Shown: positions 1-64,000 of the stretch, one piece after another
Position numbering within the stretch: position 1 is the first letter of the stretch
Layout: each line of letters opens with the position of its first letter
Source: Bacillus tequilensis KCTC 13622
GTDB taxonomy: Bacteria > Bacillota > Bacilli > Bacillales > Bacillaceae
NCBI RefSeq assembly: GCF_000507145.1
Contig: NZ_AYTO01000001.1
Coordinates: 1 to 64,000 of the forward strand
Direction of reading: 5' to 3'
DNA length: 64,000 nucleotides
Notes under the pieces: model-generated
Databases searched by the model: none
What the model was told of the DNA's origin: nothing
What the model saw: only the letters and a program-made list of their open reading frames with translations
Position numbers and translations under genes: made by a program

Positions 1-1338
1 GCCTATGGCGGGATTGTGGTGACAGCAAGCCATAATCCGCCAGAATATAACGGCTACAAAGTATACGGGAATGACGGCGGCCAGCTGCCTCCGAAGGAAG
101 CGGACATCGTTATTAATCAGGTAAACGCGATTGAAAATGAGCTGACGATCACTGTCGACGATGAAAGCGCCTTAAGAGAAAAGGGCTTAATCAAGATCAT
201 CGGTGAAGACATTGATAAAGTCTATACAGAAAAACTGACGTCTATTTCCGTTCACCCTGAATTGTCGAAAGAAGTAGATGTGAATGTTGTGTTCACGCCG
301 CTGCATGGAACCGCGAATAAGCCGGTCAGACGCGGTCTAGAAGCACTCGGCTACAAAAATGTAACGGTTGTTAAAGAACAGGAAATGCCAGATCCAGACT
401 TCTCTACTGTTACCTCTCCCAACCCGGAAGAGCATGCAGCCTTCGAATATGCCATGAAATATGGGGAGGAGCAGAACGCAGATATTCTCATCGCCACAGA
501 CCCTGATGCTGACCGCCTCGGCATCGCGGTGAAAAACGATCAAGGCAAATACACAGTGCTGACAGGAAACCAAACCGGTGCGCTGCTGCTTCATTACTTG
601 CTTTCTGAAAAGAAAAAACAAGGCATCCTGCCTGAAAACGGCGTTGTTCTCAAAACAATTGTCACAAGTGAAATCGGACGTGCGGTCGCTTCTTCATTCG
701 GTCTTGATACGATTGATACGCTGACAGGCTTTAAGTTTATCGGCGAAAAGATTAAGGAATACGAGGCAACAGGCCAGTACACCTTCCAATTCGGTTATGA
801 AGAAAGCTACGGTTATTTAATCGGGGATTTTGCCCGAGATAAGGACGCTATTCAGGCGGCGCTTTTGGCCGTTGAAGTTTGCGCTTTCTATAAAAAACAA
901 GGAATGTCCTTATATGAAGCGCTCATCAAGCTCTTTAACGAATACGGATTTTATCGTGAAGGGCTGAAGTCCTTGACGCTGAAAGGAAAACAGGGGGCAG
1001 AACAGATCGAAGCGATCCTTGCTTCCTTCAGACAATCCCCGCCGCAAAAAATGGCCGGCAAACAGGTTGTGACAGCTGAAGATTACGCTGTAAGCAAACG
1101 GACGCTTCTGAAGGAAAACAAAGAAGAAGCGATCGACCTGCCCAAATCAAATGTACTGAAATACTTCCTGGAAGACGGATCTTGGTTCTGCCTCCGTCCT
1201 TCCGGAACTGAACCGAAGGTCAAATTCTATTTCGCTGTAAAAGGAACCTCTTTAGAAGACAGTGAAAAGCGTCTTGCCGCGCTTTCTGATGATGTGATGA
1301 AGACGGTAGACGACATTGTAGAGGCTACAGCCAAATAG
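1..1338 (+). CDS. pgcA: Phosphoglucomutase (alpha-PGM family), 5'-truncated by the window edge
   Basis: Interconverts glucose 6-phosphate and glucose 1-phosphate, which supplies UDP-glucose for teichoic acid and glycolipid synthesis (family knowledge). The frame is open from base 1, so the N-terminus lies outside; 445 residues remain of a protein I recall as about 581. The visible part starts close to the active-site TASHNP loop carrying the phosphoserine. It then has the metal-binding loop DPDADRLG, the sugar-binding segment GYEESYG and the C-terminal phosphate-binding RPSGTEPK. A strong terminator follows the stop. Also called yhxB. Confidence 0.95.
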
Positions 1339-1347
1339 TTCGAGCAT

Positions 1348-1380
1348 AAGCCGGATCATTGTAAATGATCCGGCTTTTTT
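1348..1380 (+). terminator. Intrinsic terminator of pgcA
   Basis: A 13-bp perfect stem (1348-1360 with 1364-1376) with a 3-nt loop, running into a T-run, 10 bases after the pgcA stop. Confidence 0.93.
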
Positions 1381-1445
1381 CTTTTTCTCATCCAAAAGTC
1401 TGAAAGAATATCAGTCCTCAAGCAAAGCTGTGAAATACAAAAAAC

Positions 1446-1454
1446 TGGTATAAT
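1446..1454 (+). promoter_or_regulatory. Extended -10 promoter of yhcYZ
   Basis: TGGTATAAT: a perfect TATAAT preceded by the TGN extension. No good -35 hexamer lies 16-18 bases upstream, as is usual for extended -10 sigma-A promoters. It lies about 35 bases before the yhcY start. Confidence 0.6.
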
Positions 1455-1489
1455 CTGAAATAACAAGATCATTTGCCGGAGTGAGGAAC

Positions 1490-2632
1490 GTGAGCAAAAC
1501 GAGGATGGAGAAATTAAAAACGCTGAAAACAATTGCGGAAATCTTAAATCAAGGACACGATATCAAAGCAACACTGGATGAGGTTTTAAAAGAATTGCTG
1601 AGTCTGACGAACCTTCAATCCGGATGGATTTTTCTGATCGAAGAAGACGGTTCCTATACGTTAGCGGCGGACGCTTACCTGCCTCCGGCTTTAATCCGCA
1701 AGGAAAAAGTGCTGATGTGCGAAGGGGAGTGCTACTGTCTGACAAAGTTTAATAACGGAGGGCTTAGAAGGGCAGCTAATATCATGAACTGCAAGCGCAT
1801 AGAATCAGCTAAGGAACGGCACTGCTTTGACACAGAGGGGATTACACATCATGCAACTGTGCCTTTAGAAGACGGGGACAGGAGATTCGGATTGTTAAAT
1901 GTTGCGGCGGCCGGAAAAACCATGTTTGATGAGGAAGAGCTGCATTTACTCGAGTCTGTCGCCTTTCAGATCGGAACGGCGATCCAGCGTATGAAGTTTT
2001 CTGAATATAAACAAAAAAATGCTCTTTTAATGGAGCGCAACCGCCTGGCCCAAGAGCTTCACGATTCTGTCAATCAAATGTTGTTTTCCGTCAGTTTAAC
2101 AGCCAGAGCCGCAAAGACATTAACAAAAGATGAGAATTTGCAGCAGATGATTGATTTCATCCAAAACCTATCACAGGATGCGCTCGCAGAAATGAAGGCG
2201 TTAATTTGGCAGCTTCGGCCGGGAGGATTGGAAAAAGGGCTGTCTGAAGCCATTAAAAGCTATGGCGCGCTCATCGGCTTGAATGTTATTTTTACACAAA
2301 AAGGCTGTCCGCTTCTTACAGATGAACAGGAGCATATGCTGTGGCGCGTCGTACAAGAAGCTTTAAATAACACCAAAAAACATGCCGGAACGGATACGGC
2401 GTATGTCAGCTTGACTGCTTCTTCGCGCCATGCGGAACTGGATATCATCGATCATGGGGCAGGGTTTCGCTATGAAGCGCATGACGGGCTGCCTTCACTC
2501 GGCATCAAGGGTATGAAAGAACGGGCGGAAACAGCCGGCGCCGAGTTTTTGATCGAGTCAGAGCTTGGAGCGGGGACAAAGCTGTCCGTCAGGCTTCCGC
2601 TGACTAATCAGAATGGGAGGACAATGCAATGA
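1490..2632 (+). CDS. yhcY: Two-component sensor histidine kinase (GAF domain, HisKA_3 type)
   Basis: 380-residue kinase of the NarL/DesK class, partner of the next gene. The N-terminal half is a GAF-like sensory domain without membrane segments, so it is probably cytosolic. The dimerisation/phosphoacceptor motif ERNRLAQELHDSV lies near residue 200 and its His is the predicted phosphorylation site. The C-terminal ATPase domain has the N-box (VVQEALNNTKKHA) and a G-box (SLGIKGMKERAE). I chose the GTG at 1490 because GGAG at 1478-1481 sits 8 bases upstream; an in-frame GTG at 1481 overlaps that site. The signal sensed is unknown. It overlaps yhcZ by 4 bases (ATGA). Confidence 0.92.
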   Translation: MSKTRMEKLKTLKTIAEILNQGHDIKATLDEVLKELLSLTNLQSGWIFLIEEDGSYTLAADAYLPPALIRKEKVLMCEGECYCLTKFNNGGLRRAANIMNCKRIESAKERHCFDTEGITHHATVPLEDGDRRFGLLNVAAAGKTMFDEEELHLLESVAFQIGTAIQRMKFSEYKQKNALLMERNRLAQELHDSVNQMLFSVSLTARAAKTLTKDENLQQMIDFIQNLSQDALAEMKALIWQLRPGGLEKGLSEAIKSYGALIGLNVIFTQKGCPLLTDEQEHMLWRVVQEALNNTKKHAGTDTAYVSLTASSRHAELDIIDHGAGFRYEAHDGLPSLGIKGMKERAETAGAEFLIESELGAGTKLSVRLPLTNQNGRTMQ

Positions 2633-3276
2633 AAATTGTTATTGCGGATGATCATCATGTTGTCAGAAAGGGGCTTCGTTTTTTCTTTGCTACCCAAGAT
2701 GATATTGAAGTTGCCGGAGAGGCCGCAACAGGAACAGAAGCACTCCGTGTCATTGAAGAGACAAAGCCTGATCTTGTGCTGATGGATCTGTCTATGCCAG
2801 AAATGGACGGCATTCAAGCCATAAGAAAAGCAGTACAGCGATTTCCGGGAATCAATATCATTGTGCTGACGAGCTACTCCGATCAGGAGCACGTCATTCC
2901 CGCGCTTCAGGCGGGAGCGAAGGCGTATCAATTAAAGGATATGCAGCCCGAGGAATTGGTAAAAACACTAAGGCAAGTGCATGCCGGCGAATACATGCTG
3001 TCGTCAGCTATTATGCCCCATGTGCTGACACATATGAGAAATCAGCACGATCCGGAAAAAGAAAAATTTTATCAATTAACACGCAGGGAAAAGGACGTTC
3101 TGAATGAAATTGCCAACGGGAAAAGCAATAAAGAGATCGCGGCAGCTTTATTTGTTTCAGAAAAAACAGTGAAAACTCACGTGTCTAATCTTTTGGCAAA
3201 ACTTGAAGTGGCCGACCGTACGCAAGCAGCGCTTTTCGCAGTGAAATATAACCTGAATGGAGAGATCAGGAAGTGA
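2629..3276 (+). CDS. yhcZ: Response regulator, NarL/LuxR family
   Basis: 215 residues. The receiver domain (about residues 1-120) has the acidic pair in VIADDHH, the phosphoacceptor Asp in LVLMDLSMPEMDG and the conserved Lys in YQLKDMQPEE. The C-terminal LuxR-type helix-turn-helix (LTRREKDVLNEIANG, then SNKEIAAALFVSEKTVKTHV) binds DNA. Translationally coupled to yhcY by the ATGA overlap, so it is its cognate regulator. The adjacent yhdA belongs to the same transcription unit in relatives but is broken here. Confidence 0.94.
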   Translation: MKIVIADDHHVVRKGLRFFFATQDDIEVAGEAATGTEALRVIEETKPDLVLMDLSMPEMDGIQAIRKAVQRFPGINIIVLTSYSDQEHVIPALQAGAKAYQLKDMQPEELVKTLRQVHAGEYMLSSAIMPHVLTHMRNQHDPEKEKFYQLTRREKDVLNEIANGKSNKEIAAALFVSEKTVKTHVSNLLAKLEVADRTQAALFAVKYNLNGEIRK

Positions 3277-3278
3277 AT

Positions 3279-3745
<467 letters not shown>

Positions 3746-3759
3746 ACGCCGGGATTTGT

Positions 3760-4002
3760 TTATGTGAGCAGGGCTAATTGGTCTTCATACGTCAGCTCTG
3801 TAGCATGATCAATATAACGGAGAAGAGAATACAGCATCTTTTCAAGAACGGCGTAATCCTGTTCAAAATGATACGCATGCAGAAAATGCTCGATGCGTTT
3901 TGATAACAAATCATCCTCTGTACGCACCATTAAAATCAATAAATTATCCCATTGGGAACGATGTGTGTAATACAGTGCTTTATCGTAATCGGCATAATCC
4001 AT
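3760..4002 (-). CDS. yhdB: YhdB-like small protein of unknown function
   Basis: 80 residues, matching the length I recall for YhdB. Hydrophilic and rich in Tyr, Asp, His and Leu (starts MDYADYDKALYYTHRSQWDN), with no signal peptide, membrane segment or cysteine. The ATG has a good ribosome site (AAGGAGAAG about 8 bases upstream). It is transcribed alone and converges on the yhdA remnant. Function is not known; the family appears limited to Bacillus and relatives. Confidence 0.8.
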   Translation of the reverse strand: MDYADYDKALYYTHRSQWDNLLILMVRTEDDLLSKRIEHFLHAYHFEQDYAVLEKMLYSLLRYIDHATELTYEDQLALLT

Positions 4003-4205
4003 GAATCGCTTCTCCTTTCCTGTGTGAAGAAGTTCGTGATTAGTTTATGCTGCATCCTATATTATTGTCGGGGCAAAACTTGGCGTCTGCACAAGTACAA
4101 GGATAGCAATATGAGGGAGACATAAAATCAAAATGCCTGAATGAAGCCATCGCTTTTGGAAATCATATGAGGGAACATATTCTGGTTACAGGAGACTAAA
4201 AACAC

Positions 4206-4529
4206 ATGAAATCAATGCCGTATACCATTGCGCTTCTTTTTTGCGGCATGATCATTGTATCAATGGCTGCAAAAGGGCATTCAGCGGACACAAATGAGTC
4301 CGTTCAAAAGTGGGAACAGCTCGCCTGGAGCAAAATTCAGGATGAATATAAGGGCGCTGCATTTTCTGATTACGCTTATATGGGGCGTACCGAGGTAAAT
4401 GATGAGCAGACGAAAGATGTCTTTCGGGTGACCGTCAGACAGAATGACAATATCTTTTCTGTTCGGGCCGAAGTCTATTTTCATCCGGTGACAAAGCATA
4501 TGATCAGCATCAACGTCTTTAGGCTCTAA
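4206..4529 (+). CDS. yhdC: Secreted DUF3889-type protein YhdC
   Basis: 107 residues with a clear signal peptide ([22 protein letters not shown], likely cleaved after GHSA). The mature part of about 80 residues resembles DUF3889 proteins: a Trp-initiated helix ([14 protein letters not shown]) then alternating strands ending in [12 protein letters not shown] lies about 10 bases before the ATG. Transcribed alone, converging on lytF with a shared terminator. Predicted extracellular; role unknown. Confidence 0.78.
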
Positions 4530-4531
4530 AC

Positions 4532-4572
4532 AAAAAAACTGTACAGCCGCAAAGGCCATACAGTTTCTGTTT
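4532..4572. terminator. Bidirectional terminator between yhdC and lytF
   Basis: Outer stem AAACTGTA/TACAGTTT (4536-4543 with 4559-4566) and inner GCC/GGC, flanked by an A-run on the left and a T-rich stretch on the right, so it can act for both convergent genes. Confidence 0.8.
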
Positions 4573-6024
4573 TTAGAAATAACGTTTTGCACCGAGATAG
4601 CGCTGTTTCCAGTAAGAGTTGTTCATATTGGAAATCACAACGCCGGAATCATTGGCATTAATGAATTGCCCGTTTCCAAGATAAATTCCGACGTGGGAAG
4701 GGCCTGCTTTATAGGTTGTAAAGAAAACGAAGTCACCGACAGCTGGCTGGCTGACCGATTTCATTGTGTTCCAATATCCGGCGGCTGTTAGTCTTGATAC
4801 GGATGTGACTTTGTTCAGTGCATAGTACATAAAACCGCTGCAGTCAAATCCGTTCGGAGTCGTTCCACCCCAGCGATACGGAACTCCAAGCTGCTCCTTA
4901 GCGGCTGCGATCATTTTGTTAATTTTAGCGCTAGGTGAGCTGGACGTGCTTGTAGAACCGGATGAAGAAGAGCCTGAAGATAAAGCTTTTCCGGCAATGA
5001 CCAGCTTTTGGCCAATCCGTAAGACATCCGTTTTTAAATTGTTTTTCTCCCGAATCTGCTGAGCTGTCACATTATACTTTTGAGCAATCACCCACAAGGA
5101 ATCGCCGCTTTTCACCGTATATGTAGTCGTCGTGCCAGAGCTCGCATTTGACGAAGAAGACGATGATGAAGAAGAGCCTGAAGATGCTTTGCCTGTCAGC
5201 TTCAGCACTTGTCCGACGTACAGCATGTCTGATTTCAAATTGTTGCTGTTTCGGATTTGCTGTACGGTCAGGTTATAGCTGTTTGCAATTTTCCAAAGCG
5301 AATCGCCGCTTTTCACCTTGTATGTCGTTGTTGGTGAAGGTTTGTCCGAATGAGATTGAGTGTCTTTGGAAGACGTATCAGAACCAGTTGATTTTGTTTT
5401 TAACACTTGATTCACATAAATGGTGTCTGATTTTAAGTTGTTCAAGACCTTCAATTCAGCGACAGACATACTGACCTTGTTTGCAATTTTCCAAAGTGAA
5501 TCTCCAAGCTGCACTTTATAGGTTCCGGCAGAAGATGAAGAGCTTGAGCTCTTATTGGAACTGCTTTTTTTACTGGAACTAGTGCTTGGACTAGAGCTGG
5601 AACTTGAGGAAACTGTACCGGACACCTTTAATTTCTGTCCCGCACGAATCATGTTGCTGCTTAGTCCGTTTACTTTTTTTAGTTCCTGCACCGTCATTTT
5701 AAACTCATTTGCGATCAGCCAAAGCGAATCGCCGCTTTTGACTGTGTAAACAGAACTTCCGCTCTTCTTCGTTGTTGAGCTTGAAGTAGATGAAGTGCCG
5801 GAATTGCTGCCCGGAATGGTCAGCGTCTGGCCGATCGACAGAACAGTAGATGACAGATGGTTGGCGGATGTGAGGGCCGCCACACTTGTGTTATAGGTTT
5901 GTGCCAGTTTCCATAAAGAATCTCCGCTTTTGACCTTAATCGTTGCTGCATCAGCTGGTGTCACTGCTAAAGTTGTACTGACAATCGCAGATGCTGTCAG
6001 CCCTGCTGCTAATTTCTTTTTCAT
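4573..6024 (-). CDS. lytF: Cell-wall gamma-D-glutamyl-meso-diaminopimelate endopeptidase LytF (five LysM repeats)
   Basis: Secreted autolysin that cuts the D-Glu-mDAP bond in peptidoglycan stem peptides and separates daughter cells (known for LytF/CwlE). 483 residues: a signal peptide (about 1-26), five LysM domains each opening with a version of VKSGDSLW and separated by Ser-rich linkers, then a C-terminal NlpC/P60 domain. Catalytic Cys is in [10 protein letters not shown] and His in [10 protein letters not shown]; the third polar position is Asn (FINANDSG), where paralog LytE has His. About five residues shorter than I recall for 168, probably in a Ser linker. A sigma-D promoter lies upstream. 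Confidence 0.95.
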
Positions 6025-6074
6025 CTGAGCTCTCCTTTTTCCCCCAATGATTTTGAATTTGCTGTTTCTTTTTT

Positions 6075-6102
6075 ATATCGGCACGTTTGCTCCATCGTTT
6101 TG
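6075..6102 (-). promoter_or_regulatory. Sigma-D (motility sigma factor) promoter of lytF
   Basis: On the minus strand: CAAA (6102-6099), 16 bases, then GCCGATAT (6082-6075). The -10 is a perfect match to the sigma-D consensus and the -35 differs by one base from TAAA. This agrees with the known co-expression of lytF with flagellar genes. Confidence 0.85.
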
Positions 6103-6174
6103 CCTTTTTTTTAAAACCGCCATATTATCTTAACAAAAATGGGGAAAAAGGGCATAAAAAAGAAGGAATCTTAT

Positions 6175-6615
6175 CTATTCCTTCATTCTTAAAAGCTTCA
6201 TGATGTCTTCTTTGTTTTTGACAAGGTCGCGCAGTGTGTAGTTGTCCAAAACTGCAAGATAGGCCATAAGCGCTTCATTAAGCACATGTTTTAAGCCGCA
6301 CACTGGAGAAATAACACAGAGATTCTTGTTCGCGTCAAAACATTCAACAATATTAAAATCGTCTTCCGTTTTTCTGACAACCTCACCGATGTTGATGTCT
6401 TCAGGGGCCTTGCCTAAGCGTATACCGCCGCCTCGTCCGCGGATCGTTTCTATATAGCCGAGCTGGCCAAGCCTGTATATGACTTTCATGAGATGATTTT
6501 TGGAAATAGAATACGTTTCGGCAATCTGTTTTATGTTTGAAAGTTCTCCGGGACGTACTGCAGCCAGAAAAATCAATACTCTTAATGAATAATCTGTGTA
6601 ATTTGTTAACTTCAT
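6175..6615 (-). CDS. nsrR: NO-sensing [4Fe-4S] Rrf2-family repressor NsrR
   Basis: 146 residues, Rrf2 family. The N-terminal winged helix reads MKLTNYTDYSLRVLIFLA. Three Cys at positions 92, 100 and 106 (ECFDANKNLCVISPVC) match the cluster ligands known for B. subtilis NsrR, formerly YhdE. It represses hmp, nasDEF and other genes, and loses DNA binding when NO attacks the cluster. The ATG at 6615 overlaps no other gene. Convergence is not an issue: lytF lies downstream on the same strand, across a gap holding the sigma-D promoter. Confidence 0.95.
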   Translation of the reverse strand: MKLTNYTDYSLRVLIFLAAVRPGELSNIKQIAETYSISKNHLMKVIYRLGQLGYIETIRGRGGGIRLGKAPEDINIGEVVRKTEDDFNIVECFDANKNLCVISPVCGLKHVLNEALMAYLAVLDNYTLRDLVKNKEDIMKLLRMKE

Positions 6616-6689
6616 AATAAGACCTCAAAATAAGACATTTTCTATATCATATCATAATCGATTGAAAAATGAAAAAAAAGGAATTAGTT

Positions 6690-6725
6690 GAAAAAACGTG
6701 CACCCTGCAGGGTGCACGTTTTTTG
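6690..6725. terminator. Strong bidirectional terminator downstream of ygxB
   Basis: A near-perfect palindrome of 34 bases centred on CTGCAG: A-run, 11-bp GC-rich stem (CGTGCACCCTG and its complement) and T-run. It ends ygxB transcription before nsrR. Confidence 0.9.
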
Positions 6726-6726
6726 T

Positions 6727-8253
6727 TTACATGTTATTCGGCGGGTTTTGGTTTTTACGGTTTTTATCACTTTCGGTGTTTTGCATTTTGCGTTCAAATC
6801 TAGACAGATAACGTGATGCAAAATCTTTTCCGCCAAGACCGAAGGATAAACCGAAAGCAAGTGCGAAGCCGCTTAGCACAATGATGAATGCGGAATTAAC
6901 GATTGTGGCAGCGACACCAAGCTGGTCTAGGGCCATAAAGAACGCAAGTGCGATAACCGTATATTTAGCAATGGCGGCTAAAGACTTGAATTCCTGGCCT
7001 TTGATGATGCTTGCGAGCACTTTTCGCACCAATTCCCCCGCATAAAGGCCGATGCCGAGAATGAATACAGCGACAAGGACATTCGGCAGATACGCGATGA
7101 TGCCGGTCGCAATCTCTACGAGGAAGTGAAGCTGAACAATTTGCAGCGCCTCGGCTGTAAACAGCAGGATGACGATGATTTGGGCAATCATACCGACAAC
7201 TTGAGACAAGGACAGCTTGGCGGGCGTTCCGGCTCCCATGCCCATTTTCCCTAAAGCAGAATCAAAGCCTGCGCGGTGGAGCAGCCCGGACACCATGGTG
7301 TTTATCCATTTTCCTGCCCACAGACCCGCTAAAACTAGCACGATGGCAATGATGATATTCGGAAGCATGTTTAAAATGGTATTCAGCATGGAGACAGCCG
7401 GTTTCGAAATGCCGGCGACATCAAGCTGGTCAAGCGCTGAAATGACAACCGGTATTAAAATCAGCACATAGGCGATTGTTCCGATAACTGCTGAAAGGCT
7501 TGTATCTTTTAAGTAAATAGATAAACCCATACGTGCGGCGAATCGTTCCGTGCCGATGCTTGCAAGGAAATTCGTAATAATGTCACGTACGAGGCGAGCC
7601 ACAAGCCAGCCGATTAAAACGATAAGCGCGGCGGCAAATAATTTCGGCAGAAAAGCGAGCACGCTTTCCATCATGTTTGTAAACGGCCCTGAAATGCCGC
7701 TAATTTTCAAAGAAGATAAGACCCCTGGCAGAAACACAAGCAGCACGAGATAAAAGACAATTTTTGAAGCGGCATTGACTGCCTGATGAATATCTTTTCC
7801 TTCAGACACCAAATTCCACTTGCGCAGTTTGTCACTCGTGTTCAGCTTCATCCCGATTTTTTTGACAAGGAAGCTTAATACAGAGGCAGCAGCCCATCCT
7901 AACAGCAGAATGAGTCCGGCCTTCAGCACACTTGGGATAGCGGCTGTAATGGCGGAAAGCATGCTGACAAACGGTGATGCCACTGTTGTCAGGTGCAAAA
8001 TGTTAAAGAATAAAATAAAGACGATAATCAATGCGATAAAATAAACAACCTTGCTTATGACTTTTTCCGAGGAATAGCGTGATGGCTTTTTCCCAGCAAA
8101 AAGTTTATCGTCAAATTTTGTTTTTTTGAGCCCTTTGTACACCGCTTTTTCAATGATTTTAGCGATAGCCCATCCGATTAATAAGACGAGTAAAGCAATG
8201 ATTACATTTGGCAGTCTACTGAGATAAGAGGAAAACATGTCTGCTACATTCAA
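6727..8253 (-). CDS. ygxB: Multi-pass membrane protein, mechanosensitive-channel-like (conserved TM-helix family)
   Basis: 508 residues with roughly ten hydrophobic segments. It has an internal repeat: each unit holds a helix of the type LPNVIIALLVLLIGWAIAK followed by a basic stretch (compare FLPKLFAAALIVLIGWLVARL, MLPNIIIAIVLVLAGLWAGKW and YLPNVLVAVFILGIGLYAGEL). Such TM-helix repeats occur in CmpX-like relatives of MscS channels. The C-terminus is a charged tail rich in Asn, Lys and Arg. The substrate is unknown; an osmotic or ion-flux role is inference. The symbol rests on position between nsrR and spoVR. Confidence 0.85.
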   Translation of the reverse strand: MNVADMFSSYLSRLPNVIIALLVLLIGWAIAKIIEKAVYKGLKKTKFDDKLFAGKKPSRYSSEKVISKVVYFIALIIVFILFFNILHLTTVASPFVSMLSAITAAIPSVLKAGLILLLGWAAASVLSFLVKKIGMKLNTSDKLRKWNLVSEGKDIHQAVNAASKIVFYLVLLVFLPGVLSSLKISGISGPFTNMMESVLAFLPKLFAAALIVLIGWLVARLVRDIITNFLASIGTERFAARMGLSIYLKDTSLSAVIGTIAYVLILIPVVISALDQLDVAGISKPAVSMLNTILNMLPNIIIAIVLVLAGLWAGKWINTMVSGLLHRAGFDSALGKMGMGAGTPAKLSLSQVVGMIAQIIVILLFTAEALQIVQLHFLVEIATGIIAYLPNVLVAVFILGIGLYAGELVRKVLASIIKGQEFKSLAAIAKYTVIALAFFMALDQLGVAATIVNSAFIIVLSGFALAFGLSFGLGGKDFASRYLSRFERKMQNTESDKNRKNQNPPNNM

Positions 8254-8358
8254 TTGGTATCGCTCCTTTTTTCGTAATATGGTGTGTTTTTACCCATTAA
8301 TTTAATTGGTAAACGGCTAAATGTGCCGGGGAATTTTTTTGCTGCTCAAGTGAGGCTA

Positions 8359-8387
8359 TCATCTTTTGTCAAGCGGGTTCATACATT
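8359..8387 (+). promoter_or_regulatory. Sigma-E (mother-cell) promoter of spoVR
   Basis: TCATCTT (8359-8365), 14 bases, then CATACATT (8380-8387). The -10 fits the sigma-E consensus CATACANT exactly and the -35 fits six of seven positions of KMATATT. This agrees with mother-cell expression of spoVR. Confidence 0.8.
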
Positions 8388-8422
8388 ATAGATAAGGATA
8401 AGTCCAAGTAGGGGGGATTCGG

Positions 8423-9829
8423 TTGAACGCGGAGGAGAAGAAGGAATTACAGCGGGCAATTGAGGAAATTACCGAAATTGCAAAAGGCTTCGGCCTTGAT
8501 TTCTACCCGATGAGATATGAAATCTGCCCGGCTGAAATTATCTATACATTCGGAGCGTACGGGATGCCGACAAGATTCAGCCACTGGAGCTTCGGCAAGC
8601 AGTTTCACAAAATGAAGCTGCATTATGATCTTGGATTAAGCAAGATTTATGAGCTGGTTATTAACTCAGATCCATGCTACGCTTTTTTGCTGGACAGCAA
8701 CGCACTCATCCAAAATAAATTGATTGTCGCTCACGTTCTCGCCCATTGTGATTTCTTCAAAAACAACTGCCGATTCCAAAACACGAAGCGCGATATGGTG
8801 GAAAGCATGGCGGCAACGGCCGAACGGATCAAGCACTATGAACAGGTTCACGGGATAAAGGAAGTAGAGGCTTTTTTAGATGCCATTCTGTCGATTCAGG
8901 AGCATATCGATCCGTCCTTGGTCCGTCCGAAGCTCTTATGGAGTGTGGATGATGAGGAAGAGGAAATGGAAGAAGGAGCGACGCCGTACGATGATCTATG
9001 GTCTTTGGATGAGAAGAAACCGAAAAAACAAGTGAAAAAATCGAAAAAACCTTTCCCGCCGCGTCCGGAAAAAGATATTCTGCTTTTTATTGAGGAGCAT
9101 TCCCGGGAGCTGGAGCCATGGCAGCGTGATATTTTAACGATGATGAGAGAGGAAATGCTGTATTTTTGGCCCCAGCTTGAAACAAAGATTATGAATGAGG
9201 GCTGGGCTTCGTATTGGCACCAGCGAATTATACGTGAGCTTGATTTAACCTCTGATGAAGCGATAGAGTTCGCCAAGCTGAATGCAGGTGTCGTTCAGCC
9301 GTCTAAAACAGGCATCAACCCTTATTATTTAGGGCTGAAAATATTTGAAGACATTGAAGAGCGGTACAACAATCCGACGGAAGAAATGAAGAAAATGGGC
9401 GTTCAGCCTGATTCGGGCCGGGAGAAGATGTTTGAGGTCAGGGAAATTGAATCCGATATTTCGTTCATCCGCAATTATTTAACAAAAGACTTAGTCATGC
9501 GCGAGGATCTTTATTTGTTTCAAAAGCAGGGCAGAGATTATAAAATCGTCGATAAAGAATGGAAGTCGGTGCGCGACCAGCTCGTGAGCATGCGGGTAAA
9601 CGGGGGATTTCCGTATTTGACGGTAAACGACGGCGACTATATGAAAAATAACGAGCTCTATATTAAGCATTGGTATGAAGGCATAGAGCTGGATTTGAAA
9701 TATTTAGAGAAAGTGCTTCCTTATTTATTCCAGCTTTGGGGGAGAAGCGTGCACATCGAGTCTGTGCTTGAGGATAAAGAAGTTATGTTTTCGTACGATG
9801 GAAATGGTGTTCACCGCAGATATCTATAA
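8423..9829 (+). CDS. spoVR: Stage V sporulation protein R
   Basis: 468 residues, the usual SpoVR length; needed for normal spore cortex formation in B. subtilis. The first two thirds are a conserved SpoVR core with [14 protein letters not shown] and the signature [13 protein letters not shown] charged low-complexity insert ([11 protein letters not shown] then [12 protein letters not shown]) lies near residues 175-210. Start is TTG at 8423, 8 bases after a strong GGGGGG-type site. Expressed from the sigma-E promoter described separately. The biochemical activity is unknown. Confidence 0.95.
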
Positions 9830-9863
9830 AAAAGAGGATGCAGCGTTCTGCATCCTTCTTATT
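9829..9863. terminator. Bidirectional terminator between spoVR and phoA
   Basis: An 8-bp perfect stem GGATGCAG/CTGCATCC (9836-9843 with 9848-9855), loop CGTT, A-run on the left and T-rich on the right. It overlaps the last codons of phoA. Confidence 0.85.
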
Positions 9864-11235
9864 TTCCAGTTTTTAAAATCTTAAAGATGATGTGTGCATG
9901 ATCGGTATTGTTAATCAGTCCGCGAAATTTCTCTTTTCCGGGGCCATACGCGTATAACGGCACTTCTTCACCGGTATGATCGGTACTTGTCCAGCCGCTG
10001 TTAGATCGTGTGTTGAAAATCTTGATGATGGCTTTGTAGGCGCCTTTGCTTTTGTCAGCTTGCCCGGCGGTTTGAACACTTTTGATTTCTTCGGATGTAA
10101 ATGTCAGATCTGTATACCGTGTGAGCACATCTTTGACCGGTTTGCCTTCACTGATTTTCTTGGCCATGAATTCAGGTGTTTTTTTTGCTGCGAGAATCGG
10201 CTCCGGGTGCCAATTTTTTTCGCCGTTTGCGCCAATGGTGAATCCGCCGGTTGTATGGTCAGCATTTGCAATGACAAGCGTATGTTTATCTTTCTTCGCA
10301 AAATCAATCGCGGCTTTGTAGGCCTGTTCAAAATCTTTAACTTCGCTCATGGCCCCTATTGTATCATTATCGTGGGCCGCCCAGTCTATTTGGCTGCCCT
10401 CCACCATCAAGAAAAAACCTTTTTTATTTTGATTCAGGCGGTCAATGGCCGAAACCGTCATGTCTTTGAGAGATGGTGTTTTGCTGTCTCGGTCGAGCGC
10501 TTTAGCCAGCCCTCCGTCTGCGAAAAGCCCAAGCACCTGCTGATCGTTATTTTTCTTCAGTGCCTGTTTCGTTGTTACATAGCTGTAGCCGGCTTGTTTG
10601 AATTCCTTTGTTACATTTCTGTCCTTGCGGTTAAAATACGATTTACCGCCCCCAAGCAAAACGTCTATTTTTTGTTTGCCTTTTATTTTGTCATCGATAT
10701 AGCTGTTGGCGATTTGGTCCATGTTTTTCCGTGATTCATTGTGGGCGCCGTAAGCGGCTGGAGTGGCATGGTTAATTTCGGATGTTGCGACAAGCCCTGT
10801 TGATTTGCCTTGCTGTTTGGCCTCTTCCAGTACCGATTTTACTTTTTTTCTGTTCTTATCGACGCCAATTGCATTGTTATATGTCTTGACGCCTGTCGCT
10901 AATGCTGTTCCAGCGGCTGCTGAATCTGTAATATTATGATCAGGGTCATCCGGGTGCGTCATCATCATGCCTGTCAGGTTCGGGTCAAATTCAGTTAATG
11001 TCGGGTTATTCGGTGTTTCTCCGTTATTTTTCATGGAACGATAGGCGTTTATGTAAGGTGTCCCCATGCCGTCGCCGATCATCACAATGACATTTTTGAT
11101 TTCGGTCTTGTCTTGTTTTGTAGCGCCTGCCTTTTTGGTAGGCTGCAGCTCGGCTCCGGCAAAGATTCCTGCTGTAAGGACAGTAACAGCGGCGATAGGC
11201 AAAAGTTTTGTTTTCATATTTTGAAACAAATTCAT
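9859..11235 (-). CDS. phoA: Alkaline phosphatase A, secreted
   Basis: 458 residues (I recall 461 in 168). Hydrolyses phosphomonoesters outside the cell under phosphate starvation. Signal peptide at residues 1-25 (LLPIAAVTVLTAGIFAGAEL). The metal site motif NVIVMIGDGMG is near residue 50, the nucleophile Ser is in ITDSAAAGTALATG, and further zinc/magnesium ligands appear in QIDWAAHDND, NADHTTGG and STDHTGEEVP. AGGAGGCATGC precedes the ATG. PhoP boxes are expected upstream by family knowledge, but I could not confirm a convincing TTAACA repeat set by eye. Confidence 0.95.
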   Translation of the reverse strand: MNLFQNMKTKLLPIAAVTVLTAGIFAGAELQPTKKAGATKQDKTEIKNVIVMIGDGMGTPYINAYRSMKNNGETPNNPTLTEFDPNLTGMMMTHPDDPDHNITDSAAAGTALATGVKTYNNAIGVDKNRKKVKSVLEEAKQQGKSTGLVATSEINHATPAAYGAHNESRKNMDQIANSYIDDKIKGKQKIDVLLGGGKSYFNRKDRNVTKEFKQAGYSYVTTKQALKKNNDQQVLGLFADGGLAKALDRDSKTPSLKDMTVSAIDRLNQNKKGFFLMVEGSQIDWAAHDNDTIGAMSEVKDFEQAYKAAIDFAKKDKHTLVIANADHTTGGFTIGANGEKNWHPEPILAAKKTPEFMAKKISEGKPVKDVLTRYTDLTFTSEEIKSVQTAGQADKSKGAYKAIIKIFNTRSNSGWTSTDHTGEEVPLYAYGPGKEKFRGLINNTDHAHIIFKILKTGK

Positions 11236-11383
11236 TTTGCATGCCTCCTTTATGTAGTCTGTTTAACATGTTAGGGGAATGTTGTTACATACGGCTGTTT
11301 CGTTATCTTGCCTTATTTGATGGAAAGCATTCATTTTTTAGAAAAATCTTTGCCTCTTGAGCCCGTGCATGATATGTTTGTTT

Positions 11384-11410
11384 AAATAAAAAAACTGCGG
11401 ATCACCGCAG
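11384..11410 (-). terminator. Intrinsic terminator on the minus strand between lytE and phoA
   Basis: Minus-strand stem CTGCGG TGAT CCGCAG followed by TTTTTTTATTT. It lies upstream of phoA, not after any annotated gene, so it should end a separate short transcript, possibly that of the small ORF at 11420-11512. Confidence 0.8.
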
Positions 11411-11419
11411 CTTCCTCGA

Positions 11420-11512
11420 CTATTCTTTTTCGCACGTTCTTCCGATAAATGAGTTAACCCCCGAAGGTTTTCCGTTTATTCCCTTTATGTTGAAAAACCT
11501 CCCATAAAACAT
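11420..11512 (-). CDS. Possible 30-residue small protein ending just before a terminator
   Basis: Open frame of 30 codons (starts MFYGRFFNIKGINGK, ends GRTCEKE) whose TAG lies 10 bases before a good minus-strand terminator. In favour: the composition is protein-like, and a free-standing terminator needs a transcript. Against: no Shine-Dalgarno sequence at normal distance. The nearest candidate, AAAGGTG at 11541-11535, is separated from the ATG by a 7-bp stem-loop (GACAAAA/TTTTGTC). No homolog recognised; it may be only a non-coding RNA. Confidence 0.3.
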   Translation of the reverse strand: MFYGRFFNIKGINGKPSGVNSFIGRTCEKE

Positions 11513-11721
11513 GACAAAAGCACGTGTTTTTTGTCACCTTTGAAACGAAAATGAAATATTTAATACCCTTAAAAACTTTTTTTAAGAACGAATAATTAAG
11601 AAATTTGTCACATGAAGTCAAGACTGTTTCTGTTGGGAATCTATCCTTATAATAGAAAACAATAAGATTAATTTAAAAAAAGAGAGACATATAGATAGAT
11701 TTACTATTTGGGGAGGAAAAT
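11513..11721 (+). promoter_or_regulatory. Upstream region of lytE
   Basis: AT-rich leader region. A perfect -10 TATAAT is at 11648-11653 but the -35 position (TGTTTC) is poor, which fits a promoter needing an activator; lytE is a known WalR and SigI target. GGGGAGG at 11710-11716 is the lytE ribosome site. I could not place WalR half-sites with confidence. Confidence 0.5.
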
Positions 11722-12726
11722 ATGAAAAAGCAAATCATTACAGCTACGACAGCAGTTGTTTTAGGTTCGACATTATTTGCAGGAGCGGCATCTGCACAAA
11801 GCATCAAGGTGAAAAAAGGCGACACGTTATGGGATCTTTCAAGAAAATACCACACAACAATCGGCAAAATTAAATCGGAAAACCATCTTCGTTCTGACAT
11901 CATTTTTGTGGGGCAAACTTTATCGATTAACGGCAAATCTGCAAGCTCAAAAAGCAGCAGTTCTTCATCCTCTTCTACATACAAAGTAAAGAGCGGGGAC
12001 AGCCTGTCTAAAATCGCAAAACAATACGGCACGACAGTTAGTGAACTGAAAAAGCTGAATGGCTTAAAATCAGATTTGATCCGCATTGGACAAGTTCTGA
12101 AACTGAAAGGGTCAACAAGCTCAACAAGCTCTAGCTCATCAAAGGTATCAACGTCTTCAGCTTCTACTTATAAAGTGAAGAGCGGAGACAGCCTTTCTAA
12201 AATTGCGAGCAAATACGGCACGACAGTCAGCAAATTAAAAAGCTTAAACGGTTTAAAATCAGATGTCATCTATGTCAACCAAGTGTTGAAAGTAAAAGGA
12301 ACAAGCACAAGCTCCAAAACGGTTTCTTCCAGACCTTCATCGTCTTCAAGCAGCAAAACATCTGCTACATCACTTAATGTGAGCAAGCTTGTTTCTGATG
12401 CAAAAGCGTTAATCGGAACGCCGTACAAATGGGGCGGAACGACAACTTCCGGCTTTGACTGCAGCGGATTCATCTGGTATGTACTGAATAAACAAACAAG
12501 TGCGGGCAGAACAAGCACTGCTGGTTACTGGAGTTCTATGAAGAGCATTTCCAGCCCGTCTGTCGGTGATTTTGTCTTCTTCACAACATATAAATCCGGC
12601 CCTTCTCACATGGGGATTTATGTCGGAAACAACAGTTTCGTTCATGCGGGATCTGACGGCGTGCAAATCAGCAGCCTGAACAACAGCTACTGGAAGCCTC
12701 GTTACCTCGGTGCGAAAAGATTCTAA
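11722..12726 (+). CDS. lytE: Cell-wall DL-endopeptidase LytE (three LysM repeats)
   Basis: 334 residues: signal peptide (cleaved near ASA at 25), three LysM domains with Ser-rich linkers, then an NlpC/P60 domain. Catalytic Cys is in [10 protein letters not shown], His in [10 protein letters not shown] and the third residue His in FVHAGSDG. Cleaves D-Glu-mDAP bonds along the lateral wall and is co-essential with CwlO for elongation (established for LytE). Paralog of lytF 6 kb away, with the same architecture minus two LysM copies. GGGGAGG lies 6 bases before the ATG, and a terminator follows. Confidence 0.96.
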
Positions 12727-12736
12727 TATGAGAAGG

Positions 12737-12765
12737 AAACCCGTTCATTGGAACGGGTTTTTTTC
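12737..12765 (+). terminator. Intrinsic terminator of lytE
   Basis: Stem AAACCCGTTC/GAACGGGTTT (12737-12746 with 12751-12760), 4-nt loop, then T-run. Confidence 0.92.
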
Positions 12766-12796
12766 ATTAGACGGAGCACATCCGTTTTGGTTGCTC

Positions 12797-13672
12797 CTAA
12801 AAATGAAAATGTGATAAAAAATCCAAAAATTTCTTTTCTTTCTTATTTTCATAAAGGGCAATTGCGTAAGCGCCGGCATAGGGCAGCTGTACAGACTGAT
12901 AAGGGATCCTGATCATCTGTTTCTCTGCTAATTCACGCTTTACTGTAGATAAAGGCAAAAATGAAACGCCCAGCCCTTCCTTGATAAACCGTTTCGTTAT
13001 ATGTGTTTGAGTGACCTTCATTGTTCTCACAAATGGAAATGTCACTCTGACTTGACGGAGCAAGTCGTCCCAGTAATCAGGATGATTGTGGGTCAAAAGC
13101 AGGTATTGCTCCAGCACCTCTTTGGCATCAATTTCTTTGTTTTCTATGAGACGCTGATCGGGCGGAGCGACAAGGACAACAGGATCTTTATATAAGCAGT
13201 GACAGGTTAAAGAGGAGGACTGTACCTTTAAACAGCTCAGTCCGATATCCGCTTCCCCGGCTTTAATCAGCGAGGCGATTTCCGCCGATTCAAAAATCGT
13301 TACTGCCATTTCCGTTTCTGTATTTATTGCTGTGTATCGTTTCATGACGGAAGGAAGTACAGTATCTGCGATTAGCGGGGAAACCGCGAGCTGTAAGGTT
13401 TGAGAGTAGCCTTGTCTCACTCTGTGAAGCTCTGCCATGCTGTTTTCGTAATCGTCAAGAAGCCTGAGCGCATACGGCAAATAAGCCCTGCCTTCATCAG
13501 TCAGCTGAATCTGCCTGCCTTTCCGCTCGAACAGCTTGCAGCTGATTTCTTTTTCCAATTGCTTAATATGCACGGTCACAGTAGGCTGAGATAAAAAAAG
13601 CGTTTCCGCTGTTTTTCGGAAGTTTTCATATTTTGCAGCGGTCACAAAGGTGTGAAGCCATTTGAAATCCAT
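12797..13672 (-). CDS. citR: LysR-type regulator of citA
   Basis: 291 residues. The N-terminal LysR helix-turn-helix reads MDFKWLHTFVTAAKYENFRKTAETLFLSQPTVTVHIKQLE, followed by the co-inducer binding domain. Divergent from citA across 108 bases, the classic LysR layout; in B. subtilis CitR represses citA. The shared gap is very AT-rich and should hold the operator. The small ligand is unknown. Confidence 0.94.
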   Translation of the reverse strand: MDFKWLHTFVTAAKYENFRKTAETLFLSQPTVTVHIKQLEKEISCKLFERKGRQIQLTDEGRAYLPYALRLLDDYENSMAELHRVRQGYSQTLQLAVSPLIADTVLPSVMKRYTAINTETEMAVTIFESAEIASLIKAGEADIGLSCLKVQSSSLTCHCLYKDPVVLVAPPDQRLIENKEIDAKEVLEQYLLLTHNHPDYWDDLLRQVRVTFPFVRTMKVTQTHITKRFIKEGLGVSFLPLSTVKRELAEKQMIRIPYQSVQLPYAGAYAIALYENKKEKKFLDFLSHFHF

Positions 13673-13780
13673 TTCGATTCTCCCTCTGATTAATAATTTT
13701 AATTAATTCCCTTTAAAATATTCAATATTTTTTAAATATTATATTTACTATAATAACAGAAAAGGATAGGGGGAATACAA

Positions 13781-14881
13781 ATGGTACATTACGGATTAAA
13801 GGGAATTACTTGTGTAGAAACAGCCATCAGCCATATTGACGGCGAAAAGGGCCGTCTGATTTACAGAGGCCATCATGCAAAAGACATCGCGCTGAATCAC
13901 AGCTTTGAAGAAGCCGCTTATTTGATCTTATTTGGAAAACTGCCTTCATCTGAAGAATTATGGACGTTTGAAGGGAAGCTCGCTGCAGAACGGCATCTGC
14001 CGGAACACATTGAGCGTTTGATTCAGTCATTGCCAAACAACATGGACGACATGTCGGTGCTGAGAACGGTTGTTTCAGCATTGGGGGAAAATGCTTACAC
14101 GTTCTATCCGAAAACAGAAGAAGCGATTCGGATGATTGCAATCACGCCTTCCATTATCGCGTACAGAAAAAGATGGGCGCGCGGTGAACAAGCCATTTCG
14201 CCATCTTCCCAGTACGGACATGTCGAAAACTACTATTATATGCTCACAGGTGAACAGCCTTCAGAGGCGAAGAAGAAAGCGCTTGAAACTTATATGATTC
14301 TTGCCATGGAGCACGGTATGAACGCCTCCACTTTTTCGGCACGGGTCACATTATCTACAGAAAGTGATTTAGTGTCAGCCGTTACTGCCGCTCTGGGCAC
14401 GATGAAAGGCCCGCTGCACGGAGGCGCTCCTTCTGCGGTGACAAAAATGCTTGAAGATATTGGAGAAAAAGATAAGGCTGAAGCATATTTGAAAGATAAA
14501 CTCGAAAAAGGAGAACGCCTGATGGGATTCGGCCACAGGGTGTATAAGACGAAGGATCCGCGGGCTGAAGCCTTGAGGCAGAAAGCAGAAGAGGTGGCCG
14601 GCAATGACCGTGATCTTGATCTTGCACTGCATGTAGAAGCAGAAGCAATTCGTTTGCTTGAAATCTACAAACCGGGACGCAAGCTGTATACAAATGTTGA
14701 ATTTTATGCGGCGGCTGTCATGAAGGCGATCGATTTTGACGATGAATTGTTTACACCGACCTTTTCAGCAAGCCGAATGGTAGGATGGTGCGCCCATGTG
14801 CTGGAACAGGCAGAAAACAATATGATTTTCCGTCCATCAGCGAAATATACAGGTGCCATTCCTGAAGAAGTTCTTTCATAA
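13781..14881 (+). CDS. citA: Citrate synthase I (minor isozyme)
   Basis: 366 residues, short Gram-positive-type citrate synthase condensing oxaloacetate and acetyl-CoA. Active-site motifs visible: HGGAPSAV (first catalytic His), [14 protein letters not shown] (second His and oxaloacetate ligands) and the Asp in FTPTFSASR surroundings. AGGGGG precedes the ATG by 9 bases. Controlled by the divergent citR. The main Krebs-cycle enzyme in this genus is citZ, elsewhere. Confidence 0.95.
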
Positions 14882-14957
14882 CACACTTTGTCGTTTATTC
14901 GCTTCTATGGCGTGGTAACGTTCAATATCAACCACATGTCTAGGAGTGATGATGAAT

Positions 14958-15827
14958 ATGAACCCAATGGACAGACAAACAGAAGGGCAAGAGCCGCAGC
15001 ATCAGGACAGACAGCCGGGCATTGAATCAGAAATGAATCCGCTGCCTCTGTCTGAGGACGGGGATTATCAAGGAAGCGGAAAACTGAAAGGAAAAGCCGC
15101 GATCGTTACGGGTGGCGACAGCGGAATTGGAAGAGCCGCAGCGATTGCGTTTGCTAAGGAAGGGGCAGATGTGGCCATTCTTTACTTAGATGAGCATTCG
15201 GACGCAGAGGAAACGCGTAAACGAATCGAAAAGGAAAATGTCCGCTGCCTGCTGATTCCGGGAGATGTCGGGGATGAGAACCATTGTGCACAAGCTGTGC
15301 AGCAAACAGTTGACAATTTTGGCAAACTTGATATCTTGGTGAACAATGCCGCTGAACAGCATCCGCAGGACAGTATTCTCAATATCTCAACAGAACAGCT
15401 GGAAAAAACATTTCGCACAAACATTTTTTCCATGTTTCATATGACGAAGAAAGCGTTGCCCCACCTGACAGAGGGGAGTGCCATTATTAATACAACATCG
15501 ATTACCGCTTATGAAGGGGATACGGCGTTAATTGATTATTCCAGCACAAAGGGTGCGATTGTTTCCTTTACGCGATCCATGGCGATGTCCCTTGCGGATA
15601 AAGGCATCAGAGTGAATGCGGTGGCGCCTGGCCCGATTTGGACACCGCTTATTCCGGCAACATTCCCTGAGGAAAAAGTGAAGCAGCATGGCTTGGATAC
15701 CCCAATGGGAAGAGCGGGACAGCCGGTTGAGCATGCGGGCGCCTATGTCCTGCTGGCGTCTGACGAGGCTTCCTATATGACAGGGCAGACCGTTCACGTA
15801 AATGGCGGCCGTTTTGTTTCAACTTAA
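14958..15827 (+). CDS. yhdF: Short-chain dehydrogenase/reductase YhdF
   Basis: 289 residues. The Rossmann motif TGGDSGIGRAAA is near residue 55 after a Gln-rich N-terminal extension typical of the YhdF/YdaD/YghA subgroup; NNAAEQ is present, and the catalytic Tyr and Lys are in DYSSTKGA. Probably an NAD(P)-dependent oxidoreductase; substrate unknown, with general-stress relatives. Starts at 14946 (GTG), 14949, 14952 and 14958 are all in frame. I chose 14958 to give the 289 residues I recall; AGGAG at 14942-14946 does not decide. Confidence 0.88.
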   Translation: MNPMDRQTEGQEPQHQDRQPGIESEMNPLPLSEDGDYQGSGKLKGKAAIVTGGDSGIGRAAAIAFAKEGADVAILYLDEHSDAEETRKRIEKENVRCLLIPGDVGDENHCAQAVQQTVDNFGKLDILVNNAAEQHPQDSILNISTEQLEKTFRTNIFSMFHMTKKALPHLTEGSAIINTTSITAYEGDTALIDYSSTKGAIVSFTRSMAMSLADKGIRVNAVAPGPIWTPLIPATFPEEKVKQHGLDTPMGRAGQPVEHAGAYVLLASDEASYMTGQTVHVNGGRFVST

Positions 15828-15833
15828 TGAACG

Positions 15834-15861
15834 AAAAAACCAGCGATGGCTGGTTTTTTTA
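15834..15861 (+). terminator. Intrinsic terminator of yhdF
   Basis: Stem AACCAGC/GCTGGTT (15838-15844 with 15849-15855), loop GATG, then a T-run of seven. Confidence 0.92.
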
Positions 15862-16016
15862 TGCTGGAAGATATTTTAAAATAAAAAAATTATCGACTTT
15901 TCTAAAAATTTTGTTTTCTTTTTTGTGATTTTATATATAATATTGAGTAGGAGAAAGGAATGATTCGCTACCGGTACAAATAGAGCAGAAAAAAGAAAAA
16001 TGACCATTGTCGCTAT

Positions 16017-16031
16017 TGAATTCAGAAAATT
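16017..16031 (+). promoter_or_regulatory. Candidate CodY box in the bcaP leader
   Basis: TGAATTCAGAAAATT matches 11 of 15 positions of the CodY consensus AATTTTCWGAAAATT, 42 bases before bcaP. BcaP is a known CodY target, so the weak match is plausible. Confidence 0.5.
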
Positions 16032-16073
16032 CAAATAAAATATAAATAAATAGATTCTAGGAGTTGAAGGGGA

Positions 16074-17471
16074 ATGAAAGGGAGCGTATTTAGGAAGAAA
16101 AGCATTCAAGATTTACTCGCTGCGACGAGCGGTGAAAAATCTTTAAAAAGAGAACTAGGGGCATTCGACTTAACGTTGCTTGGAATCGGAGCCATTATTG
16201 GCACAGGGATTTTTGTACTGACAGGAACAGGTGCAGTCACGGCTGGTCCGGGATTGACCATTTCATTTGTTGTGGCCGCGCTGGCTTGTTTATTCGCTGC
16301 CTTGTCTTACGCAGAATTTGCTTCAAGTGTGCCTGTTTCAGGTTCAGTATATACATTCACTTATGCGACATTGGGAGAGCTTCTGGCTTTCATTATCGGA
16401 TGGGATTTAATTTTAGAATACATGCTGGCGGTAAGCGCGGTGTCAGTCGGCTGGTCTGGTTATTTCCAATCATTTTTATCAGGGCTCGGCATTCATCTTC
16501 CTGTTGCGTTAACAGCGGCACCTGGGGCGGTGAAAGGTACATTCACCATTTTTAATCTTCCTGCATTTGTCATTGTCATGGCGATAACGTTTTTGCTTTA
16601 TTTAGGCATTAAAGAATCAAAAAGAGTCAACAACATCATGGTTATCTTAAAAGTGCTGGTTGTTCTGCTATTTATCGCGGTGGCAGCCGTTTACGTAAAG
16701 CCGCACAATTGGCAGCCGTTTATGCCGATGGGCTTTGGCGGCGTATTCAGCGCAGCGGCGCTCGTGTTCTTTGCTTTTATCGGATTTGACGCTGTATCCT
16801 CTGCTGCTGAAGAGACAAAAAATCCTGCGAAGGATCTGCCTAAAGGCATTATTTTTTCTTTATTGGCTTGCACGATTTTATATGTCATCGTATCAGCAAT
16901 CATGACAGGGGTTATCCCGTTTGCTCAGTTTGCGGGGGTGGATCATCCGGTTTCTCTCGTGCTTCAAAGCGCCGGGCAAAACTGGGTGGCAGGCATCATT
17001 GATATTGGCGCCGTTTTGGGAATGACAACAGTTATGCTCGTCATGCTTTACGGACAGACACGCGTCATGTTTGCCATGTCGCGTGATGGACTGGTGCCGG
17101 GTTCACTTTCTAAGGTGCATCCGAAGCACAAAACACCTTATGTCGCCACTTGGTTTTTCGGAACGCTGTCGGCGCTTCTCGGCTCACTTGTCCCATTAGA
17201 TGAACTTGCTAAGCTTGTGAACATCGGAACGCTGTCAGCGTTTGTGCTGATTTCTGTCGCCGTTATCGTGTTGAGAAAGAAACAGCCGGATCTTCCGAGA
17301 GCCTTTAAATGCCCGGGGGTCCCAGTTATCCCAGGCCTGGCGATCCTGTTCTGCCTGTTCTTAATTTTAAATCTTGGCTGGGTGACGATTGTCCGTTTCT
17401 TTGTCTGGCTGCTAATCGGCTTAGTGATCTATTTCTTGTACTCAAGAAAGCATTCAAAATTAAATCAATAA
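16074..17471 (+). CDS. bcaP: Branched-chain amino acid permease BcaP (APC superfamily)
   Basis: 465 residues with about 12 membrane helices; cationic-amino-acid-transporter-like APC family. The TM1 signature LLGIGAIIGTGIFVLTG is near residue 40 and TM6 has FIGFDAVSSAAEETKNP. Imports isoleucine, valine and threonine in B. subtilis (formerly YhdG). A strong ribosome site (GTTGAAGGGG) precedes the ATG. Probably repressed by CodY when amino acids are plentiful; see the candidate box. Confidence 0.93.
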   Translation: MKGSVFRKKSIQDLLAATSGEKSLKRELGAFDLTLLGIGAIIGTGIFVLTGTGAVTAGPGLTISFVVAALACLFAALSYAEFASSVPVSGSVYTFTYATLGELLAFIIGWDLILEYMLAVSAVSVGWSGYFQSFLSGLGIHLPVALTAAPGAVKGTFTIFNLPAFVIVMAITFLLYLGIKESKRVNNIMVILKVLVVLLFIAVAAVYVKPHNWQPFMPMGFGGVFSAAALVFFAFIGFDAVSSAAEETKNPAKDLPKGIIFSLLACTILYVIVSAIMTGVIPFAQFAGVDHPVSLVLQSAGQNWVAGIIDIGAVLGMTTVMLVMLYGQTRVMFAMSRDGLVPGSLSKVHPKHKTPYVATWFFGTLSALLGSLVPLDELAKLVNIGTLSAFVLISVAVIVLRKKQPDLPRAFKCPGVPVIPGLAILFCLFLILNLGWVTIVRFFVWLLIGLVIYFLYSRKHSKLNQ

Positions 17472-17482
17472 CCTTTCGATGA

Positions 17483-17512
17483 AGAGAGCGGCCATTCAGG
17501 CCGCTCTCTTTT
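17483..17512 (+). terminator. Intrinsic terminator of bcaP
   Basis: An 11-bp perfect stem (17483-17493 with 17499-17509), loop ATTCA, followed by a short T-run. Confidence 0.9.
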
Positions 17513-17588
17513 ATATTCTTGATCATGAATATATAGAAATGAAGACAAAAATAAGAGATAATATAGGCTGGAAAGGAAGTGACGTTTA

Positions 17589-18944
17589 TTGTCTGAACAA
17601 AAACCAGTCCAATGGGCTTCGAAAATCGGTTTCGTCATGGCAGCCGCCGGCTCGGCCATCGGCTTGGGCGCGATTTGGAAGTTCCCTTATGTAGCGGGGA
17701 CCAATGGAGGAGGCGCCTTTTTTCTTATCTTTGTGTTATTTACCATCCTTTTAGGCTATCCGCTTTTAGTGGGGGAATTCATTTTTGGAAGACGGAACCA
17801 GACGAATGCCATTGATGCATATAAAAAAGAAGCGCCGCGATCCGCTTGGTTTCTTACAGGTTGGGTCGGCGTAGCCGCGTGTTTCTTAGTCCTGTCGTTT
17901 TACAGTGTAATTGGAGGGTGGATTTTGCTGTATATCGTGAAAACAGCGTCAGGTTCACTGTCGGGGCTTACCCAGACGCAATATGGCGCTCTTTTTGCTT
18001 CTATTATTCAAAATCCGGTCCAAACACTGGCGGCTCAGTTTGTTTTTATGGTGCTGACTGTATTAGTAGTTGCCAGAGGGGTTCAAAAAGGGATTGAACG
18101 GGTAAGCGCGGTAATGATGCCGATTTTGTTTTTATTGTTTATTCTGCTCGTTCTTCGGTCCCTCACGCTTCCTGGGGCAATGGAAGGCATGAAATTTTTG
18201 CTTGTGCCTCATTTCGAAGATCTGACTCCGGAATCGATATTATTCGCGCTGGGACAAGCGTTCTTTACGTTAACACTCGGGGTTTCGGTAATGGTGACTT
18301 ACAGCTCCTATCTGCCAAAAACACAAAACGTTCCGCGCTCGGCAGCTTCTATTGTCGCGATGAATATTATTGTGACACTCTTGGCGGGTTTGGCCATTTT
18401 TCCGGCGGTTTTTTCATTCGGCTTTCAGCCAAATGAAGGTCCGACACTGCTGTTTACGGTGCTTCCGGCCGTTTTTGAACAGCTTCCGTTCGGCACGTTG
18501 TTTTTTATCGGCTTTCTCATTGCGTTTTTATTTGCGGCCCTAACTTCAGCGTTTTCGATGGTTGAAATTATTGTCGCCACAATCGGAAAAGGAAACGAAA
18601 GGAAGAGAAAAAAACTGTCATGGACGAGCGGGCTTTTGATCTTTTTGGTCGGAATCCCATGCTGCTTGTCTTATGGTGTATTGAGTGATGTGCACATATT
18701 CGGAAAAACGTTTTTTGATATGGCTGATTTTACCGTCAGCAATGTTTTGATGCCATTAGGCGCTCTTTTAATTTCTCTATTTATTCCGCTCAAAATTCCG
18801 AAACATGAGCTCTTGGCAGAAATGAGAAACGGATCGAATGCAGGTAAAGCATTCTTTTATACATGGTTTTATCTGCTTCGTTTTATCGTGCCGCTGGCCA
18901 TTATTATCGTTTTCTTAAATTTAATCGGAATTTTATCATTTTAA
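17589..18944 (+). CDS. yhdH: Sodium-dependent transporter, NSS (SNF) family
   Basis: 451 residues, about 11-12 membrane helices. The family signature is in TM1: [21 protein letters not shown], with the unwound sodium-site glycines, and TM6 has [21 protein letters not shown]. Likely imports an amino acid or related amine with Na+; substrate not established. Start TTG at 17589 with GGAAGTGA 9 bases upstream. Stands alone after the bcaP terminator and converges on yhdI. Confidence 0.9.
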
Positions 18945-18978
18945 AAAACATGCTCCGTTCCCGGGGCCTGTTTTTTAT
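18945..18978. terminator. Bidirectional terminator between yhdH and yhdI
   Basis: An imperfect GC-rich stem (ACATGCTCCG with CGGGGCCTGT, one bulge) bounded by an A-run on the left and a T-run on the right. Confidence 0.75.
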
Positions 18979-20384
18979 TTAATAAGATGTTATCAACGGC
19001 ACCCATGCCGTTTTCAGTTTTTGGATGCCGAGCCTGATATCCTCTTCTGACAAACCGCCATAACCGATTAAGACAGAAGCAAAAGGCGTCTGTTCTTTAT
19101 ATGAGGGAGACACGGGATAGATGATTACATCGTGATCTGCGGCTGCTTGTATTGCTTCTTCCTCACTTGCTGGAAACAAAAGGCGCAGCAGGATGTGAAG
19201 CCTCGAATTCTTACCGAGAATCTCAACGGTGTTTCCTAGTTCAGAGCGGATGGCTTCTAACAGGATAGCGTGTTTTTTTCGGTATAAGCTTCTCATTCTA
19301 TTTATGTGTTTTTGCCACTCTCCGGTTTTGATGAAGTCTGCCAGTGCGAATTGCAAGTGGGCAGAGACGGTTTGCTTCATTAACTGATTGTTGTTTTTGA
19401 TCGATTTCATGAGTTCAGGGGGCACAATCATGAAGCTAAGCCGCAAGGAAGGCAGAAGTGACTTTGAGAAAGTACCAAGATATATGACTCTGCCATTTGG
19501 ATCAAGGCCTTGTAAAGACGGAATAGGATGGCCGCTGTAGCGAAATTCCCCATCATAATCATCCTCTATAATGAATTTGATTCTGCTGCCCATGCAAGCA
19601 GCTCCTGTCTGCGGGTTATCGTCATGATGGTCCCAAGCGGAAACTGATGTGAAGGAGTGGTATACATAAGATACGGATTCTGGCGGTAGAGCTCATCCGG
19701 CAGGACGCCTTCTGCATCAGTACAAATCGGAATGACATTCATGCGATGTGCTTCAAACATCCTTCTTGAACGGTGAAAGCCCGGTTCTTCAAACCCGATT
19801 TTTGTACCTGGTTTTAGCATAAGGCAAAGAATTTGCAGGAGCACGGTGGTTCCTGCGCCAATGATAATCTGGCCGGGCTCGCAATTTACTCCCCGAGACA
19901 GCCTGACGAACTGGGCAATCATGTGCCTGAGTTCGTATTCTCCTTGAGGGTCGCCAGAGGTGTGAAACGAATCGGAATAGCGATCCAGACTTTTTACTAT
20001 GCTTTTTCTCCATGCGTTAAAGGGAAAGAGGGCGGGATAAACATTGCCTTGATGAAAGTCAATAGCAGGTGCGTTCTTTTTAGGTGGGTCAGGCTGTACA
20101 GACTGCTGAATATGGTCAGGAGCTGACGGAAAGTCTGGTTCTACTTCCGCCGCGAACCAGCCGATTTTCGGCTTGCTTTTGACATAGCCTTCGGCAGTTA
20201 ATTGCTCGTAAGCTCGTTCTATTGTTGCCGTGCTGACATCGAGCAAGCTGGAGAGCCTGCGTTTTGAAGGAAGTTTTGTTCCCTTTGTGATTCTCGCATG
20301 TGAAATCTCTTGTTTGAAAAAGCTATAGAGCTGCTCATACAGCGGTGTTTTGCTCTTTTTATCAAGAAACGGCGTGACATCCAT
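18979..20384 (-). pseudogene. yhdI: MocR/GntR-type regulator with aminotransferase domain, broken by one frameshift
   Basis: Homologous text runs the whole length, in two frames. The N-terminal part (20384 down to about 19575) has a GntR winged helix (KLPSKRRLSSLLDVSTATIERAYEQL) and the start of a fold-type I aminotransferase-like domain. The C-terminal part (from about 19580 to 18979) continues with FIIEDDYDGEFRYSG and the PLP-binding region GTFSKSLLPSLRLSF. At the junction the frame slips within GAATCAAATTC; adding one base restores about 468 residues, the length expected for YhdI. A single-base deletion in an A-run, real or a sequencing error, is the simplest reading. The target genes are unknown. 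Confidence 0.85.
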
Positions 20385-20491
20385 CTCGTGTCTCCTTTTT
20401 ATCTGGCAGGGTCATTTTTTCTGATATTGGCTTTGGTAAATGCCATTTATTAGCTATGATCATTGTAACGAAAGGAAAGGGGATTGAGAAG

Positions 20492-20920
20492 ATGATTCAT
20501 ATCAAACAATTAACCACGAAAGAAGAATGGGCTGAATCGTATCCGGTCATGGGTGAATTGAGAACAGAGCTAGATATCGAGACATATCTGCAAAGGCTTG
20601 AAGCCTGTGTGCAGAAAGAATCGTATATGTTGTTTGCCTTATATGAAGATACAGCAATCAGAGCGCTGTGCGGCGCTCAGCCGAGGGTTTCCATTCATAA
20701 AGGAGAGCACTTGTGGGTTGCGGATCTAGTGACAACGGCACCTAGCCGATCAAAGGGATACGGCAAAATGCTTTTGGATTATGCCGCAGAATGGGCGAGA
20801 AAAGCCGGACTTGGTTTTGTCAGTCTTTCATCTGGCCTTCAGCGTAAAGACGCACATCGATTTTATACAGAAAAAATGGGTTTTGCTATAGAAAGCTATT
20901 TGTTCCGAAAACCGGTGTAA
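20492..20920 (+). CDS. yhdJ: GNAT-family N-acetyltransferase
   Basis: 142 residues. The GNAT acetyl-CoA binding segment reads LVTTAPSRSKGYGKMLLDYA, followed by the C-terminal KDAHRFYTEKMGF typical of the family. Substrate unknown. Start at 20492 (MIHIKQL) gives the length I recall; GGGGATTGAG lies just upstream. An in-frame ATG at 20456 would add 12 residues without a good ribosome site. Divergent from yhdI, which may regulate it (inference from MocR neighbourhood habits). Confidence 0.85.
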   Translation: MIHIKQLTTKEEWAESYPVMGELRTELDIETYLQRLEACVQKESYMLFALYEDTAIRALCGAQPRVSIHKGEHLWVADLVTTAPSRSKGYGKMLLDYAAEWARKAGLGFVSLSSGLQRKDAHRFYTEKMGFAIESYLFRKPV

Positions 20921-20922
20921 TG

Positions 20923-20952
20923 AAAAAAGACGCCTTTTCAGGCGTCTTTTTT
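20923..20952. terminator. Bidirectional terminator between yhdJ and yhdK
   Basis: A 12-bp perfect stem AAAAAAGACGCC/GGCGTCTTTTTT with loop TTTTCA. Confidence 0.93.
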
Positions 20953-21241
20953 AAAAGCCAAACTGTAAATTGGTATCAACAGATACAATGGTATACACAC
21001 AAATAATCACAAAGAGATTCAGTATGACGCCAAGCAGGCCGGGACCTGTGCGTCCTCTCTTGATGAAGAGTTCAATAACGCCAAACGGAACAGCAGCCAT
21101 GGCGAACGGAAGCATTTGATAGGAATAAAATGTGACGTTGCTGATAATCGCCAAATTCAGCAAGAGCAGGGACAGAACCGCTGTCCCGACAGAGATCCAG
21201 CCGAATACATTGTGTTCTTTAAAAATTCTTACCAGTTCCAT
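20951..21241 (-). CDS. yhdK: Negative regulator of SigM activity, membrane protein YhdK
   Basis: 96 residues with three hydrophobic segments (VFGWISVGTAVLSLLLLNLAII, MLPFAMAAVPFGVIELFI, GLLGVILNLFVIICVYTIV). Last gene of sigM-yhdL-yhdK, overlapping the end of yhdL by 13 bases. In B. subtilis YhdK forms a membrane complex with the anti-sigma factor YhdL to hold SigM inactive. Confidence 0.92.
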   Translation of the reverse strand: MELVRIFKEHNVFGWISVGTAVLSLLLLNLAIISNVTFYSYQMLPFAMAAVPFGVIELFIKRGRTGPGLLGVILNLFVIICVYTIVSVDTNLQFGF

Positions 21242-22305
21242 AATTCCACCTCGCCGACACTTGCTGATTTTACAGATTTGTTTTTCAGCATGCGCTGGAT
21301 TTCCTTGGTTGGTCCTGTAACGACCGAACCATATACATTAACACCGTTTTTCTCTACATAATCCAATCGCTTATCAACATGCAGGTCTTTTCGTTTTGAA
21401 ATGACCTGCGCCCATTTTTCGTGCTTGGATATGAATGTCAAGGCGTTGATAAACTGATCGCCATTTGACTTGCCTTTTGAATTAAGCGCAGCCAAGAATT
21501 TTGAATCCTTGCCAGGGTAGCCAAGTGGTTCTGTGTAGGCTGGCTCATTTGTGTTTTTCTCTGTTTCGATTGCATTCCACAAAAAGCTGACATCATAGCC
21601 TTTAAACTTGTTATACACTTCTTTCGTCGGGTATGCGCGGTCATATGAAAGGTAAACCTCGGATACCGTTCCTTCAGGCAATGACTTTAATGTTTTTTCT
21701 GCTTTTGCGGTTGTCTGTTCTGATGCATTTGATGGGTGTATAAAGTAATGTCCGGTTTTATGTGCTTCTAAGTCATAGTAGTTAACGGATGGCGCTTTTA
21801 CTTTGTTATAAAACATTTCAACCCGTTCATTCCCTACGGCAGCCGTCTTCGTGCCGATCTGCTTTTGCAGCGGGAATTCCGTATTCATACCAAACAGCTT
21901 CACTTGGCTTTTCAGTTCGGATGTATTAACAAGAACATTCGGCATGGTCAGGGCTACAGTGACTGCGGCGGTTTCCATAAATTCATTGCCGGTGCTGTGT
22001 TTTCCTCCCATTCCGTAATAGAGGTAGCTTCCCAGCGTGCAAAACGGCAAAATCATTAATGTCGAAATGACGGCAAGCACCGAAATTCGCAAATAAGACT
22101 TACGTTTGCCGTAAGCTAAAATCGCTTTTTGTTTTTCAGGACTGATGCCGACATCCCAATCGTGATCGTCCTCCAGCTCACTGTCAATCAGTTCCTGATA
22201 CACTTCAAGCTTTTCAAGTTCTTCCTCAAATGCAGTCATTTCCTGGTCGCTCATTTCTCCGTTTTTATATTGATCAAAACGCTTTTTAAATTCTTCATTC
22301 ATCAT
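21229..22305 (-). CDS. yhdL: Anti-sigma-M factor
   Basis: 358 residues. The N-terminal cytoplasmic domain of about 80 residues is acidic, and the single membrane helix (ISVLAVISTLMILPFCTLGSYLYY) is near residue 85-110, followed by a large extracytoplasmic domain. Known to sequester SigM; loss is lethal in B. subtilis through SigM over-activity. Start at 22305 (ATG) follows GAGGTG; GTG at 22311 and ATG at 22302 are alternatives. It overlaps the 3' end of sigM by 11 bases, giving translational coupling of sigma and anti-sigma. Confidence 0.93.
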   Translation of the reverse strand: MMNEEFKKRFDQYKNGEMSDQEMTAFEEELEKLEVYQELIDSELEDDHDWDVGISPEKQKAILAYGKRKSYLRISVLAVISTLMILPFCTLGSYLYYGMGGKHSTGNEFMETAAVTVALTMPNVLVNTSELKSQVKLFGMNTEFPLQKQIGTKTAAVGNERVEMFYNKVKAPSVNYYDLEAHKTGHYFIHPSNASEQTTAKAEKTLKSLPEGTVSEVYLSYDRAYPTKEVYNKFKGYDVSFLWNAIETEKNTNEPAYTEPLGYPGKDSKFLAALNSKGKSNGDQFINALTFISKHEKWAQVISKRKDLHVDKRLDYVEKNGVNVYGSVVTGPTKEIQRMLKNKSVKSASVGEVELWNW

Positions 22306-22786
22306 TAACACCTCTATTATAAAGTGCTTTCAGCCGCTGTCTGGCACGAAATAAAACACTTTTAAAATTAGCCTCTGAAATATTCATAATATGGGATGCT
22401 TCTTTGTAATTTAGCTCTTTTAAATAATATAGCGTTAAGGCCTCCCGATAATTATCAGGGAGCTCGGACATATAACCAGTCAGCACTTCCTTTATCTCTA
22501 CCTGATGGGCAGGGCTTTGAACAGCATTCTGAAAGAGGCTTCCGATTATGTCATCGGAAATCGTTACTTCTTTCTTATGCTTTCTGACGTAATCAATGAA
22601 GGCGTTTCGCGCCACTTGAAAAAGCCAGGGCTTTACTTTGCTGTGATCATAGGAGTGAATGTGTATGTATGCCCGCATAAAGGTTTCCTGCAGCAAGTCT
22701 TCGGCAAGATGCTTGTCTTTTGTCATGGAGAGCAGGAACCTGTAAACATCATTCATGTACAATTGGTAAATTTCATCGATCGTCAC
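22295..22786 (-). CDS. sigM: ECF RNA polymerase sigma factor SigM
   Basis: 163 residues. Region 2 (MNDVYRFLLSMTKDKHLAEDLLQETFMRAY with KVKPWLFQVARNAFIDYVRKHKK) and region 4 (MSELPDNYREALTLYYLKELNYKEASHIMNISEANFKSVLFRARQRLK) are clear. Controls the envelope-stress regulon for peptidoglycan synthesis and antibiotic or salt tolerance. Start is GTG at 22786 with AAAGG 4 bases upstream. Preceded by its own promoter and followed by its anti-sigma genes. Confidence 0.96.
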   Translation of the reverse strand: MTIDEIYQLYMNDVYRFLLSMTKDKHLAEDLLQETFMRAYIHIHSYDHSKVKPWLFQVARNAFIDYVRKHKKEVTISDDIIGSLFQNAVQSPAHQVEIKEVLTGYMSELPDNYREALTLYYLKELNYKEASHIMNISEANFKSVLFRARQRLKALYNRGVNDE

Positions 22787-22811
22787 TGCCTTTTCTCCCC
22801 TCTATGTTATA

Positions 22812-22838
22812 CACGCATAAGAAAGGTTTAAAGTTGCA
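22812..22838 (-). promoter_or_regulatory. Autoregulatory sigma-M promoter
   Basis: Minus strand TGCAAC (22838-22833), 17 bases, CGTG (22815-22812) followed by TAT. The -35 matches the ECF AAC core and the -10 resembles CGTC. SigM is known to drive its own operon. Confidence 0.75.
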
Positions 22839-22982
22839 CATTACGTACAAACGGCTTTTTTATACCTAATCAAACACCATTTCTATATAGTACCCAAAAA
22901 TAGCCTTAAAAGATAGTGTTGAGAAATGTTTAACATTTTTCTCAACTGGGAAAAGATAGTGAAAAAGTGAAGGAGTGGCACA

Positions 22983-23978
22983 ATGGAATATACCAGTATT
23001 GCAGATACGGGAATCAAAGCCTCCAGAATAGGCCTCGGCACATGGGCGATTGGCGGAAGCATGTGGGGCGGCACTGACGAAAAAACATCCATCAAAACAA
23101 TCCGCGCCGCTCTTGATCAAGGGATCACACTGATTGACACCGCGCCGGCTTACGGCTTCGGACAGTCCGAAGAAATCGTCGGGAAGGCGATCAAGGAGCA
23201 CGGCAACAGAGATCGGGTGATTCTCGCAACGAAAACGGCCCTTGACTGGAAGAACAACCAGCTTTTCCGCCATGCGAACAGAGCGAGGATCATAGAGGAA
23301 GTTGAGGATTCGTTGAAAAGGCTTCAAACGGATTATATTGATCTTTATCAGGTGCATTGGCCCGACCCGCTTGTGCCAATTGAAGAAACAGCTGAAGTTA
23401 TGAAGGAATTATATGACGCCGGAAAAATCCGGGCGATTGGCGTCAGCAATTTTTCAGTTGAGCAAATGGATACATTTCGAGCGGCAGCACCGCTTCATAC
23501 GATTCAGCCTCCATATAATCTGTTTGAAAGAGAAATCGAAGAGAATGTTCTTCCGTATGCGAAAGATAAACAGATCACAACTTTATTATACGGCAGTTTA
23601 TGCAGAGGACTGTTAACAGGTAAAATGACCGAAACTTATACTTTTGAGGGCGATGACCTGAGAAATCACGATCCGAAATTTCAGAAGCCCCGCTTTAAAG
23701 AGTACCTTTCTGCTGTCAATCAATTGGATGAGCTGGCGAAGACGCGATATGGAAAATCAGTGATTCACTTGGCCGTCAGATGGATTTTAGATCAGCCGGG
23801 AGCGGATATTGCTCTTTGGGGGGCAAGAAAGCCTGAGCAGGTTGAGGCTGTATCTGAGATAACAGGCTGGACGCTGAGCAGCGAAGATCAAAGAGACATC
23901 AACAACATCTTGGAACATACGATATCAGACCCGGTCGGGCCGGAGTTTATGGCACCGCCGACCAGAGAGGAAATATAA
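22983..23978 (+). CDS. yhdN: Aldo/keto reductase YhdN
   Basis: 331 residues, AKR family 11-like. Catalytic tetrad motifs: DTAPAYGFGQSE (Asp and Tyr), ATKTALDW (Lys) and YQVHWPDPL (His). The C-terminal NADPH loop includes LWGARKPEQVE. NADPH-dependent reduction of small aldehydes such as methylglyoxal is known for this enzyme; a detoxification role is likely. AAGGAG precedes the ATG. Divergent from sigM, with its own terminator. Confidence 0.93.
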   Translation: MEYTSIADTGIKASRIGLGTWAIGGSMWGGTDEKTSIKTIRAALDQGITLIDTAPAYGFGQSEEIVGKAIKEHGNRDRVILATKTALDWKNNQLFRHANRARIIEEVEDSLKRLQTDYIDLYQVHWPDPLVPIEETAEVMKELYDAGKIRAIGVSNFSVEQMDTFRAAAPLHTIQPPYNLFEREIEENVLPYAKDKQITTLLYGSLCRGLLTGKMTETYTFEGDDLRNHDPKFQKPRFKEYLSAVNQLDELAKTRYGKSVIHLAVRWILDQPGADIALWGARKPEQVEAVSEITGWTLSSEDQRDINNILEHTISDPVGPEFMAPPTREEI

Positions 23979-23980
23979 CA

Positions 23981-24008
23981 AAGCTGAGGACGAATCCTCA
24001 GCTTTTTG
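23981..24008 (+). terminator. Intrinsic terminator of yhdN
   Basis: A 10-bp perfect stem AAGCTGAGGA/TCCTCAGCTT with loop CGAA, then T-run. Confidence 0.92.
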
Positions 24009-24111
24009 GCGTTTTAACTGGAGAATTCTTAAAAATTAGTACCAGGTAATAAAAAATATTGTTATAATAGATAACAGAAAGAATCATTGATTACGACAAA
24101 GGAAGTGCGAT

Positions 24112-24711
24112 ATGTATAAGTTTTGTGCAAATGCTTTAAAAGTTCTTCTTTCTCTTCGCGGAGGAGTGAAGGTGTATAACAAAGAAAACCTTCCGGCCGA
24201 TTCAGGTTTTGTCATCGCGTGTACACACTCCGGCTGGGTTGATGTGATCACACTCGGAGTCGGGATTCTTCCTTATCAAATACACTACATGGCGAAAAAA
24301 GAGCTTTTTCAAAATAAATGGATCGGTTCGTTTCTGAAGAAAATTCATGCCTTTCCGGTTGATCGGGAAAATCCCGGGCCAAGCAGTATTAAAACACCGA
24401 TTAAGCTGCTGAAAGAAGGCGAGATCGTCGGTATCTTCCCAAGCGGAACAAGAACCTCTGAGGACGTGCCTTTGAAAAGAGGCGCGGTAACGATTGCGCA
24501 AATGGGGAAAGCGCCGCTCGTTCCTGCTGCATATCAGGGCCCTTCAAGCGGAAAGGAATTGTTCAAAAAAGGAAAAATGAGGCTGATTATCGGTGAGCCG
24601 CTTCACCAGGCTGATTTTGCCCACCTGCCGTCTAAGGAAAGACTTGCAGCCATGACAGAGGCTTTGAATGAGCGGATTAAAGAATTAGAGGATAAACTAG
24701 AACAGCTATAA
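24112..24711 (+). CDS. plsC: 1-acyl-sn-glycerol-3-phosphate acyltransferase
   Basis: 199 residues (formerly YhdO). Transfers an acyl chain to lysophosphatidate to make phosphatidate at the membrane. Acyltransferase motif I HX4D is seen as HSGWVD near residue 43, motif II around FPVDRENPG, and motif III FPSGTRTSE near residue 108. GGAAGTG lies 7 bases before the ATG. Essential for phospholipid synthesis in B. subtilis. Confidence 0.94.
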   Translation: MYKFCANALKVLLSLRGGVKVYNKENLPADSGFVIACTHSGWVDVITLGVGILPYQIHYMAKKELFQNKWIGSFLKKIHAFPVDRENPGPSSIKTPIKLLKEGEIVGIFPSGTRTSEDVPLKRGAVTIAQMGKAPLVPAAYQGPSSGKELFKKGKMRLIIGEPLHQADFAHLPSKERLAAMTEALNERIKELEDKLEQL

Positions 24712-24746
24712 GGCACGTACTGTACAAAGTTTCCTTCAAAGAAAAT

Positions 24747-24776
24747 AAAAAAGCACCTTGTAAAAGGTGCTTTTTT
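24747..24776. terminator. Bidirectional terminator between plsC and yhdP
   Basis: Stem AAGCACCTT/AAGGTGCTT (24751-24759 with 24764-24772) extended by an A-run and a T-run. Confidence 0.92.
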
Positions 24777-24777
24777 A

Positions 24778-26112
24778 TTATGCTTCCTGCTGTTCAGCAG
24801 CTTCCAGAAGTTCTTCTTCTTGAAGTTTTTTCACTTCAATATAAGCGACATGGTGGCCGTCGATTTCGTTAATGATGAATTCGCAGCCTTCTTCGATGAT
24901 AGAATCGTTTTTTTCCACATCGTATTTTTGGGTAAGGAACCAGCCGCCGATTGTATCGACTTCTTCGTTCTCTAAGTGAATGCCGAGCAGGTCGTTGACT
25001 TGGTCGATTAACACTTTTCCGTCAAGAATATAATGGCCTTCAGCGATTTTGCGGATTTCGTTAATTTCATCAATGTCAAACTCATCGCGAATTTCGCCAA
25101 CGATCTCTTCAATAATGTCTTCAACCGTCACAAGCCCGGCAGTACCGCCGTATTCATCAGACAGGATGGCCATGTGGACCCTGTCTTTTTGCATTTTGAC
25201 AAGAAGATCTTGGATCGGCGCAGATTCAATGACATGAATGATCGGGTTGACGAATTGTGAAATCGTGGAATCAACTGATACCTCGCCGCTGATGCAGGCG
25301 GTCAGCACTTCTTTAATATTAATAACCCCGATAATATTATCCTTATCGCCCTCTTCCACAGGGTAGCGGGTATATTTTTCAATCTGAATGATCTCCATCA
25401 TTTCAGAAATTTTGATATCATGCGGAAGGCTGACAATTTCGGTCCGCGGAATCATAATTTCTTTCGCGAGCCTGTCGTCAAATTCAAAGATTTTATTCAC
25501 ATATTTAAACTCTGACTGGTTAATTTCACCGCTTTTATAGCTTTCAGAAAGAATGATTCGCAGCTCTTCTTCAGAGTGAGCGAGTTCGTTTTCTGAAACG
25601 CTCTCCAGGCCAAATGCTTTTGTCAATAACCGTGCGGAATTGTTCAAAAGCCAGATGAACGGGAACATGATGCGGTAAAACCAAATCAGCGGTTTCGCAA
25701 ACAGCATAGACACGGATTCCGCCTTTTGGATAGCGAATGTCTTAGGTGCAAGTTCTCCGACAACGACGTGCAGGAACGTGATAATAGCATACGCAAAAAT
25801 AAACGATATCACATGTGAAATGGAACCTGGAACGTTCAATTGTACGAAAAGCGGGTGAAGCAGCCTTTCAATCGTTGATTCACCTAAAACCCCTAATCCG
25901 ATGGAAGTCAATGTAATTCCGAGCTGGCACGCAGATAAATATTCATCAAGATGCGTGGTCACTTTTTTTACGGCTATTGCTGCTTTATTTCCTTCCGCAA
26001 TCAGCTGATCGATCCGTGAGCCTCTGATTCTGATAATGGCAAACTCAGATGCTACGAAAAATGCCGTCAGGGCGATTAAAACAGCGACTAAAATCAAATT
26101 CACTATGTCCAA
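24778..26112 (-). CDS. yhdP: CNNM/CorC-family membrane protein, magnesium efflux-associated (MpfA)
   Basis: 444 residues: a DUF21/CNNM transmembrane domain (1-180, opening [33 protein letters not shown]), two CBS domains ([10 protein letters not shown]... and the IPIHDLL-like segment with [28 protein letters not shown]), then a CorC_HlyC C-terminal domain. YhdP/MpfA is known in B. subtilis for Mg2+ efflux and tolerance. Start is TTG at 26112; the only strong ribosome site lies 36 bases upstream beyond a stem-loop (see regulatory entry). Downstream of yhdQ on the same strand. Paralog of yhdT 2 kb away. Confidence 0.93.
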
Positions 26113-26156
26113 TTAGAACCTTCACTCTAGCAATGAGAATGAAGGTAACACCTCCT
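26113..26156 (-). promoter_or_regulatory. Translation initiation region of yhdP with a stem-loop between SD and start
   Basis: Minus strand: SD AGGAGGTG (26156-26149), TT, then an 11-bp stem (26146-26136 with 26128-26118, one U-G pair) with a 7-nt loop, then TCTAA and the TTG start. Linear spacing is 36 nt; with the stem-loop folded, 7 nt remain. The stem 5' arm (ACCTTC) can alternatively pair with AGGT of the SD. Confidence 0.8.
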
Positions 26157-26172
26157 GTTAAATAAAATAGTT

Positions 26173-26604
26173 TTAACTTAACAGCAGCATAAATGATTGG
26201 AGCACGGCGAGCTTTTCAGGTGTGAGCTTGCTTTTCAGCTTGTCACGATCCTCGGGCTCAAGCCGTTCAAACCGATGCAAGATTCCGGAGATGTTTTGAT
26301 TCATATGGTCAATTTCTAATGCCAGATTTCCAATTTCATCATGATTTTCAGCTGAAGAGGGAAACTGGTTCTCCAGTCGATCTTTAATATCGGACAGGGC
26401 CAATCGCTGCTTCTTGCAATCTACAATAAATATAAGCCGTTTGAGTGCATATTTGTCGTAGTAACGGTAATTCGAACAGGATCTGGCCGGCGTAAGCAGA
26501 CCGAGATTCGTATAATAGTCAACTGTCCGTTTCGTTACTCCGGCAAGTGCCGCTAGTTCACTGATGCGATAAGTCTCAGCCCCATCTAAATCCCTCCCAA
26601 CCAT
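26173..26604 (-). CDS. yhdQ: MerR-family transcriptional regulator
   Basis: About 143 residues from the ATG at 26604. MerR winged helix: YRISELAALAGVTKRTVDYYTNLGLLTPA with NYRYYDKYALKRL, then a coiled-coil dimerisation helix. Named cueR in B. subtilis, but the C-terminal metal-loop cysteine pair of CueR proteins is absent: the only Cys are in ARSCSNY and VDCKKQ. No ribosome site precedes 26604, and the frame stays open to a TTG at 26709, so the start is uncertain; the message could be leaderless. It precedes yhdP on the same strand. Confidence 0.8.
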   Translation of the reverse strand: MVGRDLDGAETYRISELAALAGVTKRTVDYYTNLGLLTPARSCSNYRYYDKYALKRLIFIVDCKKQRLALSDIKDRLENQFPSSAENHDEIGNLALEIDHMNQNISGILHRFERLEPEDRDKLKSKLTPEKLAVLQSFMLLLS

Positions 26605-26757
26605 CACGTTATAGTTATGAGAATAGTTTAATATATGAACGGTGTCTTGCACAAGTTTATTGTTTTTTATACGAAAATTGGAAGGTGTGGAATTCGCAAA
26701 CTGATTCAAGTAACATAGAAAGAAAGAATTTTCAAATTTTATATGCGGAAGGGACAG

Positions 26758-27939
26758 ATGACATTGGCAGGATTAGCGCGGGAAATTGAAGAAAACTTAC
26801 ATAAAGGATCATGGATCCGCAAGCTGTTTGATGAAGGCGCAAGGCTAAAGAAAGAGTTCGGAGATGACCAGGTGTTTGATTTTTCACTAGGCAACCCGAT
26901 TGTGGAACCGCCTGAAGCTTTTAAGAGAGCGTTAATAGAGGAAGCTGAAAAAGGTCATCACGGATACATACAAAACCAAGGACTTCCTGCAGCGAGAGAA
27001 AAAGTCGCGCAATTTCTGGCGACCCGTTTTGAAGCGGAGTTCTCGGCGGAACGCATCGTCATGACAGTGGGTGCTGGCGGTGCCTTGAATGTCGCGTTAA
27101 AAAGTATCATAAACCCGGGTGAAGAGGTTATCATTCTCGCACCTTATTTTGCCGAGTATAAATTGTATATTGAGAACTACGGGGGCAAGGCTGTCAGCTG
27201 CCCGTTGACGTCCCGGTTCGAGATTGATATTGAAGCGGTAAGGCAATCGATCACTCCAAACACGAAAGGGCTGATCCTCAATACACCTCATAACCCGACA
27301 GGCACTGTTCTCAGCCAGAAAAATATCGATGATTTAGGGGCTTTATTAAAAGAAGTAGAAGAGAAGAGCGGTCAGACGATTTATGTGCTGTTTGATGAAC
27401 CGTACAGTCAATTAATCTATGATGAGGAATTGGCAAATCCGTTTCAATCATATCATCGGGTGATTTTGGCGAGTTCATTCAGTAAGGATCTCGGGATAGC
27501 CGGGGAGCGGATCGGGTATATCGGGTTGGACGGCAAGATGCCGGATGCCGGCCTTTTAATCAACGCTTTTGTGTATTGTAATCGAACGCTTGGATTTGTG
27601 AATGCGCCTGTCATGATGCAGCGGGCTGTGGCAAGAATGAATGATTTAAGAGTAGACGCAAGCGCTTATAAAGAGCGCAGGAATTTAATGGTCGGCATTT
27701 TAAAGGAAGCCGGTTTTGAATTTGAAATGCCGAAGGGGGGCTTCTTCGTTTTTCCGAAATCGCCAATAGAAGATGAAGTCGCTTTTTGCGTGCACGCCGC
27801 CCAAAAATACAAATTATTAATCGTGCCGAGCAGCGGTTTTGGAATGAAGGGGCATTTCCGTTTATCCTTCAGTGTGCCGATCGAGCAGATTAAAAATTCA
27901 AGGGATATTTTCGTATCCTTATATAAAGATTTTGCTTAG
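26758..27939 (+). CDS. yhdR: PLP-dependent aminotransferase (aspartate aminotransferase-like)
   Basis: 393 residues, fold-type I aminotransferase. The PLP-anchoring Lys is in [27 protein letters not shown] and FDEPYS carry the conserved Asn and Asp, and HFRLSFSVP the substrate-binding Arg. Start chosen at 26758 because GGAAGGGA lies 5 bases upstream; an in-frame ATG at 26743 lacks a site. Annotated as an aspartate aminotransferase homolog; true substrate unknown. Divergent from yhdQ. Confidence 0.9.
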
Positions 27940-27948
27940 GAAAGCAAA

Positions 27949-27988
27949 GAAAAAGAAAACGGCTAGAATGCTGTTTTCTTTTTTTATA
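27949..27988 (+). terminator. Intrinsic terminator of yhdR
   Basis: Stem AAAGAAAAC..GC with GC..GTTTTCTTT, loop TAGAAT, followed by a T-run. Confidence 0.8.
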
Positions 27989-28121
27989 TTCACCTCTCCT
28001 TTTCCAATCCATTCGCTCCGTGATAAAAGTCTAAAAATTAAAAATCAAAAATCAATTTTTGGAATGAGTTGTGTTACAATAAAATATACAATTTATAATC
28101 GAACTTTGACTTGGAGGTGGT

Positions 28122-28142
28122 ATGATGGGGCCCTCAGCTTAG
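28122..28142 (+). CDS. Possible six-residue leader peptide upstream of yhdT
   Basis: ATGATGGGGCCC... encodes MMGPSA then TAG. A good ribosome site (GGAGGTGG) ends 2-4 bases before the first ATG and is closer to optimal for the second. It lies 89 bases before yhdT in a leader with other regulatory-looking sequence. Short peptides with Pro codons upstream of magnesium transport genes are known elsewhere (mgtL-type); any such role here is inference. Confidence 0.35.
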   Translation: MMGPSA

Positions 28143-28230
28143 GCAACAATACACCGCGTACCTCAATGTTAAGGAAAAATGATGATATCAGGAGGTGACT
28201 CCTTATCCTTTGATGAGGGGATAAGGTTAA
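28143..28230 (+). promoter_or_regulatory. yhdT leader: SD, intervening stem-loop and anti-SD elements
   Basis: SD AGGAGGTG at 28190-28197, then an 8-bp perfect stem CCTTATCC/GGATAAGG (28201-28208 with 28219-28226), TTAA and the ATG at 28231. Linear SD-start spacing is 33 nt; 7 nt remain when the stem-loop forms. CTCCT at 28199-28203 can instead pair with AGGAG of the SD, and TACCTC at 28159-28164 is another anti-SD. The two folds are mutually exclusive. Confidence 0.75.
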
Positions 28231-29613
28231 ATGGACGATATTGACAGTCTGATTTTAATTGGCGTGCTCATTGCTTTAACCGCTTTTTTCGTTGCAAGCG
28301 AGTTTGCAATTGTTAGAGTAAGGAGATCGAGAATTGATCAGCTTATAACAGAAGGAAACAAACGGGCGATACTCGCAAAGCGTGTCATTACAGATTTGGA
28401 TGAATATTTATCTGCATCCCAGCTGGGCATTACATTGACATCAATCGGGCTTGGCGTGCTGGGGGAACCGGCATTTGAACGGCTGCTGCATCCTTTGTTT
28501 GAACTGCTCGGCCTGCCGGAATCGGTTTCTCATGCGGTCTCTTTTGCGGTCGCGTACGGCTTGATCACGTTCCTGCACGTTGTTGTAGGCGAGCTGGCCC
28601 CGAAAACGGTCGCGATTCAAAAGGCAGAACAGCTGACCTTGCTAATAGCTGGTCCTTTGCGTTTATTCTATTTGCTCCTGTTTCCATTTATTTGGATCCT
28701 CAATGGATCGGCGCGGCTTTTATGCGGCATGTTCGGTTTGAAGCCTGCGTCAGAACATGGCGGGTCCCATTCTGAGGAAGAACTCAGAATGCTGATGTCT
28801 GAGAGTTTAAAAAACGGAGAGATTAATCCGTCTGAATATAAATATGTGAATAAGATTTTTGAATTTGATAATCGAATCGCCAAAGAAATTATGATACCGC
28901 GGAAGGAAATGGCCGCTGTGTCAACAGAGATGACGATGGCGGAGATGCTTGAAGTCATGCTGAAGGAAAAATACACGCGCTGGCCTGTCACAGACGGGGA
29001 CAAAGACAGTGTCATCGGTCTGGTCAATACGAAGCATCTGTTTTCAGATTTGCTGTTTATGACAGAAGAGGAACGAATGAAGATGACGATCCACCCGTAT
29101 GTCCGGCCGGTAATCGAAGTGATGGAAACCATCCCGGTCCATGATTTGCTGATCAAAATGCAGCGCGAACGCATTCATATGGCCATATTGTCTGATGAAT
29201 ACGGAGGAACCTCTGGACTTGTGACGACAGAGGATATTCTTGAGGAAATTGTCGGCGAGATCAGAGATGAATTTGATGAAGATGAACAGCCGTTGATCCA
29301 AAAGCTTGGCGACCGCCATTATGTGATGGATGGAAAGGTTCGGATCGATCAGGTCAACAGCCTTCTCGGCGCGTCGATTCAAGAAGACGTCGACACGATC
29401 GGCGGGCTGATATTGAAAGAAAACATCGATATTGAAGCTGGTGAATCGATTCGCATCGGTTCATATGCGATAACGGTACTGAAGATGGATGGCCGACTAA
29501 TCAAGCAAATCGATATAAAAGAAGACGGCAGTACAGCAGGAATTACGGCGCACCACACGCTGCCGATGCCCGAGCCTGTCATGCTGAACAGCGCAACCTT
29601 GAGCGAGAAATAA
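28231..29613 (+). CDS. yhdT: CNNM/CorC-family membrane protein (paralog of YhdP)
   Basis: 460 residues with the same layout as YhdP: DUF21 membrane domain ([33 protein letters not shown]), a CBS pair ([37 protein letters not shown]) and a CorC_HlyC domain, plus a C-terminal tail of about 25 residues. Likely magnesium or other divalent-cation transport or its regulation. It has the unusual initiation region described above and a terminator that overlaps its last codons. Confidence 0.9.
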   Translation: MDDIDSLILIGVLIALTAFFVASEFAIVRVRRSRIDQLITEGNKRAILAKRVITDLDEYLSASQLGITLTSIGLGVLGEPAFERLLHPLFELLGLPESVSHAVSFAVAYGLITFLHVVVGELAPKTVAIQKAEQLTLLIAGPLRLFYLLLFPFIWILNGSARLLCGMFGLKPASEHGGSHSEEELRMLMSESLKNGEINPSEYKYVNKIFEFDNRIAKEIMIPRKEMAAVSTEMTMAEMLEVMLKEKYTRWPVTDGDKDSVIGLVNTKHLFSDLLFMTEEERMKMTIHPYVRPVIEVMETIPVHDLLIKMQRERIHMAILSDEYGGTSGLVTTEDILEEIVGEIRDEFDEDEQPLIQKLGDRHYVMDGKVRIDQVNSLLGASIQEDVDTIGGLILKENIDIEAGESIRIGSYAITVLKMDGRLIKQIDIKEDGSTAGITAHHTLPMPEPVMLNSATLSEK

Positions 29614-29629
29614 GCTCAAGGTTTTTTTA
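29596..29629 (+). terminator. Intrinsic terminator overlapping the yhdT stop
   Basis: Stem AACCTTGAGC/GCTCAAGGTT with the stop codon in the loop region, then a T-run of seven. Confidence 0.9.
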
Positions 29630-29986
29630 CGTTGCGATTGTCCAGCCGCACCAAAACGCCAAAAGCGACCCGCAAAGCGTCAGGGCGATGTAAAGGATGC
29701 ATTTCATTACGTGTTTGTCCAGCAGGAGCTGAACACTTTCAACGCTGAAGGTGGAAAAGGTCGTAAAGGCGCCGAAAAATCCCGTGCTGATGATGAGGGA
29801 GGCCGAAGCATTTGTAACGTGCAGCCCTGTAAATATCCCGAGTCCGAGAGCTCCGAGTATATTGACTGTTAATATCCCAATGGGCAGGCTGAGGCCTTTG
29901 GCTTTGGCTGTTATGACATTGCCAAGCCAGAAGCGCAGCATCGCGCCAAGTCCGCCTGCTATGAAGATACACGCTAGTGTCATCAT
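29627..29986 (-). CDS. crcB: Fluoride channel CrcB/FluC, subunit 1
   Basis: 119 residues, four membrane helices. Fluc signatures: [13 protein letters not shown] near the N-terminus and [15 protein letters not shown] mid-protein. Exports fluoride. Second gene of a tandem pair: its start overlaps the stop of the upstream copy by 4 bases. Paired small copies usually form a heterodimer of antiparallel subunits. Corresponds to yhdU by position. Confidence 0.92.
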
Positions 29987-30384
29987 TCAGGCTGCTCCTT
30001 TCTTCGCTGGATGCCTGCTATGCGCTGTCCCGCTAAAACGCCAATCAGCGCAAGACCGATTCCTGATATCAATGAGACTGTCATATATAAAACAGCCAGT
30101 GAGGATTGTGCTTGCATAAGCATCATTGTTTCTTTTGAAAATGTGGACATTGTTGTAAAGCCGCCGCAAAAGCCGGTGCCTAAAAAAGCTGAAAGCAGAG
30201 GCTTTTTTGCCCTGATCATAAAAAATCCGGTCAGAATCCCTAATAGAAGGCTGCCTGCCGCGTTTTCCAGCCAGGTTGCTGCCGGAAACTGATCGGTGTG
30301 TATCCATATGTTTAATCCGTATCGGAGACAGGCGCCAAGCGCGCCTCCGAAAAAAACCGCGCTATATCCTTTCATGTTTGCCAT
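29983..30384 (-). CDS. crcB: Fluoride channel CrcB/FluC, subunit 2
   Basis: 133 residues, four membrane helices; signatures [13 protein letters not shown] and [15 protein letters not shown]. Partner of the preceding copy (ATGA overlap); corresponds to yhdV. Its start lies 23 bases inside the 3' end of yhdW, so the three genes form one minus-strand unit. I looked for a fluoride riboswitch ahead of the operon and did not see one. Confidence 0.92.
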
Positions 30385-31093
30385 CCTTTATGATGAAATC
30401 CGGGTAGTCTGTTACGATGCCGTCCACGCCCATAGCTTGTAATTTTGCTGCTGTCTTTTGATTCTTGACAGTCCATGCCAAAACTTTTAAGCCGTTTTTA
30501 TGGGCGGCTGCGATCATCGGCCGGTTGAGCCGAGTGTATTTGATATTGACATAGTTTGCGATAGATTGACAGGCTTTCAGCTGATTTCTGGACAGCATGC
30601 CAAAATTGGGCCTTGTAATGACGGCTGTCGGAATCGATGGATAAAGCTCGTGAAACCTCTGGACGGAGCGAAACTGAAAGGATTGGACAATATTGTTGAT
30701 AGAAAAAGAAAATTTCCCTAACAGCTGTCCCACTTCTTCTTCAATTCCGACTTGAGATGGATGGCCTTTTAATTCAATTAAAAAACCGATTTTTTTGTGG
30801 TATCGCTTAAGCACCGCTTCCAAGGTTGGAATACACTCTCCCTGAAAAGCGGGGCCGTACCAGCTTCCGGCATCAAGTTTCTGTAATTCCTCCAATGTAA
30901 AATCCTTAACAAAGCCCGATCCGTTTGTTGTTCGGTCAACCCTGTCATCGTGTATCACAACAATCTTTCTGTCTTTTGTAAGCTGGACATCCAGTTCGAT
31001 CATATCTGCATTCATTTTCGCCGCCATTTCAAAAGCGGCCAGCGTATTTTCCGGAGCGTAGCCGGATGCTCCGCGATGGGCAATGATGTACAA
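30362..31093 (-). CDS. yhdW: Glycerophosphodiester phosphodiesterase family protein
   Basis: 243 residues, GDPD TIM-barrel. The first metal/catalytic motif is HRGASGYAPENTLAAF at residue 5, then ELDVQLTKD and VIHDDRVDRTTNG (catalytic His), and late WTVKN and DGIVTDYPD. Cleaves glycerophosphodiesters to glycerol 3-phosphate and an alcohol. No signal peptide, so intracellular. First gene of the yhdW-crcB-crcB unit. Confidence 0.9.
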   Translation of the reverse strand: MYIIAHRGASGYAPENTLAAFEMAAKMNADMIELDVQLTKDRKIVVIHDDRVDRTTNGSGFVKDFTLEELQKLDAGSWYGPAFQGECIPTLEAVLKRYHKKIGFLIELKGHPSQVGIEEEVGQLLGKFSFSINNIVQSFQFRSVQRFHELYPSIPTAVITRPNFGMLSRNQLKACQSIANYVNIKYTRLNRPMIAAAHKNGLKVLAWTVKNQKTAAKLQAMGVDGIVTDYPDFIIKDGKHERI

Positions 31094-31277
31094 GCTCAGT
31101 CAGCTCCTCGTATGGGCATTTCTGTTATTGTATCAAATCCATATATGCGCCGCGATACAAACAGGTGAATTTTTTCTGCCACATGGAATCGTACGGACTG
31201 GGGAATGCGTATAACTAAAAAAAGACACTCAGCGCACCAGAACATATTTCGTCAAGAAATTAGGTCTTTCGACATGT

Positions 31278-31305
31278 TCACAAAACATTCTGTTCCTTTA
31301 TAATA
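31278..31305 (+). promoter_or_regulatory. Sigma-A promoter of yhdX
   Basis: TTCACA, 16 bases, then a perfect TATAAT, about 20 bases before a strong AAAGGAGGCG ribosome site for yhdX. Confidence 0.65.
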
Positions 31306-31325
31306 GCAAAAAAGGAGGCGAGATC

Positions 31326-31433
31326 ATGGGTAAAGGGAGAATCAGAGTGGAGGAAAGAATTAAAGCCGAAACGGATGCTGAAATGCAAAAAGCAACTCTC
31401 CTTGATCAGACACAAACGAAAAAAAGTAAGTGA
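31326..31433 (+). CDS. yhdX: 35-residue small protein YhdX
   Basis: Short ORF from ATG 31326 to TGA 31433, the length I recall for YhdX. It has an excellent ribosome site (AAAGGAGG, 8 bases upstream), its own promoter and its own terminator. Highly charged (starts MGKGRIRVEERIKAE, ends QTKKSK), probably helical, with no membrane segment. Function unknown. Confidence 0.75.
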   Translation: MGKGRIRVEERIKAETDAEMQKATLLDQTQTKKSK

Positions 31434-31476
31434 CTGTCCCTATTGAATCTGGCTGAATAAATGAATTGAAAAATGG

Positions 31477-31499
31477 CCCCGGCGAAACGCCGGGGTTTT
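31477..31499 (+). terminator. Intrinsic terminator of yhdX
   Basis: Stem CCCCGGCG/CGCCGGGG with loop AAA, then TTTT. Confidence 0.88.
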
Positions 31500-31578
31500 G
31501 TGCTGCCAAAAGACATTTAGAAGAGCACCTGAACGAATCTTTTAGTATTACATTCGATTAGATAGAAGGGAGACTGTC

Positions 31579-32694
31579 ATGCTAGATTATCTGCAGCAAT
31601 ATTTCACGCTTGATAAAATTATACAAATCGGCATCAGCTTGGCGATTTTGCTGGTGTTTCTTATACTTAGAAAACTGTTTACAAGATATTTCTTTCAGTT
31701 GCTTTTTAATTTGACAAACCGGCCGAAAACAGAAATTTTCAAACAGGTGGTTTTAGCGTTTGACAAGCCGGCCAGATGGTTTTTTGTTGCCTTGGGACTG
31801 TTTTTAGCAATCCGGTATTCACCGTTTTTAGACGCGCAAATGCCTCTCATCAGCAAAATATACCGCTCGCTGATTGTAGCGCTTTTGTGCTGGGGACTCT
31901 GTAATTTGACCGCAACGTCTTCGTTTATTTTCCATAAGGTGAATCAGCGCTTTGAGCTGGACATGGATGATATTCTGGCGCCGTTTTTATCCAAATTGCT
32001 CCGTTTTGTGATCATTGCGCTCAGTGTCAGTGTGATCGCTCAGGAATTCAATTATGATGTCAACGGATTTGTAGCGGGTCTTGGCCTTGGCGGACTGGCT
32101 TTTGCGCTTGCAGCGAAGGATACCATCAGCAACTTCTTCGGCGGTATCATTATTATTACTGAAAAGCCGTTTACCATCGGCGATTGGGTGGAGACGTCGG
32201 CGGTAACCGGCTCAGTCGAGGATATTACCTTCAGAAGCACGAGATTCAGGACAGCGCAGGGGGCGCTTGTAACGGTGCCGAACTCTACGCTGTCGATGGA
32301 AGCGATCACGAACTGGACAAGAATGACCAAACGCCAGATTACGTTTTCCATTCATGTGTCCTACGCTACGCCAATTGAGAACCTTGAACGATCCATTCAT
32401 TCTCTCAGAACCATGCTCTTGGAGCATGAGGGCGTTGATAATGAAACGATCATGGTCAACTTTGATACGTTTGCCGACAGCTATTACAATTTATTTTTCA
32501 ACTTCTATACAAAAACAACAGTTTGGGCTGAAAATCTCAATATTAGAGAGGACATCAACTATAAAATCATTGACATTCTCGGTGCAGAAGGTGTCCAGTT
32601 TGCATATCCCGGCCAAATGGTTGTTGTAAAGCAAAAGCACGAAAACGACCCATTTCAAGTCAATCTCAATAAAGAGGAAAAGGAGCGGGTTTGA
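31579..32694 (+). CDS. yhdY: MscS-family mechanosensitive channel-like protein
   Basis: 371 residues. Four to five N-terminal membrane helices, the last being the pore-lining type (NGFVAGLGLGGLAFALAAKDTISNFFGGIIII). The MscS beta domain follows: PFTIGDWVE, GSVEDITFRSTRFRT and VPNSTLSMEAITNW. Probably opens under membrane tension to release solutes on hypo-osmotic shock (family knowledge). GAAGGGAG lies 8 bases before the ATG. Confidence 0.9.
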   Translation: MLDYLQQYFTLDKIIQIGISLAILLVFLILRKLFTRYFFQLLFNLTNRPKTEIFKQVVLAFDKPARWFFVALGLFLAIRYSPFLDAQMPLISKIYRSLIVALLCWGLCNLTATSSFIFHKVNQRFELDMDDILAPFLSKLLRFVIIALSVSVIAQEFNYDVNGFVAGLGLGGLAFALAAKDTISNFFGGIIIITEKPFTIGDWVETSAVTGSVEDITFRSTRFRTAQGALVTVPNSTLSMEAITNWTRMTKRQITFSIHVSYATPIENLERSIHSLRTMLLEHEGVDNETIMVNFDTFADSYYNLFFNFYTKTTVWAENLNIREDINYKIIDILGAEGVQFAYPGQMVVVKQKHENDPFQVNLNKEEKERV

Positions 32695-32767
32695 GAGGGA
32701 AGGACTATCGTCTAACAGAGGCGGAGTCTTTTTCGTGGTAAAATAAGAGAAAAAAGGCGGTGTTGAG

Positions 32768-33511
32768 TTGGAATCATTCAGCGATATTCTAAATGAAGCG
32801 CAGCGAATTGTCGTGCTAACTGGAGCGGGAATGAGCACAGAATCAGGCATTCCGGACTTTCGTTCAGCCGGAGGTATTTGGACGGAGGATGCCTCAAGAA
32901 TGGAAGCGATGAGCCTTGATTATTTTTTAAGCCATCCGCGTCTGTTCTGGCCCAAATTTAAAGAATTGTTCCAAATGAAAATGAGCGGCAGCTTTGAACC
33001 GAATGAAGGACACTTGCTTTTAGCTGAGCTGGAGAAACAGGGAAAGCAGGTCGATATTTTCACGCAAAACATTGACGGTCTTCATAAAAAAGCCGGGAGC
33101 AGACATGTGTACGAACTGCACGGCTCTATCCAAACAGCAGCTTGTCCGGCGTGCGGCGCCCGATATGACCTCCCGCATTTGCTGGAGCGGGAGGTGCCGG
33201 AGTGTACGGCGTCCGGAAAAAATGGTGACCGTTGCGGGACGGTATTAAAAACCGATGTTGTTCTCTTTGGCGATGCCGTCTTACACTTTGACACCCTTTA
33301 TGAAAAGCTGGATCAAGCTGATCTTTTATTGGTTATCGGCACGTCTCTGGAAGTGGCTCCCGCCAGATTTGTGCCTGAGGATGCAAGCCGCATTCCCGGC
33401 ATGAAGAAAGTCATCATTAACCTTGAGCCGACGTATTGCGACTGCTTGTTTGATCTGGTTATCCATCAAAAAATTGGGGAGTTTGCCCGGAGCTTAGGAA
33501 TAAAAAAGTGA
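32768..33511 (+). CDS. srtN: NAD-dependent protein deacetylase (sirtuin) SrtN
   Basis: 247 residues, formerly YhdZ. Sirtuin motifs: GAGMSTESGIPDFRS (NAD binding), TQNIDGLH, catalytic His in YELHGS, a zinc site from CPACG and the pair CTASGKNGDRC, and GTSLEVAPA. Removes acetyl groups from lysines, including acetyl-CoA synthetase in B. subtilis. Start TTG at 32768 with AAAGGCGGTG upstream. Confidence 0.94.
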   Translation: MESFSDILNEAQRIVVLTGAGMSTESGIPDFRSAGGIWTEDASRMEAMSLDYFLSHPRLFWPKFKELFQMKMSGSFEPNEGHLLLAELEKQGKQVDIFTQNIDGLHKKAGSRHVYELHGSIQTAACPACGARYDLPHLLEREVPECTASGKNGDRCGTVLKTDVVLFGDAVLHFDTLYEKLDQADLLLVIGTSLEVAPARFVPEDASRIPGMKKVIINLEPTYCDCLFDLVIHQKIGEFARSLGIKK

Positions 33512-33538
33512 GGCCGCACGTAAGCGCCTCACTTTTTT
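33502..33538. terminator. Bidirectional terminator between srtN and yheN
   Basis: A 13-bp stem (33502-33514 with 33526-33538) including A-run and T-run, with an 11-nt loop. Confidence 0.92.
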
Positions 33539-34385
33539 ATTCATGAACAGGAACCATTGTGTCCTCTAACACTCCGAAGGAATAGCCCTTTTCTTTTAGT
33601 TTATTGATTAATGCGGGCAGCGCGTTTACGGTAGCGGGTAGATCATGCATGAGAATCACATACGGCCGGTTTGAATGGCTGTGTTCCATATTTTCGAGCT
33701 GCTGTAATACTGCCGTCACATATTTTGAATTCCGGTATTTCCAGTCCATGCTGTCAATCGTCCAATCCCAGTATACAAAACCGTCTTTTTCAAGATTGCG
33801 GATTTGTGAGGGGGTCAATGACGGCTTGCTCCCGTATGGCGTTCTGACAAGATCTGTTTTATATCCTGTAATGTCTTGCAGCGTGTCACGCGCCTCCTGC
33901 ATTTCTTTTAACGGGGACGTCGGTGTTTGATAGAACAATTTGTTATTGTGAGTGACGCCGTGTAAGCCGAGAGCGTGGCCTTCCTTTTCTGCCCTTTTCA
34001 AAGCTTGCTTGAATTCGTTCATCCGCGGTGACAGCATGAAGAATGTCGCTTTTACATCAGCGCGTTTCAGTACGTCGAGCAGGCGGTTTGTGTAGGCTGA
34101 CGGGCCGTCATCGAAGGTTAAGTAAACCGTCTTATCTCCCATGTTCCGTTCTGTCTGCAGATGTTTCATCAGCAGATCGGGGGAGTCGTTTTTCAGCTTA
34201 AGGCTTTCCTTCTCGTCTCGAAGCTGCCCGTTTGTTGTGATCGTGACTTCTTTTGCTTTCGATGAGCTGTTGGAATAACCTAAAATCACCATAAGCAAAA
34301 GCAGCACACATAAAACTGCTAAACTTGCAAATTTAAAAGCAAGCGAAACTGCAGAAGGAGACGCGTCTCCTCTCGTTTGTCGCAT
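33537..34385 (-). CDS. yheN: Polysaccharide deacetylase (NodB domain), membrane-anchored
   Basis: 282 residues. N-terminal membrane anchor (FASLAVLCVLLLLMVILGY) then a NodB domain: motif 1 TFDDGPSAYT, metal-binding motif 2 HGVTHN, motif 3 RTPYGSKP, motif 4 WDWTIDSMDW, motif 5 ILMHD. Likely deacetylates peptidoglycan or a related glycan outside the cell; the exact substrate is not established. Confidence 0.9.
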   Translation of the reverse strand: MRQTRGDASPSAVSLAFKFASLAVLCVLLLLMVILGYSNSSSKAKEVTITTNGQLRDEKESLKLKNDSPDLLMKHLQTERNMGDKTVYLTFDDGPSAYTNRLLDVLKRADVKATFFMLSPRMNEFKQALKRAEKEGHALGLHGVTHNNKLFYQTPTSPLKEMQEARDTLQDITGYKTDLVRTPYGSKPSLTPSQIRNLEKDGFVYWDWTIDSMDWKYRNSKYVTAVLQQLENMEHSHSNRPYVILMHDLPATVNALPALINKLKEKGYSFGVLEDTMVPVHE

Positions 34386-34635
34386 AACAATCTCTCCATT
34401 GGCATAAAATCTCTACATATCGCTGTACAGCAGGCAGTTTATGAAGATGCCATATGTTTACAACATATGTATTACCAGTCAAGTATACAGGAATAAAACT
34501 GGAAAGAACATAAAAAACTTGTCGAAATATCAGATTTTAAGGAAAAAATAATCTCCTTCCGGTCCGATATGGTAGAATAAGTGACAATGACAGCCAGAAA
34601 AACATCAGGGACATCTCGAAAAAGGGAGTGTTTTT

Positions 34636-35484
34636 ATGAAGGTTTTAGTCAACGGCCAGCTGATCGAACGCAGCGAAGCGTCGATCGATTTGGAGGATCG
34701 CGGATATCAGTTTGGTGACGGTATCTATGAGGTTATCAGAGTGTACAAAGGGGTATTGTTCGGTTTGCGCGAGCATGCGGAGCGTTTTTTCAGAAGTGCG
34801 GCTGAAATCGGAATGTCACTGCCCTTTAGTATAGAAGACCTTGAATGGGACCTCCAAAAGCTTGTACAGGAGAATGCGGTCGGTGAGGGAGCGGTGTACA
34901 TTCAGACAACACGGGGTGTGGCGCCGCGAAAACACCAGTATGAAGCCGGGCTTGAGCCGCAGACTACTGCTTATACGTTTGCTGTGAAAAAGCCGGAGCA
35001 GGAGCAGGCATTCGGCGTGGCGGCTATTACAGATGAAGACCTTCGCTGGCTGAGATGCGACATCAAAAGTCTGAATTTACTGTATAATGTCATGACGAAG
35101 CAAAAAGCCTCTGAAGCGGGAGCGTTTGAGGCTATCTTGTTAAGAGAAGGCATTGTGACGGAAGGTACATCCTCTAACGTTTATGCTGTTATCAACGGAA
35201 CGGTGCGAACACATCCGGCTAATCGGCTCATTCTCAATGGAATTACACGAATGAATATTTTAGGACTGATTGAAAGGAATGGGATCAAGCTTGAAGAGAA
35301 GCCTGTCAGTGAGGAAGAACTGAGACAGGCGGAAGAGATCTTTATTTCGTCAACGACGGCAGAAATTATTCCTGTCGTGACCCTTGATGGAGAATCGGTC
35401 GGAAGCGGTAAACCCGGGCCGGTGACAAAACAGCTTCAGGCAGCTTTTCAAGAAAGCATTCAGCAGGCAGCAAGCATCTCATAA
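34636..35484 (+). CDS. dat: D-alanine aminotransferase
   Basis: 282 residues, fold-type IV PLP enzyme (formerly YheM). [18 protein letters not shown] near residue 25, catalytic Lys in [13 protein letters not shown] near residue 145, and [11 protein letters not shown] plus LNGITR for PLP phosphate. Interconverts D-alanine and pyruvate with D-glutamate, feeding peptidoglycan precursors. AAAAGGGAG precedes the ATG. Confidence 0.95.
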
Positions 35485-35492
35485 TAAAGCAT

Positions 35493-35526
35493 AAAAAAGA
35501 GTCCGCTTGCAAGCGGACTCTTTTTA
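35493..35526. terminator. Bidirectional terminator between dat and nhaC
   Basis: A near-perfect palindrome centred on GCTTGCAAGC, with flanking A-run and T-run. Confidence 0.93.
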
Positions 35527-36885
35527 TTTTTTAACAAATCCAATTAAAATGGAGATCATCGGTGATATATAGAGGAAAAAAGTAAACGGGATATAGTCAA
35601 TGACGGGAACCCCGAGAGCGCTCGCCATAAAAGCGCCGCTGACGCCCCAAGGGATCAACGGATTAATTAATGTCCCGCCGTCCTCTAATGATCTGGTCAG
35701 AAATTTCCGCTGGATATTTTGCTTGTCGTATAAGGATTTAAATGATTGTCCCGGTATTAATATCGATAAATACTGTTCACCGGTTGCCAGATTGACACCG
35801 ATGCTTGAGCCGACAGTTGCCGCAATAAGGCGGCCTTTTGAGCGGATGCCCTTCATGACGCCTTCCAATAGGGCAGAAATCAATCCGATTTTCTCCATTA
35901 ATCCGCCGAGTGCAAAAGCAATCATAATGAGAGAGACTGAGCCCATCATAGATTGCAGTCCGCCTCTGTTGATAATTTTAGCGGCGGCCTCATTATCTGT
36001 TTCGAACGATGTGCCATTTTGTAAAGCGGTCATAAACGCCTGAAGGCTGCTGTCGGGTACAAATATAGCAGTCAATATTCCCGCGGAAATAATTCCGACA
36101 GTCAGAACGGGGATCACAGACACCCGCTTAATCGCAAGCAAAACGACTAAAAGCGGGGAAAGAAGGGCCCACGGTGTCACGTTTGCCGCATCCTTGATTC
36201 CGGTTATGACACGGTGAATATCATCGGTTGAAGCAGCCTCTGCTGACACGGATAAACCGAGAAAGTAAAACAGAACGACGGTGATGAGCAAGGCCGGAAT
36301 AGTCGTGCCCATCATATGGCGAATGTGTTCAAAGATCGGTATTTCACCTATGCCTGCGGCAAAATTGGTTGTGTCCGACATCGGCGATATTTTATCGCCG
36401 AAACAAGCGCCGCATATGACTGCGCCTGCCGTCCATTCAAGCGGAACGCCGGCCGCGCTTGCCACGCCGATCAGCGCTACCCCGATCGTGCTTACAGTTG
36501 TCAGGCTTGAGCCGACAAGTGTGCTGATGATCATGCATGAAAACAGAGCTGTCAACAGAAGATGGCTTGGCTCAATAAAGGACAGGGCGTAAACGGTCAC
36601 GGACGGTATTGCGCCGCTGTACATCCAAGCTCCGATTAAGATCCCGATCAGGGCCAGAACAATAATCGGCTGTACGCCGTTTTTGAACCCCTCTACAATC
36701 CCTGTTTCTAGGCTCTTCCAGGAAAAACCGAACCATAAACCAGCTGCTGAAAGCATGACAACACATAGAAACAGCGGGATATGCGGTTCTGTATGAAGAA
36801 AGAATAAGCAAGAAATAATGATGCCTAACATGAATATAAATAAACTGACGGCTAACGGAAACGTCAGCTTTTTTTGAGAATCCAA
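35524..36885 (-). CDS. nhaC: Na+/H+ antiporter NhaC
   Basis: 453 residues, about 11-12 membrane helices, NhaC family. Conserved GSSLTTVSTIGVALIGVA and GACFGDKISPMSDTTNFAAG segments and LEDGGTLINPLIPWGVSGA near the C-terminus. Exchanges internal sodium for protons and supports pH and sodium homeostasis (formerly YheL). Downstream of nhaX on the same strand. Confidence 0.93.
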   Translation of the reverse strand: MDSQKKLTFPLAVSLFIFMLGIIISCLFFLHTEPHIPLFLCVVMLSAAGLWFGFSWKSLETGIVEGFKNGVQPIIVLALIGILIGAWMYSGAIPSVTVYALSFIEPSHLLLTALFSCMIISTLVGSSLTTVSTIGVALIGVASAAGVPLEWTAGAVICGACFGDKISPMSDTTNFAAGIGEIPIFEHIRHMMGTTIPALLITVVLFYFLGLSVSAEAASTDDIHRVITGIKDAANVTPWALLSPLLVVLLAIKRVSVIPVLTVGIISAGILTAIFVPDSSLQAFMTALQNGTSFETDNEAAAKIINRGGLQSMMGSVSLIMIAFALGGLMEKIGLISALLEGVMKGIRSKGRLIAATVGSSIGVNLATGEQYLSILIPGQSFKSLYDKQNIQRKFLTRSLEDGGTLINPLIPWGVSGAFMASALGVPVIDYIPFTFFLYISPMISILIGFVKK

Positions 36886-36987
36886 AATAACACCCCATAT
36901 GTATCTTTAACGCTTTTGTGCTTTTGGGCACGAAAGCATTATAACAGAAAAAAATGAAAATCTATGTTTTTTCACAATTATGAATAT

Positions 36988-37016
36988 AAAAAAGTGAGCA
37001 CAGAGCATGCTCACTT
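36988..37016 (-). terminator. Terminator of nhaX
   Basis: Minus-strand stem AAGTGAGCA/TGCTCACTT (37016-37008 with 37000-36992), 7-nt loop, followed by TTTTTTAT. Overlaps the nhaX stop. Confidence 0.8.
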
Positions 37017-37511
37017 CACGATCAGAACGGGTATATCCGATTTTGCTGAAAGCTTTTCGCTTACACTTCCGAATAATAGCTTTTTCAGCTTGTTTTGGTC
37101 TCTGCTTCCGGTTACGATCATATCGGCAGACATGCGGTTTGCATGCTCGATAATGGATTCAGCCGGATCGCCTTCTAATATATCGATATCTCCATCTGCC
37201 TGCTGATTATTCAGCATCATTCTGGCTTCGGCGATGACTTCTTCTGTACGGTCTTCATAGATCATGGGCTCTGGCGGTGCAACGTCTGAAATAAGCGGCT
37301 CAGGAACACTTGCCATGCCTCCGCCAATATAGCTTGCCCCGGATGCGGGCCTCGGCGGGTCGATGACGGTCTGATTGTCCTTCATATCATGTGAATGGGC
37401 GACGGTAATGGCGGCATTTACGGTTTTAGCAAGATCGATGGCTGTCTGCAGCGCTTTCTTACTATTTTCACTTCCGTCAAACGCAACGATGATACGGTCA
37501 GCATGAAACAT
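37011..37511 (-). CDS. nhaX: Universal stress protein family protein NhaX
   Basis: 166 residues. UspA fold: RIIVAFDGSENSKKALQTAIDLA at the N-terminus, and the ATP-binding loop region DMIVTGSRDQNKLKKLLFGSVSEKLSAKSDIPVLIVK at the C-terminus. A Pro/Gly/Ile insert lies near residues 60-85. Starts at 37520, 37514 and 37511 are all possible; GGGTGAG favours the last two. Same strand as nhaC but separated by a terminator. Stress-related role unproven. Confidence 0.85.
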   Translation of the reverse strand: MFHADRIIVAFDGSENSKKALQTAIDLAKTVNAAITVAHSHDMKDNQTVIDPPRPASGASYIGGGMASVPEPLISDVAPPEPMIYEDRTEEVIAEARMMLNNQQADGDIDILEGDPAESIIEHANRMSADMIVTGSRDQNKLKKLLFGSVSEKLSAKSDIPVLIVK

Positions 37512-37591
37512 CATTCTCACCCTTTCAAAAACGTCTTACAGCACAATACCCGGATTCGAGAACTATTAACCTTTTCCTATTCAAGTAGTGA

Positions 37592-37620
37592 TTGACAAAA
37601 AAAGGTTTTGTTTATATGAT
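37592..37620 (+). promoter_or_regulatory. Sigma-A promoter of bmrBCD
   Basis: TTGACA (37592-37597), 17 bases, TATGAT (37615-37620): a near-consensus promoter, which suits an operon whose control is mainly downstream by attenuation. Confidence 0.88.
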
Positions 37621-37658
37621 GGAAAAAAGATGAAAACGGAATGGAAGGAGGGTTTGCT

Positions 37659-37730
37659 ATGCCAAAGAATTTGTGTCTTTACAAAACAGTTTCATATTGG
37701 CGCGGCAAACCCTGTGTCCTGATTGATTGA
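37659..37730 (+). CDS. bmrB: BmrB-type leader peptide controlling bmrCD
   Basis: 23 codons (MPKNLCLYKTVSYWRGKPCV then LID and TGA) behind a strong AAGGAGGG site. In B. subtilis bmrB (yheJ) encodes a leader of about 53 residues whose translation, stalled by ribosome-targeting antibiotics, lets RNA polymerase pass an attenuator into bmrC and bmrD. Here the frame stops after 23 residues, shorter than I recall. Codons for Trp-Arg-Gly (GCGCGGC at 37700-37706) can pair with GCCGCGC at 37748-37754, so ribosome position would alter leader folding. Confidence 0.7.
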   Translation: MPKNLCLYKTVSYWRGKPCVLID

Positions 37731-37784
37731 ATGGTTTTTTAGGCCTGGCCGCGCGCTGAAAAGCGCTGTGCATTTATATTGGTT

Positions 37785-37820
37785 AAAAAAGGCATGGAGC
37801 TGACGCTTCATGCCTTTTTT
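37785..37820 (+). terminator. Attenuator terminator in the bmrBCD leader
   Basis: Stem GGCATGGAGC/GCTTCATGCC (37791-37800 with 37805-37814) extended by A6/T6, loop TGAC, 135 bases before bmrC and after the leader peptide. Its place inside the operon marks it as a regulated terminator. Confidence 0.88.
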
Positions 37821-37954
37821 ATATACAAATCTTACGGAAAGACAGGTGTATGGGATGTGAAGACAAATCCAGAGACGAGGACAGCTCATAGCAAACTGAG
37901 TGAAAAAAGCTGCAAGGAGAAAATAGAAGGCGGCTGATGAGGAGGCGGAGATAA

Positions 37955-39712
37955 ATGTTTTCAGTATTGAAAAAGCTAGGCTGGTTTTTTAAAGCCTACT
38001 GGCTGCGCTATACGATTGCGATTGTGCTTTTATTAGGGGTTAATGTCATTGAAATGTTTCCGCCTAAGCTTTTGGGGAACGCCATAGATGATATGAAATC
38101 AGGGGCGTTTACTGCGGAAGGGATGCTGTTTTATATCGGTATCTTTTTTGTGCTGACGGCCGCTGTGTATATCATGTCTTATTTTTGGATGCATCAGCTG
38201 TTCGGAGGAGCGAATCTGATGGAGAAAATTCTCCGTACGAAGCTGATGGGACATCTGCTGACTATGTCGCCGCCGTTTTATGAAAAAAACCGGACAGGTG
38301 ATTTAATGGCGCGGGGGACGAATGATCTTCAGGCTGTCAGTTTAACGACGGGGTTTGGCATCTTAACATTAGTCGACTCTACGATGTTTATGTTGACGAT
38401 CTTTTTGACAATGGGATCTTTGATCAGCTGGAAGCTGACCTTTGCCGCCATTATTCCGCTTCCTATTATGGCGATTGCCATCAGTCTATACGGAAGTAAA
38501 ATTCATGAGCGGTTTACGGAAGCCCAAAATGCATTCGGGGCGCTGAATGACAAGGTGCTTGAATCCGTTTCAGGCGTGCGGGTGATTCGCGCGTATGTAC
38601 AGGAAACAAATGATGTCCGCCGGTTTCATGAAATGACCGCCGATGTGTATCAGAAAAATATGAAAGTGGCTTTTATTGATTCCCTGTTTGAGCCGACGGT
38701 AAAGCTGCTCGTCGGCGCCAGCTATCTGATCGGGCTCGGCTACGGAGCGTTTCTTGTGTTCCGGAACGAGCTGACGCTTGGCGAGCTTGTTTCCTTTAAT
38801 GTTTATCTCGGCATGATGATTTGGCCGATGTTTGCAATCGGTGAACTCATCAATGTGATGCAGCGAGGCAATGCGTCACTAGACAGGGTAAATGAAACCC
38901 TTTCTTATGAGCCGGACGTAACCGATCCAAAGCAGCCCGCTGCATTGAAAGAGCCTGGAGATATCATATTCAGCCATGTCGGCTTTACATATCCCAGCTC
39001 AGCAAGCGCCAATATTCAGGATGTTTCATTTACAGTGCGAAAAGGGCAGACTGTCGGGATCGCCGGTAAAACCGGAAGTGGAAAAACGACGATTATTAAG
39101 CAGCTTTTGCGCCAGTATCCTGCCGGTGAAGGAAGCATCACATTCTCAGACGTGCCGATTGAGCAGATCCCTCTTGACCGGCTCCGCGGGTGGATCGGAT
39201 ATGTGCCGCAGGATCATTTGCTGTTTTCGCGGACAGTAAAAGAAAATATTTTATATGGAAAACAGGATGCAAGTGATGAAGAGGTTCGGCAAGCCATCGC
39301 CGAAGCACACTTCGAAAAGGATTTACACATGCTTCCGTCCGGCCTTGAGACAATGGTCGGCGAAAAAGGCGTGGCGCTGTCAGGCGGGCAGAAACAAAGA
39401 ATTTCGATTGCCAGAGCCCTCATGGCGAATCCGGAGATTTTGATCCTGGATGATTCGCTTTCCGCTGTAGATGCCAAAACAGAGGCGGCCATTATCAGGA
39501 ACATCAGAGAAAACCGAAAAGGGAAAACGACATTTATTTTGACGCACCGTCTATCCGCGGTAGAGCATGCTGACCTGATTCTAGTGATGGATGGCGGCGT
39601 TATTGCTGAGAGAGGCACGCATCAAGAACTGCTGGCCAATAATGGATGGTATCGGGAACAATATGAAAGACAGCAGCTGTTCACTGCGAATGAAGGGGGA
39701 GCAGGGGCGTGA
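37955..39712 (+). CDS. bmrC: Multidrug ABC transporter half BmrC
   Basis: 585 residues (formerly YheI): six membrane helices then an ATP-binding domain. Walker A GKTGSGKTTI, signature LSGGQKQR, Walker B ILILDDSLSAVD. The residue after the Walker B Asp is Asp, not the catalytic Glu, marking one degenerate ATP site as known for BmrC. Forms a heterodimeric exporter with BmrD, whose start overlaps this stop by 4 bases. Expressed when antibiotics relieve attenuation upstream. Start ATG follows GGAGGCGGAG. Confidence 0.95.
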   Translation: MFSVLKKLGWFFKAYWLRYTIAIVLLLGVNVIEMFPPKLLGNAIDDMKSGAFTAEGMLFYIGIFFVLTAAVYIMSYFWMHQLFGGANLMEKILRTKLMGHLLTMSPPFYEKNRTGDLMARGTNDLQAVSLTTGFGILTLVDSTMFMLTIFLTMGSLISWKLTFAAIIPLPIMAIAISLYGSKIHERFTEAQNAFGALNDKVLESVSGVRVIRAYVQETNDVRRFHEMTADVYQKNMKVAFIDSLFEPTVKLLVGASYLIGLGYGAFLVFRNELTLGELVSFNVYLGMMIWPMFAIGELINVMQRGNASLDRVNETLSYEPDVTDPKQPAALKEPGDIIFSHVGFTYPSSASANIQDVSFTVRKGQTVGIAGKTGSGKTTIIKQLLRQYPAGEGSITFSDVPIEQIPLDRLRGWIGYVPQDHLLFSRTVKENILYGKQDASDEEVRQAIAEAHFEKDLHMLPSGLETMVGEKGVALSGGQKQRISIARALMANPEILILDDSLSAVDAKTEAAIIRNIRENRKGKTTFILTHRLSAVEHADLILVMDGGVIAERGTHQELLANNGWYREQYERQQLFTANEGGAGA

Positions 39713-41730
39713 AAACAGGAAAAACGCTATGGAGATACGCACTCCTTTATCGAAAAATGCTGATCACAGCCGTCCTATTGCTTACGGTTGCCGTCGGAGC
39801 AGAACTGACTGGACCGTTTATCGGCAAAAAAATGATTGATGACCATATCCTCGGCATTGAGAAAGCATGGTATGAAGCTGCGGGAAAAGATAAAAACGCC
39901 GTTCAGTTTCACGGCGCCTCATATGTGAGAGAGGACCGTATGCAGGGGCCTGTTTCAAAAGAAAAAGAAGCGCATATTTATCAAGTGGGAACGGCATTCT
40001 ATTTTGTTGATCAGGCTGTCAGCTTTGACGGGAACAGAACGGTTTCTGACGGAAAGCTGACGATCACAAACGGAGACAAGAGCCGGACATATGCTGCCGA
40101 AAAGCTGACAAAGCAGGAGCTTTTCGGGTTCTATCAGCCGGAAATAAAGGGAATGGTGTTTCTAATTTGCCTGTATGGGGGGCTGCTTGTCTTTTCTGTA
40201 TTCTTTCAATACGGACAGCATTATTTGCTGCAGATGAGCGCTAATCGGATTGTTCAAAAGATGAGAGAGGACGTGTTTTCTCACATTCAGAAAATGCCGA
40301 TCCGCTATTTTGACAATCTTCCGGCCGGAAAAGTGGTTGCGAGGATTACCAACGATACGGAGGCCATCAGGGATTTATATGTCACAGTGCTGTCGACCTT
40401 TGTGACAAGCGGAATCTATATGCTCGGGATATTCACAGCATTGTTTTTGCTGGATGTTAAGCTCGCGTTTGTGTGTCTGGCAATCGTGCCGATGATCTGG
40501 CTGTGGTCAGTCATATACCGAAAATACGCGTCATATTACAATCGGAAAATCCGCTCGATCAACAGTGACATTAACGCAAAAATGAATGAGTCCATTCAAG
40601 GCATGCCGATTATTCAGGCTTTCCGTCATCAAAAAGAAACGATGAGGGAATTTGAAGAATTAAACGAATCTCATTTTTATTTTCAAAACAGGATGCTGAA
40701 TTTAAACTCGTTAATGTCCCATAACCTTGTTAATGTCATCCGCAACCTTGCGTTTGTCAGTCTGATCTGGCATTTTGGCGGTGCAAGCCTGAATGCGGCC
40801 GGGATTGTTTCTATCGGTGTGCTTTATGCGTTTGTCGATTATTTAAACCGGTTATTTCAGCCGATTACAGGCATCGTCAATCAGTTTTCAAAACTGGAGC
40901 TTGCACGGGTTTCTGCCGGACGTGTTTTTGAATTGCTTGACGAAAAAAATACAGAAGAAGCGGGTGAACCGGCGAAGGAGCGAGCGCTGGGGAGGGTGGA
41001 ATTTCGCGATGTGTCATTTGCATATCAAGATGGTGAAGAGGTATTAAAACATATTTCCTTTACCGCGCAAAAAGGCGAAACTGTAGCGCTCGTCGGTCAT
41101 ACCGGATCAGGAAAAAGCTCAATTTTGAATCTCCTGTTTCGTTTTTATGACGCGCAAAAAGGGGATGTGCTGATCGACGGGAAAAGCATTTACAACATGT
41201 CAAGACAGGAGCTTAGATCCCATATGGGCATTGTGCTTCAGGACCCGTACTTATTCTCGGGCACAATCGGATCTAACGTAAGTCTGGATGACGAAAGAAT
41301 GACCGAAGAAGATATGAAAAAAGCACTGCGTCAAGTCGGTGCCGAGCCGCTTCTGAAAAAGCTTCCGAAAGGCATCAATGAACCAGTGATTGAAAAAGGC
41401 AACACGCTGTCCTCTGGAGAGCGGCAGTTAATTTCTTTCGCAAGAGCTTTGGCGTTTGATCCCGCCATTTTGATTTTAGATGAAGCAACGGCGCATATTG
41501 ATACTGAGACAGAGGCTGTGATCCAGAAGGCGCTTGATGTTGTTAAACAAGGGCGTACTACCTTCGTCATCGCCCACCGGCTTTCAACAATCAGAAACGC
41601 GGATCAGATTTTGGTCCTTGATAAAGGAGAAATTGTTGAGAGAGGGAACCATGAGGAATTGATGGCCGTTAAAGGCCAATATTATCAAATGTATAAGCTG
41701 CAAAAGGGCCAGAAACATTCCATTGCATAA
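39709..41730 (+). CDS. bmrD: Multidrug ABC transporter half BmrD
   Basis: 673 residues (formerly YheH). ATP-binding domain: Walker A GHTGSGKSSI, a divergent signature TLSSGERQL, and Walker B ILILDEATAHID with the catalytic Glu. A hydrophilic insert of about 85 residues (DDHILGIEKAWYEAAGKDK onward) separates membrane helices 1 and 2, consistent with the extracellular domain known in BmrD. Pairs with BmrC; together they hold one canonical and one degenerate site. Start GTG at 39709. Confidence 0.95.
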   Translation: MKTGKTLWRYALLYRKMLITAVLLLTVAVGAELTGPFIGKKMIDDHILGIEKAWYEAAGKDKNAVQFHGASYVREDRMQGPVSKEKEAHIYQVGTAFYFVDQAVSFDGNRTVSDGKLTITNGDKSRTYAAEKLTKQELFGFYQPEIKGMVFLICLYGGLLVFSVFFQYGQHYLLQMSANRIVQKMREDVFSHIQKMPIRYFDNLPAGKVVARITNDTEAIRDLYVTVLSTFVTSGIYMLGIFTALFLLDVKLAFVCLAIVPMIWLWSVIYRKYASYYNRKIRSINSDINAKMNESIQGMPIIQAFRHQKETMREFEELNESHFYFQNRMLNLNSLMSHNLVNVIRNLAFVSLIWHFGGASLNAAGIVSIGVLYAFVDYLNRLFQPITGIVNQFSKLELARVSAGRVFELLDEKNTEEAGEPAKERALGRVEFRDVSFAYQDGEEVLKHISFTAQKGETVALVGHTGSGKSSILNLLFRFYDAQKGDVLIDGKSIYNMSRQELRSHMGIVLQDPYLFSGTIGSNVSLDDERMTEEDMKKALRQVGAEPLLKKLPKGINEPVIEKGNTLSSGERQLISFARALAFDPAILILDEATAHIDTETEAVIQKALDVVKQGRTTFVIAHRLSTIRNADQILVLDKGEIVERGNHEELMAVKGQYYQMYKLQKGQKHSIA

Positions 41731-41735
41731 CGCTC

Positions 41736-41767
41736 AAAAACCCAAAACAATCGTGTTTTGGGTTTTT
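41736..41767. terminator. Bidirectional terminator between bmrD and yheG
   Basis: A 14-bp perfect stem AAAAACCCAAAACA and its complement with loop ATCG. Confidence 0.93.
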
Positions 41768-41778
41768 AGTTTATGTAG

Positions 41779-42399
41779 TTAATAAGCCAGTCCGACTCGG
41801 TATCCGATATACTCTCCTGTAATAAGCTCACGATAGAGAAAATCAGCAGTATCACCGACCGTAATGCTTTTACCGCCTTCTGGCAAAACGTCACGCTCAG
41901 CCCGATATACGCCGGCTGCTGTTCCGTCCGGAAGGTAAGTGGGGCAGATGATTGTCCAGTCTAGAGAGGAATCTTTTAGCATTTCGTATACTTTTGCGTG
42001 CTCTTTGGCTGCGCGGGTCTGCCTTCGTTTTGATTCATTTGTTTCAAACCGGAATTTTCCCGGTTCATATCGTGAATCAAGAATGCCTGCGGTGCCGATT
42101 GTAATCAGCCGTTTGATATGCTGTTTTCGCATAATGCCGATAATGTGTGTCATAGCTGCTGAAAGGGTATCATCACCATCTGTGCCAAGACAGCTGATCA
42201 CGATTTCCGCATCCTTCATCACTTTTTTCACATCTTCCCGGCTGCGCGCGTTTCCCATGACGATTCGGTCTTTTGGAAGGGGAAGCTCTGTATGTTGCGA
42301 TCTGACCAGAGCGTAAACGTCAAATTGTCCATCTGCGGCAGCTTGTTTGATAAAGGCTTGTCCGACACGGCCGCTGGCTCCAAATAAAGCGATTTTCAT
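41779..42399 (-). CDS. yheG: NAD(P)-binding SDR-like oxidoreductase/reductase
   Basis: 206 residues from the ATG at 42399, which has GAGGAGG 8 bases upstream; an open frame extends 26 codons further without support. The N-terminal dinucleotide-binding motif [16 protein letters not shown] and TIICPTYLP are typical of the NmrA/BLVRB-like atypical SDR group. Substrate unknown; a flavin or quinone reductase is possible. Confidence 0.85.
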
Positions 42400-42437
42400 C
42401 AAAATACCTCCTCGCCCTTCATTATAAGAGGATGCTC

Positions 42438-42563
42438 TCAGTTTGAACAGCGCAGGAAAGAATACCTGTACAAGCAAACAGAATGATGGGAAACATATTC
42501 ATGAATCATGGATATACTTACAAACTGAACCAGCTCCCAATTCAAAAAAGTGATGAATGCCAT
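42438..42563 (-). CDS. yheF: 41-residue small protein YheF
   Basis: 41 residues from the ATG at 42563, preceded by GGGAGGG at 7 bases; length matches YheF. Moderately hydrophobic N-terminal half ([19 protein letters not shown]), two Cys near the end. Function unknown. Confidence 0.6.
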
Positions 42564-42621
42564 CCGTATTCCCTCCCTTTTTCCTAGGATATGTGGAACG
42601 GGAAAAAGGGTGACAAATATC

Positions 42622-42648
42622 AAGAGAGCGCGGAAACCGCGCTCTCTC
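42622..42648 (-). terminator. Putative terminator of sspB
   Basis: A perfect 11-bp stem AGAGAGCGCGG/CCGCGCTCTCT with loop AAA (42623-42633 with 42637-42647). The downstream minus-strand T-run is weak. Confidence 0.7.
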
Positions 42649-42668
42649 TATAGCCATATATTGAATTG

Positions 42669-42872
42669 TTATTGTACTCTGCCGCCCATTTGCTGCTGAG
42701 CAAAAGATACTAAACGTTTTGTGATTTCTCCTCCGACAGAACCGTTAGCGCGGGAAGTTGTATCCGCTCCAAGGTTAACGCCGAATTCAGAAGCGATTTC
42801 AAGTTTCATTTGATCGATAGCCTGAGCTGCGCCAGGTACTAGTAAGTCATTTGAAGAGTTTTGGTTAGCCAT
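42669..42872 (-). CDS. sspB: Small acid-soluble spore protein B (alpha/beta type)
   Basis: 67 residues. Binds and protects spore DNA from UV and heat. Both alpha/beta-SASP signatures are visible: the GPR protease cleavage region [10 protein letters not shown] and the DNA-binding region [15 protein letters not shown] strong AAGGAG ribosome site. Forespore expression from a consensus sigma-G promoter, with an unusually long structured leader (separate entries). Confidence 0.96.
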
Positions 42873-42988
42873 GTGTAAAATCTCCTTTTTTATTTAGTAT
42901 GGTTGGGTTAACTGGAGTTGCACCAGTCTGCGGACCCGTCTCGGGTGTCACTGCCGTCTCGGCGTAACCCAATGCTTTGCCGGCTTGT
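42873..42988 (-). ncRNA. Structured 5' leader of sspB: closed junction of three hairpins
   Basis: Between the predicted transcript start (about 42988) and the SD. An 8-bp closing stem (TTGGGTTA at 42903-42910 with TAACCCAA at 42965-42972) encloses three perfect hairpins: 5 bp (42911-42915/42923-42927), 5 bp (42934-42938/42942-42946) and 4 bp (42953-42956/42960-42963). No ORF explains it, and no family is recognised. Confidence 0.6.
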
Positions 42989-42994
42989 ACTACG

Positions 42995-43024
42995 TATTAT
43001 GTTAAAATCGCCGGAAACTCATGC
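42995..43024 (-). promoter_or_regulatory. Sigma-G (forespore) promoter of sspB
   Basis: Minus strand GCATG (43024-43020), 18 bases, CATAATA (43001-42995). Exact match to the sigma-G consensus GHATR-N18-CATNHTA. Confidence 0.85.
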
Positions 43025-43056
43025 GGAAAATGGAGTGGTAAATCTTGAGAAGGCAT

Positions 43057-43084
43057 AAAAAAGCTTAGCCGTTCAGGCTAAGCT
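43057..43084 (-). terminator. Terminator of yheE
   Basis: Stem AGCTTAGCC/GGCTAAGCT with 5-nt loop, followed on the minus strand by a T-run. Overlaps the yheE stop. Confidence 0.88.
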
Positions 43085-43301
43085 AGTCATAAATATGAAA
43101 AAGCATCAGTTCATGTATCTCGTTTGTAAGAGCAGGCTGGTCAGCACGGGCGGGAAACACATCTCCCCATTCAATCTCACCGCTCTTATGATAAATGCCT
43201 TCATAATGGGTTCCTTCATAATAAAATGAAATGCTCCATCCGGGCAGCTTTTCTTTTTGGAACAAAGGTTTCCAGCTGAAATGAGAAATCATGACGGACA
43301 C
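43083..43301 (-). CDS. yheE: Small protein YheE (DUF5342-like)
   Basis: 72 residues, acidic and aromatic: MISHFSWKPLFQKEKLPGWSISFYYEGTHYEGIYHKSGEIEWG. The repeated Tyr-Glu-Gly pattern suggests a small beta-sheet fold. No signal peptide. Family confined to bacilli as far as I know; function unknown. Confidence 0.78.
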   Translation of the reverse strand: MSVMISHFSWKPLFQKEKLPGWSISFYYEGTHYEGIYHKSGEIEWGDVFPARADQPALTNEIHELMLFHIYD

Positions 43302-43452
43302 GCTCCTTATATTTGGTATTCATTAACCTGAATAGAACGAATGATGTTCATTGTATCACTGTTGCAGAGGCTTCATTGAAGGACTCTTGATCATGCAGTT
43401 TGTCCCAGCTTTGGATAAAGATAAGCCCGCTTTATTAAAAAAAGCGGACAGG

Positions 43453-44814
43453 CTACGAAGGCCACAGAGCTTCAGGGGATGTAATTGCCTTCTCAGATAA
43501 ATATGACGCGTATTCAAAGCTTCTTCGTTTTGTCAGAGAATCCACATGGTGCAAATTCGGATGAGAAAAAATACTGCGGCCCGGCCGTGAATTGGCTTCA
43601 AACATCCATACCTTCCCGTTCTGATCAATGCCAAAATCAAAACCAATCTCCCCGATAAACCCTTCGATATGATCGTGAAGCACATGGCTTGCCGTCAGCG
43701 CTGCAGCAGAAAGTTTTTTAATGACCTCATTTCTTTCTGCAGGATCTTCGTATACTTCTGCAAGTGTTTTTACAGCTCCTCCGTTAGAAAGATGTGTTGT
43801 AATGCTGTTTTCTCCAGAAATTTTTACGGCTATTGCTGTCACTGTCCATTTCCCTTTTCTGTTTTTATTGGTATGGACACGGAAATCTGCTGGCTTACCT
43901 TGAAATTCGATGAGATCGACGCCTTGCTGAATGAGAAAATCAGACGGGTCGTGCTGCTTTTGAAATTCTGCCAGAAATGCGGCGGCATCGGCATATTCGA
44001 TTGAAGAAAACGTTTTGGCGTCATTCGTATGCTTCACCGTCAGGCCATCGTCTGTTTTTGTCAGCTGATAAATGCCAGTGCCGAGTGCTCCGTTCGCTGG
44101 TTTGATATAGACTTTTTTGTATGCATCACAGAGCTCATCAATCCGCTCCTCAGTTGGTGTCAGCTCAGATTTCGGTAAAAAAGGAGCTGTTCGCGGATCT
44201 TTTTCGAGCAATTGATGAACGTTCCATTTATTGAAAAACGTTTTATTAAACCACGGGATTTGATATTCATCGATCAATCTCTTTTTTGTATGCTGCAAAA
44301 GAAGTGAACCTTCGATTTTTCGGTTCGGCAAACGGTCATAAACGACGTTCGGCAATGGAACGATTTTTTTCTCCCAGCCGTTTTCCCTGTAAAGGAGCCC
44401 TTCAATCGTTCCTTCCTCCCAATTGATTTGGTGCGCGCCAAAAACGAAGCAGTAGCCTCCGGATTGCTCGTGTAATGTGACGAGCTTAGAAAAAAAGAGG
44501 GAGCGATCCTTAAAAGGGCGCTCTAGAGATGCGGTGAATCCCGCCGTAAAGATGCCAATTAACGGCCCGATGTGCACCGTATGATCATGAATCAGAATAT
44601 CAGCCCTGCTTCGGTGGGGAAGCAAAAGCTCATGAAACAGATTTTCAGAAAGAAGCACGGTTTGCTCCAGGTGCCGCCTGTAAGAAACGTGGCATCTGAC
44701 CACCTTCGTCCCGAACGCGGCATGCAAAAGTCCGGGCCGCTTCAGCGAAGCGGGCAGAAACATGGTATTTTCACTGGTTTTGTCTATACCGATCAAAAAC
44801 CGTTTACGATTCAC
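43453..44814 (-). CDS. yheD: YheC/D-type ATP-grasp protein, endospore coat-associated
   Basis: 453 residues. The C-terminal ATP-grasp domain has KVYIKPANGALGTGIYQL (nucleotide-binding Lys), LIQQGVDLIEFQGKPADFRVHTNK and the metal-binding FIGEIGFDFGIDQNGKVWMFEANSRPGR. The N-terminal region (LLPHRSRADILIHDHTVHIGPLIGIF) is shared within the YheC/D family. Overlaps the 3' end of yheC by 11 bases; the two are distant paralogs. Localised to the spore surface in B. subtilis; the ligase substrate is unknown. Confidence 0.9.
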   Translation of the reverse strand: MNRKRFLIGIDKTSENTMFLPASLKRPGLLHAAFGTKVVRCHVSYRRHLEQTVLLSENLFHELLLPHRSRADILIHDHTVHIGPLIGIFTAGFTASLERPFKDRSLFFSKLVTLHEQSGGYCFVFGAHQINWEEGTIEGLLYRENGWEKKIVPLPNVVYDRLPNRKIEGSLLLQHTKKRLIDEYQIPWFNKTFFNKWNVHQLLEKDPRTAPFLPKSELTPTEERIDELCDAYKKVYIKPANGALGTGIYQLTKTDDGLTVKHTNDAKTFSSIEYADAAAFLAEFQKQHDPSDFLIQQGVDLIEFQGKPADFRVHTNKNRKGKWTVTAIAVKISGENSITTHLSNGGAVKTLAEVYEDPAERNEVIKKLSAAALTASHVLHDHIEGFIGEIGFDFGIDQNGKVWMFEANSRPGRSIFSHPNLHHVDSLTKRRSFEYASYLSEKAITSPEALWPS

Positions 44815-45895
44815 GCGGAATAGCTCCTTTCTGGCTTTGCTCAGAAAACAGATATTGGCATCGTTTTAGGGGACAAGTGTACAGCTGTTCTTTTTGCTCG
44901 GGAGCGACACGCACGATTGATTTCCTGCCCGGTTTGGAATTGATATCCATGATCCATATTCTCCCGTCCTTCGCAAGGCATATATCGAGGCCGAGTTCAA
45001 ACAGCGGCCCATAGCGCTCGTCAAGGTAGTACGGAACCGACTGGGTAATCGAGAACACGTCATCAAGCAAGACCACTTGCTGTTTTTTCGGTATATCTTC
45101 AAACCATGAATCGAATGTCTGCACAGCAGATCCGCCTGACAAATTGGCCAGCAGCCCGTGTTTGTATCCGCGTCTCACTGCCTTTCCGACTGTATTCCAT
45201 TCACCTGATTCGTTTTTTTCCATGAACAGGCGGATATCGCATGGGTATTGTTCCTTATCTTGAATATTTAAATAAGGCTGAAGCAAATATTGATGCTGAA
45301 GCACTTTTTTGCACCATGTCTTAAAAGAAGCCTGGTTGGAAAACGTTTTTGTCTGCTTATCCTTTCCGATGTGATAAGTAGCAGTTATGTTTTTCTTACC
45401 CAGCTCCAAAAGAATTACACCTCTGCCTCCTGCGCCGAATGCCGGTTTTAAGATGCAGGCTTTTTCTTTGGATAAAAAGGAGTGGATTTGGTCATAGCGG
45501 CTCACTTTCATCGTTTCCGGAATATAAGGATTGATTACAGGGTGCTGCTGCAAGTCATGAAGGACGGTCCATTTATCGGGAAGACCCCGCCCGATGAATT
45601 CCGTTTCCGGATAATTTTTGAGCCACTCAACGATCGGCTTTGCTTTTTGGGATTGTGAATCCTTGCCGTAAAAACAGCGGTCGTAAATATAATCTGGAAT
45701 CGCCATTTCCGTTTCGTTCCATGTGCTGCTGGCCGAGTGATAGGCCGATGCTTTGACACGCAAGGTGTCAGGTAAAATATCAAATGGTGTAAATCGGACG
45801 AAGCGTATGCCAAATTCGGGTGCTCTTTTGGCCAATTCTGTGGAATAGTCCGCTTCATGCTGACGGGACAAGGACATAAAACCGAGTGTTATCAT
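44804..45895 (-). CDS. yheC: YheC/D-type ATP-grasp protein, endospore coat-associated
   Basis: 363 residues from the ATG at 45895, preceded by GGGGGAG at 8 bases; an upstream in-frame ATG at 45919 lacks a site. ATP-grasp motifs: ACILKPAFGAGGRGVILLEL, LQPYLNIQDKEQYPCDIRLFM, and FELGLDICLAKDGRIWIMDINSKPGR. Paralog of and co-transcribed with yheD. Probably part of late spore envelope assembly; chemistry unknown. Confidence 0.9.
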   Translation of the reverse strand: MITLGFMSLSRQHEADYSTELAKRAPEFGIRFVRFTPFDILPDTLRVKASAYHSASSTWNETEMAIPDYIYDRCFYGKDSQSQKAKPIVEWLKNYPETEFIGRGLPDKWTVLHDLQQHPVINPYIPETMKVSRYDQIHSFLSKEKACILKPAFGAGGRGVILLELGKKNITATYHIGKDKQTKTFSNQASFKTWCKKVLQHQYLLQPYLNIQDKEQYPCDIRLFMEKNESGEWNTVGKAVRRGYKHGLLANLSGGSAVQTFDSWFEDIPKKQQVVLLDDVFSITQSVPYYLDERYGPLFELGLDICLAKDGRIWIMDINSKPGRKSIVRVAPEQKEQLYTCPLKRCQYLFSEQSQKGAIPRES

Positions 45896-46093
45896 GGTGA
45901 GACTCCCCCTTTTATTCAAAAGCTGCCGGCGGGTGTCGGAAGCTTTACGCTAAATACATGTAAGACGAACGCAGCTGACGGTATTCTACTTTACAGAATA
46001 CGATTCTTCACCTTGCCCTATTCCAAATGAACAAGCTGATTTTCTGAAAACAGGAATTTGTCTCCTCGTTTGCTAAGTGATTGCATCAGCCTC

Positions 46094-46099
46094 TATAAT
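46094..46099 (+). promoter_or_regulatory. -10 element upstream of yheB
   Basis: A perfect TATAAT, with TTGCTA 18 bases upstream as a possible -35, 62 bases before yheB. The rest of the 45896-46161 gap shows nothing I can name. Confidence 0.5.
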
Positions 46100-46161
46100 A
46101 CGAATAGGTACATAATCTAGATAAAAAAAGTTGGAGCACAGATGGAGGAAGATGAATAGGA

Positions 46162-47295
46162 ATGGGTATTGCAGGAACCTTTATTTTTATGATCGTGATC
46201 GGCGCCGTCATTGGCGCGGTGACCAATCATTTAGCAATTCAAATGCTCTTTAGGCCATATAGGGCGTACTATTTGTTTGGAAAACGCGTCCCTTTTACGC
46301 CCGGGCTGATTCCGAGAAGACGGGATGAACTGGCAAAACAAATGGGACTTATGGTCGTCAATCATCTCTTAACACCTGAAGGCATTAAAAAGCGGCTCGT
46401 CTCTGATACAGCCAAAACACAGGCCCTTCAAATCGGGGAACAGCTGATTCAAAAACTGTCACTTTCTGAAATGACAGTAAAAGAAGCGCTGGAAAAAGCG
46501 GGGATGAAGCGTCCTGAAGAAGCGGCAGACGCATGGATCAGCAATTGGACGGATCATAAACTAAACCAGCTTTTCCGCCAATATGAGCACCAATCGCTAA
46601 AAGAGCTGCTGCCTTTGGAAGTGCAGGAAAAGCTTGAGGCAAAGATCCCGATGATCTCAGGATATATATTGTCACGCAGTGTCAGTTATTTTGAAAGTGA
46701 TGAAGGAAAAATCCGTCTCGGCAATATGATTGATGACTTCTTAAAAGAACGCGGCATGCTTGGAAGCATGGTGCAGATGTTTCTAGGCAATTCAAGCCTT
46801 GCGGACCGTGTGCTGCCGGAGTTGTTGAAGTTTTTGCGGAATGAGGAAACAAATCAATTGCTTTCGGATCTCTTGAAAAACGAATGGGGCAAGCTGAGGG
46901 AGTATACGTTTAATGAAGCGGACGAAAAATGGAATGCAAAAGCGCTCATTTTCAGCCTGAAACGAAGCGTGCTGCAAACATTTTCGACTGCTCCTTTCTT
47001 CGACAATACCATTGGCGCGCTTACCGTCCGTTATGAATCTGAGCTGACTCAGCAAATGCTGCCGGCACTGTTAGACAAATTGCTTGAAGGGATCTCGGTC
47101 AATCTTGAAAGTGTCTTAAAACGGATGCGCCTTGAGGAAATCGTTAAGGAGCAGGTGGATCAATTCCCAGTGCAGCGTCTTGAAGAAATGGTTTTGTCCA
47201 TTTCAAAAAAAGAATTTAAAATGATTACCTATTTGGGAGGACTTCTCGGGGGAATCATAGGTGCCATTCAAGCGCTGTTTGTAATCCTTTTTTAA
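46162..47295 (+). CDS. yheB: DUF445-family membrane protein YheB
   Basis: 377 residues. One N-terminal membrane helix (FIFMIVIGAVIGAVTNHLAIQMLFRPY) and one at the extreme C-terminus (YLGGLLGGIIGAIQALFVILF), with a long helical middle. The N-terminal AVTNHLAIQMLFRPYR and PGLIPRRRDELA segments are family hallmarks of DUF445. Function unknown. Followed by yheA 92 bases later, probably one operon. Confidence 0.88.
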   Translation: MGIAGTFIFMIVIGAVIGAVTNHLAIQMLFRPYRAYYLFGKRVPFTPGLIPRRRDELAKQMGLMVVNHLLTPEGIKKRLVSDTAKTQALQIGEQLIQKLSLSEMTVKEALEKAGMKRPEEAADAWISNWTDHKLNQLFRQYEHQSLKELLPLEVQEKLEAKIPMISGYILSRSVSYFESDEGKIRLGNMIDDFLKERGMLGSMVQMFLGNSSLADRVLPELLKFLRNEETNQLLSDLLKNEWGKLREYTFNEADEKWNAKALIFSLKRSVLQTFSTAPFFDNTIGALTVRYESELTQQMLPALLDKLLEGISVNLESVLKRMRLEEIVKEQVDQFPVQRLEEMVLSISKKEFKMITYLGGLLGGIIGAIQALFVILF

Positions 47296-47387
47296 GAGAA
47301 AATGGTTTTGGATTAATGAAAGGAGCTCCATAGTTTGTTATAGTGGAGTGGTATGTCAAACGGCAATGATGAAAGGAGCTATTTATA

Positions 47388-47741
47388 ATGGCTGTTAATT
47401 TTTATGATGTAGCATATGATCTGGAACATGCATTACGCGGGAGCGAAGAGTTCTCTCGTTTAAAAAACCTTTACGATGAAGTGAACGCGGATGAATCAGC
47501 GAAGCGCATGTTTGAAAACTTCCGTGATGTGCAGCTGCAACTCCAGCAAAAACAAATGGCAGGAGAAGAAATTACACAGGATGAAGTGATGCAGGCTCAA
47601 AAAACCGTAGCACTTGTACAGCAGCACGAAACCATTTCTCAGCTGATGGAAGCGGAGCAGCGCATGAGCATGCTGATCGGAGAATTAAACAAAATCATTA
47701 TGAAGCCTTTAGAAGAGCTTTACGGCAGTGTCGAAGGCTAA
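47388..47741 (+). CDS. yheA: YlbF/YmcA-family (Com_YlbF) small protein YheA
   Basis: 117 residues, nearly all helical and Gln/Glu-rich, matching the Com_YlbF family. Paralogs YlbF and YmcA help form the Y-complex that directs RNase Y; a similar accessory role is possible but not shown. AAAGGAGC lies 9 bases before the ATG. Confidence 0.88.
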   Translation: MAVNFYDVAYDLEHALRGSEEFSRLKNLYDEVNADESAKRMFENFRDVQLQLQQKQMAGEEITQDEVMQAQKTVALVQQHETISQLMEAEQRMSMLIGELNKIIMKPLEELYGSVEG

Positions 47742-47746
47742 TCGCA

Positions 47747-47778
47747 AAATCCCTTCTTGGAAAAGAAGGGATTTTTTA
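47747..47778. terminator. Bidirectional terminator between yheA and yhaZ
   Basis: A 12-bp perfect stem AAATCCCTTCTT and its complement, loop GGAA, then T-run. Confidence 0.93.
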
Positions 47779-47783
47779 TTCAC

Positions 47784-48857
47784 TCAGCAAACTTCGAAAT
47801 CCAGTGAATCTTTTGCCTCTCCATTGATGATCACAGATAATGTGTGAATTCCTTTGTAATGTTTTCTGGTTGTTAGGTTCTTAAAGGAGTGATTTTTTTT
47901 GTATGACTTGGTTTCATTTTTTCGTATATTTGTTTCTGTTATTTTAAATACTTTTCGATGGCGCTGGCCTCTCGCTTTCACGAAATCAATGGCATACTCA
48001 ATTCTAACTTTTTGTTCCGTGTCTGAATGGATATAAAAAGAAAATTCAATGCTTTCGCCAATCGGTATACGGCTTGGTTGACACGTGAAATCATATAAAT
48101 GTATCGAATCAGCATTTCCATAACCAAAAAGCGCTAAAGCTTGTTTATCACCTTGTTTTAATAAAGTCCGATAGGCGTGTTTGATGACCCAATCGGTGTG
48201 GGGATGGGTTCCGTACCATTGATCTGCAACCTTTTTCAGCAATTGAGGATGCGTTTTTGAAATATCATTAAGGTTGTTGGCCACGCTTTTCCTTACATAC
48301 AAGGACTCGTCCTGCATCAGCTTTTCAAGGATCGGCAGGATGGGGGAAGGGTCGGATTTTAAAGCGGGTATCGATTTTCCCCATGGCAGACGGGGCCTGC
48401 TTCCTTCACTCGCCAGTCTTCTCACGTGTTCATTTTCATGCTCTGCCCAAGCAAGCAATTGTGCAATCATTTTTTCTTGATCTAAAAGTAAAAAAGGCCT
48501 CACAGCAAATTCTGAAGTAGAATATTGCGTGAAATATTCCAATGCTTTTATTGATTCTTCCCAGTATGCTAACCCGTACAGTTCGACATAATCAGGGAAT
48601 AGAATTCCGCTGAGTCCTTTAAAATGAGGAGCTGTATCCCGTAAAATCGCAAGCGCTTCACTGTACTGTTTTGGCAGTGCTTCGTATAAGGATGCTGTAA
48701 TGCGGCGCATCCGCTCTTTTAAAGCGAGTTCAGGCCAATCTTCCAGCAGCAATTGTTCCTCGAAGCGGTCTTGGTTAAAATCAGGACAAGACGCCTTTAT
48801 ATGGTGTATCAATCGAGATATCAGTTCGTCATTGTATATATCTTTTAAATCAGCCAT
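47784..48857 (-). CDS. yhaZ: HEAT-repeat DNA alkylation repair-like protein YhaZ
   Basis: 357 residues. Helical repeats through residues 60-230 include VRRLASEGSRPRLPWG and YVRKSVANNLNDISKTHPQLL, resembling AlkD-type HEAT glycosylases. A C-terminal beta-rich domain of about 100 residues (DFTCQPSRIPIGESIEFSFY onward) is unusual for AlkD. A DNA-repair role is inferred from the family only. Confidence 0.8.
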   Translation of the reverse strand: MADLKDIYNDELISRLIHHIKASCPDFNQDRFEEQLLLEDWPELALKERMRRITASLYEALPKQYSEALAILRDTAPHFKGLSGILFPDYVELYGLAYWEESIKALEYFTQYSTSEFAVRPFLLLDQEKMIAQLLAWAEHENEHVRRLASEGSRPRLPWGKSIPALKSDPSPILPILEKLMQDESLYVRKSVANNLNDISKTHPQLLKKVADQWYGTHPHTDWVIKHAYRTLLKQGDKQALALFGYGNADSIHLYDFTCQPSRIPIGESIEFSFYIHSDTEQKVRIEYAIDFVKARGQRHRKVFKITETNIRKNETKSYKKNHSFKNLTTRKHYKGIHTLSVIINGEAKDSLDFEVC

Positions 48858-48938
48858 CTGATCACCGCTTTTTCATTTTAATATATATTATATGAGAATA
48901 TATGTTCTGAATCAAGCTTTAAAATCCAGAAATTAACA

Positions 48939-48979
48939 ACCGGTCCTACCTCGGATACATAATTCGGTTGCTTTTTTTA
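48939..48979 (+). terminator. Possible terminator-like hairpin upstream of the candidate RNA
   Basis: CAACCG and CGGTTG (6 bp, long loop) followed by CTTTTTTT on the + strand. No + strand gene precedes it; it may limit read-through or be chance. Confidence 0.35.
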
Positions 48980-48992
48980 GTTAAAAAAACCC

Positions 48993-49021
48993 TTGTCATC
49001 AGCAAGAAAAACTGAGATAAT
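48993..49021 (+). promoter_or_regulatory. Sigma-A-like promoter of the candidate RNA
   Basis: TTGTCA (48993-48998), 17 bases, GATAAT (49016-49021): one mismatch in each hexamer and ideal spacing. Confidence 0.6.
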
Positions 49022-49027
49022 ACTCAT

Positions 49028-49258
49028 TGAAAGCGCCTACACTTACCTGATTTCAAATGGATACGGTCGCATATCATGCCGTTATATAGAGGGGATAAGC
49101 AACAGAGAGTAAGTGTTCGGAGCGCATCAACGGTCAAACAAGGGGTTCCTGATACATGATTTTTCGTAAATCGAAACAACGATATTAGGGAGAATGGCTG
49201 CTTCGATCGTATCCTATCAACATGCCAAACATAAAGCCTGCTGAGCCAGGCTTTTTTT
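49028..49258 (+). ncRNA. Candidate structured small RNA or leader between yhaZ and yhaX
   Basis: About 230 nt from a predicted transcript start to a strong terminator, with no ORF that has a ribosome site. GCGC..ACACTTAC (49033-49046) pairs with GTAAGTGT..GCGC (49109-49125), closing a domain. The 3' half has GATTT/AAATC and TCGAA/TTCGA hairpins. It may be a free RNA or an attenuated leader of yhaX. No Rfam class recognised. Confidence 0.5.
49233..49258 (+). terminator. Intrinsic terminator of the candidate RNA
   Basis: Stem AAAGCCTG/CAGGCTTT (49233-49240 with 49247-49254), loop CTGAGC, T-run of seven. It lies 85 bases before yhaX. Confidence 0.88.
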
Positions 49259-49342
49259 GCTTTTCTGAAAAGGTTGTTCTAAACACAGAGACAGGGTCAT
49301 ATCCTATACACAAGTACAGTCATCAAGGAGGGGGACATCTCT

Positions 49343-50209
49343 GTGTCAAAACAATTGCTTGCCTTAAATATAGATGGAGCGCTGCTTCGGTCGAACGGGA
49401 AAATTCATCAGGCAACAAAAGACGCGATTGAATATGTGAAGAAAAAAGGGATTTACGTCACACTCGTGACCAATCGCCATTTTCGTTCAGCTCAGAAAAT
49501 AGCAAAATCGCTGAAGCTTGATGCCAAGCTGATCACCCATAGCGGGTCATATATCGCTGAGAAAATAGACGCCCCGTTTTTTGAAAGAAGAATTTCTGAC
49601 GATCACACCTTTAATATTGTGCAAGTGCTGGAGAGCTACCAATGTAACATTCGGCTTCTTCACGAGAAGTATTCCATTGGAAACAAGCAAAAGGTAAATT
49701 CCAATTTACTGGGAAAAGCGCTCATTCATCCGTCCGATCCGATCTTTTATCCAGTCCAATTTGTTGAATCATTAAGCGACCTTCTCATGGATGAACCGGT
49801 GAGCGCGCCTGTCATTGAAGTGTATACAGAGCACGACATTCAGGATGACATTACAGAAACGATTACGAAAGCCTTTCCTGCGGTTGACGTAATTCGCGTA
49901 AACGATGAGAAGCTGAATATCGTCCCGAAAGGTGTCTCGAAGGAAGCGGGGCTGGCGCTCGTCGCTTCAGATCTTGGGCTGACCATGGATGATGTCGTGG
50001 TCATCGGCCATCAATTTGATGATCTCCCAATGATTGAACTAGCCGGCCTTGGGGTAGCGATGGGGAACGCCGCTCCAGAGATTAAAAGAAAAGCCGATTG
50101 GGTCACAAGGTCCAATGACGAGCAAGGTGTCGCTTATATGATGAAGGAATATTTCCGAATGCAGCAGCGAAAAGGATTTCTTGATAAGTTCCACATGAAA
50201 CGTGTGTAA
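49343..50209 (+). CDS. yhaX: HAD-superfamily hydrolase (Cof type) YhaX
   Basis: 288 residues. HAD motif I is LALNIDGALLR: the expected DxD nucleophile pair is seen only as N-x-D, so the first Asp is replaced by Asn. Motif II is TLVTNR, with Lys near KGVSKEAGLALV and motif IV VVIGHQFDDLPMIE. Cof-type sugar-phosphate phosphatase fold with altered catalytic residues. Known as a sigma-E-dependent sporulation protein. Start GTG at 49343 after GGAGGGGG. Phosphatase activity is doubtful. Confidence 0.88.
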   Translation: MSKQLLALNIDGALLRSNGKIHQATKDAIEYVKKKGIYVTLVTNRHFRSAQKIAKSLKLDAKLITHSGSYIAEKIDAPFFERRISDDHTFNIVQVLESYQCNIRLLHEKYSIGNKQKVNSNLLGKALIHPSDPIFYPVQFVESLSDLLMDEPVSAPVIEVYTEHDIQDDITETITKAFPAVDVIRVNDEKLNIVPKGVSKEAGLALVASDLGLTMDDVVVIGHQFDDLPMIELAGLGVAMGNAAPEIKRKADWVTRSNDEQGVAYMMKEYFRMQQRKGFLDKFHMKRV

Positions 50210-50248
50210 AAAAGCCGCTCGCGCCCTGGCAGGCGCGGCGGCTTTTTT
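50208..50248 (+). terminator. Intrinsic terminator of yhaX
   Basis: A long GC-rich stem AAAAAAGCCGC-CGCGCC with GGCGCG-CGGCTTTTTT, loop CTGGCA. Confidence 0.92.
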
Positions 50249-50319
50249 GCCGATTGATTTTAGCGGTTTATTTCTGTACACTAAAGAAAGTTTTGAATCT
50301 GATAAATTAGGTGATGAAG

Positions 50320-51825
50320 TTGCAAATTAAAATAGAAGGCATACATGATGACCGCCTGCATCGGCCTCTTCAAAATATTGCAAATTTGTTTTATGAAGAG
50401 TGCGAACTTGTATACGGCGGAGATGAGCCTGCAGATGTTGTCATTTCTTTAGACTGCTTACAAACGGATGAGCATGTGACGGTATCGGGAGAAGTGAAGG
50501 AAACGTGCATAAAGGAACAGCATACAAAATCTTTTTCTCCCGGCATGAATGAAAAAGAAGCGTTTAAGCAAGTGAAAAACACGATTTCTTATGTATATCT
50601 CAATCTTCTTCAGGCGCATACGGGCATCACGCAAAAATGGGGAATCCTTACAGGGATTCGGCCGACAAAGCTGCTTCATAAAAAGCTGCAAAGCGGAATG
50701 CCGAGGGAGCAAGCACACGCAGAATTGAAAAAAGACTATTTAATTCATGATGAGAAAATCGAGTTAATGCAGGAAATTGTGGACCGGCAGCTGGCGGCAG
50801 TGCCGGATCTGTATCGAGTAAAAGATGAAGTCAGCATTTATATCGGCATTCCGTTCTGTCCGACAAAATGCGCGTATTGCACATTCCCCGCGTACGCGAT
50901 CCAAGGACAGGCGGGCAGAGTCGGTTCATTTTTATGGGGGCTGCATTACGAAATGCAGAAAATCGGCGAATGGCTGAAGGCGCATGATGTTAAGGTTACA
51001 ACCATTTACTTTGGCGGCGGGACGCCGACAAGCATTACAGCGGAGGAAATGGATCTGCTGTATGAAGAAATGGTCCGCTCCTTCCCGGATGTGAAAAATA
51101 TTCGCGAAATCACGGTAGAAGCCGGCCGTCCTGACACGATTACAGAAGAAAAACTCGCCGTTTTAAACAAATATGATATTGACCGGATCAGCATTAATCC
51201 GCAATCCTACGAAAACGAAACCCTAAAGGCGATCGGGCGGCATCATACAGTTGAAGAGACCATTGAGAAATATCATTTGTCACGCCGGCACGGCATGAAT
51301 AATATCAACATGGACCTGATTATCGGTTTGCCCAGGGAAGGCGTGAAGGAATTCAGACACAGTCTTTCAGAAACGGAAAAGCTGATGCCGGAATCACTTA
51401 CGGTTCATACCCTTTCCTTTAAACGGGCGTCAGAAATGACGAGAAACAAACATAAGTACAAAGTCGCCGGCAGGGAAGAGGTTTCTCAAATGATGGATGA
51501 CGCGGTAGTTTGGACGAGGGAGCATGGGTACGTGCCTTACTATTTATACCGCCAGAAAAACATCCTTGGAAACCTTGAAAACGTCGGATACTCTTTGCCG
51601 GGACAAGAAAGCATCTATAACATTATGATTATGGAAGAGGTTCAGACGATTATCGGCATCGGCTGCGGCGCGGCAAGTAAATTTATTGACCGGGATACAG
51701 GGAAAATCACTCACTTTGCCAATCCGAAAGATCCAAAATCGTATAATGAGCGCTTCGAGCACTACACGGACGAAAAAATCAAATATTTAGAGCAGATTTT
51801 TGAGAAAACGACAAAGCAGCACTGA
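50320..51825 (+). CDS. hemZ: Oxygen-independent coproporphyrinogen III dehydrogenase-like radical SAM protein HemZ
   Basis: 501 residues from TTG at 50320; GTG at 50311 would add three. Radical SAM cluster motif PFCPTKCAYCTFPAYA (CxxxCxxC) near residue 180, YFGGGTPTS, ITVEAGRPDT and the family segment ISINPQSYENETLKAIGR. An N-terminal region of about 160 residues is specific to the HemZ group. Implicated in anaerobic haem synthesis in B. subtilis. The AGGTGAT site lies only 4 bases before the TTG, so the start is not certain. Confidence 0.9.
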   Translation: MQIKIEGIHDDRLHRPLQNIANLFYEECELVYGGDEPADVVISLDCLQTDEHVTVSGEVKETCIKEQHTKSFSPGMNEKEAFKQVKNTISYVYLNLLQAHTGITQKWGILTGIRPTKLLHKKLQSGMPREQAHAELKKDYLIHDEKIELMQEIVDRQLAAVPDLYRVKDEVSIYIGIPFCPTKCAYCTFPAYAIQGQAGRVGSFLWGLHYEMQKIGEWLKAHDVKVTTIYFGGGTPTSITAEEMDLLYEEMVRSFPDVKNIREITVEAGRPDTITEEKLAVLNKYDIDRISINPQSYENETLKAIGRHHTVEETIEKYHLSRRHGMNNINMDLIIGLPREGVKEFRHSLSETEKLMPESLTVHTLSFKRASEMTRNKHKYKVAGREEVSQMMDDAVVWTREHGYVPYYLYRQKNILGNLENVGYSLPGQESIYNIMIMEEVQTIIGIGCGAASKFIDRDTGKITHFANPKDPKSYNERFEHYTDEKIKYLEQIFEKTTKQH

Positions 51826-51846
51826 TCACAGTGCTGCTTTTTTTAT
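51813..51846. terminator. Bidirectional terminator between hemZ and khtU
   Basis: A 12-bp perfect stem AAAGCAGCACTG and its complement, loop ATCA, then T-run. It overlaps the hemZ stop. Confidence 0.92.
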
Positions 51847-53060
51847 CCTTGTTTTTTTGCTGGCTGAACATTAGGCTTCCATTTGAAAACCTTATTCAGC
51901 AAGCGATAAATTCGTTTTGATTCCTTTGTTAAAAGCGGTCCCAAAATCGCCAGAATGAGGACATATAATGCGGCAAACGGCTTTAATGTGGCGGACAGTC
52001 CGCCGGCGATCCCGAGGTTTGCAACGATAATCGAAAACTCTCCCCGAGAGACGATCGTCAGCCCGATATTCGATGAAGCCTTATGGGAGAGCCCTGCGCG
52101 CCGTCCGGCAACCATTCCGGCGATAAAGTTTCCGAAAATGGTCAACATCACCGCTCCCAACGCAAGCCAAACCGCTTCACCAAGCGAAAATGGATCGATG
52201 CTGAGGCCGAAGCTGAAAAAGAACATGGCACCGAAGAAGTCACGAAACGGAACGACAAGGTGTTCAATCCTATCGGAATGTGCTGTTTCTGAAAAGACCA
52301 AACCGAGCAGCAGCGCGCCGATTGCTTCCGCTACATGGATTGTCTCTGAAAACCCGGCGATAAAAAAGAGCGCTGCGAAAATGACGATAATAAACACTTC
52401 ATTTGAGCGAATGTCTAACAGTTTATTCAACAGCGGCGGAAGTTTTCTGGCTGCGATAAAAAACAGCAGCATATAGCCGAAGGCGATCAAAATGGACAAG
52501 AGCGCACTCCCTGCGGATGTCGCATCACCCAGCACAAGGCCGGAAACAACGGACAAATATACGGCAAGGAAAATATCTTCGAACATAATAATGCCGAGAA
52601 TCAGCTCGGTTTCCGGATTGGCCGTTCTTTTTAAATCAACAAGGACTTTTGCGACAATCGCACTTGACGAGATGGTGATGACGCCTGCGAGGACGAGGAC
52701 TTCCAGAAAGGAAAAACCTGTGATAAACCCGTAAAGCATTCCGAGGCTGAAGTTAATCAAGATATAAATCGTTCCGCCGACCGCGATTGATTTTCCGGAT
52801 TTGATTAACTTTCCGACGGAGAATTCGAGTCCGAGATAGAAGAGGAGGAACAGTACGCCCATCCGCCCGAAGAACTCGATGATTTCACTGCTTTCTATAA
52901 ATGTAAGGTCAATAATCCCCATTTTCGGCGCGTGCGGCCCAACCAGCATTCCCAGCACAATCAGAAACGGAATAATCGAAAACTTAATTTTATTGGCGAT
53001 CACACTGGCAAACGCCACAAGCACAAGCGCAGTTCCGACTTCAAATACAAGATGATCCAT
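51843..53060 (-). CDS. khtU: K+/H+ antiporter transmembrane subunit KhtU
   Basis: 405 residues, CPA2 family, about 12-13 membrane helices (formerly YhaU). Conserved VLGMLVGPHAPKMG, VITISSSAIVAKVLVDL, ETHVAEAIGALLLGLVFSET-like segment and TIVSRGEFSIIVANLG. Expels potassium in exchange for protons under alkaline or high-K+ conditions. Gated by KhtT, whose gene lies 6 bases upstream. Confidence 0.94.
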   Translation of the reverse strand: MDHLVFEVGTALVLVAFASVIANKIKFSIIPFLIVLGMLVGPHAPKMGIIDLTFIESSEIIEFFGRMGVLFLLFYLGLEFSVGKLIKSGKSIAVGGTIYILINFSLGMLYGFITGFSFLEVLVLAGVITISSSAIVAKVLVDLKRTANPETELILGIIMFEDIFLAVYLSVVSGLVLGDATSAGSALLSILIAFGYMLLFFIAARKLPPLLNKLLDIRSNEVFIIVIFAALFFIAGFSETIHVAEAIGALLLGLVFSETAHSDRIEHLVVPFRDFFGAMFFFSFGLSIDPFSLGEAVWLALGAVMLTIFGNFIAGMVAGRRAGLSHKASSNIGLTIVSRGEFSIIVANLGIAGGLSATLKPFAALYVLILAILGPLLTKESKRIYRLLNKVFKWKPNVQPAKKQG

Positions 53061-53066
53061 CGGCGG

Positions 53067-53564
53067 CTACACGCCCTCTCCAGAAAGGAAATCGTGAATC
53101 AGTTTCTTCAGATGCTTTCTCTCACCTGAGAGGACAAGTGTGTCATTTTCTTCAATAACCGAATCAGCTCCGGGATTTAGAAGCTTTTCCTGACTGTGTT
53201 TGATGATGGCGATTACAGTGACATCGTAGTTTTGGCGGACATCAAGCTCCCCGAGCGTGCTCCCGATCGATTTGGCGCCTTTTTCAACCTTAAACCATTC
53301 AATGATGAGGTCGCTGAAAGCCATTTCGATGGACTCCAGCGCTTGCGGTTTATAGACCATGCCTCCTAGAATAGCGGCTATTTGCCTTGCTTCAGAATCA
53401 TCCAATGAGATGTTGGAAAGAAGCTCATCCGGGTCCCGGTCATTAAACCTGTAAATTTCTCTTCTTCCGTCATCATGAATGATAATCGTCATTTTTTCGT
53501 GACTTCTCGTTTCAATTTCAAATTTTTTGCCGATGCCCGGCAGATCGTTTTCTTTAATATTCAA
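53067..53564 (-). CDS. khtT: K+/H+ antiporter regulatory subunit KhtT (RCK_C/TrkA_C)
   Basis: 165 residues from TTG at 53564, preceded by GGAGGG; the frame is open to 53594. N-terminal domain NIKENDLPGIGKKFEIETRSHEK, then a TrkA_C domain with TLGELDVRQNYDVTVIAIIKHSQEKLLNPGADSVIEENDTLVLSGE. Peripheral subunit that controls KhtU; binds cyclic di-AMP in B. subtilis. Middle gene of khtS-khtT-khtU. Confidence 0.92.
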   Translation of the reverse strand: MNIKENDLPGIGKKFEIETRSHEKMTIIIHDDGRREIYRFNDRDPDELLSNISLDDSEARQIAAILGGMVYKPQALESIEMAFSDLIIEWFKVEKGAKSIGSTLGELDVRQNYDVTVIAIIKHSQEKLLNPGADSVIEENDTLVLSGERKHLKKLIHDFLSGEGV

Positions 53565-53624
53565 TGAAATCCCTCCGAATGTAGTGTTGGCCAAGCGGGG
53601 TGAGTTGCAAATAAAGTTGGAGAT

Positions 53625-53942
53625 TTAGATTCGGAGGTAATTAGACTGGTATTTGACAGGCACGGCACAAACCTTTTCCAGCCTGTTCATCAGCGGTTCG
53701 TCAAGGGGCTTGACAGACAGCTGCCTGACAGACTGCGCCAGCGGACTGTACTCTTTGTTCAGCTCTGCCGGGTACAGGCTGCCGGGCGACGGCGTTTTGG
53801 CCGATTGTGTTTCCTGCGGATAGGAGGACATGGGTACATAGCTGTCAGTGCTTGCTTCAAGCTGGGAAGGCAGAACCACATCCGAAGGCGGAAAGTACAC
53901 CATAAATAAACTTAACAGAAAACTAATCAGCCATTTATCCAT
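53625..53942 (-). CDS. khtS: K+/H+ antiporter-associated small protein KhtS
   Basis: 105 residues (formerly YhaS). Short hydrophobic N-terminus (WLISFLLSLFMVYF), then a Ser/Pro/Thr-rich low-complexity region ending LSVKPLDEPLMNRLEKVC. First gene of the antiporter operon, with AAAGGAGG upstream. It modulates the antiporter in B. subtilis; mechanism unclear. The sequence is much less constrained than its partners. Confidence 0.82.
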   Translation of the reverse strand: MDKWLISFLLSLFMVYFPPSDVVLPSQLEASTDSYVPMSSYPQETQSAKTPSPGSLYPAELNKEYSPLAQSVRQLSVKPLDEPLMNRLEKVCAVPVKYQSNYLRI

Positions 53943-54128
53943 GTTTCCTTTCCTCCTTTCTCATCCTAATATCCCTTCTTTTTCACTATATAAAACTTTA
54001 TGTTCCCATTCAAACAATATGCATTTTTCAGTATCTATTGACCTTGAAAAATAAAAAGGTTTATGTGAGGGTGGCGGGGAATGTATAGGAGAAAGAAAAA
54101 AGCAAGCGCATACATGGAGGTGTATTAT

Positions 54129-54896
54129 ATGGAGTTTATTCAATATGAATGTCATGGAGCTGTTGCGGAGATTATCCTGAATCGTCCCGATGCCCATCAC
54201 GCCCTGAATGAACAGATGCTGTCTGAACTGAAGGAAGCGGTTGAAAAGGCGGCTGCAAGCGAGGCGCTCATCGTTCTCCTGAGAGGAACCGGGAAAGGCT
54301 TTTCGGCCGGCGGGGATATCCGGATGATGACGTCAGAGCATGACCCTGATCAATTTAAGCGGCTGATGGATACGATTGAGGCTGTCACTCTGGCGTTATA
54401 TCAGATGAAGAAAGTGACAATTGCTGCTATTCACGGCGCCGCCGCGGGATTGGGCCTGAGTTTGGCGCTTTGCGCTGACATTGTGCTCGCGGAAAAAAAC
54501 GCCGTTCTCGCAATGAACTTTATCGGCATTGGGCTTGTTCCAGACGGCGGAGGGCATTATTTGCTGAAGAAAAGAATAGGGGAAGCGAAGGCGAAAAAGC
54601 TGATTTGGAGCGGGAAAAAACTATCCTCCGCGGAAGCCGCTGATATGGGCCTTCTGGATGGGACATTTGCCGGAGATCCTGCAGAAGGCGCAAGACCCTT
54701 TATCGAAACCCTTTTGGCCTCGCCTCTTTTGGCGATGATCGAAACGAAAGGCATCTTTCAAAGCCTCCAGCTTGAAGAACTGAAAAAGGTGCTTTCTCTT
54801 GAGCGCAGCGCCCAAGAGAAAATGAGAAAGACGAAGGATCATCAAGAAGGAATCCGTGCCTTTTTAGAAAAACGAGAGCCGAAGTTTCAAGCGTAA
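54129..54896 (+). CDS. yhaR: Enoyl-CoA hydratase/isomerase family protein
   Basis: 255 residues. Crotonase fold: LRGTGKGFSAGGDIRMM (oxyanion loop), AAIHGAAAGLGLSLALCADIV and GLVPDGGGHYLLKKRIG. Start at 54129 because TGGAGG lies 7 bases upstream; the frame is open to 54081. Likely acts on an acyl-CoA; pathway not evident from context. The family Glu in the second oxyanion segment is not obvious. Confidence 0.88.
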   Translation: MEFIQYECHGAVAEIILNRPDAHHALNEQMLSELKEAVEKAAASEALIVLLRGTGKGFSAGGDIRMMTSEHDPDQFKRLMDTIEAVTLALYQMKKVTIAAIHGAAAGLGLSLALCADIVLAEKNAVLAMNFIGIGLVPDGGGHYLLKKRIGEAKAKKLIWSGKKLSSAEAADMGLLDGTFAGDPAEGARPFIETLLASPLLAMIETKGIFQSLQLEELKKVLSLERSAQEKMRKTKDHQEGIRAFLEKREPKFQA

Positions 54897-54903
54897 CAGA
54901 TCT

Positions 54904-54946
54904 GCCGGAAAGCTGATCATCTGTGAAACAAAATCAGCTTTCCGGC
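54904..54946. terminator. Shared hairpin of yhaR and yhzD
   Basis: A 14-bp perfect stem GCCGGAAAGCTGAT/ATCAGCTTTCCGGC with a 15-nt loop, containing the end of yhzD. No T-run on either side, so it may stabilise 3' ends rather than terminate. Confidence 0.6.
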
Positions 54947-55102
54947 TCCATTGACTAAACGATGGGTATGACTGTGGAGCTCTTTTGCTTGTAACAGAGC
55001 TTCCCCATGCTCTTTTGCCGCTTCCTCAGTTTCCGCCTCGAATCGCTCGTTTACCAGTGGTTTCCCCGAAGGATCAAAAGCTGTAAGGAAATAATCAGCC
55101 AT
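54917..55102 (-). CDS. yhzD: YhzD-like small protein
   Basis: 61 residues: MADYFLTAFDPSGKPLVNER, a helical EAETEEAAKEHGEALL, then a His-rich turn (LHSHTHRLV) and LILFHR. Good ribosome site (GGAGGAG). Resembles the YhzD family known from Bacillus genomes. Cytosolic, function unknown. Converges on yhaR. Confidence 0.72.
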   Translation of the reverse strand: MADYFLTAFDPSGKPLVNERFEAETEEAAKEHGEALLQAKELHSHTHRLVNGAGKLILFHR

Positions 55103-55229
55103 CAGATTTCTCCTCCATTTTCAAGGTTTATCAGTCTTTCTTCATTTATATTCTAAAAAGAAAATCAAAATCCTTTATTATGATCCATCCAAAATTAGTA
55201 TATAATGGGTCAGGGAAGGAGGAGATTCG

Positions 55230-56126
55230 GTGCTTAAGATTGATCACGTAACAAAGACATTTGGAGACGATAAAGCCGTTGACGGATTGGACTTAGACAT
55301 TCCCGAGCAGCAAATGTTCGGTCTATTAGGCGCAAACGGAGCGGGAAAAACGACAACGTTTCGCATGATCCTAGGCTTATTAAGCATTACGGAGGGCTCA
55401 ATCAGCTGGAAGGGCCAGCCTGTGAATTACAGTATCAGCAACAAAATCGGTTATTTGCCGGAAGAACGGGGCCTTTATCCGAAAATGAAGGTAAAGGATC
55501 AGCTTGTCTATCTTGCCAGATTAAAAGGGATGGAGAAGCGGGAGGCTCAAAAAGAGCTCGGTACATGGCTTGAACGCTTCAACATTACAGATTACGAGAA
55601 TAAGAAGGTGGAAGAGCTTTCGAAGGGAAACCAGCAGAAAATCCAATTCATTTCGGCTGTTTTGCATAAGCCGGAGCTGCTGATCCTAGATGAACCATTC
55701 AGCGGGCTCGACCCTGTCAATGTTGAGCTGTTAAAAGAGGCTGTGGTCTCTCTGAAAAACAGCGGCGTTTCTATTTTATTTTCAAGCCATCGGATGGAGC
55801 ATGTGGAGGAGCTTTGTGAACACCTTTGCATATTGCAGAAAGGAAAGCCGGTTGTGCAAGGCAGGCTGAAGGAAATAAAACGTTCCTTCGGCAAAAAGAA
55901 TGTCACCATCCATTCTGATGACGACCTGCGGTTTTTACAGTCTCATGAAGGCATTCTCAAATGGAAGGAAACGGCCGGCGGCGTCAAGCTGCAGATCGCT
56001 AATGAAGACATTTCTCAGGAGATATTTGCCATGCTCCAAGGAAAAGGGTTTATCAGAAAGTTTGAGCTTGAAGAGCCGTCACTGCATGATATTTTTATAG
56101 AAAAGGTGGGGGCCGTCTATGAATAA
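55230..56126 (+). CDS. yhaQ: ABC transporter ATP-binding protein (NatA-like)
   Basis: 298 residues. Walker A GANGAGKTTTFR, signature ELSKGNQQKIQF, Walker B LLILDEPFSGLD, switch His in FSSHRMEHVEE. The C-terminal extension is typical of NatA-type exporters. Start GTG at 55230 after GGAGGAG. Overlaps yhaP by 8 bases; the two form an export ABC system resembling the sodium exporter NatAB. Confidence 0.92.
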   Translation: MLKIDHVTKTFGDDKAVDGLDLDIPEQQMFGLLGANGAGKTTTFRMILGLLSITEGSISWKGQPVNYSISNKIGYLPEERGLYPKMKVKDQLVYLARLKGMEKREAQKELGTWLERFNITDYENKKVEELSKGNQQKIQFISAVLHKPELLILDEPFSGLDPVNVELLKEAVVSLKNSGVSILFSSHRMEHVEELCEHLCILQKGKPVVQGRLKEIKRSFGKKNVTIHSDDDLRFLQSHEGILKWKETAGGVKLQIANEDISQEIFAMLQGKGFIRKFELEEPSLHDIFIEKVGAVYE

Positions 56127-57378
56127 ATTTTGGATCATGCTCTCTCATACATACAAAAATAAAATTATGGCAAAATCCTTTATGATCTCGACAGCCATCA
56201 CGGTACTGCTTGTATTAGTCGTTACGAATCTGGAGTCGATCATTTCTCTGTTTCAAGGTGATGATGCGAAAGAAAAAATCGCCGTTGTTGATGAAACAAA
56301 CGAACTGTATCCGATATTCTCGAAGCAGCTGAAAGCGGTGGATACTGACGGCGAGCTTGATGTAAAGCAGTCGAAGCAATCGGAGGATGAGGTCACAAAG
56401 CAAGTCAAAGATGAAACGCTCGATGGCATGCTCATCATCAAACGAGATGGAAAAGGAACCATTTCAGGTACATATAAAGCGTTAACGATTTCTGATGACA
56501 GCACGTACCAAACGCTGCAGCAGGCCCTGACGCAAACCAAAACGGCTGTCGGAACGGCCGAGCTTGGTGTTTCGCAGGAAACGATCAGCAGTCTTTACGC
56601 GCCCGTTACTGTCGGGCAAAAGGCGCTGAAAGAGGGAGCGAAGTCTGAGGAAGAGCTTGGACAGACGGTAGGGCTTGTTTACATTATGCTATTTGTCATT
56701 TATTTCTCAGTCATTATGTATGCCAGCATGATTGCGATGGAGGTCGCAACCGAAAAATCTTCGCGCGTCATGGAAATTCTGATCTCAAGCATGCCGCCGA
56801 TCCAGCAGATGTTTGCAAAGCTGGTTGGCATCGGGCTTGTCGGGATCACGCAGCTTGCTGTCATCATAACAGCCGGCGCTCTGTCGCTTAAGCTGAACAA
56901 AACGGGCGAAACAGCTTCATCTGTCGGCGGATTCTTCAATTTGACCGATGTCTCAGCAACAACTGTCGTTTATGCTGTTATTTTCTTTTTGCTCGGTTAC
57001 TTTTTATACGCGACACTCGCCGCGTTTCTCGGCAGTGTCGTCTCAAGAATAGAGGACGTGCAGCAAACGATCACGCCGATGACGCTTTTGGTTGTCGCTG
57101 GTTTTATGATCGCGATGTTCGGCTTGAATGCACCTGATGCAGGATTTATTACGGTAACCTCGTTTATTCCATTCTTTACACCAATGATTATGTTCTTGCG
57201 TGTCGGCATGCTTGATATTCCGTTCTGGCAGGCGGCCACAGGAATCGGAATCACACTGCTCACCATTGTCATACTGGCCGTCATCGGCGCCAGAATTTAC
57301 AAAGGCGGCGTGTTAATTTACGGAAATTCAAGCGCGTTCAAAGCGATCAAACAAGCGCTTCGTTTGGCGAAAAACTGA
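56119..57378 (+). CDS. yhaP: ABC-2 type transporter permease (NatB-like)
   Basis: 419 residues. One membrane helix near the N-terminus, an extracytoplasmic domain of about 150 residues (EKIAVVDETNELYPIF onward), then five or six helices at the C-terminus with the family segment EKSSRVMEILISSMPP. Partner of YhaQ. Substrate unknown; relatives export Na+ or peptides. Confidence 0.92.
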   Translation: MNKFWIMLSHTYKNKIMAKSFMISTAITVLLVLVVTNLESIISLFQGDDAKEKIAVVDETNELYPIFSKQLKAVDTDGELDVKQSKQSEDEVTKQVKDETLDGMLIIKRDGKGTISGTYKALTISDDSTYQTLQQALTQTKTAVGTAELGVSQETISSLYAPVTVGQKALKEGAKSEEELGQTVGLVYIMLFVIYFSVIMYASMIAMEVATEKSSRVMEILISSMPPIQQMFAKLVGIGLVGITQLAVIITAGALSLKLNKTGETASSVGGFFNLTDVSATTVVYAVIFFLLGYFLYATLAAFLGSVVSRIEDVQQTITPMTLLVVAGFMIAMFGLNAPDAGFITVTSFIPFFTPMIMFLRVGMLDIPFWQAATGIGITLLTIVILAVIGARIYKGGVLIYGNSSAFKAIKQALRLAKN

Positions 57379-57382
57379 TTGA

Positions 57383-57415
57383 AAACAGCCTGGGAATCCT
57401 CAGGCTGTTTCTTTA
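57383..57415 (+). terminator. Intrinsic terminator of yhaQP
   Basis: Stem AAACAGCCTG/CAGGCTGTTT (57383-57392 with 57401-57410) with an 8-nt loop that adds two G-C pairs; short T-rich tail. Confidence 0.85.
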
Positions 57416-57483
57416 TACACAGAACGTGCATTCGCAAGAATTCGGTGCTAAAATAAGGGTACTTCATTCTTGAAAGGAGCAGA

Positions 57484-58710
57484 ATGTTGACTGATCTAAC
57501 CTTTATTCATGCGGCAGATCTGCATCTCGACAGCCCGTTTTACGGGATATCGCATCTGCCGGAACCGATTTTTGCCCGGATTAAAGAAAGCACGTTTGCA
57601 AGCGTGAGACACATGATAGATGCAGCAATAAGAGAAAACATTGATTTCATTTTGCTTGCGGGGGATCTGTTTGACGAAGCCAATCGAAGCTTAAAGGCCC
57701 AGCTCTTTTTAAAAAAGCAGTTTGAAAGACTGAGAGAGTGCGGGATTTCAGTTTATGTAATCTTTGGAAACCACGATCATCTGGGCGGGGAGTGGACGCC
57801 GATTGAATGGCCTGAGAATGTTCACATTTTTTCGTCCGCTTTTCCTGAAGAAAAATCATTTTATAAGGAAGAGAGACGCGCGGCAAGCATTTACGGCTTC
57901 AGTTATCAGGCCAGAGCCGTAACGGAAAACCCAGCCGCCCATTACCGGAAAACAACAGACGCGCCGTTTCATATCGGTATGCTGCACGGCACGCTATCAG
58001 GATCTGAAGGACACGATCCGTATTGCCCGTTCACACATGACGATCTTGTGAAAAGCGGGATGGATTATTGGGCGCTTGGCCATATACATAAACGCCAGGT
58101 TCTTTCTGCTGAGCACCCGGCAGTCATTTATCCGGGAAACACGCAAGCGCGCCATATGAAGGAGACGGGAGAAAAAGGCTATTATCTCGTTCGAGTGACA
58201 AATGGAGACATCTCTTATGAATTTCAGAAAGCGCATGATGTTCTGTGGGAAAAAGCGGCTGTTGATGTGACGGAGGCAAAGAATATGACCGCCCTTTTCC
58301 AAATGATTGAGGACACGTTTTCGAAGCTGCGGATAAAGGAGAGCCCTGTTTGTATAAGACTCGTATTACAAGGAACGGCTCCGGAATGGCTGCTGAAGGC
58401 GCCGAAAGGCACTTTGGATGAGCTTCTTGAAGCCTTTCGGGAGCAAGAAGCGGAGGAGGAACATTTCGTTTGGCCGCTTGCATTGGATGATGAGACAGAA
58501 AATGAAGCAAACGTTACAAACCTTGATCCTTTTTTTGGCGGTTTATTTGCAGACATTGAGCGCGGCGATCTGACAGAGGTGCTGGAAGGGCTTGAGCGGC
58601 ATCCTGTGTATAGAAGGCACGCGGACCGGTTTAGCCAAGAGGAATTACAGGAAATAAAAGCGCAGGCACAGATGTTACTGAAACGGCAGCTTAAGGTGCT
58701 TGAAACATGA
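57484..58710 (+). CDS. yhaO: SbcD/Mre11-like metallophosphoesterase YhaO
   Basis: 408 residues. Metallophosphoesterase motifs: HAADLHLDSPF, AGDLFDEAN, FGNHDHLGG, MLHGTL and ALGHIHKRQ, supplying the two-metal site of Mre11-type nucleases. The C-terminal capping region is followed directly by yhaN, a Rad50-like gene, so the two probably form an SbcCD-like DNA nuclease complex. GAAAGGAGC precedes the ATG. First of yhaO-yhaN-yhaM. Confidence 0.92.
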   Translation: MLTDLTFIHAADLHLDSPFYGISHLPEPIFARIKESTFASVRHMIDAAIRENIDFILLAGDLFDEANRSLKAQLFLKKQFERLRECGISVYVIFGNHDHLGGEWTPIEWPENVHIFSSAFPEEKSFYKEERRAASIYGFSYQARAVTENPAAHYRKTTDAPFHIGMLHGTLSGSEGHDPYCPFTHDDLVKSGMDYWALGHIHKRQVLSAEHPAVIYPGNTQARHMKETGEKGYYLVRVTNGDISYEFQKAHDVLWEKAAVDVTEAKNMTALFQMIEDTFSKLRIKESPVCIRLVLQGTAPEWLLKAPKGTLDELLEAFREQEAEEEHFVWPLALDDETENEANVTNLDPFFGGLFADIERGDLTEVLEGLERHPVYRRHADRFSQEELQEIKAQAQMLLKRQLKVLET

Positions 58711-58723
58711 GGCGGTGAAGGCT

Positions 58724-61612
58724 TTGCGAATTAAATCTTTACATATATATAATTACGGGAAATTTTCCAATCAGGCCTTTCACTTTTCCGCCTCGCCTGT
58801 CCAAGTAATCTACGGATTAAATGAGGCAGGAAAAACGACGATGATGTCATTTATTGAAAGCATGCTGTTCGGTTTTCCGAAAACGAAAAAATATGAACCG
58901 AAAACAGGCGGTGTTTACGGCGGTATTCTTGAAGCTGAACATCCTGAGTACGGGGTCATGAAGATCGAACGCACGAAAGGGACTGCCGAAAAGCTGAGAG
59001 TGTACACAGAAAAGGGCGAAGTGATGCAGGGAGATGTTTTAAAGCAGCTGTTCCATGGAACGGACAGGTCGCTGTATAAAGCCATCTATTCTTTTGACGT
59101 ATTCGGGCTGCAGGAAATTCACGCCTTTAATCGGGACAAGATTGGGGAGTTTCTGCTGTTTTCCAGCTTGTTTGGCGCTGAGGCAGTTTCTAAGCTTGAT
59201 TCGCGGCTGACGAAGGAAAGCGAAAGGCTCTATAAACCAAACGGGCGAAATCCCCAATTGAATCAGGAGCTGGAAACGCTTAAGCAGCTGGCAATAAAGC
59301 TAAAACAGGCTGAAGCAGAAGAAGCGGGCTATCACCAGATTCTCGAGGAAAAAAGAACGCTTGAAGCCCGTCTTGCAGAAGCAGAAACTGAATTGAAAGA
59401 GACCGCAGGATATATCCGAACGATTGAGGGAGCCATTGAGCTGAATCCGCTGCTGCATGAAAAAGCGGCACTTGAACAGGAGATGGCACAATATCCGGAA
59501 CAGGCGGGACAATTTCCAGCTGACGGACTTCATCAGCTGGAAAAATATGAATCTCATCTTCACCCGAAATCCGCACAGCTGGAGGCGCTTCGGGTGAAAA
59601 TGGCGGAGCTGGACAAACAAAGGCAAAGGCTTACCCCAGATAAAGAACTGTTGGCGAAGGAAACGCTCATACAAGAGCTTTCGGCAGCGTTTCATATGTA
59701 CCAGTCCTGCGGTGAACAGCTCGCCGCGATTCAGGCACAGCTGCGCCAGTCGTCTGCACAGGCAGCGGCAGGGCTGGAACAGCTCAATAAAACGGATGAA
59801 AATGAGCTCCTGACGATGAACACGTCATATGACTATGAATGGCAGCTTCAGCAGGCGGTGCAGCAATACGTACAAGCAAGAGATCGAAAACGGCAGCTTG
59901 ATGAGACGTTTGAACTTGCCCGGCAGGAGCTGGAAGCCGCAGAAAAGGCCGTCCAAGCCGCTTCGTCCGCCATCCTTGAAAACAGTCAGAGAAAAGATAA
60001 AGAAGCCGCTCTTAAAGCATATGATGAAGCACAGGGGCAATATCAGGAACAAGCGGAGCTGAGAGAACAGCTGAACTTTTTTGAACGGCAGCAGGCGAAA
60101 CAGAAAAAGACGGTCATTGCAGCTGGTATGTTGTTCATTGTCCTCTTTCTGCTGCTGCAGCAATGGATTCCCGCCATAAGTATCGGCGCTGCACTTATTG
60201 TGTATGGGCTTGCATCAGGAAAAAAAACACCGCCTTCTCGAAACAGCCGGGAGATGAGACAGCCGATGACGGACATTTCGCCGGCAGAAGCTGAAGCGCT
60301 TCGAGAAGCGTTATGGGAGGATGACCGCAATAAACAGCATCTCATCACACAGCGTGCAGTGCTCCAGCAAAAGGAGGCGGCGTATGAAAGGGTCATCCAG
60401 CAGTTTGAACAGTGGGAGGCCGATATGGCCCCGTCCTTTACTCAAGCCGAGCGTTTTATGAATGAGCTTGGGTTTAAGGAAGATCCGTCTTTTTTGCTTG
60501 ATGCATACAGCTTAATGAAGGATGTCAAAAAAGAAGTGAAGAAAAAACATGAGCTGACAATTGAAGCAGGGCGGCTGAAAAAACACCGGCGCACATTCGA
60601 AGAACGAGTCAGCATGCTCATGTCTGAGAATCATAGTCAGAACATCTCTATTTCGGACGCCCTTCACACCTTGCAAAAAAACGTTGAACGTGAAAAAGAA
60701 ATTGAGAAGCAAAAAAAGGGAATTGAAACAGATATTCATTATACAAAGGAACAGATGCTGGAGCTGGAACAAGAAATAAAGTATTTCCAAGCGCAGATCG
60801 AACAGTTATTTGCTGCGGCGGGTGCAAAAGACAGAAATGAGTATTGCACCATCGCAGACATCAGCAGGCAATTGAAGGAGACAGAGAGCAAGCTGCATCG
60901 CATAAACGCACAGCTTCAAGGCGGGCATCCGGAGGAGCTTGAACTGGCGGATTCCAATACGCTTTCTGAATTGGAAAACAAGCAATTCAGTGAGAATGAT
61001 AGAAAAGAGCGGCTGACTGAGGAGATCCGGCAGCTTCGCAGTCAAATCGCATTGCACTTTGTCAAACAGGAACAATTAGAGGCTTCAGGTTTGGTCTCGG
61101 ACCTCAAGCTGCAAATCGAAATGCAAAAAGAGCGTGTGAAAGAGTCAGCTAAAAAATGGGCCTCGATCCAAATGATTAAACAGGTAATCACAAATAAATT
61201 GGAACGTCATAAAAAAGTCGAGCTTCCGCGCCTTCTGGAGACAGCCGGAGAATTTTTCCGCCCGCTGACTGACGGAAACTACAAGGCGATTTATTTTTCT
61301 GAAACGGATGACTCCATTATCGTTATGCGTGATGACGGAACTGTCTATCATGCGGAAGAGCTGTCACAAGGGACGTGCGAGCAGCTGTATACAGCGATCC
61401 GGTTTGCCTTGGCTGTTACGCGCCAGGATGGGGCAGGGCTTCCGTTCCAGCTTGACGACAGCTTTGTTCATTTTGATCAGGAAAGGCTGAAACGTGTATT
61501 AGACGTTCTTTATGATTTATCTGAAGGCGGAAGACAGATTTTGTATTTTACATGCCATGACCATGTCAAAGATGCATTTCAAAGCAGCCAAGTCATCCAT
61601 TTGGTGTCATAA
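58724..61612 (+). CDS. yhaN: SbcC/Rad50-like ATPase with long coiled coils and a central membrane hairpin, YhaN
   Basis: 962 residues from TTG at 58724 (GGTGAAGG upstream; ATG at 58700 overlaps yhaO). Head halves: [10 protein letters not shown] and Walker [13 protein letters not shown] at the N-terminus; signature [17 protein letters not shown] and Walker [13 protein letters not shown] at the C-terminus. Between them are long Glu/Gln/Lys-rich coiled coils interrupted near residue 465-500 by two hydrophobic stretches ([18 protein letters not shown] and [14 protein letters not shown]), which sit where Rad50 has its hook. So it is probably membrane-tethered. Works with YhaO by inference. Confidence 0.9.
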
Positions 61613-61685
61613 AAGAGGTTCTATAGCTGTAAATCGGTATGTGATATACTGGTATTATGTAAGATACGGAGGGAGCTTTAATAGA

Positions 61686-62630
61686 ATGGCTAAAGGGATT
61701 ATGCTACATGAAGTTGGCGAACAGGTGGACCAATATCTATTGATTAAATCCTCGACGAAAGGGATTGCCAGCAATGGGAAACCGTTTTTAACACTGATGC
61801 TGCAAGACCAGTCAGGTGATATTGAAGCAAAGCTGTGGGATGCCAAGCAAAGTGATGAAGTGACCTATGCGCCGCAGACGATTGTGAAAGTCGTGGGGGA
61901 TGTTCACCATTATCGCGGGCGCACCCAGCTGAAGCTGAGAAATATCAGACCAGTAAGCGAGCATGAAAACGTCAATATTGATGATTTTTTAGAAACCGCG
62001 CCGATTCCGAAAAATGAAATGATGGATACCATCACTCAATATATATTTGAAATGAAAAACCCGTATATCCAGCGGATCACAAGGTTTTTAGTCAAAAAAC
62101 ACGAAGCTGAATTTATGGATTATCCGGCGGCTACGAAAAACCACCATGAGTTTGTCTCAGGCTTAGCGTACCATGTCGTTTCGATGCTGAATCTGGCAAA
62201 ATCCATTGCGGATTTATATCCGTCTCTTGACCGCGATCTGCTGTATGCCGGTGTTATCCTGCATGACCTTGGAAAAGTGAAAGAGCTGTCTGGCCCTGTT
62301 TCCACTTCGTATACGGTCGAAGGCAATTTGCTCGGCCATATTTCGATTATGGTGACGGAGCTGTCAAAAGCGGCTGAGGAGCTTCAAATCGATTGTGAAG
62401 AGGTGTTAATTCTTCAGCACTTGATTTTGAGTCACCACGGCAAAGCAGAATGGGGAAGCCCGAAACCGCCGATGGTGAAGGAAGCGGAAATTTTACACTA
62501 TATCGATAATCTGGATGCCAAAATGAACATGATGGACAGAGCGCTTGAGCGCGTGAAGCCGGGCGAATATACTGAACGTGTATTTGCGCTGGAAAACCGT
62601 TCCTTTTATAAACCGACTTTTCACAAATAA
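61686..62630 (+). CDS. yhaM: 3'-5' exoribonuclease YhaM
   Basis: 314 residues from ATG 61686 with GGAGGGAG upstream; the open frame extends further back without support. OB-fold ([15 protein letters not shown] region, residues 20-100) followed by an HD domain ([28 protein letters not shown] and LSHHG). Degrades RNA and single-stranded DNA from the 3' end with Mn2+ or Co2+. A separate -10-like TGGTATTAT near 61650 suggests its own promoter. Confidence 0.94.
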
Positions 62631-62632
62631 TC

Positions 62633-62673
62633 AAAAAAGGACTGACGCTGATCATTCAGGTCAGTCCTTTTTT
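62633..62673 (+). terminator. Intrinsic terminator of yhaONM
   Basis: A 14-bp stem AAAAAAGGACTGAC and its complement with a 13-nt loop. Confidence 0.92.
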
Positions 62674-62755
62674 ATGCGCTTTTGACGCTCATAACTCGTC
62701 TCATTCCCGCATATGGTTAACAATAAAGAATCTATGCAAAAAGGGGGAGGAGCCC

Positions 62756-62968
62756 GTGTTGTTTTTTCCATGGTGGGTGTATCTTTGTATTGTAGGCATC
62801 ATTTTCAGTGCATATAAACTTGTGGCGGCAGCCAAAGAGGAAGAAAAAGTAGATCAATCGTTTATTGAAAAAGAAGGGCAGATTTATATAGAGAGGATGG
62901 AAAAGGAGAGAGAACGCCGCAGTTCTCAACAGCATGATGAAGAAAATCAAAACCATTCCATCGCATAA
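62756..62968 (+). CDS. yhaL: Small membrane-anchored sporulation protein YhaL
   Basis: 70 residues: one membrane helix (LFFPWWVYLCIVGIIFSAYKLVAA) then a highly charged helix (EKEGQIYIERMEKERERR). GTG start at 62756 with GGGGGAGGAG upstream. Linked to sporulation in B. subtilis; molecular role unknown. Confidence 0.8.
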   Translation: MLFFPWWVYLCIVGIIFSAYKLVAAAKEEEKVDQSFIEKEGQIYIERMEKERERRSSQQHDEENQNHSIA

Positions 62969-63010
62969 AAAAAACTGTGCGGCTCAATGAGCCTGCACAG
63001 TTTTTTTATT
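62966..63010. terminator. Bidirectional terminator between yhaL and prsA
   Basis: Stem AAAAAAACTGTGC with GCACAGTTTTTTT and an inner GGCTCA/TGAGCC hairpin. Confidence 0.92.
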
Positions 63011-63890
63011 ATTTAGAACCGTTTGAAGAGGAAGAAGAGTTGCTGCTTTCCGTATTAAACGTGTCTTTCAGGTCTTTATCTTTTACGTCGATGTCAGCTT
63101 TTTTCATGACTTTTTGAACAGCTTCCTGAACAGCTGCATTGTCACCTAGTTTTTGTTCAAGCGCGTCGGATTTCAGTTCTTTTTTCATATCATCATATTT
63201 GCCGCGTTCTTCTGTCTTTTTAATGATGTGGTAGCCGTATTGTGTTTTGACAGGATCACTGACTTCACCTGTTTTTAAGTTGAATGCAGCTTTACTGAAA
63301 TCAGCAACCATACCATCTTTGGCGAACCAGCCAAGGTCCCCGCCTTGTGATGCTGAACGTGCATCTGTAGAGTATTCTTTCGCAAGGTCCTCAAATTTCT
63401 CGCCTTTTTTCAGCTTTTTCTCTATTTCATCAGCAGTCTTTTTATCAGCGACAAGGATGTGGCTTGCGCGGATTTTGCCTTTTAAGCCTTCCCAGTACTC
63501 TTTAGTATCAGCATCTGTAACTTTAATGTTATCTTTAGCCGCTTTTTGTGTGAGCAATTCATATTTCACTTGCTCTTTCAGGTAATCCTTTCCATATTGC
63601 TTTTCGAGGGCTGAATATTGATCACCAAGCTGTGATTTGTATTCTTTCAGCTTGTTGTCAATTTCTTTATCCGTCACTTTGTATTTTTTGTCTAATACTT
63701 TTTCTTGCACGAGCTGTGTCAGGACGCTCGCGCCGGCTGTTTTCTTCATGTTTGTGTAAAGCTCGCCTTTTGTTACATCGCCTGCGTCTGTTTTTGCGAT
63801 CACTTCTTTGTCGCCGCTGCTGCAAGCACTGAGAGCGAGGATGCTTGTTGCAGTGATAGCTGCTATTGCGATTTTCTTCATAGTTTTCAA
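63009..63890 (-). CDS. prsA: Extracytoplasmic foldase lipoprotein PrsA
   Basis: 293 residues. Lipoprotein signal peptide with lipobox LSAC (Cys near residue 23). N-terminal SurA-like chaperone region, then a parvulin peptidyl-prolyl isomerase domain (about 135-225: IRASHILVADKK, SQGGDLGWF, YGYHIIKKTEE), and a Ser/Asn-rich tail. Folds secreted proteins, including penicillin-binding proteins, at the membrane-wall interface; essential in B. subtilis. GGAGTG lies about 10 bases before the ATG. Confidence 0.96.
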   Translation of the reverse strand: MKTMKKIAIAAITATSILALSACSSGDKEVIAKTDAGDVTKGELYTNMKKTAGASVLTQLVQEKVLDKKYKVTDKEIDNKLKEYKSQLGDQYSALEKQYGKDYLKEQVKYELLTQKAAKDNIKVTDADTKEYWEGLKGKIRASHILVADKKTADEIEKKLKKGEKFEDLAKEYSTDARSASQGGDLGWFAKDGMVADFSKAAFNLKTGEVSDPVKTQYGYHIIKKTEERGKYDDMKKELKSDALEQKLGDNAAVQEAVQKVMKKADIDVKDKDLKDTFNTESSNSSSSSNGSK

Positions 63891-63927
63891 ACACTCCTAA
63901 TCATTCCAAATTAAATTACCTATGCGT

Positions 63928-63955
63928 ATCATAACATATTGTGGCTTTCTGTAAA
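63928..63955 (-). promoter_or_regulatory. Sigma-A promoter of prsA
   Basis: Minus strand TTTACA (63955-63950), 16 bases, TATGAT (63933-63928), about 38 bases before the ATG. Confidence 0.7.
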
Positions 63956-64000
63956 AAGATTTTAAATAAAGGGCATTCGTCTAGTCAAATTTTTGCTGAT

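Follow-up and report, generated by a model that had tools for sequence, protein, structure and literature searches.

RNA structure between a Shine-Dalgarno (SD) sequence and its start codon is usually regarded as inhibitory. The closest described system is found in bacteriophage T4, where, according to excerpts of PMC3014915, RNA structure in genes 38 and 25 shortens the distance between SD and AUG from 22 to 5 and from 27 to 11 nt, destabilizing that structure lowers initiation, and the gene 25 arrangement is kept in close T-even phages. In E. coli, the optimal SD spacing is given as 4-9 nt in the relevant portion of PMC4611024, though longer distances occur. A second relative is the split ribosome binding site of E. 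coli thrS, whose long hairpin the ribosome is said to accommodate without unfolding it; the part of PMC3936740 that treats thrS models its structures as standby site modules, whereas the hairpin described below sits between SD and start. The extended SD of Staphylococcus aureus is similar in another respect, since sections of PMC13009471 report that an extension of SD pairing on the start-proximal side aids start choice; the main text of that paper describes no spacer hairpin. Metal riboswitch and RNA thermometer leaders, finally, are comparable in that a 5' leader structure stands on a metal-homeostasis gene.

The window analyzed here (64,000 nt of Bacillus tequilensis KCTC 13622, contig NZ_AYTO01000001.1, positions 1 to 64,000) carries two genes of the CNNM/CorC family, which is linked to magnesium export. 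We call them yhdT and yhdP, and yhdP we take to be mpfA. The two proteins are 61% identical and PF01595 (CNNM) is present in both. Upstream of yhdT, an extended SD is followed by a hairpin and then by the start codon (Table 1). From the end of the SD to the ATG there are 33 nt in the linear sequence and 3+4=7 unpaired nt once the hairpin is folded; the stem has 8 Watson-Crick pairs, or 11 when weaker pairs are added. Two in-frame stops (TAA at 28222 and TAA at 28228) separate the SD from the ATG, so the hairpin is non-coding. The 61-nt yhdT region folds with a z-score of -2.2, and 3 of 200 shuffles were equally good; the minimum free energy of the whole 156-nt leader is unremarkable (z -0.9), which confines the signal to the short insert. 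In yhdP the folded gap is 2+5=7 nt. An earlier note made from the sequence had placed the yhdT SD, stem and ATG, with their 3+4 nt spacing, exactly to the base, and its claim that yhdP shares the layout and the 7-nt folded spacing was confirmed. Two further homologs in this genome were found at E<=1e-10, one yugS-like (G000:C5:23931) and one yrkA-like (G000:C34:326997-328283). Both leaders combine GGAGGTG with a hairpin ahead of a TTG start, so that all four homologs found in the genome share the layout.

Table 1. Features of the yhdT and yhdP leaders in the window and the basis on which each was assigned.
Feature	Position	Strand	Basis
Extended SD of yhdT, AGGAGGTG	28190..28197	+	direct sequence reading; GGAGGTG in 44/44 genus regions
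CTCCT, possible partner of the AGGAG of the yhdT SD	28199..28203	+	sequence present
yhdT bridging hairpin, variable loop	28201..28226	+	sequence, fold, covariation
yhdT stem, 5' arm CCTTATCC with 3' arm GGATAAGG	28201-28208 / 28219-28226	+	
yhdT start codon ATG, 4 nt past the hairpin	28231..28233	+	kept in 44 genus regions
yhdT gene, 460 aa, CNNM / CBS / CorC_HlyC protein	28231..29613	+	Pfam PF01595, PF00571, PF03471
Extended SD of yhdP, AGGAGGTG	26149..26156	-	sequence
yhdP bridging hairpin, 11-pair stem (26146-26136 with 26128-26118)	26118..26146	-	sequence
yhdP gene, CNNM / CBS / CorC_HlyC protein, TTG start at 26112-26110	24778..26112	-	Pfam

We propose, with a probability of roughly 0.8, that the yhdT and yhdP ribosome binding sites are split sites of the T4 gene 25/38 type, bridged by a hairpin and initiating in the folded state. 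In this model, the strong extended SD (GGAGGTG) would serve as the anchor for the 30S subunit, while the sequence up to the start codon would form a hairpin to be looped out on the ribosome. The start codon, a weak UUG in most members, could then reach the P site because the unpaired spacing falls from 33 to roughly 7-11 nt. If T4 genes 25 and 38 are a guide, the folded form would be the initiating form, that is, ON when folded. Ordinary spacing cannot connect the SD to the start because 33-75 unfolded nt intervene. This reading draws on results of the computations: the arrangement and its covariation, a folded spacing that is nearly constant although inserts vary widely in length and sequence, the scarcity of alternative starts close to the SD, and a strong bias toward CNNM genes.

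The likeness to T4 genes 38 and 25, as the excerpts of PMC3014915 present them, is that the SD is too far from the start and a structure between them closes the gap. In the CNNM genes, the SD lies past a functional linear distance (33 nt in yhdT, 23-75 nt in the family), and the intervening structure is predicted to restore a working spacing, with a median of 9 nt and with covariation in the stem. The CNNM elements differ from those of T4 in sitting on cellular genes, on four homologs in one genome and in many genera, with stems unrelated in sequence. They further differ in their inserts of 23-75 nt, their extended SD (GGAGGTG) and their mostly UUG starts. The CNNM element would be a family-wide cellular version of the split ribosome binding site known from phage T4.

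How widely the layout is kept was assessed in 242 CNNM/CorC 5' regions. The genus set comprised the yhdT and yhdP 5' regions from 43 further genus members, giving 44 of each with the window genome; the yugS-like set, 17 other genomes and the window genome; and the yrkA-like set, the window genome's gene only. A wider set held 46 regions picked by hand among the nearest loci and five further genera of the family, nine homologs from a phylum sample, and 80 named loci kept of 592 relatives found. A region was counted as bridged under a strict rule if the SD match was at least 6 nt, the stem had at least 5 pairs, and no more than 5% of 1000 mononucleotide shuffles were equally good; starts were set by homology and are mis-set in at least L197, L209, L211 and L228. 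By this rule 204 of the 242 regions are bridged: yhdT 44/44, yhdP 44/44, yugS-like 18/18, yrkA-like 1/1, family 34/46, phylum 1/9 and named loci 62/80. Because the sequences are related, these counts are not independent events. The sets also share entries, certain records being present both as named and as unnamed loci, and 146 distinct inserts were therefore used for the counts that follow. GGAGGTG is kept in 44/44 yhdT and 44/44 yhdP genus regions, whose loops vary in length and sequence and whose two stem arms vary together. The bridged layout with unrelated stems occurs in Bacillus, Neobacillus, Metabacillus, Cytobacillus, Lysinibacillus, Sporosarcina and Ureibacillus, and also in Shouchella, Alkalihalobacillus, Domibacillus and others.

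Among the 38 regions not bridged by the rule, two lack an assigned start and ten have a stem by eye (L098, L122, L126, L137, L152, L153, L175, L197, L214 and L228); L120 and L132 look ambiguous. Twenty-one entries have an ATG start and no bridge, and 19 of these carry an SD match of at least 5 nt at ordinary spacing; this group includes loci of Paenibacillus as well as certain paralogs in Fictibacillus and Neobacillus. On a quick FastTree tree of 99 proteins, the bridged state changed at least 6 times when stems seen by eye were counted as bridged. The earlier note had held that orthologs whose SD stands at ordinary spacing and which lack a hairpin would refute a shared arrangement. Some distant homologs, mainly from Paenibacillus but also some Fictibacillus and Neobacillus paralogs, are of that kind, whereas the layout is kept in 4/4 homologs of this genome and in every yhdT, yhdP and yugS-like region collected. 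In the yugS-like genes (L004, at about 1451-1491, and L077-L093), a T run follows the bridging hairpin and runs into the TTG start, so that the hairpin resembles the terminator of an upstream gene set between SD and start.

The stems covary. In the yhdT alignment A2 (28 distinct cores), 97.8% of pair cells are standard, compared with 42-63% in slid controls. Twelve cells are changed on both sides, a number that 0 of 500 shuffles reach, and the covariation score of 0.285 was likewise matched by 0 of 500; two weaker measures in A2, the number of double-change pairs (3; 174 of 500 shuffles) and the tally of additional pair types (10; 389 of 500), were not exceptional. Across 23 sequences, mostly from other genera, double changes occur in 7/7 pairs, and 98.7% of cells are paired versus 35-44% in slid controls. 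The suggestion of the earlier note that selection acts on structure and not on sequence is supported, and more widely than it had claimed, with 204 of 242 regions bridged and the stems covarying. Because the SD and the start lie outside the conserved stem, folding of the CNNM leaders would permit initiation, unlike the folding of riboswitch or thermometer leaders, which blocks it. Neither the SD nor the start was found inside the conserved covarying stem, where an RBS-occluding switch would place it.

An SD-occlusion switch could nevertheless operate through a different pairing. In such a switch, AGGAG would pair with CTCCT across a GUGA loop, hide the SD and compete with the full bridging stem, leaving the yhdT leader bistable. 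CTCCT is present in 20 of the 28 distinct yhdT inserts, the isolated 45-nt yhdT core folds with SD:CTCCT paired and the second stem shortened in 21 of 28 distinct sequences, and 97.9% of cells for this pairing are paired in A2; across the family, a perfect anti-SD of at least 4 nt occurs in 84 of 146 distinct inserts. However, both the SD and the CTCCT sides are almost invariant and show no covariation in yhdT, and longer stretches of the window are predicted to form the complete bridge, which leaves the SD unpaired. Moreover, 62 of the 146 inserts have no perfect anti-SD of at least 4 nt, including all 11 distinct yugS-like inserts and the one yrkA-like insert, yet the bridge is still present, and in yhdP the pairing available is a weaker one of 4 nt, ACCT with AGGT (16 of 17 distinct yhdP sequences). 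We therefore consider occlusion of the SD an unlikely explanation. It could coexist with the bridge in yhdT-like members: the pairing, which the earlier note had pointed out, is possible in most yhdT orthologs, where it is a genuine competitor of the bridging stem, and is not general.

The geometry of the inserts bears on both the hairpin-bridged reading and the remaining alternatives. The distance from GGAGG to the start is 23-75 nt in the 146 distinct inserts. Under the strict test the folded spacing is 5-14 nt, a range bounded by the search itself. Unconstrained folding of 156 distinct inserts gave a median z of -4.8, and 97% fell below -1.5; the folded spacing had a median of 9 (sd 3.3) as against a linear mean of 37 (sd 9.5). 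Shuffled inserts have a median folded spacing of 14 (sd 7.5), and a folded spacing within 7-13 nt was obtained for 85% of inserts versus 35% of shuffles. TG directly follows GGAGG in 146 of 146 distinct inserts, whereas among 124 ordinary GGAGG genes counted in 400 kb of the genome 11 have it; the start is TTG in 115 of 146 inserts versus 13 of these 124 genes. In the long inserts of 60-75 nt (L119, L129, L133, L136 and L138), the closing stems adjoin both SD and start, as does the AAGGAACTGTC/GACAGTTCCTT stem of L133. In this long-insert class, here with L126 included, a CTG or TTG lies about 9 nt past the SD, inside the hairpin.

It is conceivable, though doubtful, that the working SD is a proximal AAGG-like sequence in the 3' arm, which the hairpin would sequester (OFF), with the upstream AGGAGGTG acting as a standby site or decoy. 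Each of the four homologs in this genome does have AAGG 4-8 nt upstream of its start, and 26 of 146 inserts also have an anti-SD match of at least 5 nt at ordinary spacing (at least 6 nt in 11), so that in some members the 3' arm could supply a second SD. Yet the match is 4 nt or less in the other 120, 3' arms of the long class such as CAGTCCC and CAGTTCC have no AAGG-like match, and among yhdT orthologs AAGG varies with pairing preserved, whereas the upstream GGAGGTG is invariant.

We regard as very unlikely that the upstream SD serves a short ORF within the hairpin, with the CNNM start reached by reinitiation. The CTG or TTG of several long-class inserts would suit such an ORF, but no common peptide was apparent by eye. 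Properly spaced start codons are also rarer than in shuffles: ATG, GTG or TTG occurs 4-12 nt past GGAGG in 26 of 146 inserts versus 65 in shuffles, and ATG alone in 4 versus 24, the shuffles being of whole inserts and the 5' arm being pyrimidine-rich. In favor of the bridged reading, 114 of 146 inserts have an in-frame stop ahead of the assigned start, and only 1 of 146 offers an alternative start close to the SD that is in frame and open. Least credible is a role of the hairpin in terminating or attenuating transcription, as the T run in yugS-like genes might suggest, since a T5 run occurs in 14 of 146 inserts only and no T run follows the stem in the window yhdT or yhdP; in those 14, the hairpin could also be a terminator. 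As general explanations, the terminator, the upstream ORF, the proximal SD and SD occlusion were set aside on the insert counts, the covariation and the start-codon depletion.

The specificity of the hairpin-bridged layout was examined in control ORFs and with a covariance model. The control comprised 401 mechanically called ORFs of at least 100 aa from 464 kb of this genome (400 kb and the window), and every possible start within their first 60 codons was considered. Eight of the 401 pass a loose test for a bridged ribosome binding site, three of these eight without an ordinary SD; yhdT and yhdP score 12.0 and 12.5, and the remaining six 5.5-7.5. A covariance model of CNNM leaders, which the earlier note had proposed as a check, was built from one stem register because the MAFFT alignment A3 (46 diverse inserts) mixed two registers. 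Two out-of-register rows were dropped from the 25 sequences of A4, and the resulting 23 CNNM leaders (A5) gave model R1. Being built from one register, R1 favors CTTAC-type stems, and it misses yhdT and the long-insert class. It scores yhdP at 22.9 bits in the window, yet yhdP is absent from its whole-genome match list. The top two matches in that list are the yrkA-like start (E 2.2e-4) and the yugS-like start (E 0.022), and the other 12 listed have E >1. The rows of R1 include the yrkA-like orthologs L198 and L220, and the match L283 is letter-identical to row L184, so the yrkA-like and L283 matches are not independent of the model.

R1 was scanned against 61 order-level and 101 class-level genomes, with the own genome and some others in both sets. 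At E<=0.01 it matched in 14 and 12 genomes, at 29 distinct loci including the own genome; the lack of a match in 47 of 61 and 89 of 101 genomes follows from its insensitivity. By a check of each locus, 26 of the 29 lie at CNNM starts, one of them (L276) with a reading frame broken in the record. The exceptions are L290 (ERF, Pfam), L297 (LrgA, Pfam) and L291, which lies inside an ORF. The L291 ORF presumably encodes S-adenosylmethionine synthetase, and its match is likely due to chance. At the ERF-family gene of L290 (around 1500-1541, minus strand), AGGAGGTG is followed by an 8-pair GTCTCCCC/GGGGAGAC hairpin and an ATG 6 nt on; no DNA similar to this leader was found in the phage collection. 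Among 25 lrgA-like loci, an SD-hairpin-start layout with changing stems was seen by eye in five (L298, L299, L300, L308 and L320) and was not obvious in the other 20. The bridged layout is thus not exclusive to CNNM genes, since some lrgA-like genes and one ERF gene have it. An Rfam scan of the window returned no matches at gathering score, and the yhdT leader showed no similarity to plasmid DNA.

In this cellular gene family, structure in the SD-to-start interval has survived duplication and persisted across genera, its geometry maintained while sequence and length were replaced. The 146 distinct inserts form a natural library for learning which structures the 30S subunit is able to loop out. 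They also offer a lead on possible translational control of Mg2+ efflux genes. Among the literature matches listed, with partial coverage, we found no account of a hairpin-bridged ribosome binding site in CNNM genes and no paper on translational control of Mg2+ efflux genes. Excerpts of PMC8844918 describe how, in B. subtilis, an rpmH ribosome-assembly defect is suppressed by mutations in mpfA that increase cytosolic Mg2+. Our best guess is that the hairpin has been retained to tie expression of a Mg2+-homeostasis gene to RNA folding and to the state of the initiating ribosome. Mg2+ sensing by the leader is a hypothesis that comes from gene function only. The inserts have a median folding energy of -13 kcal/mol, which makes melting by a physiological change in Mg2+ unlikely, and any Mg2+ response would therefore have to act on ribosome accommodation. 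One form this might take, and one we think improbable, is ON-by-folding control, in which synthesis of the exporter would depend on the packing of the SD helix, the bridge hairpin and the start codon in the 30S subunit. Translation would rise with free Mg2+, or fall when ribosomes are Mg2+-starved or misassembled, and without a ligand aptamer the ribosome itself would be the sensor. In yhdT, such control may be combined with an upstream mini-ORF.

This mini-ORF (28113-28142) lies in the yhdT leader, where an SD (GGAGGTG, 28113-28119) is followed by ATG GGG CCC TCA GCT TAG (28125-28142), which reads MGPSA*. Shortly 5' of its SD is TATAAT (28094-28099), a possible -10 box. A pattern search at other loci found MG* (L141 and L174, one record), MGY* (L148, L178) and MGL* (L176) at 100-132 nt, as well as unrelated matches. 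In the genus, the mini-ORF sits 100-109 nt upstream of yhdT and has 5 codons in 40 regions and more in 4. MGPS is retained in 44/44 genus regions, and codons 2-4 change only synonymously, alongside ATG/GTG swaps.
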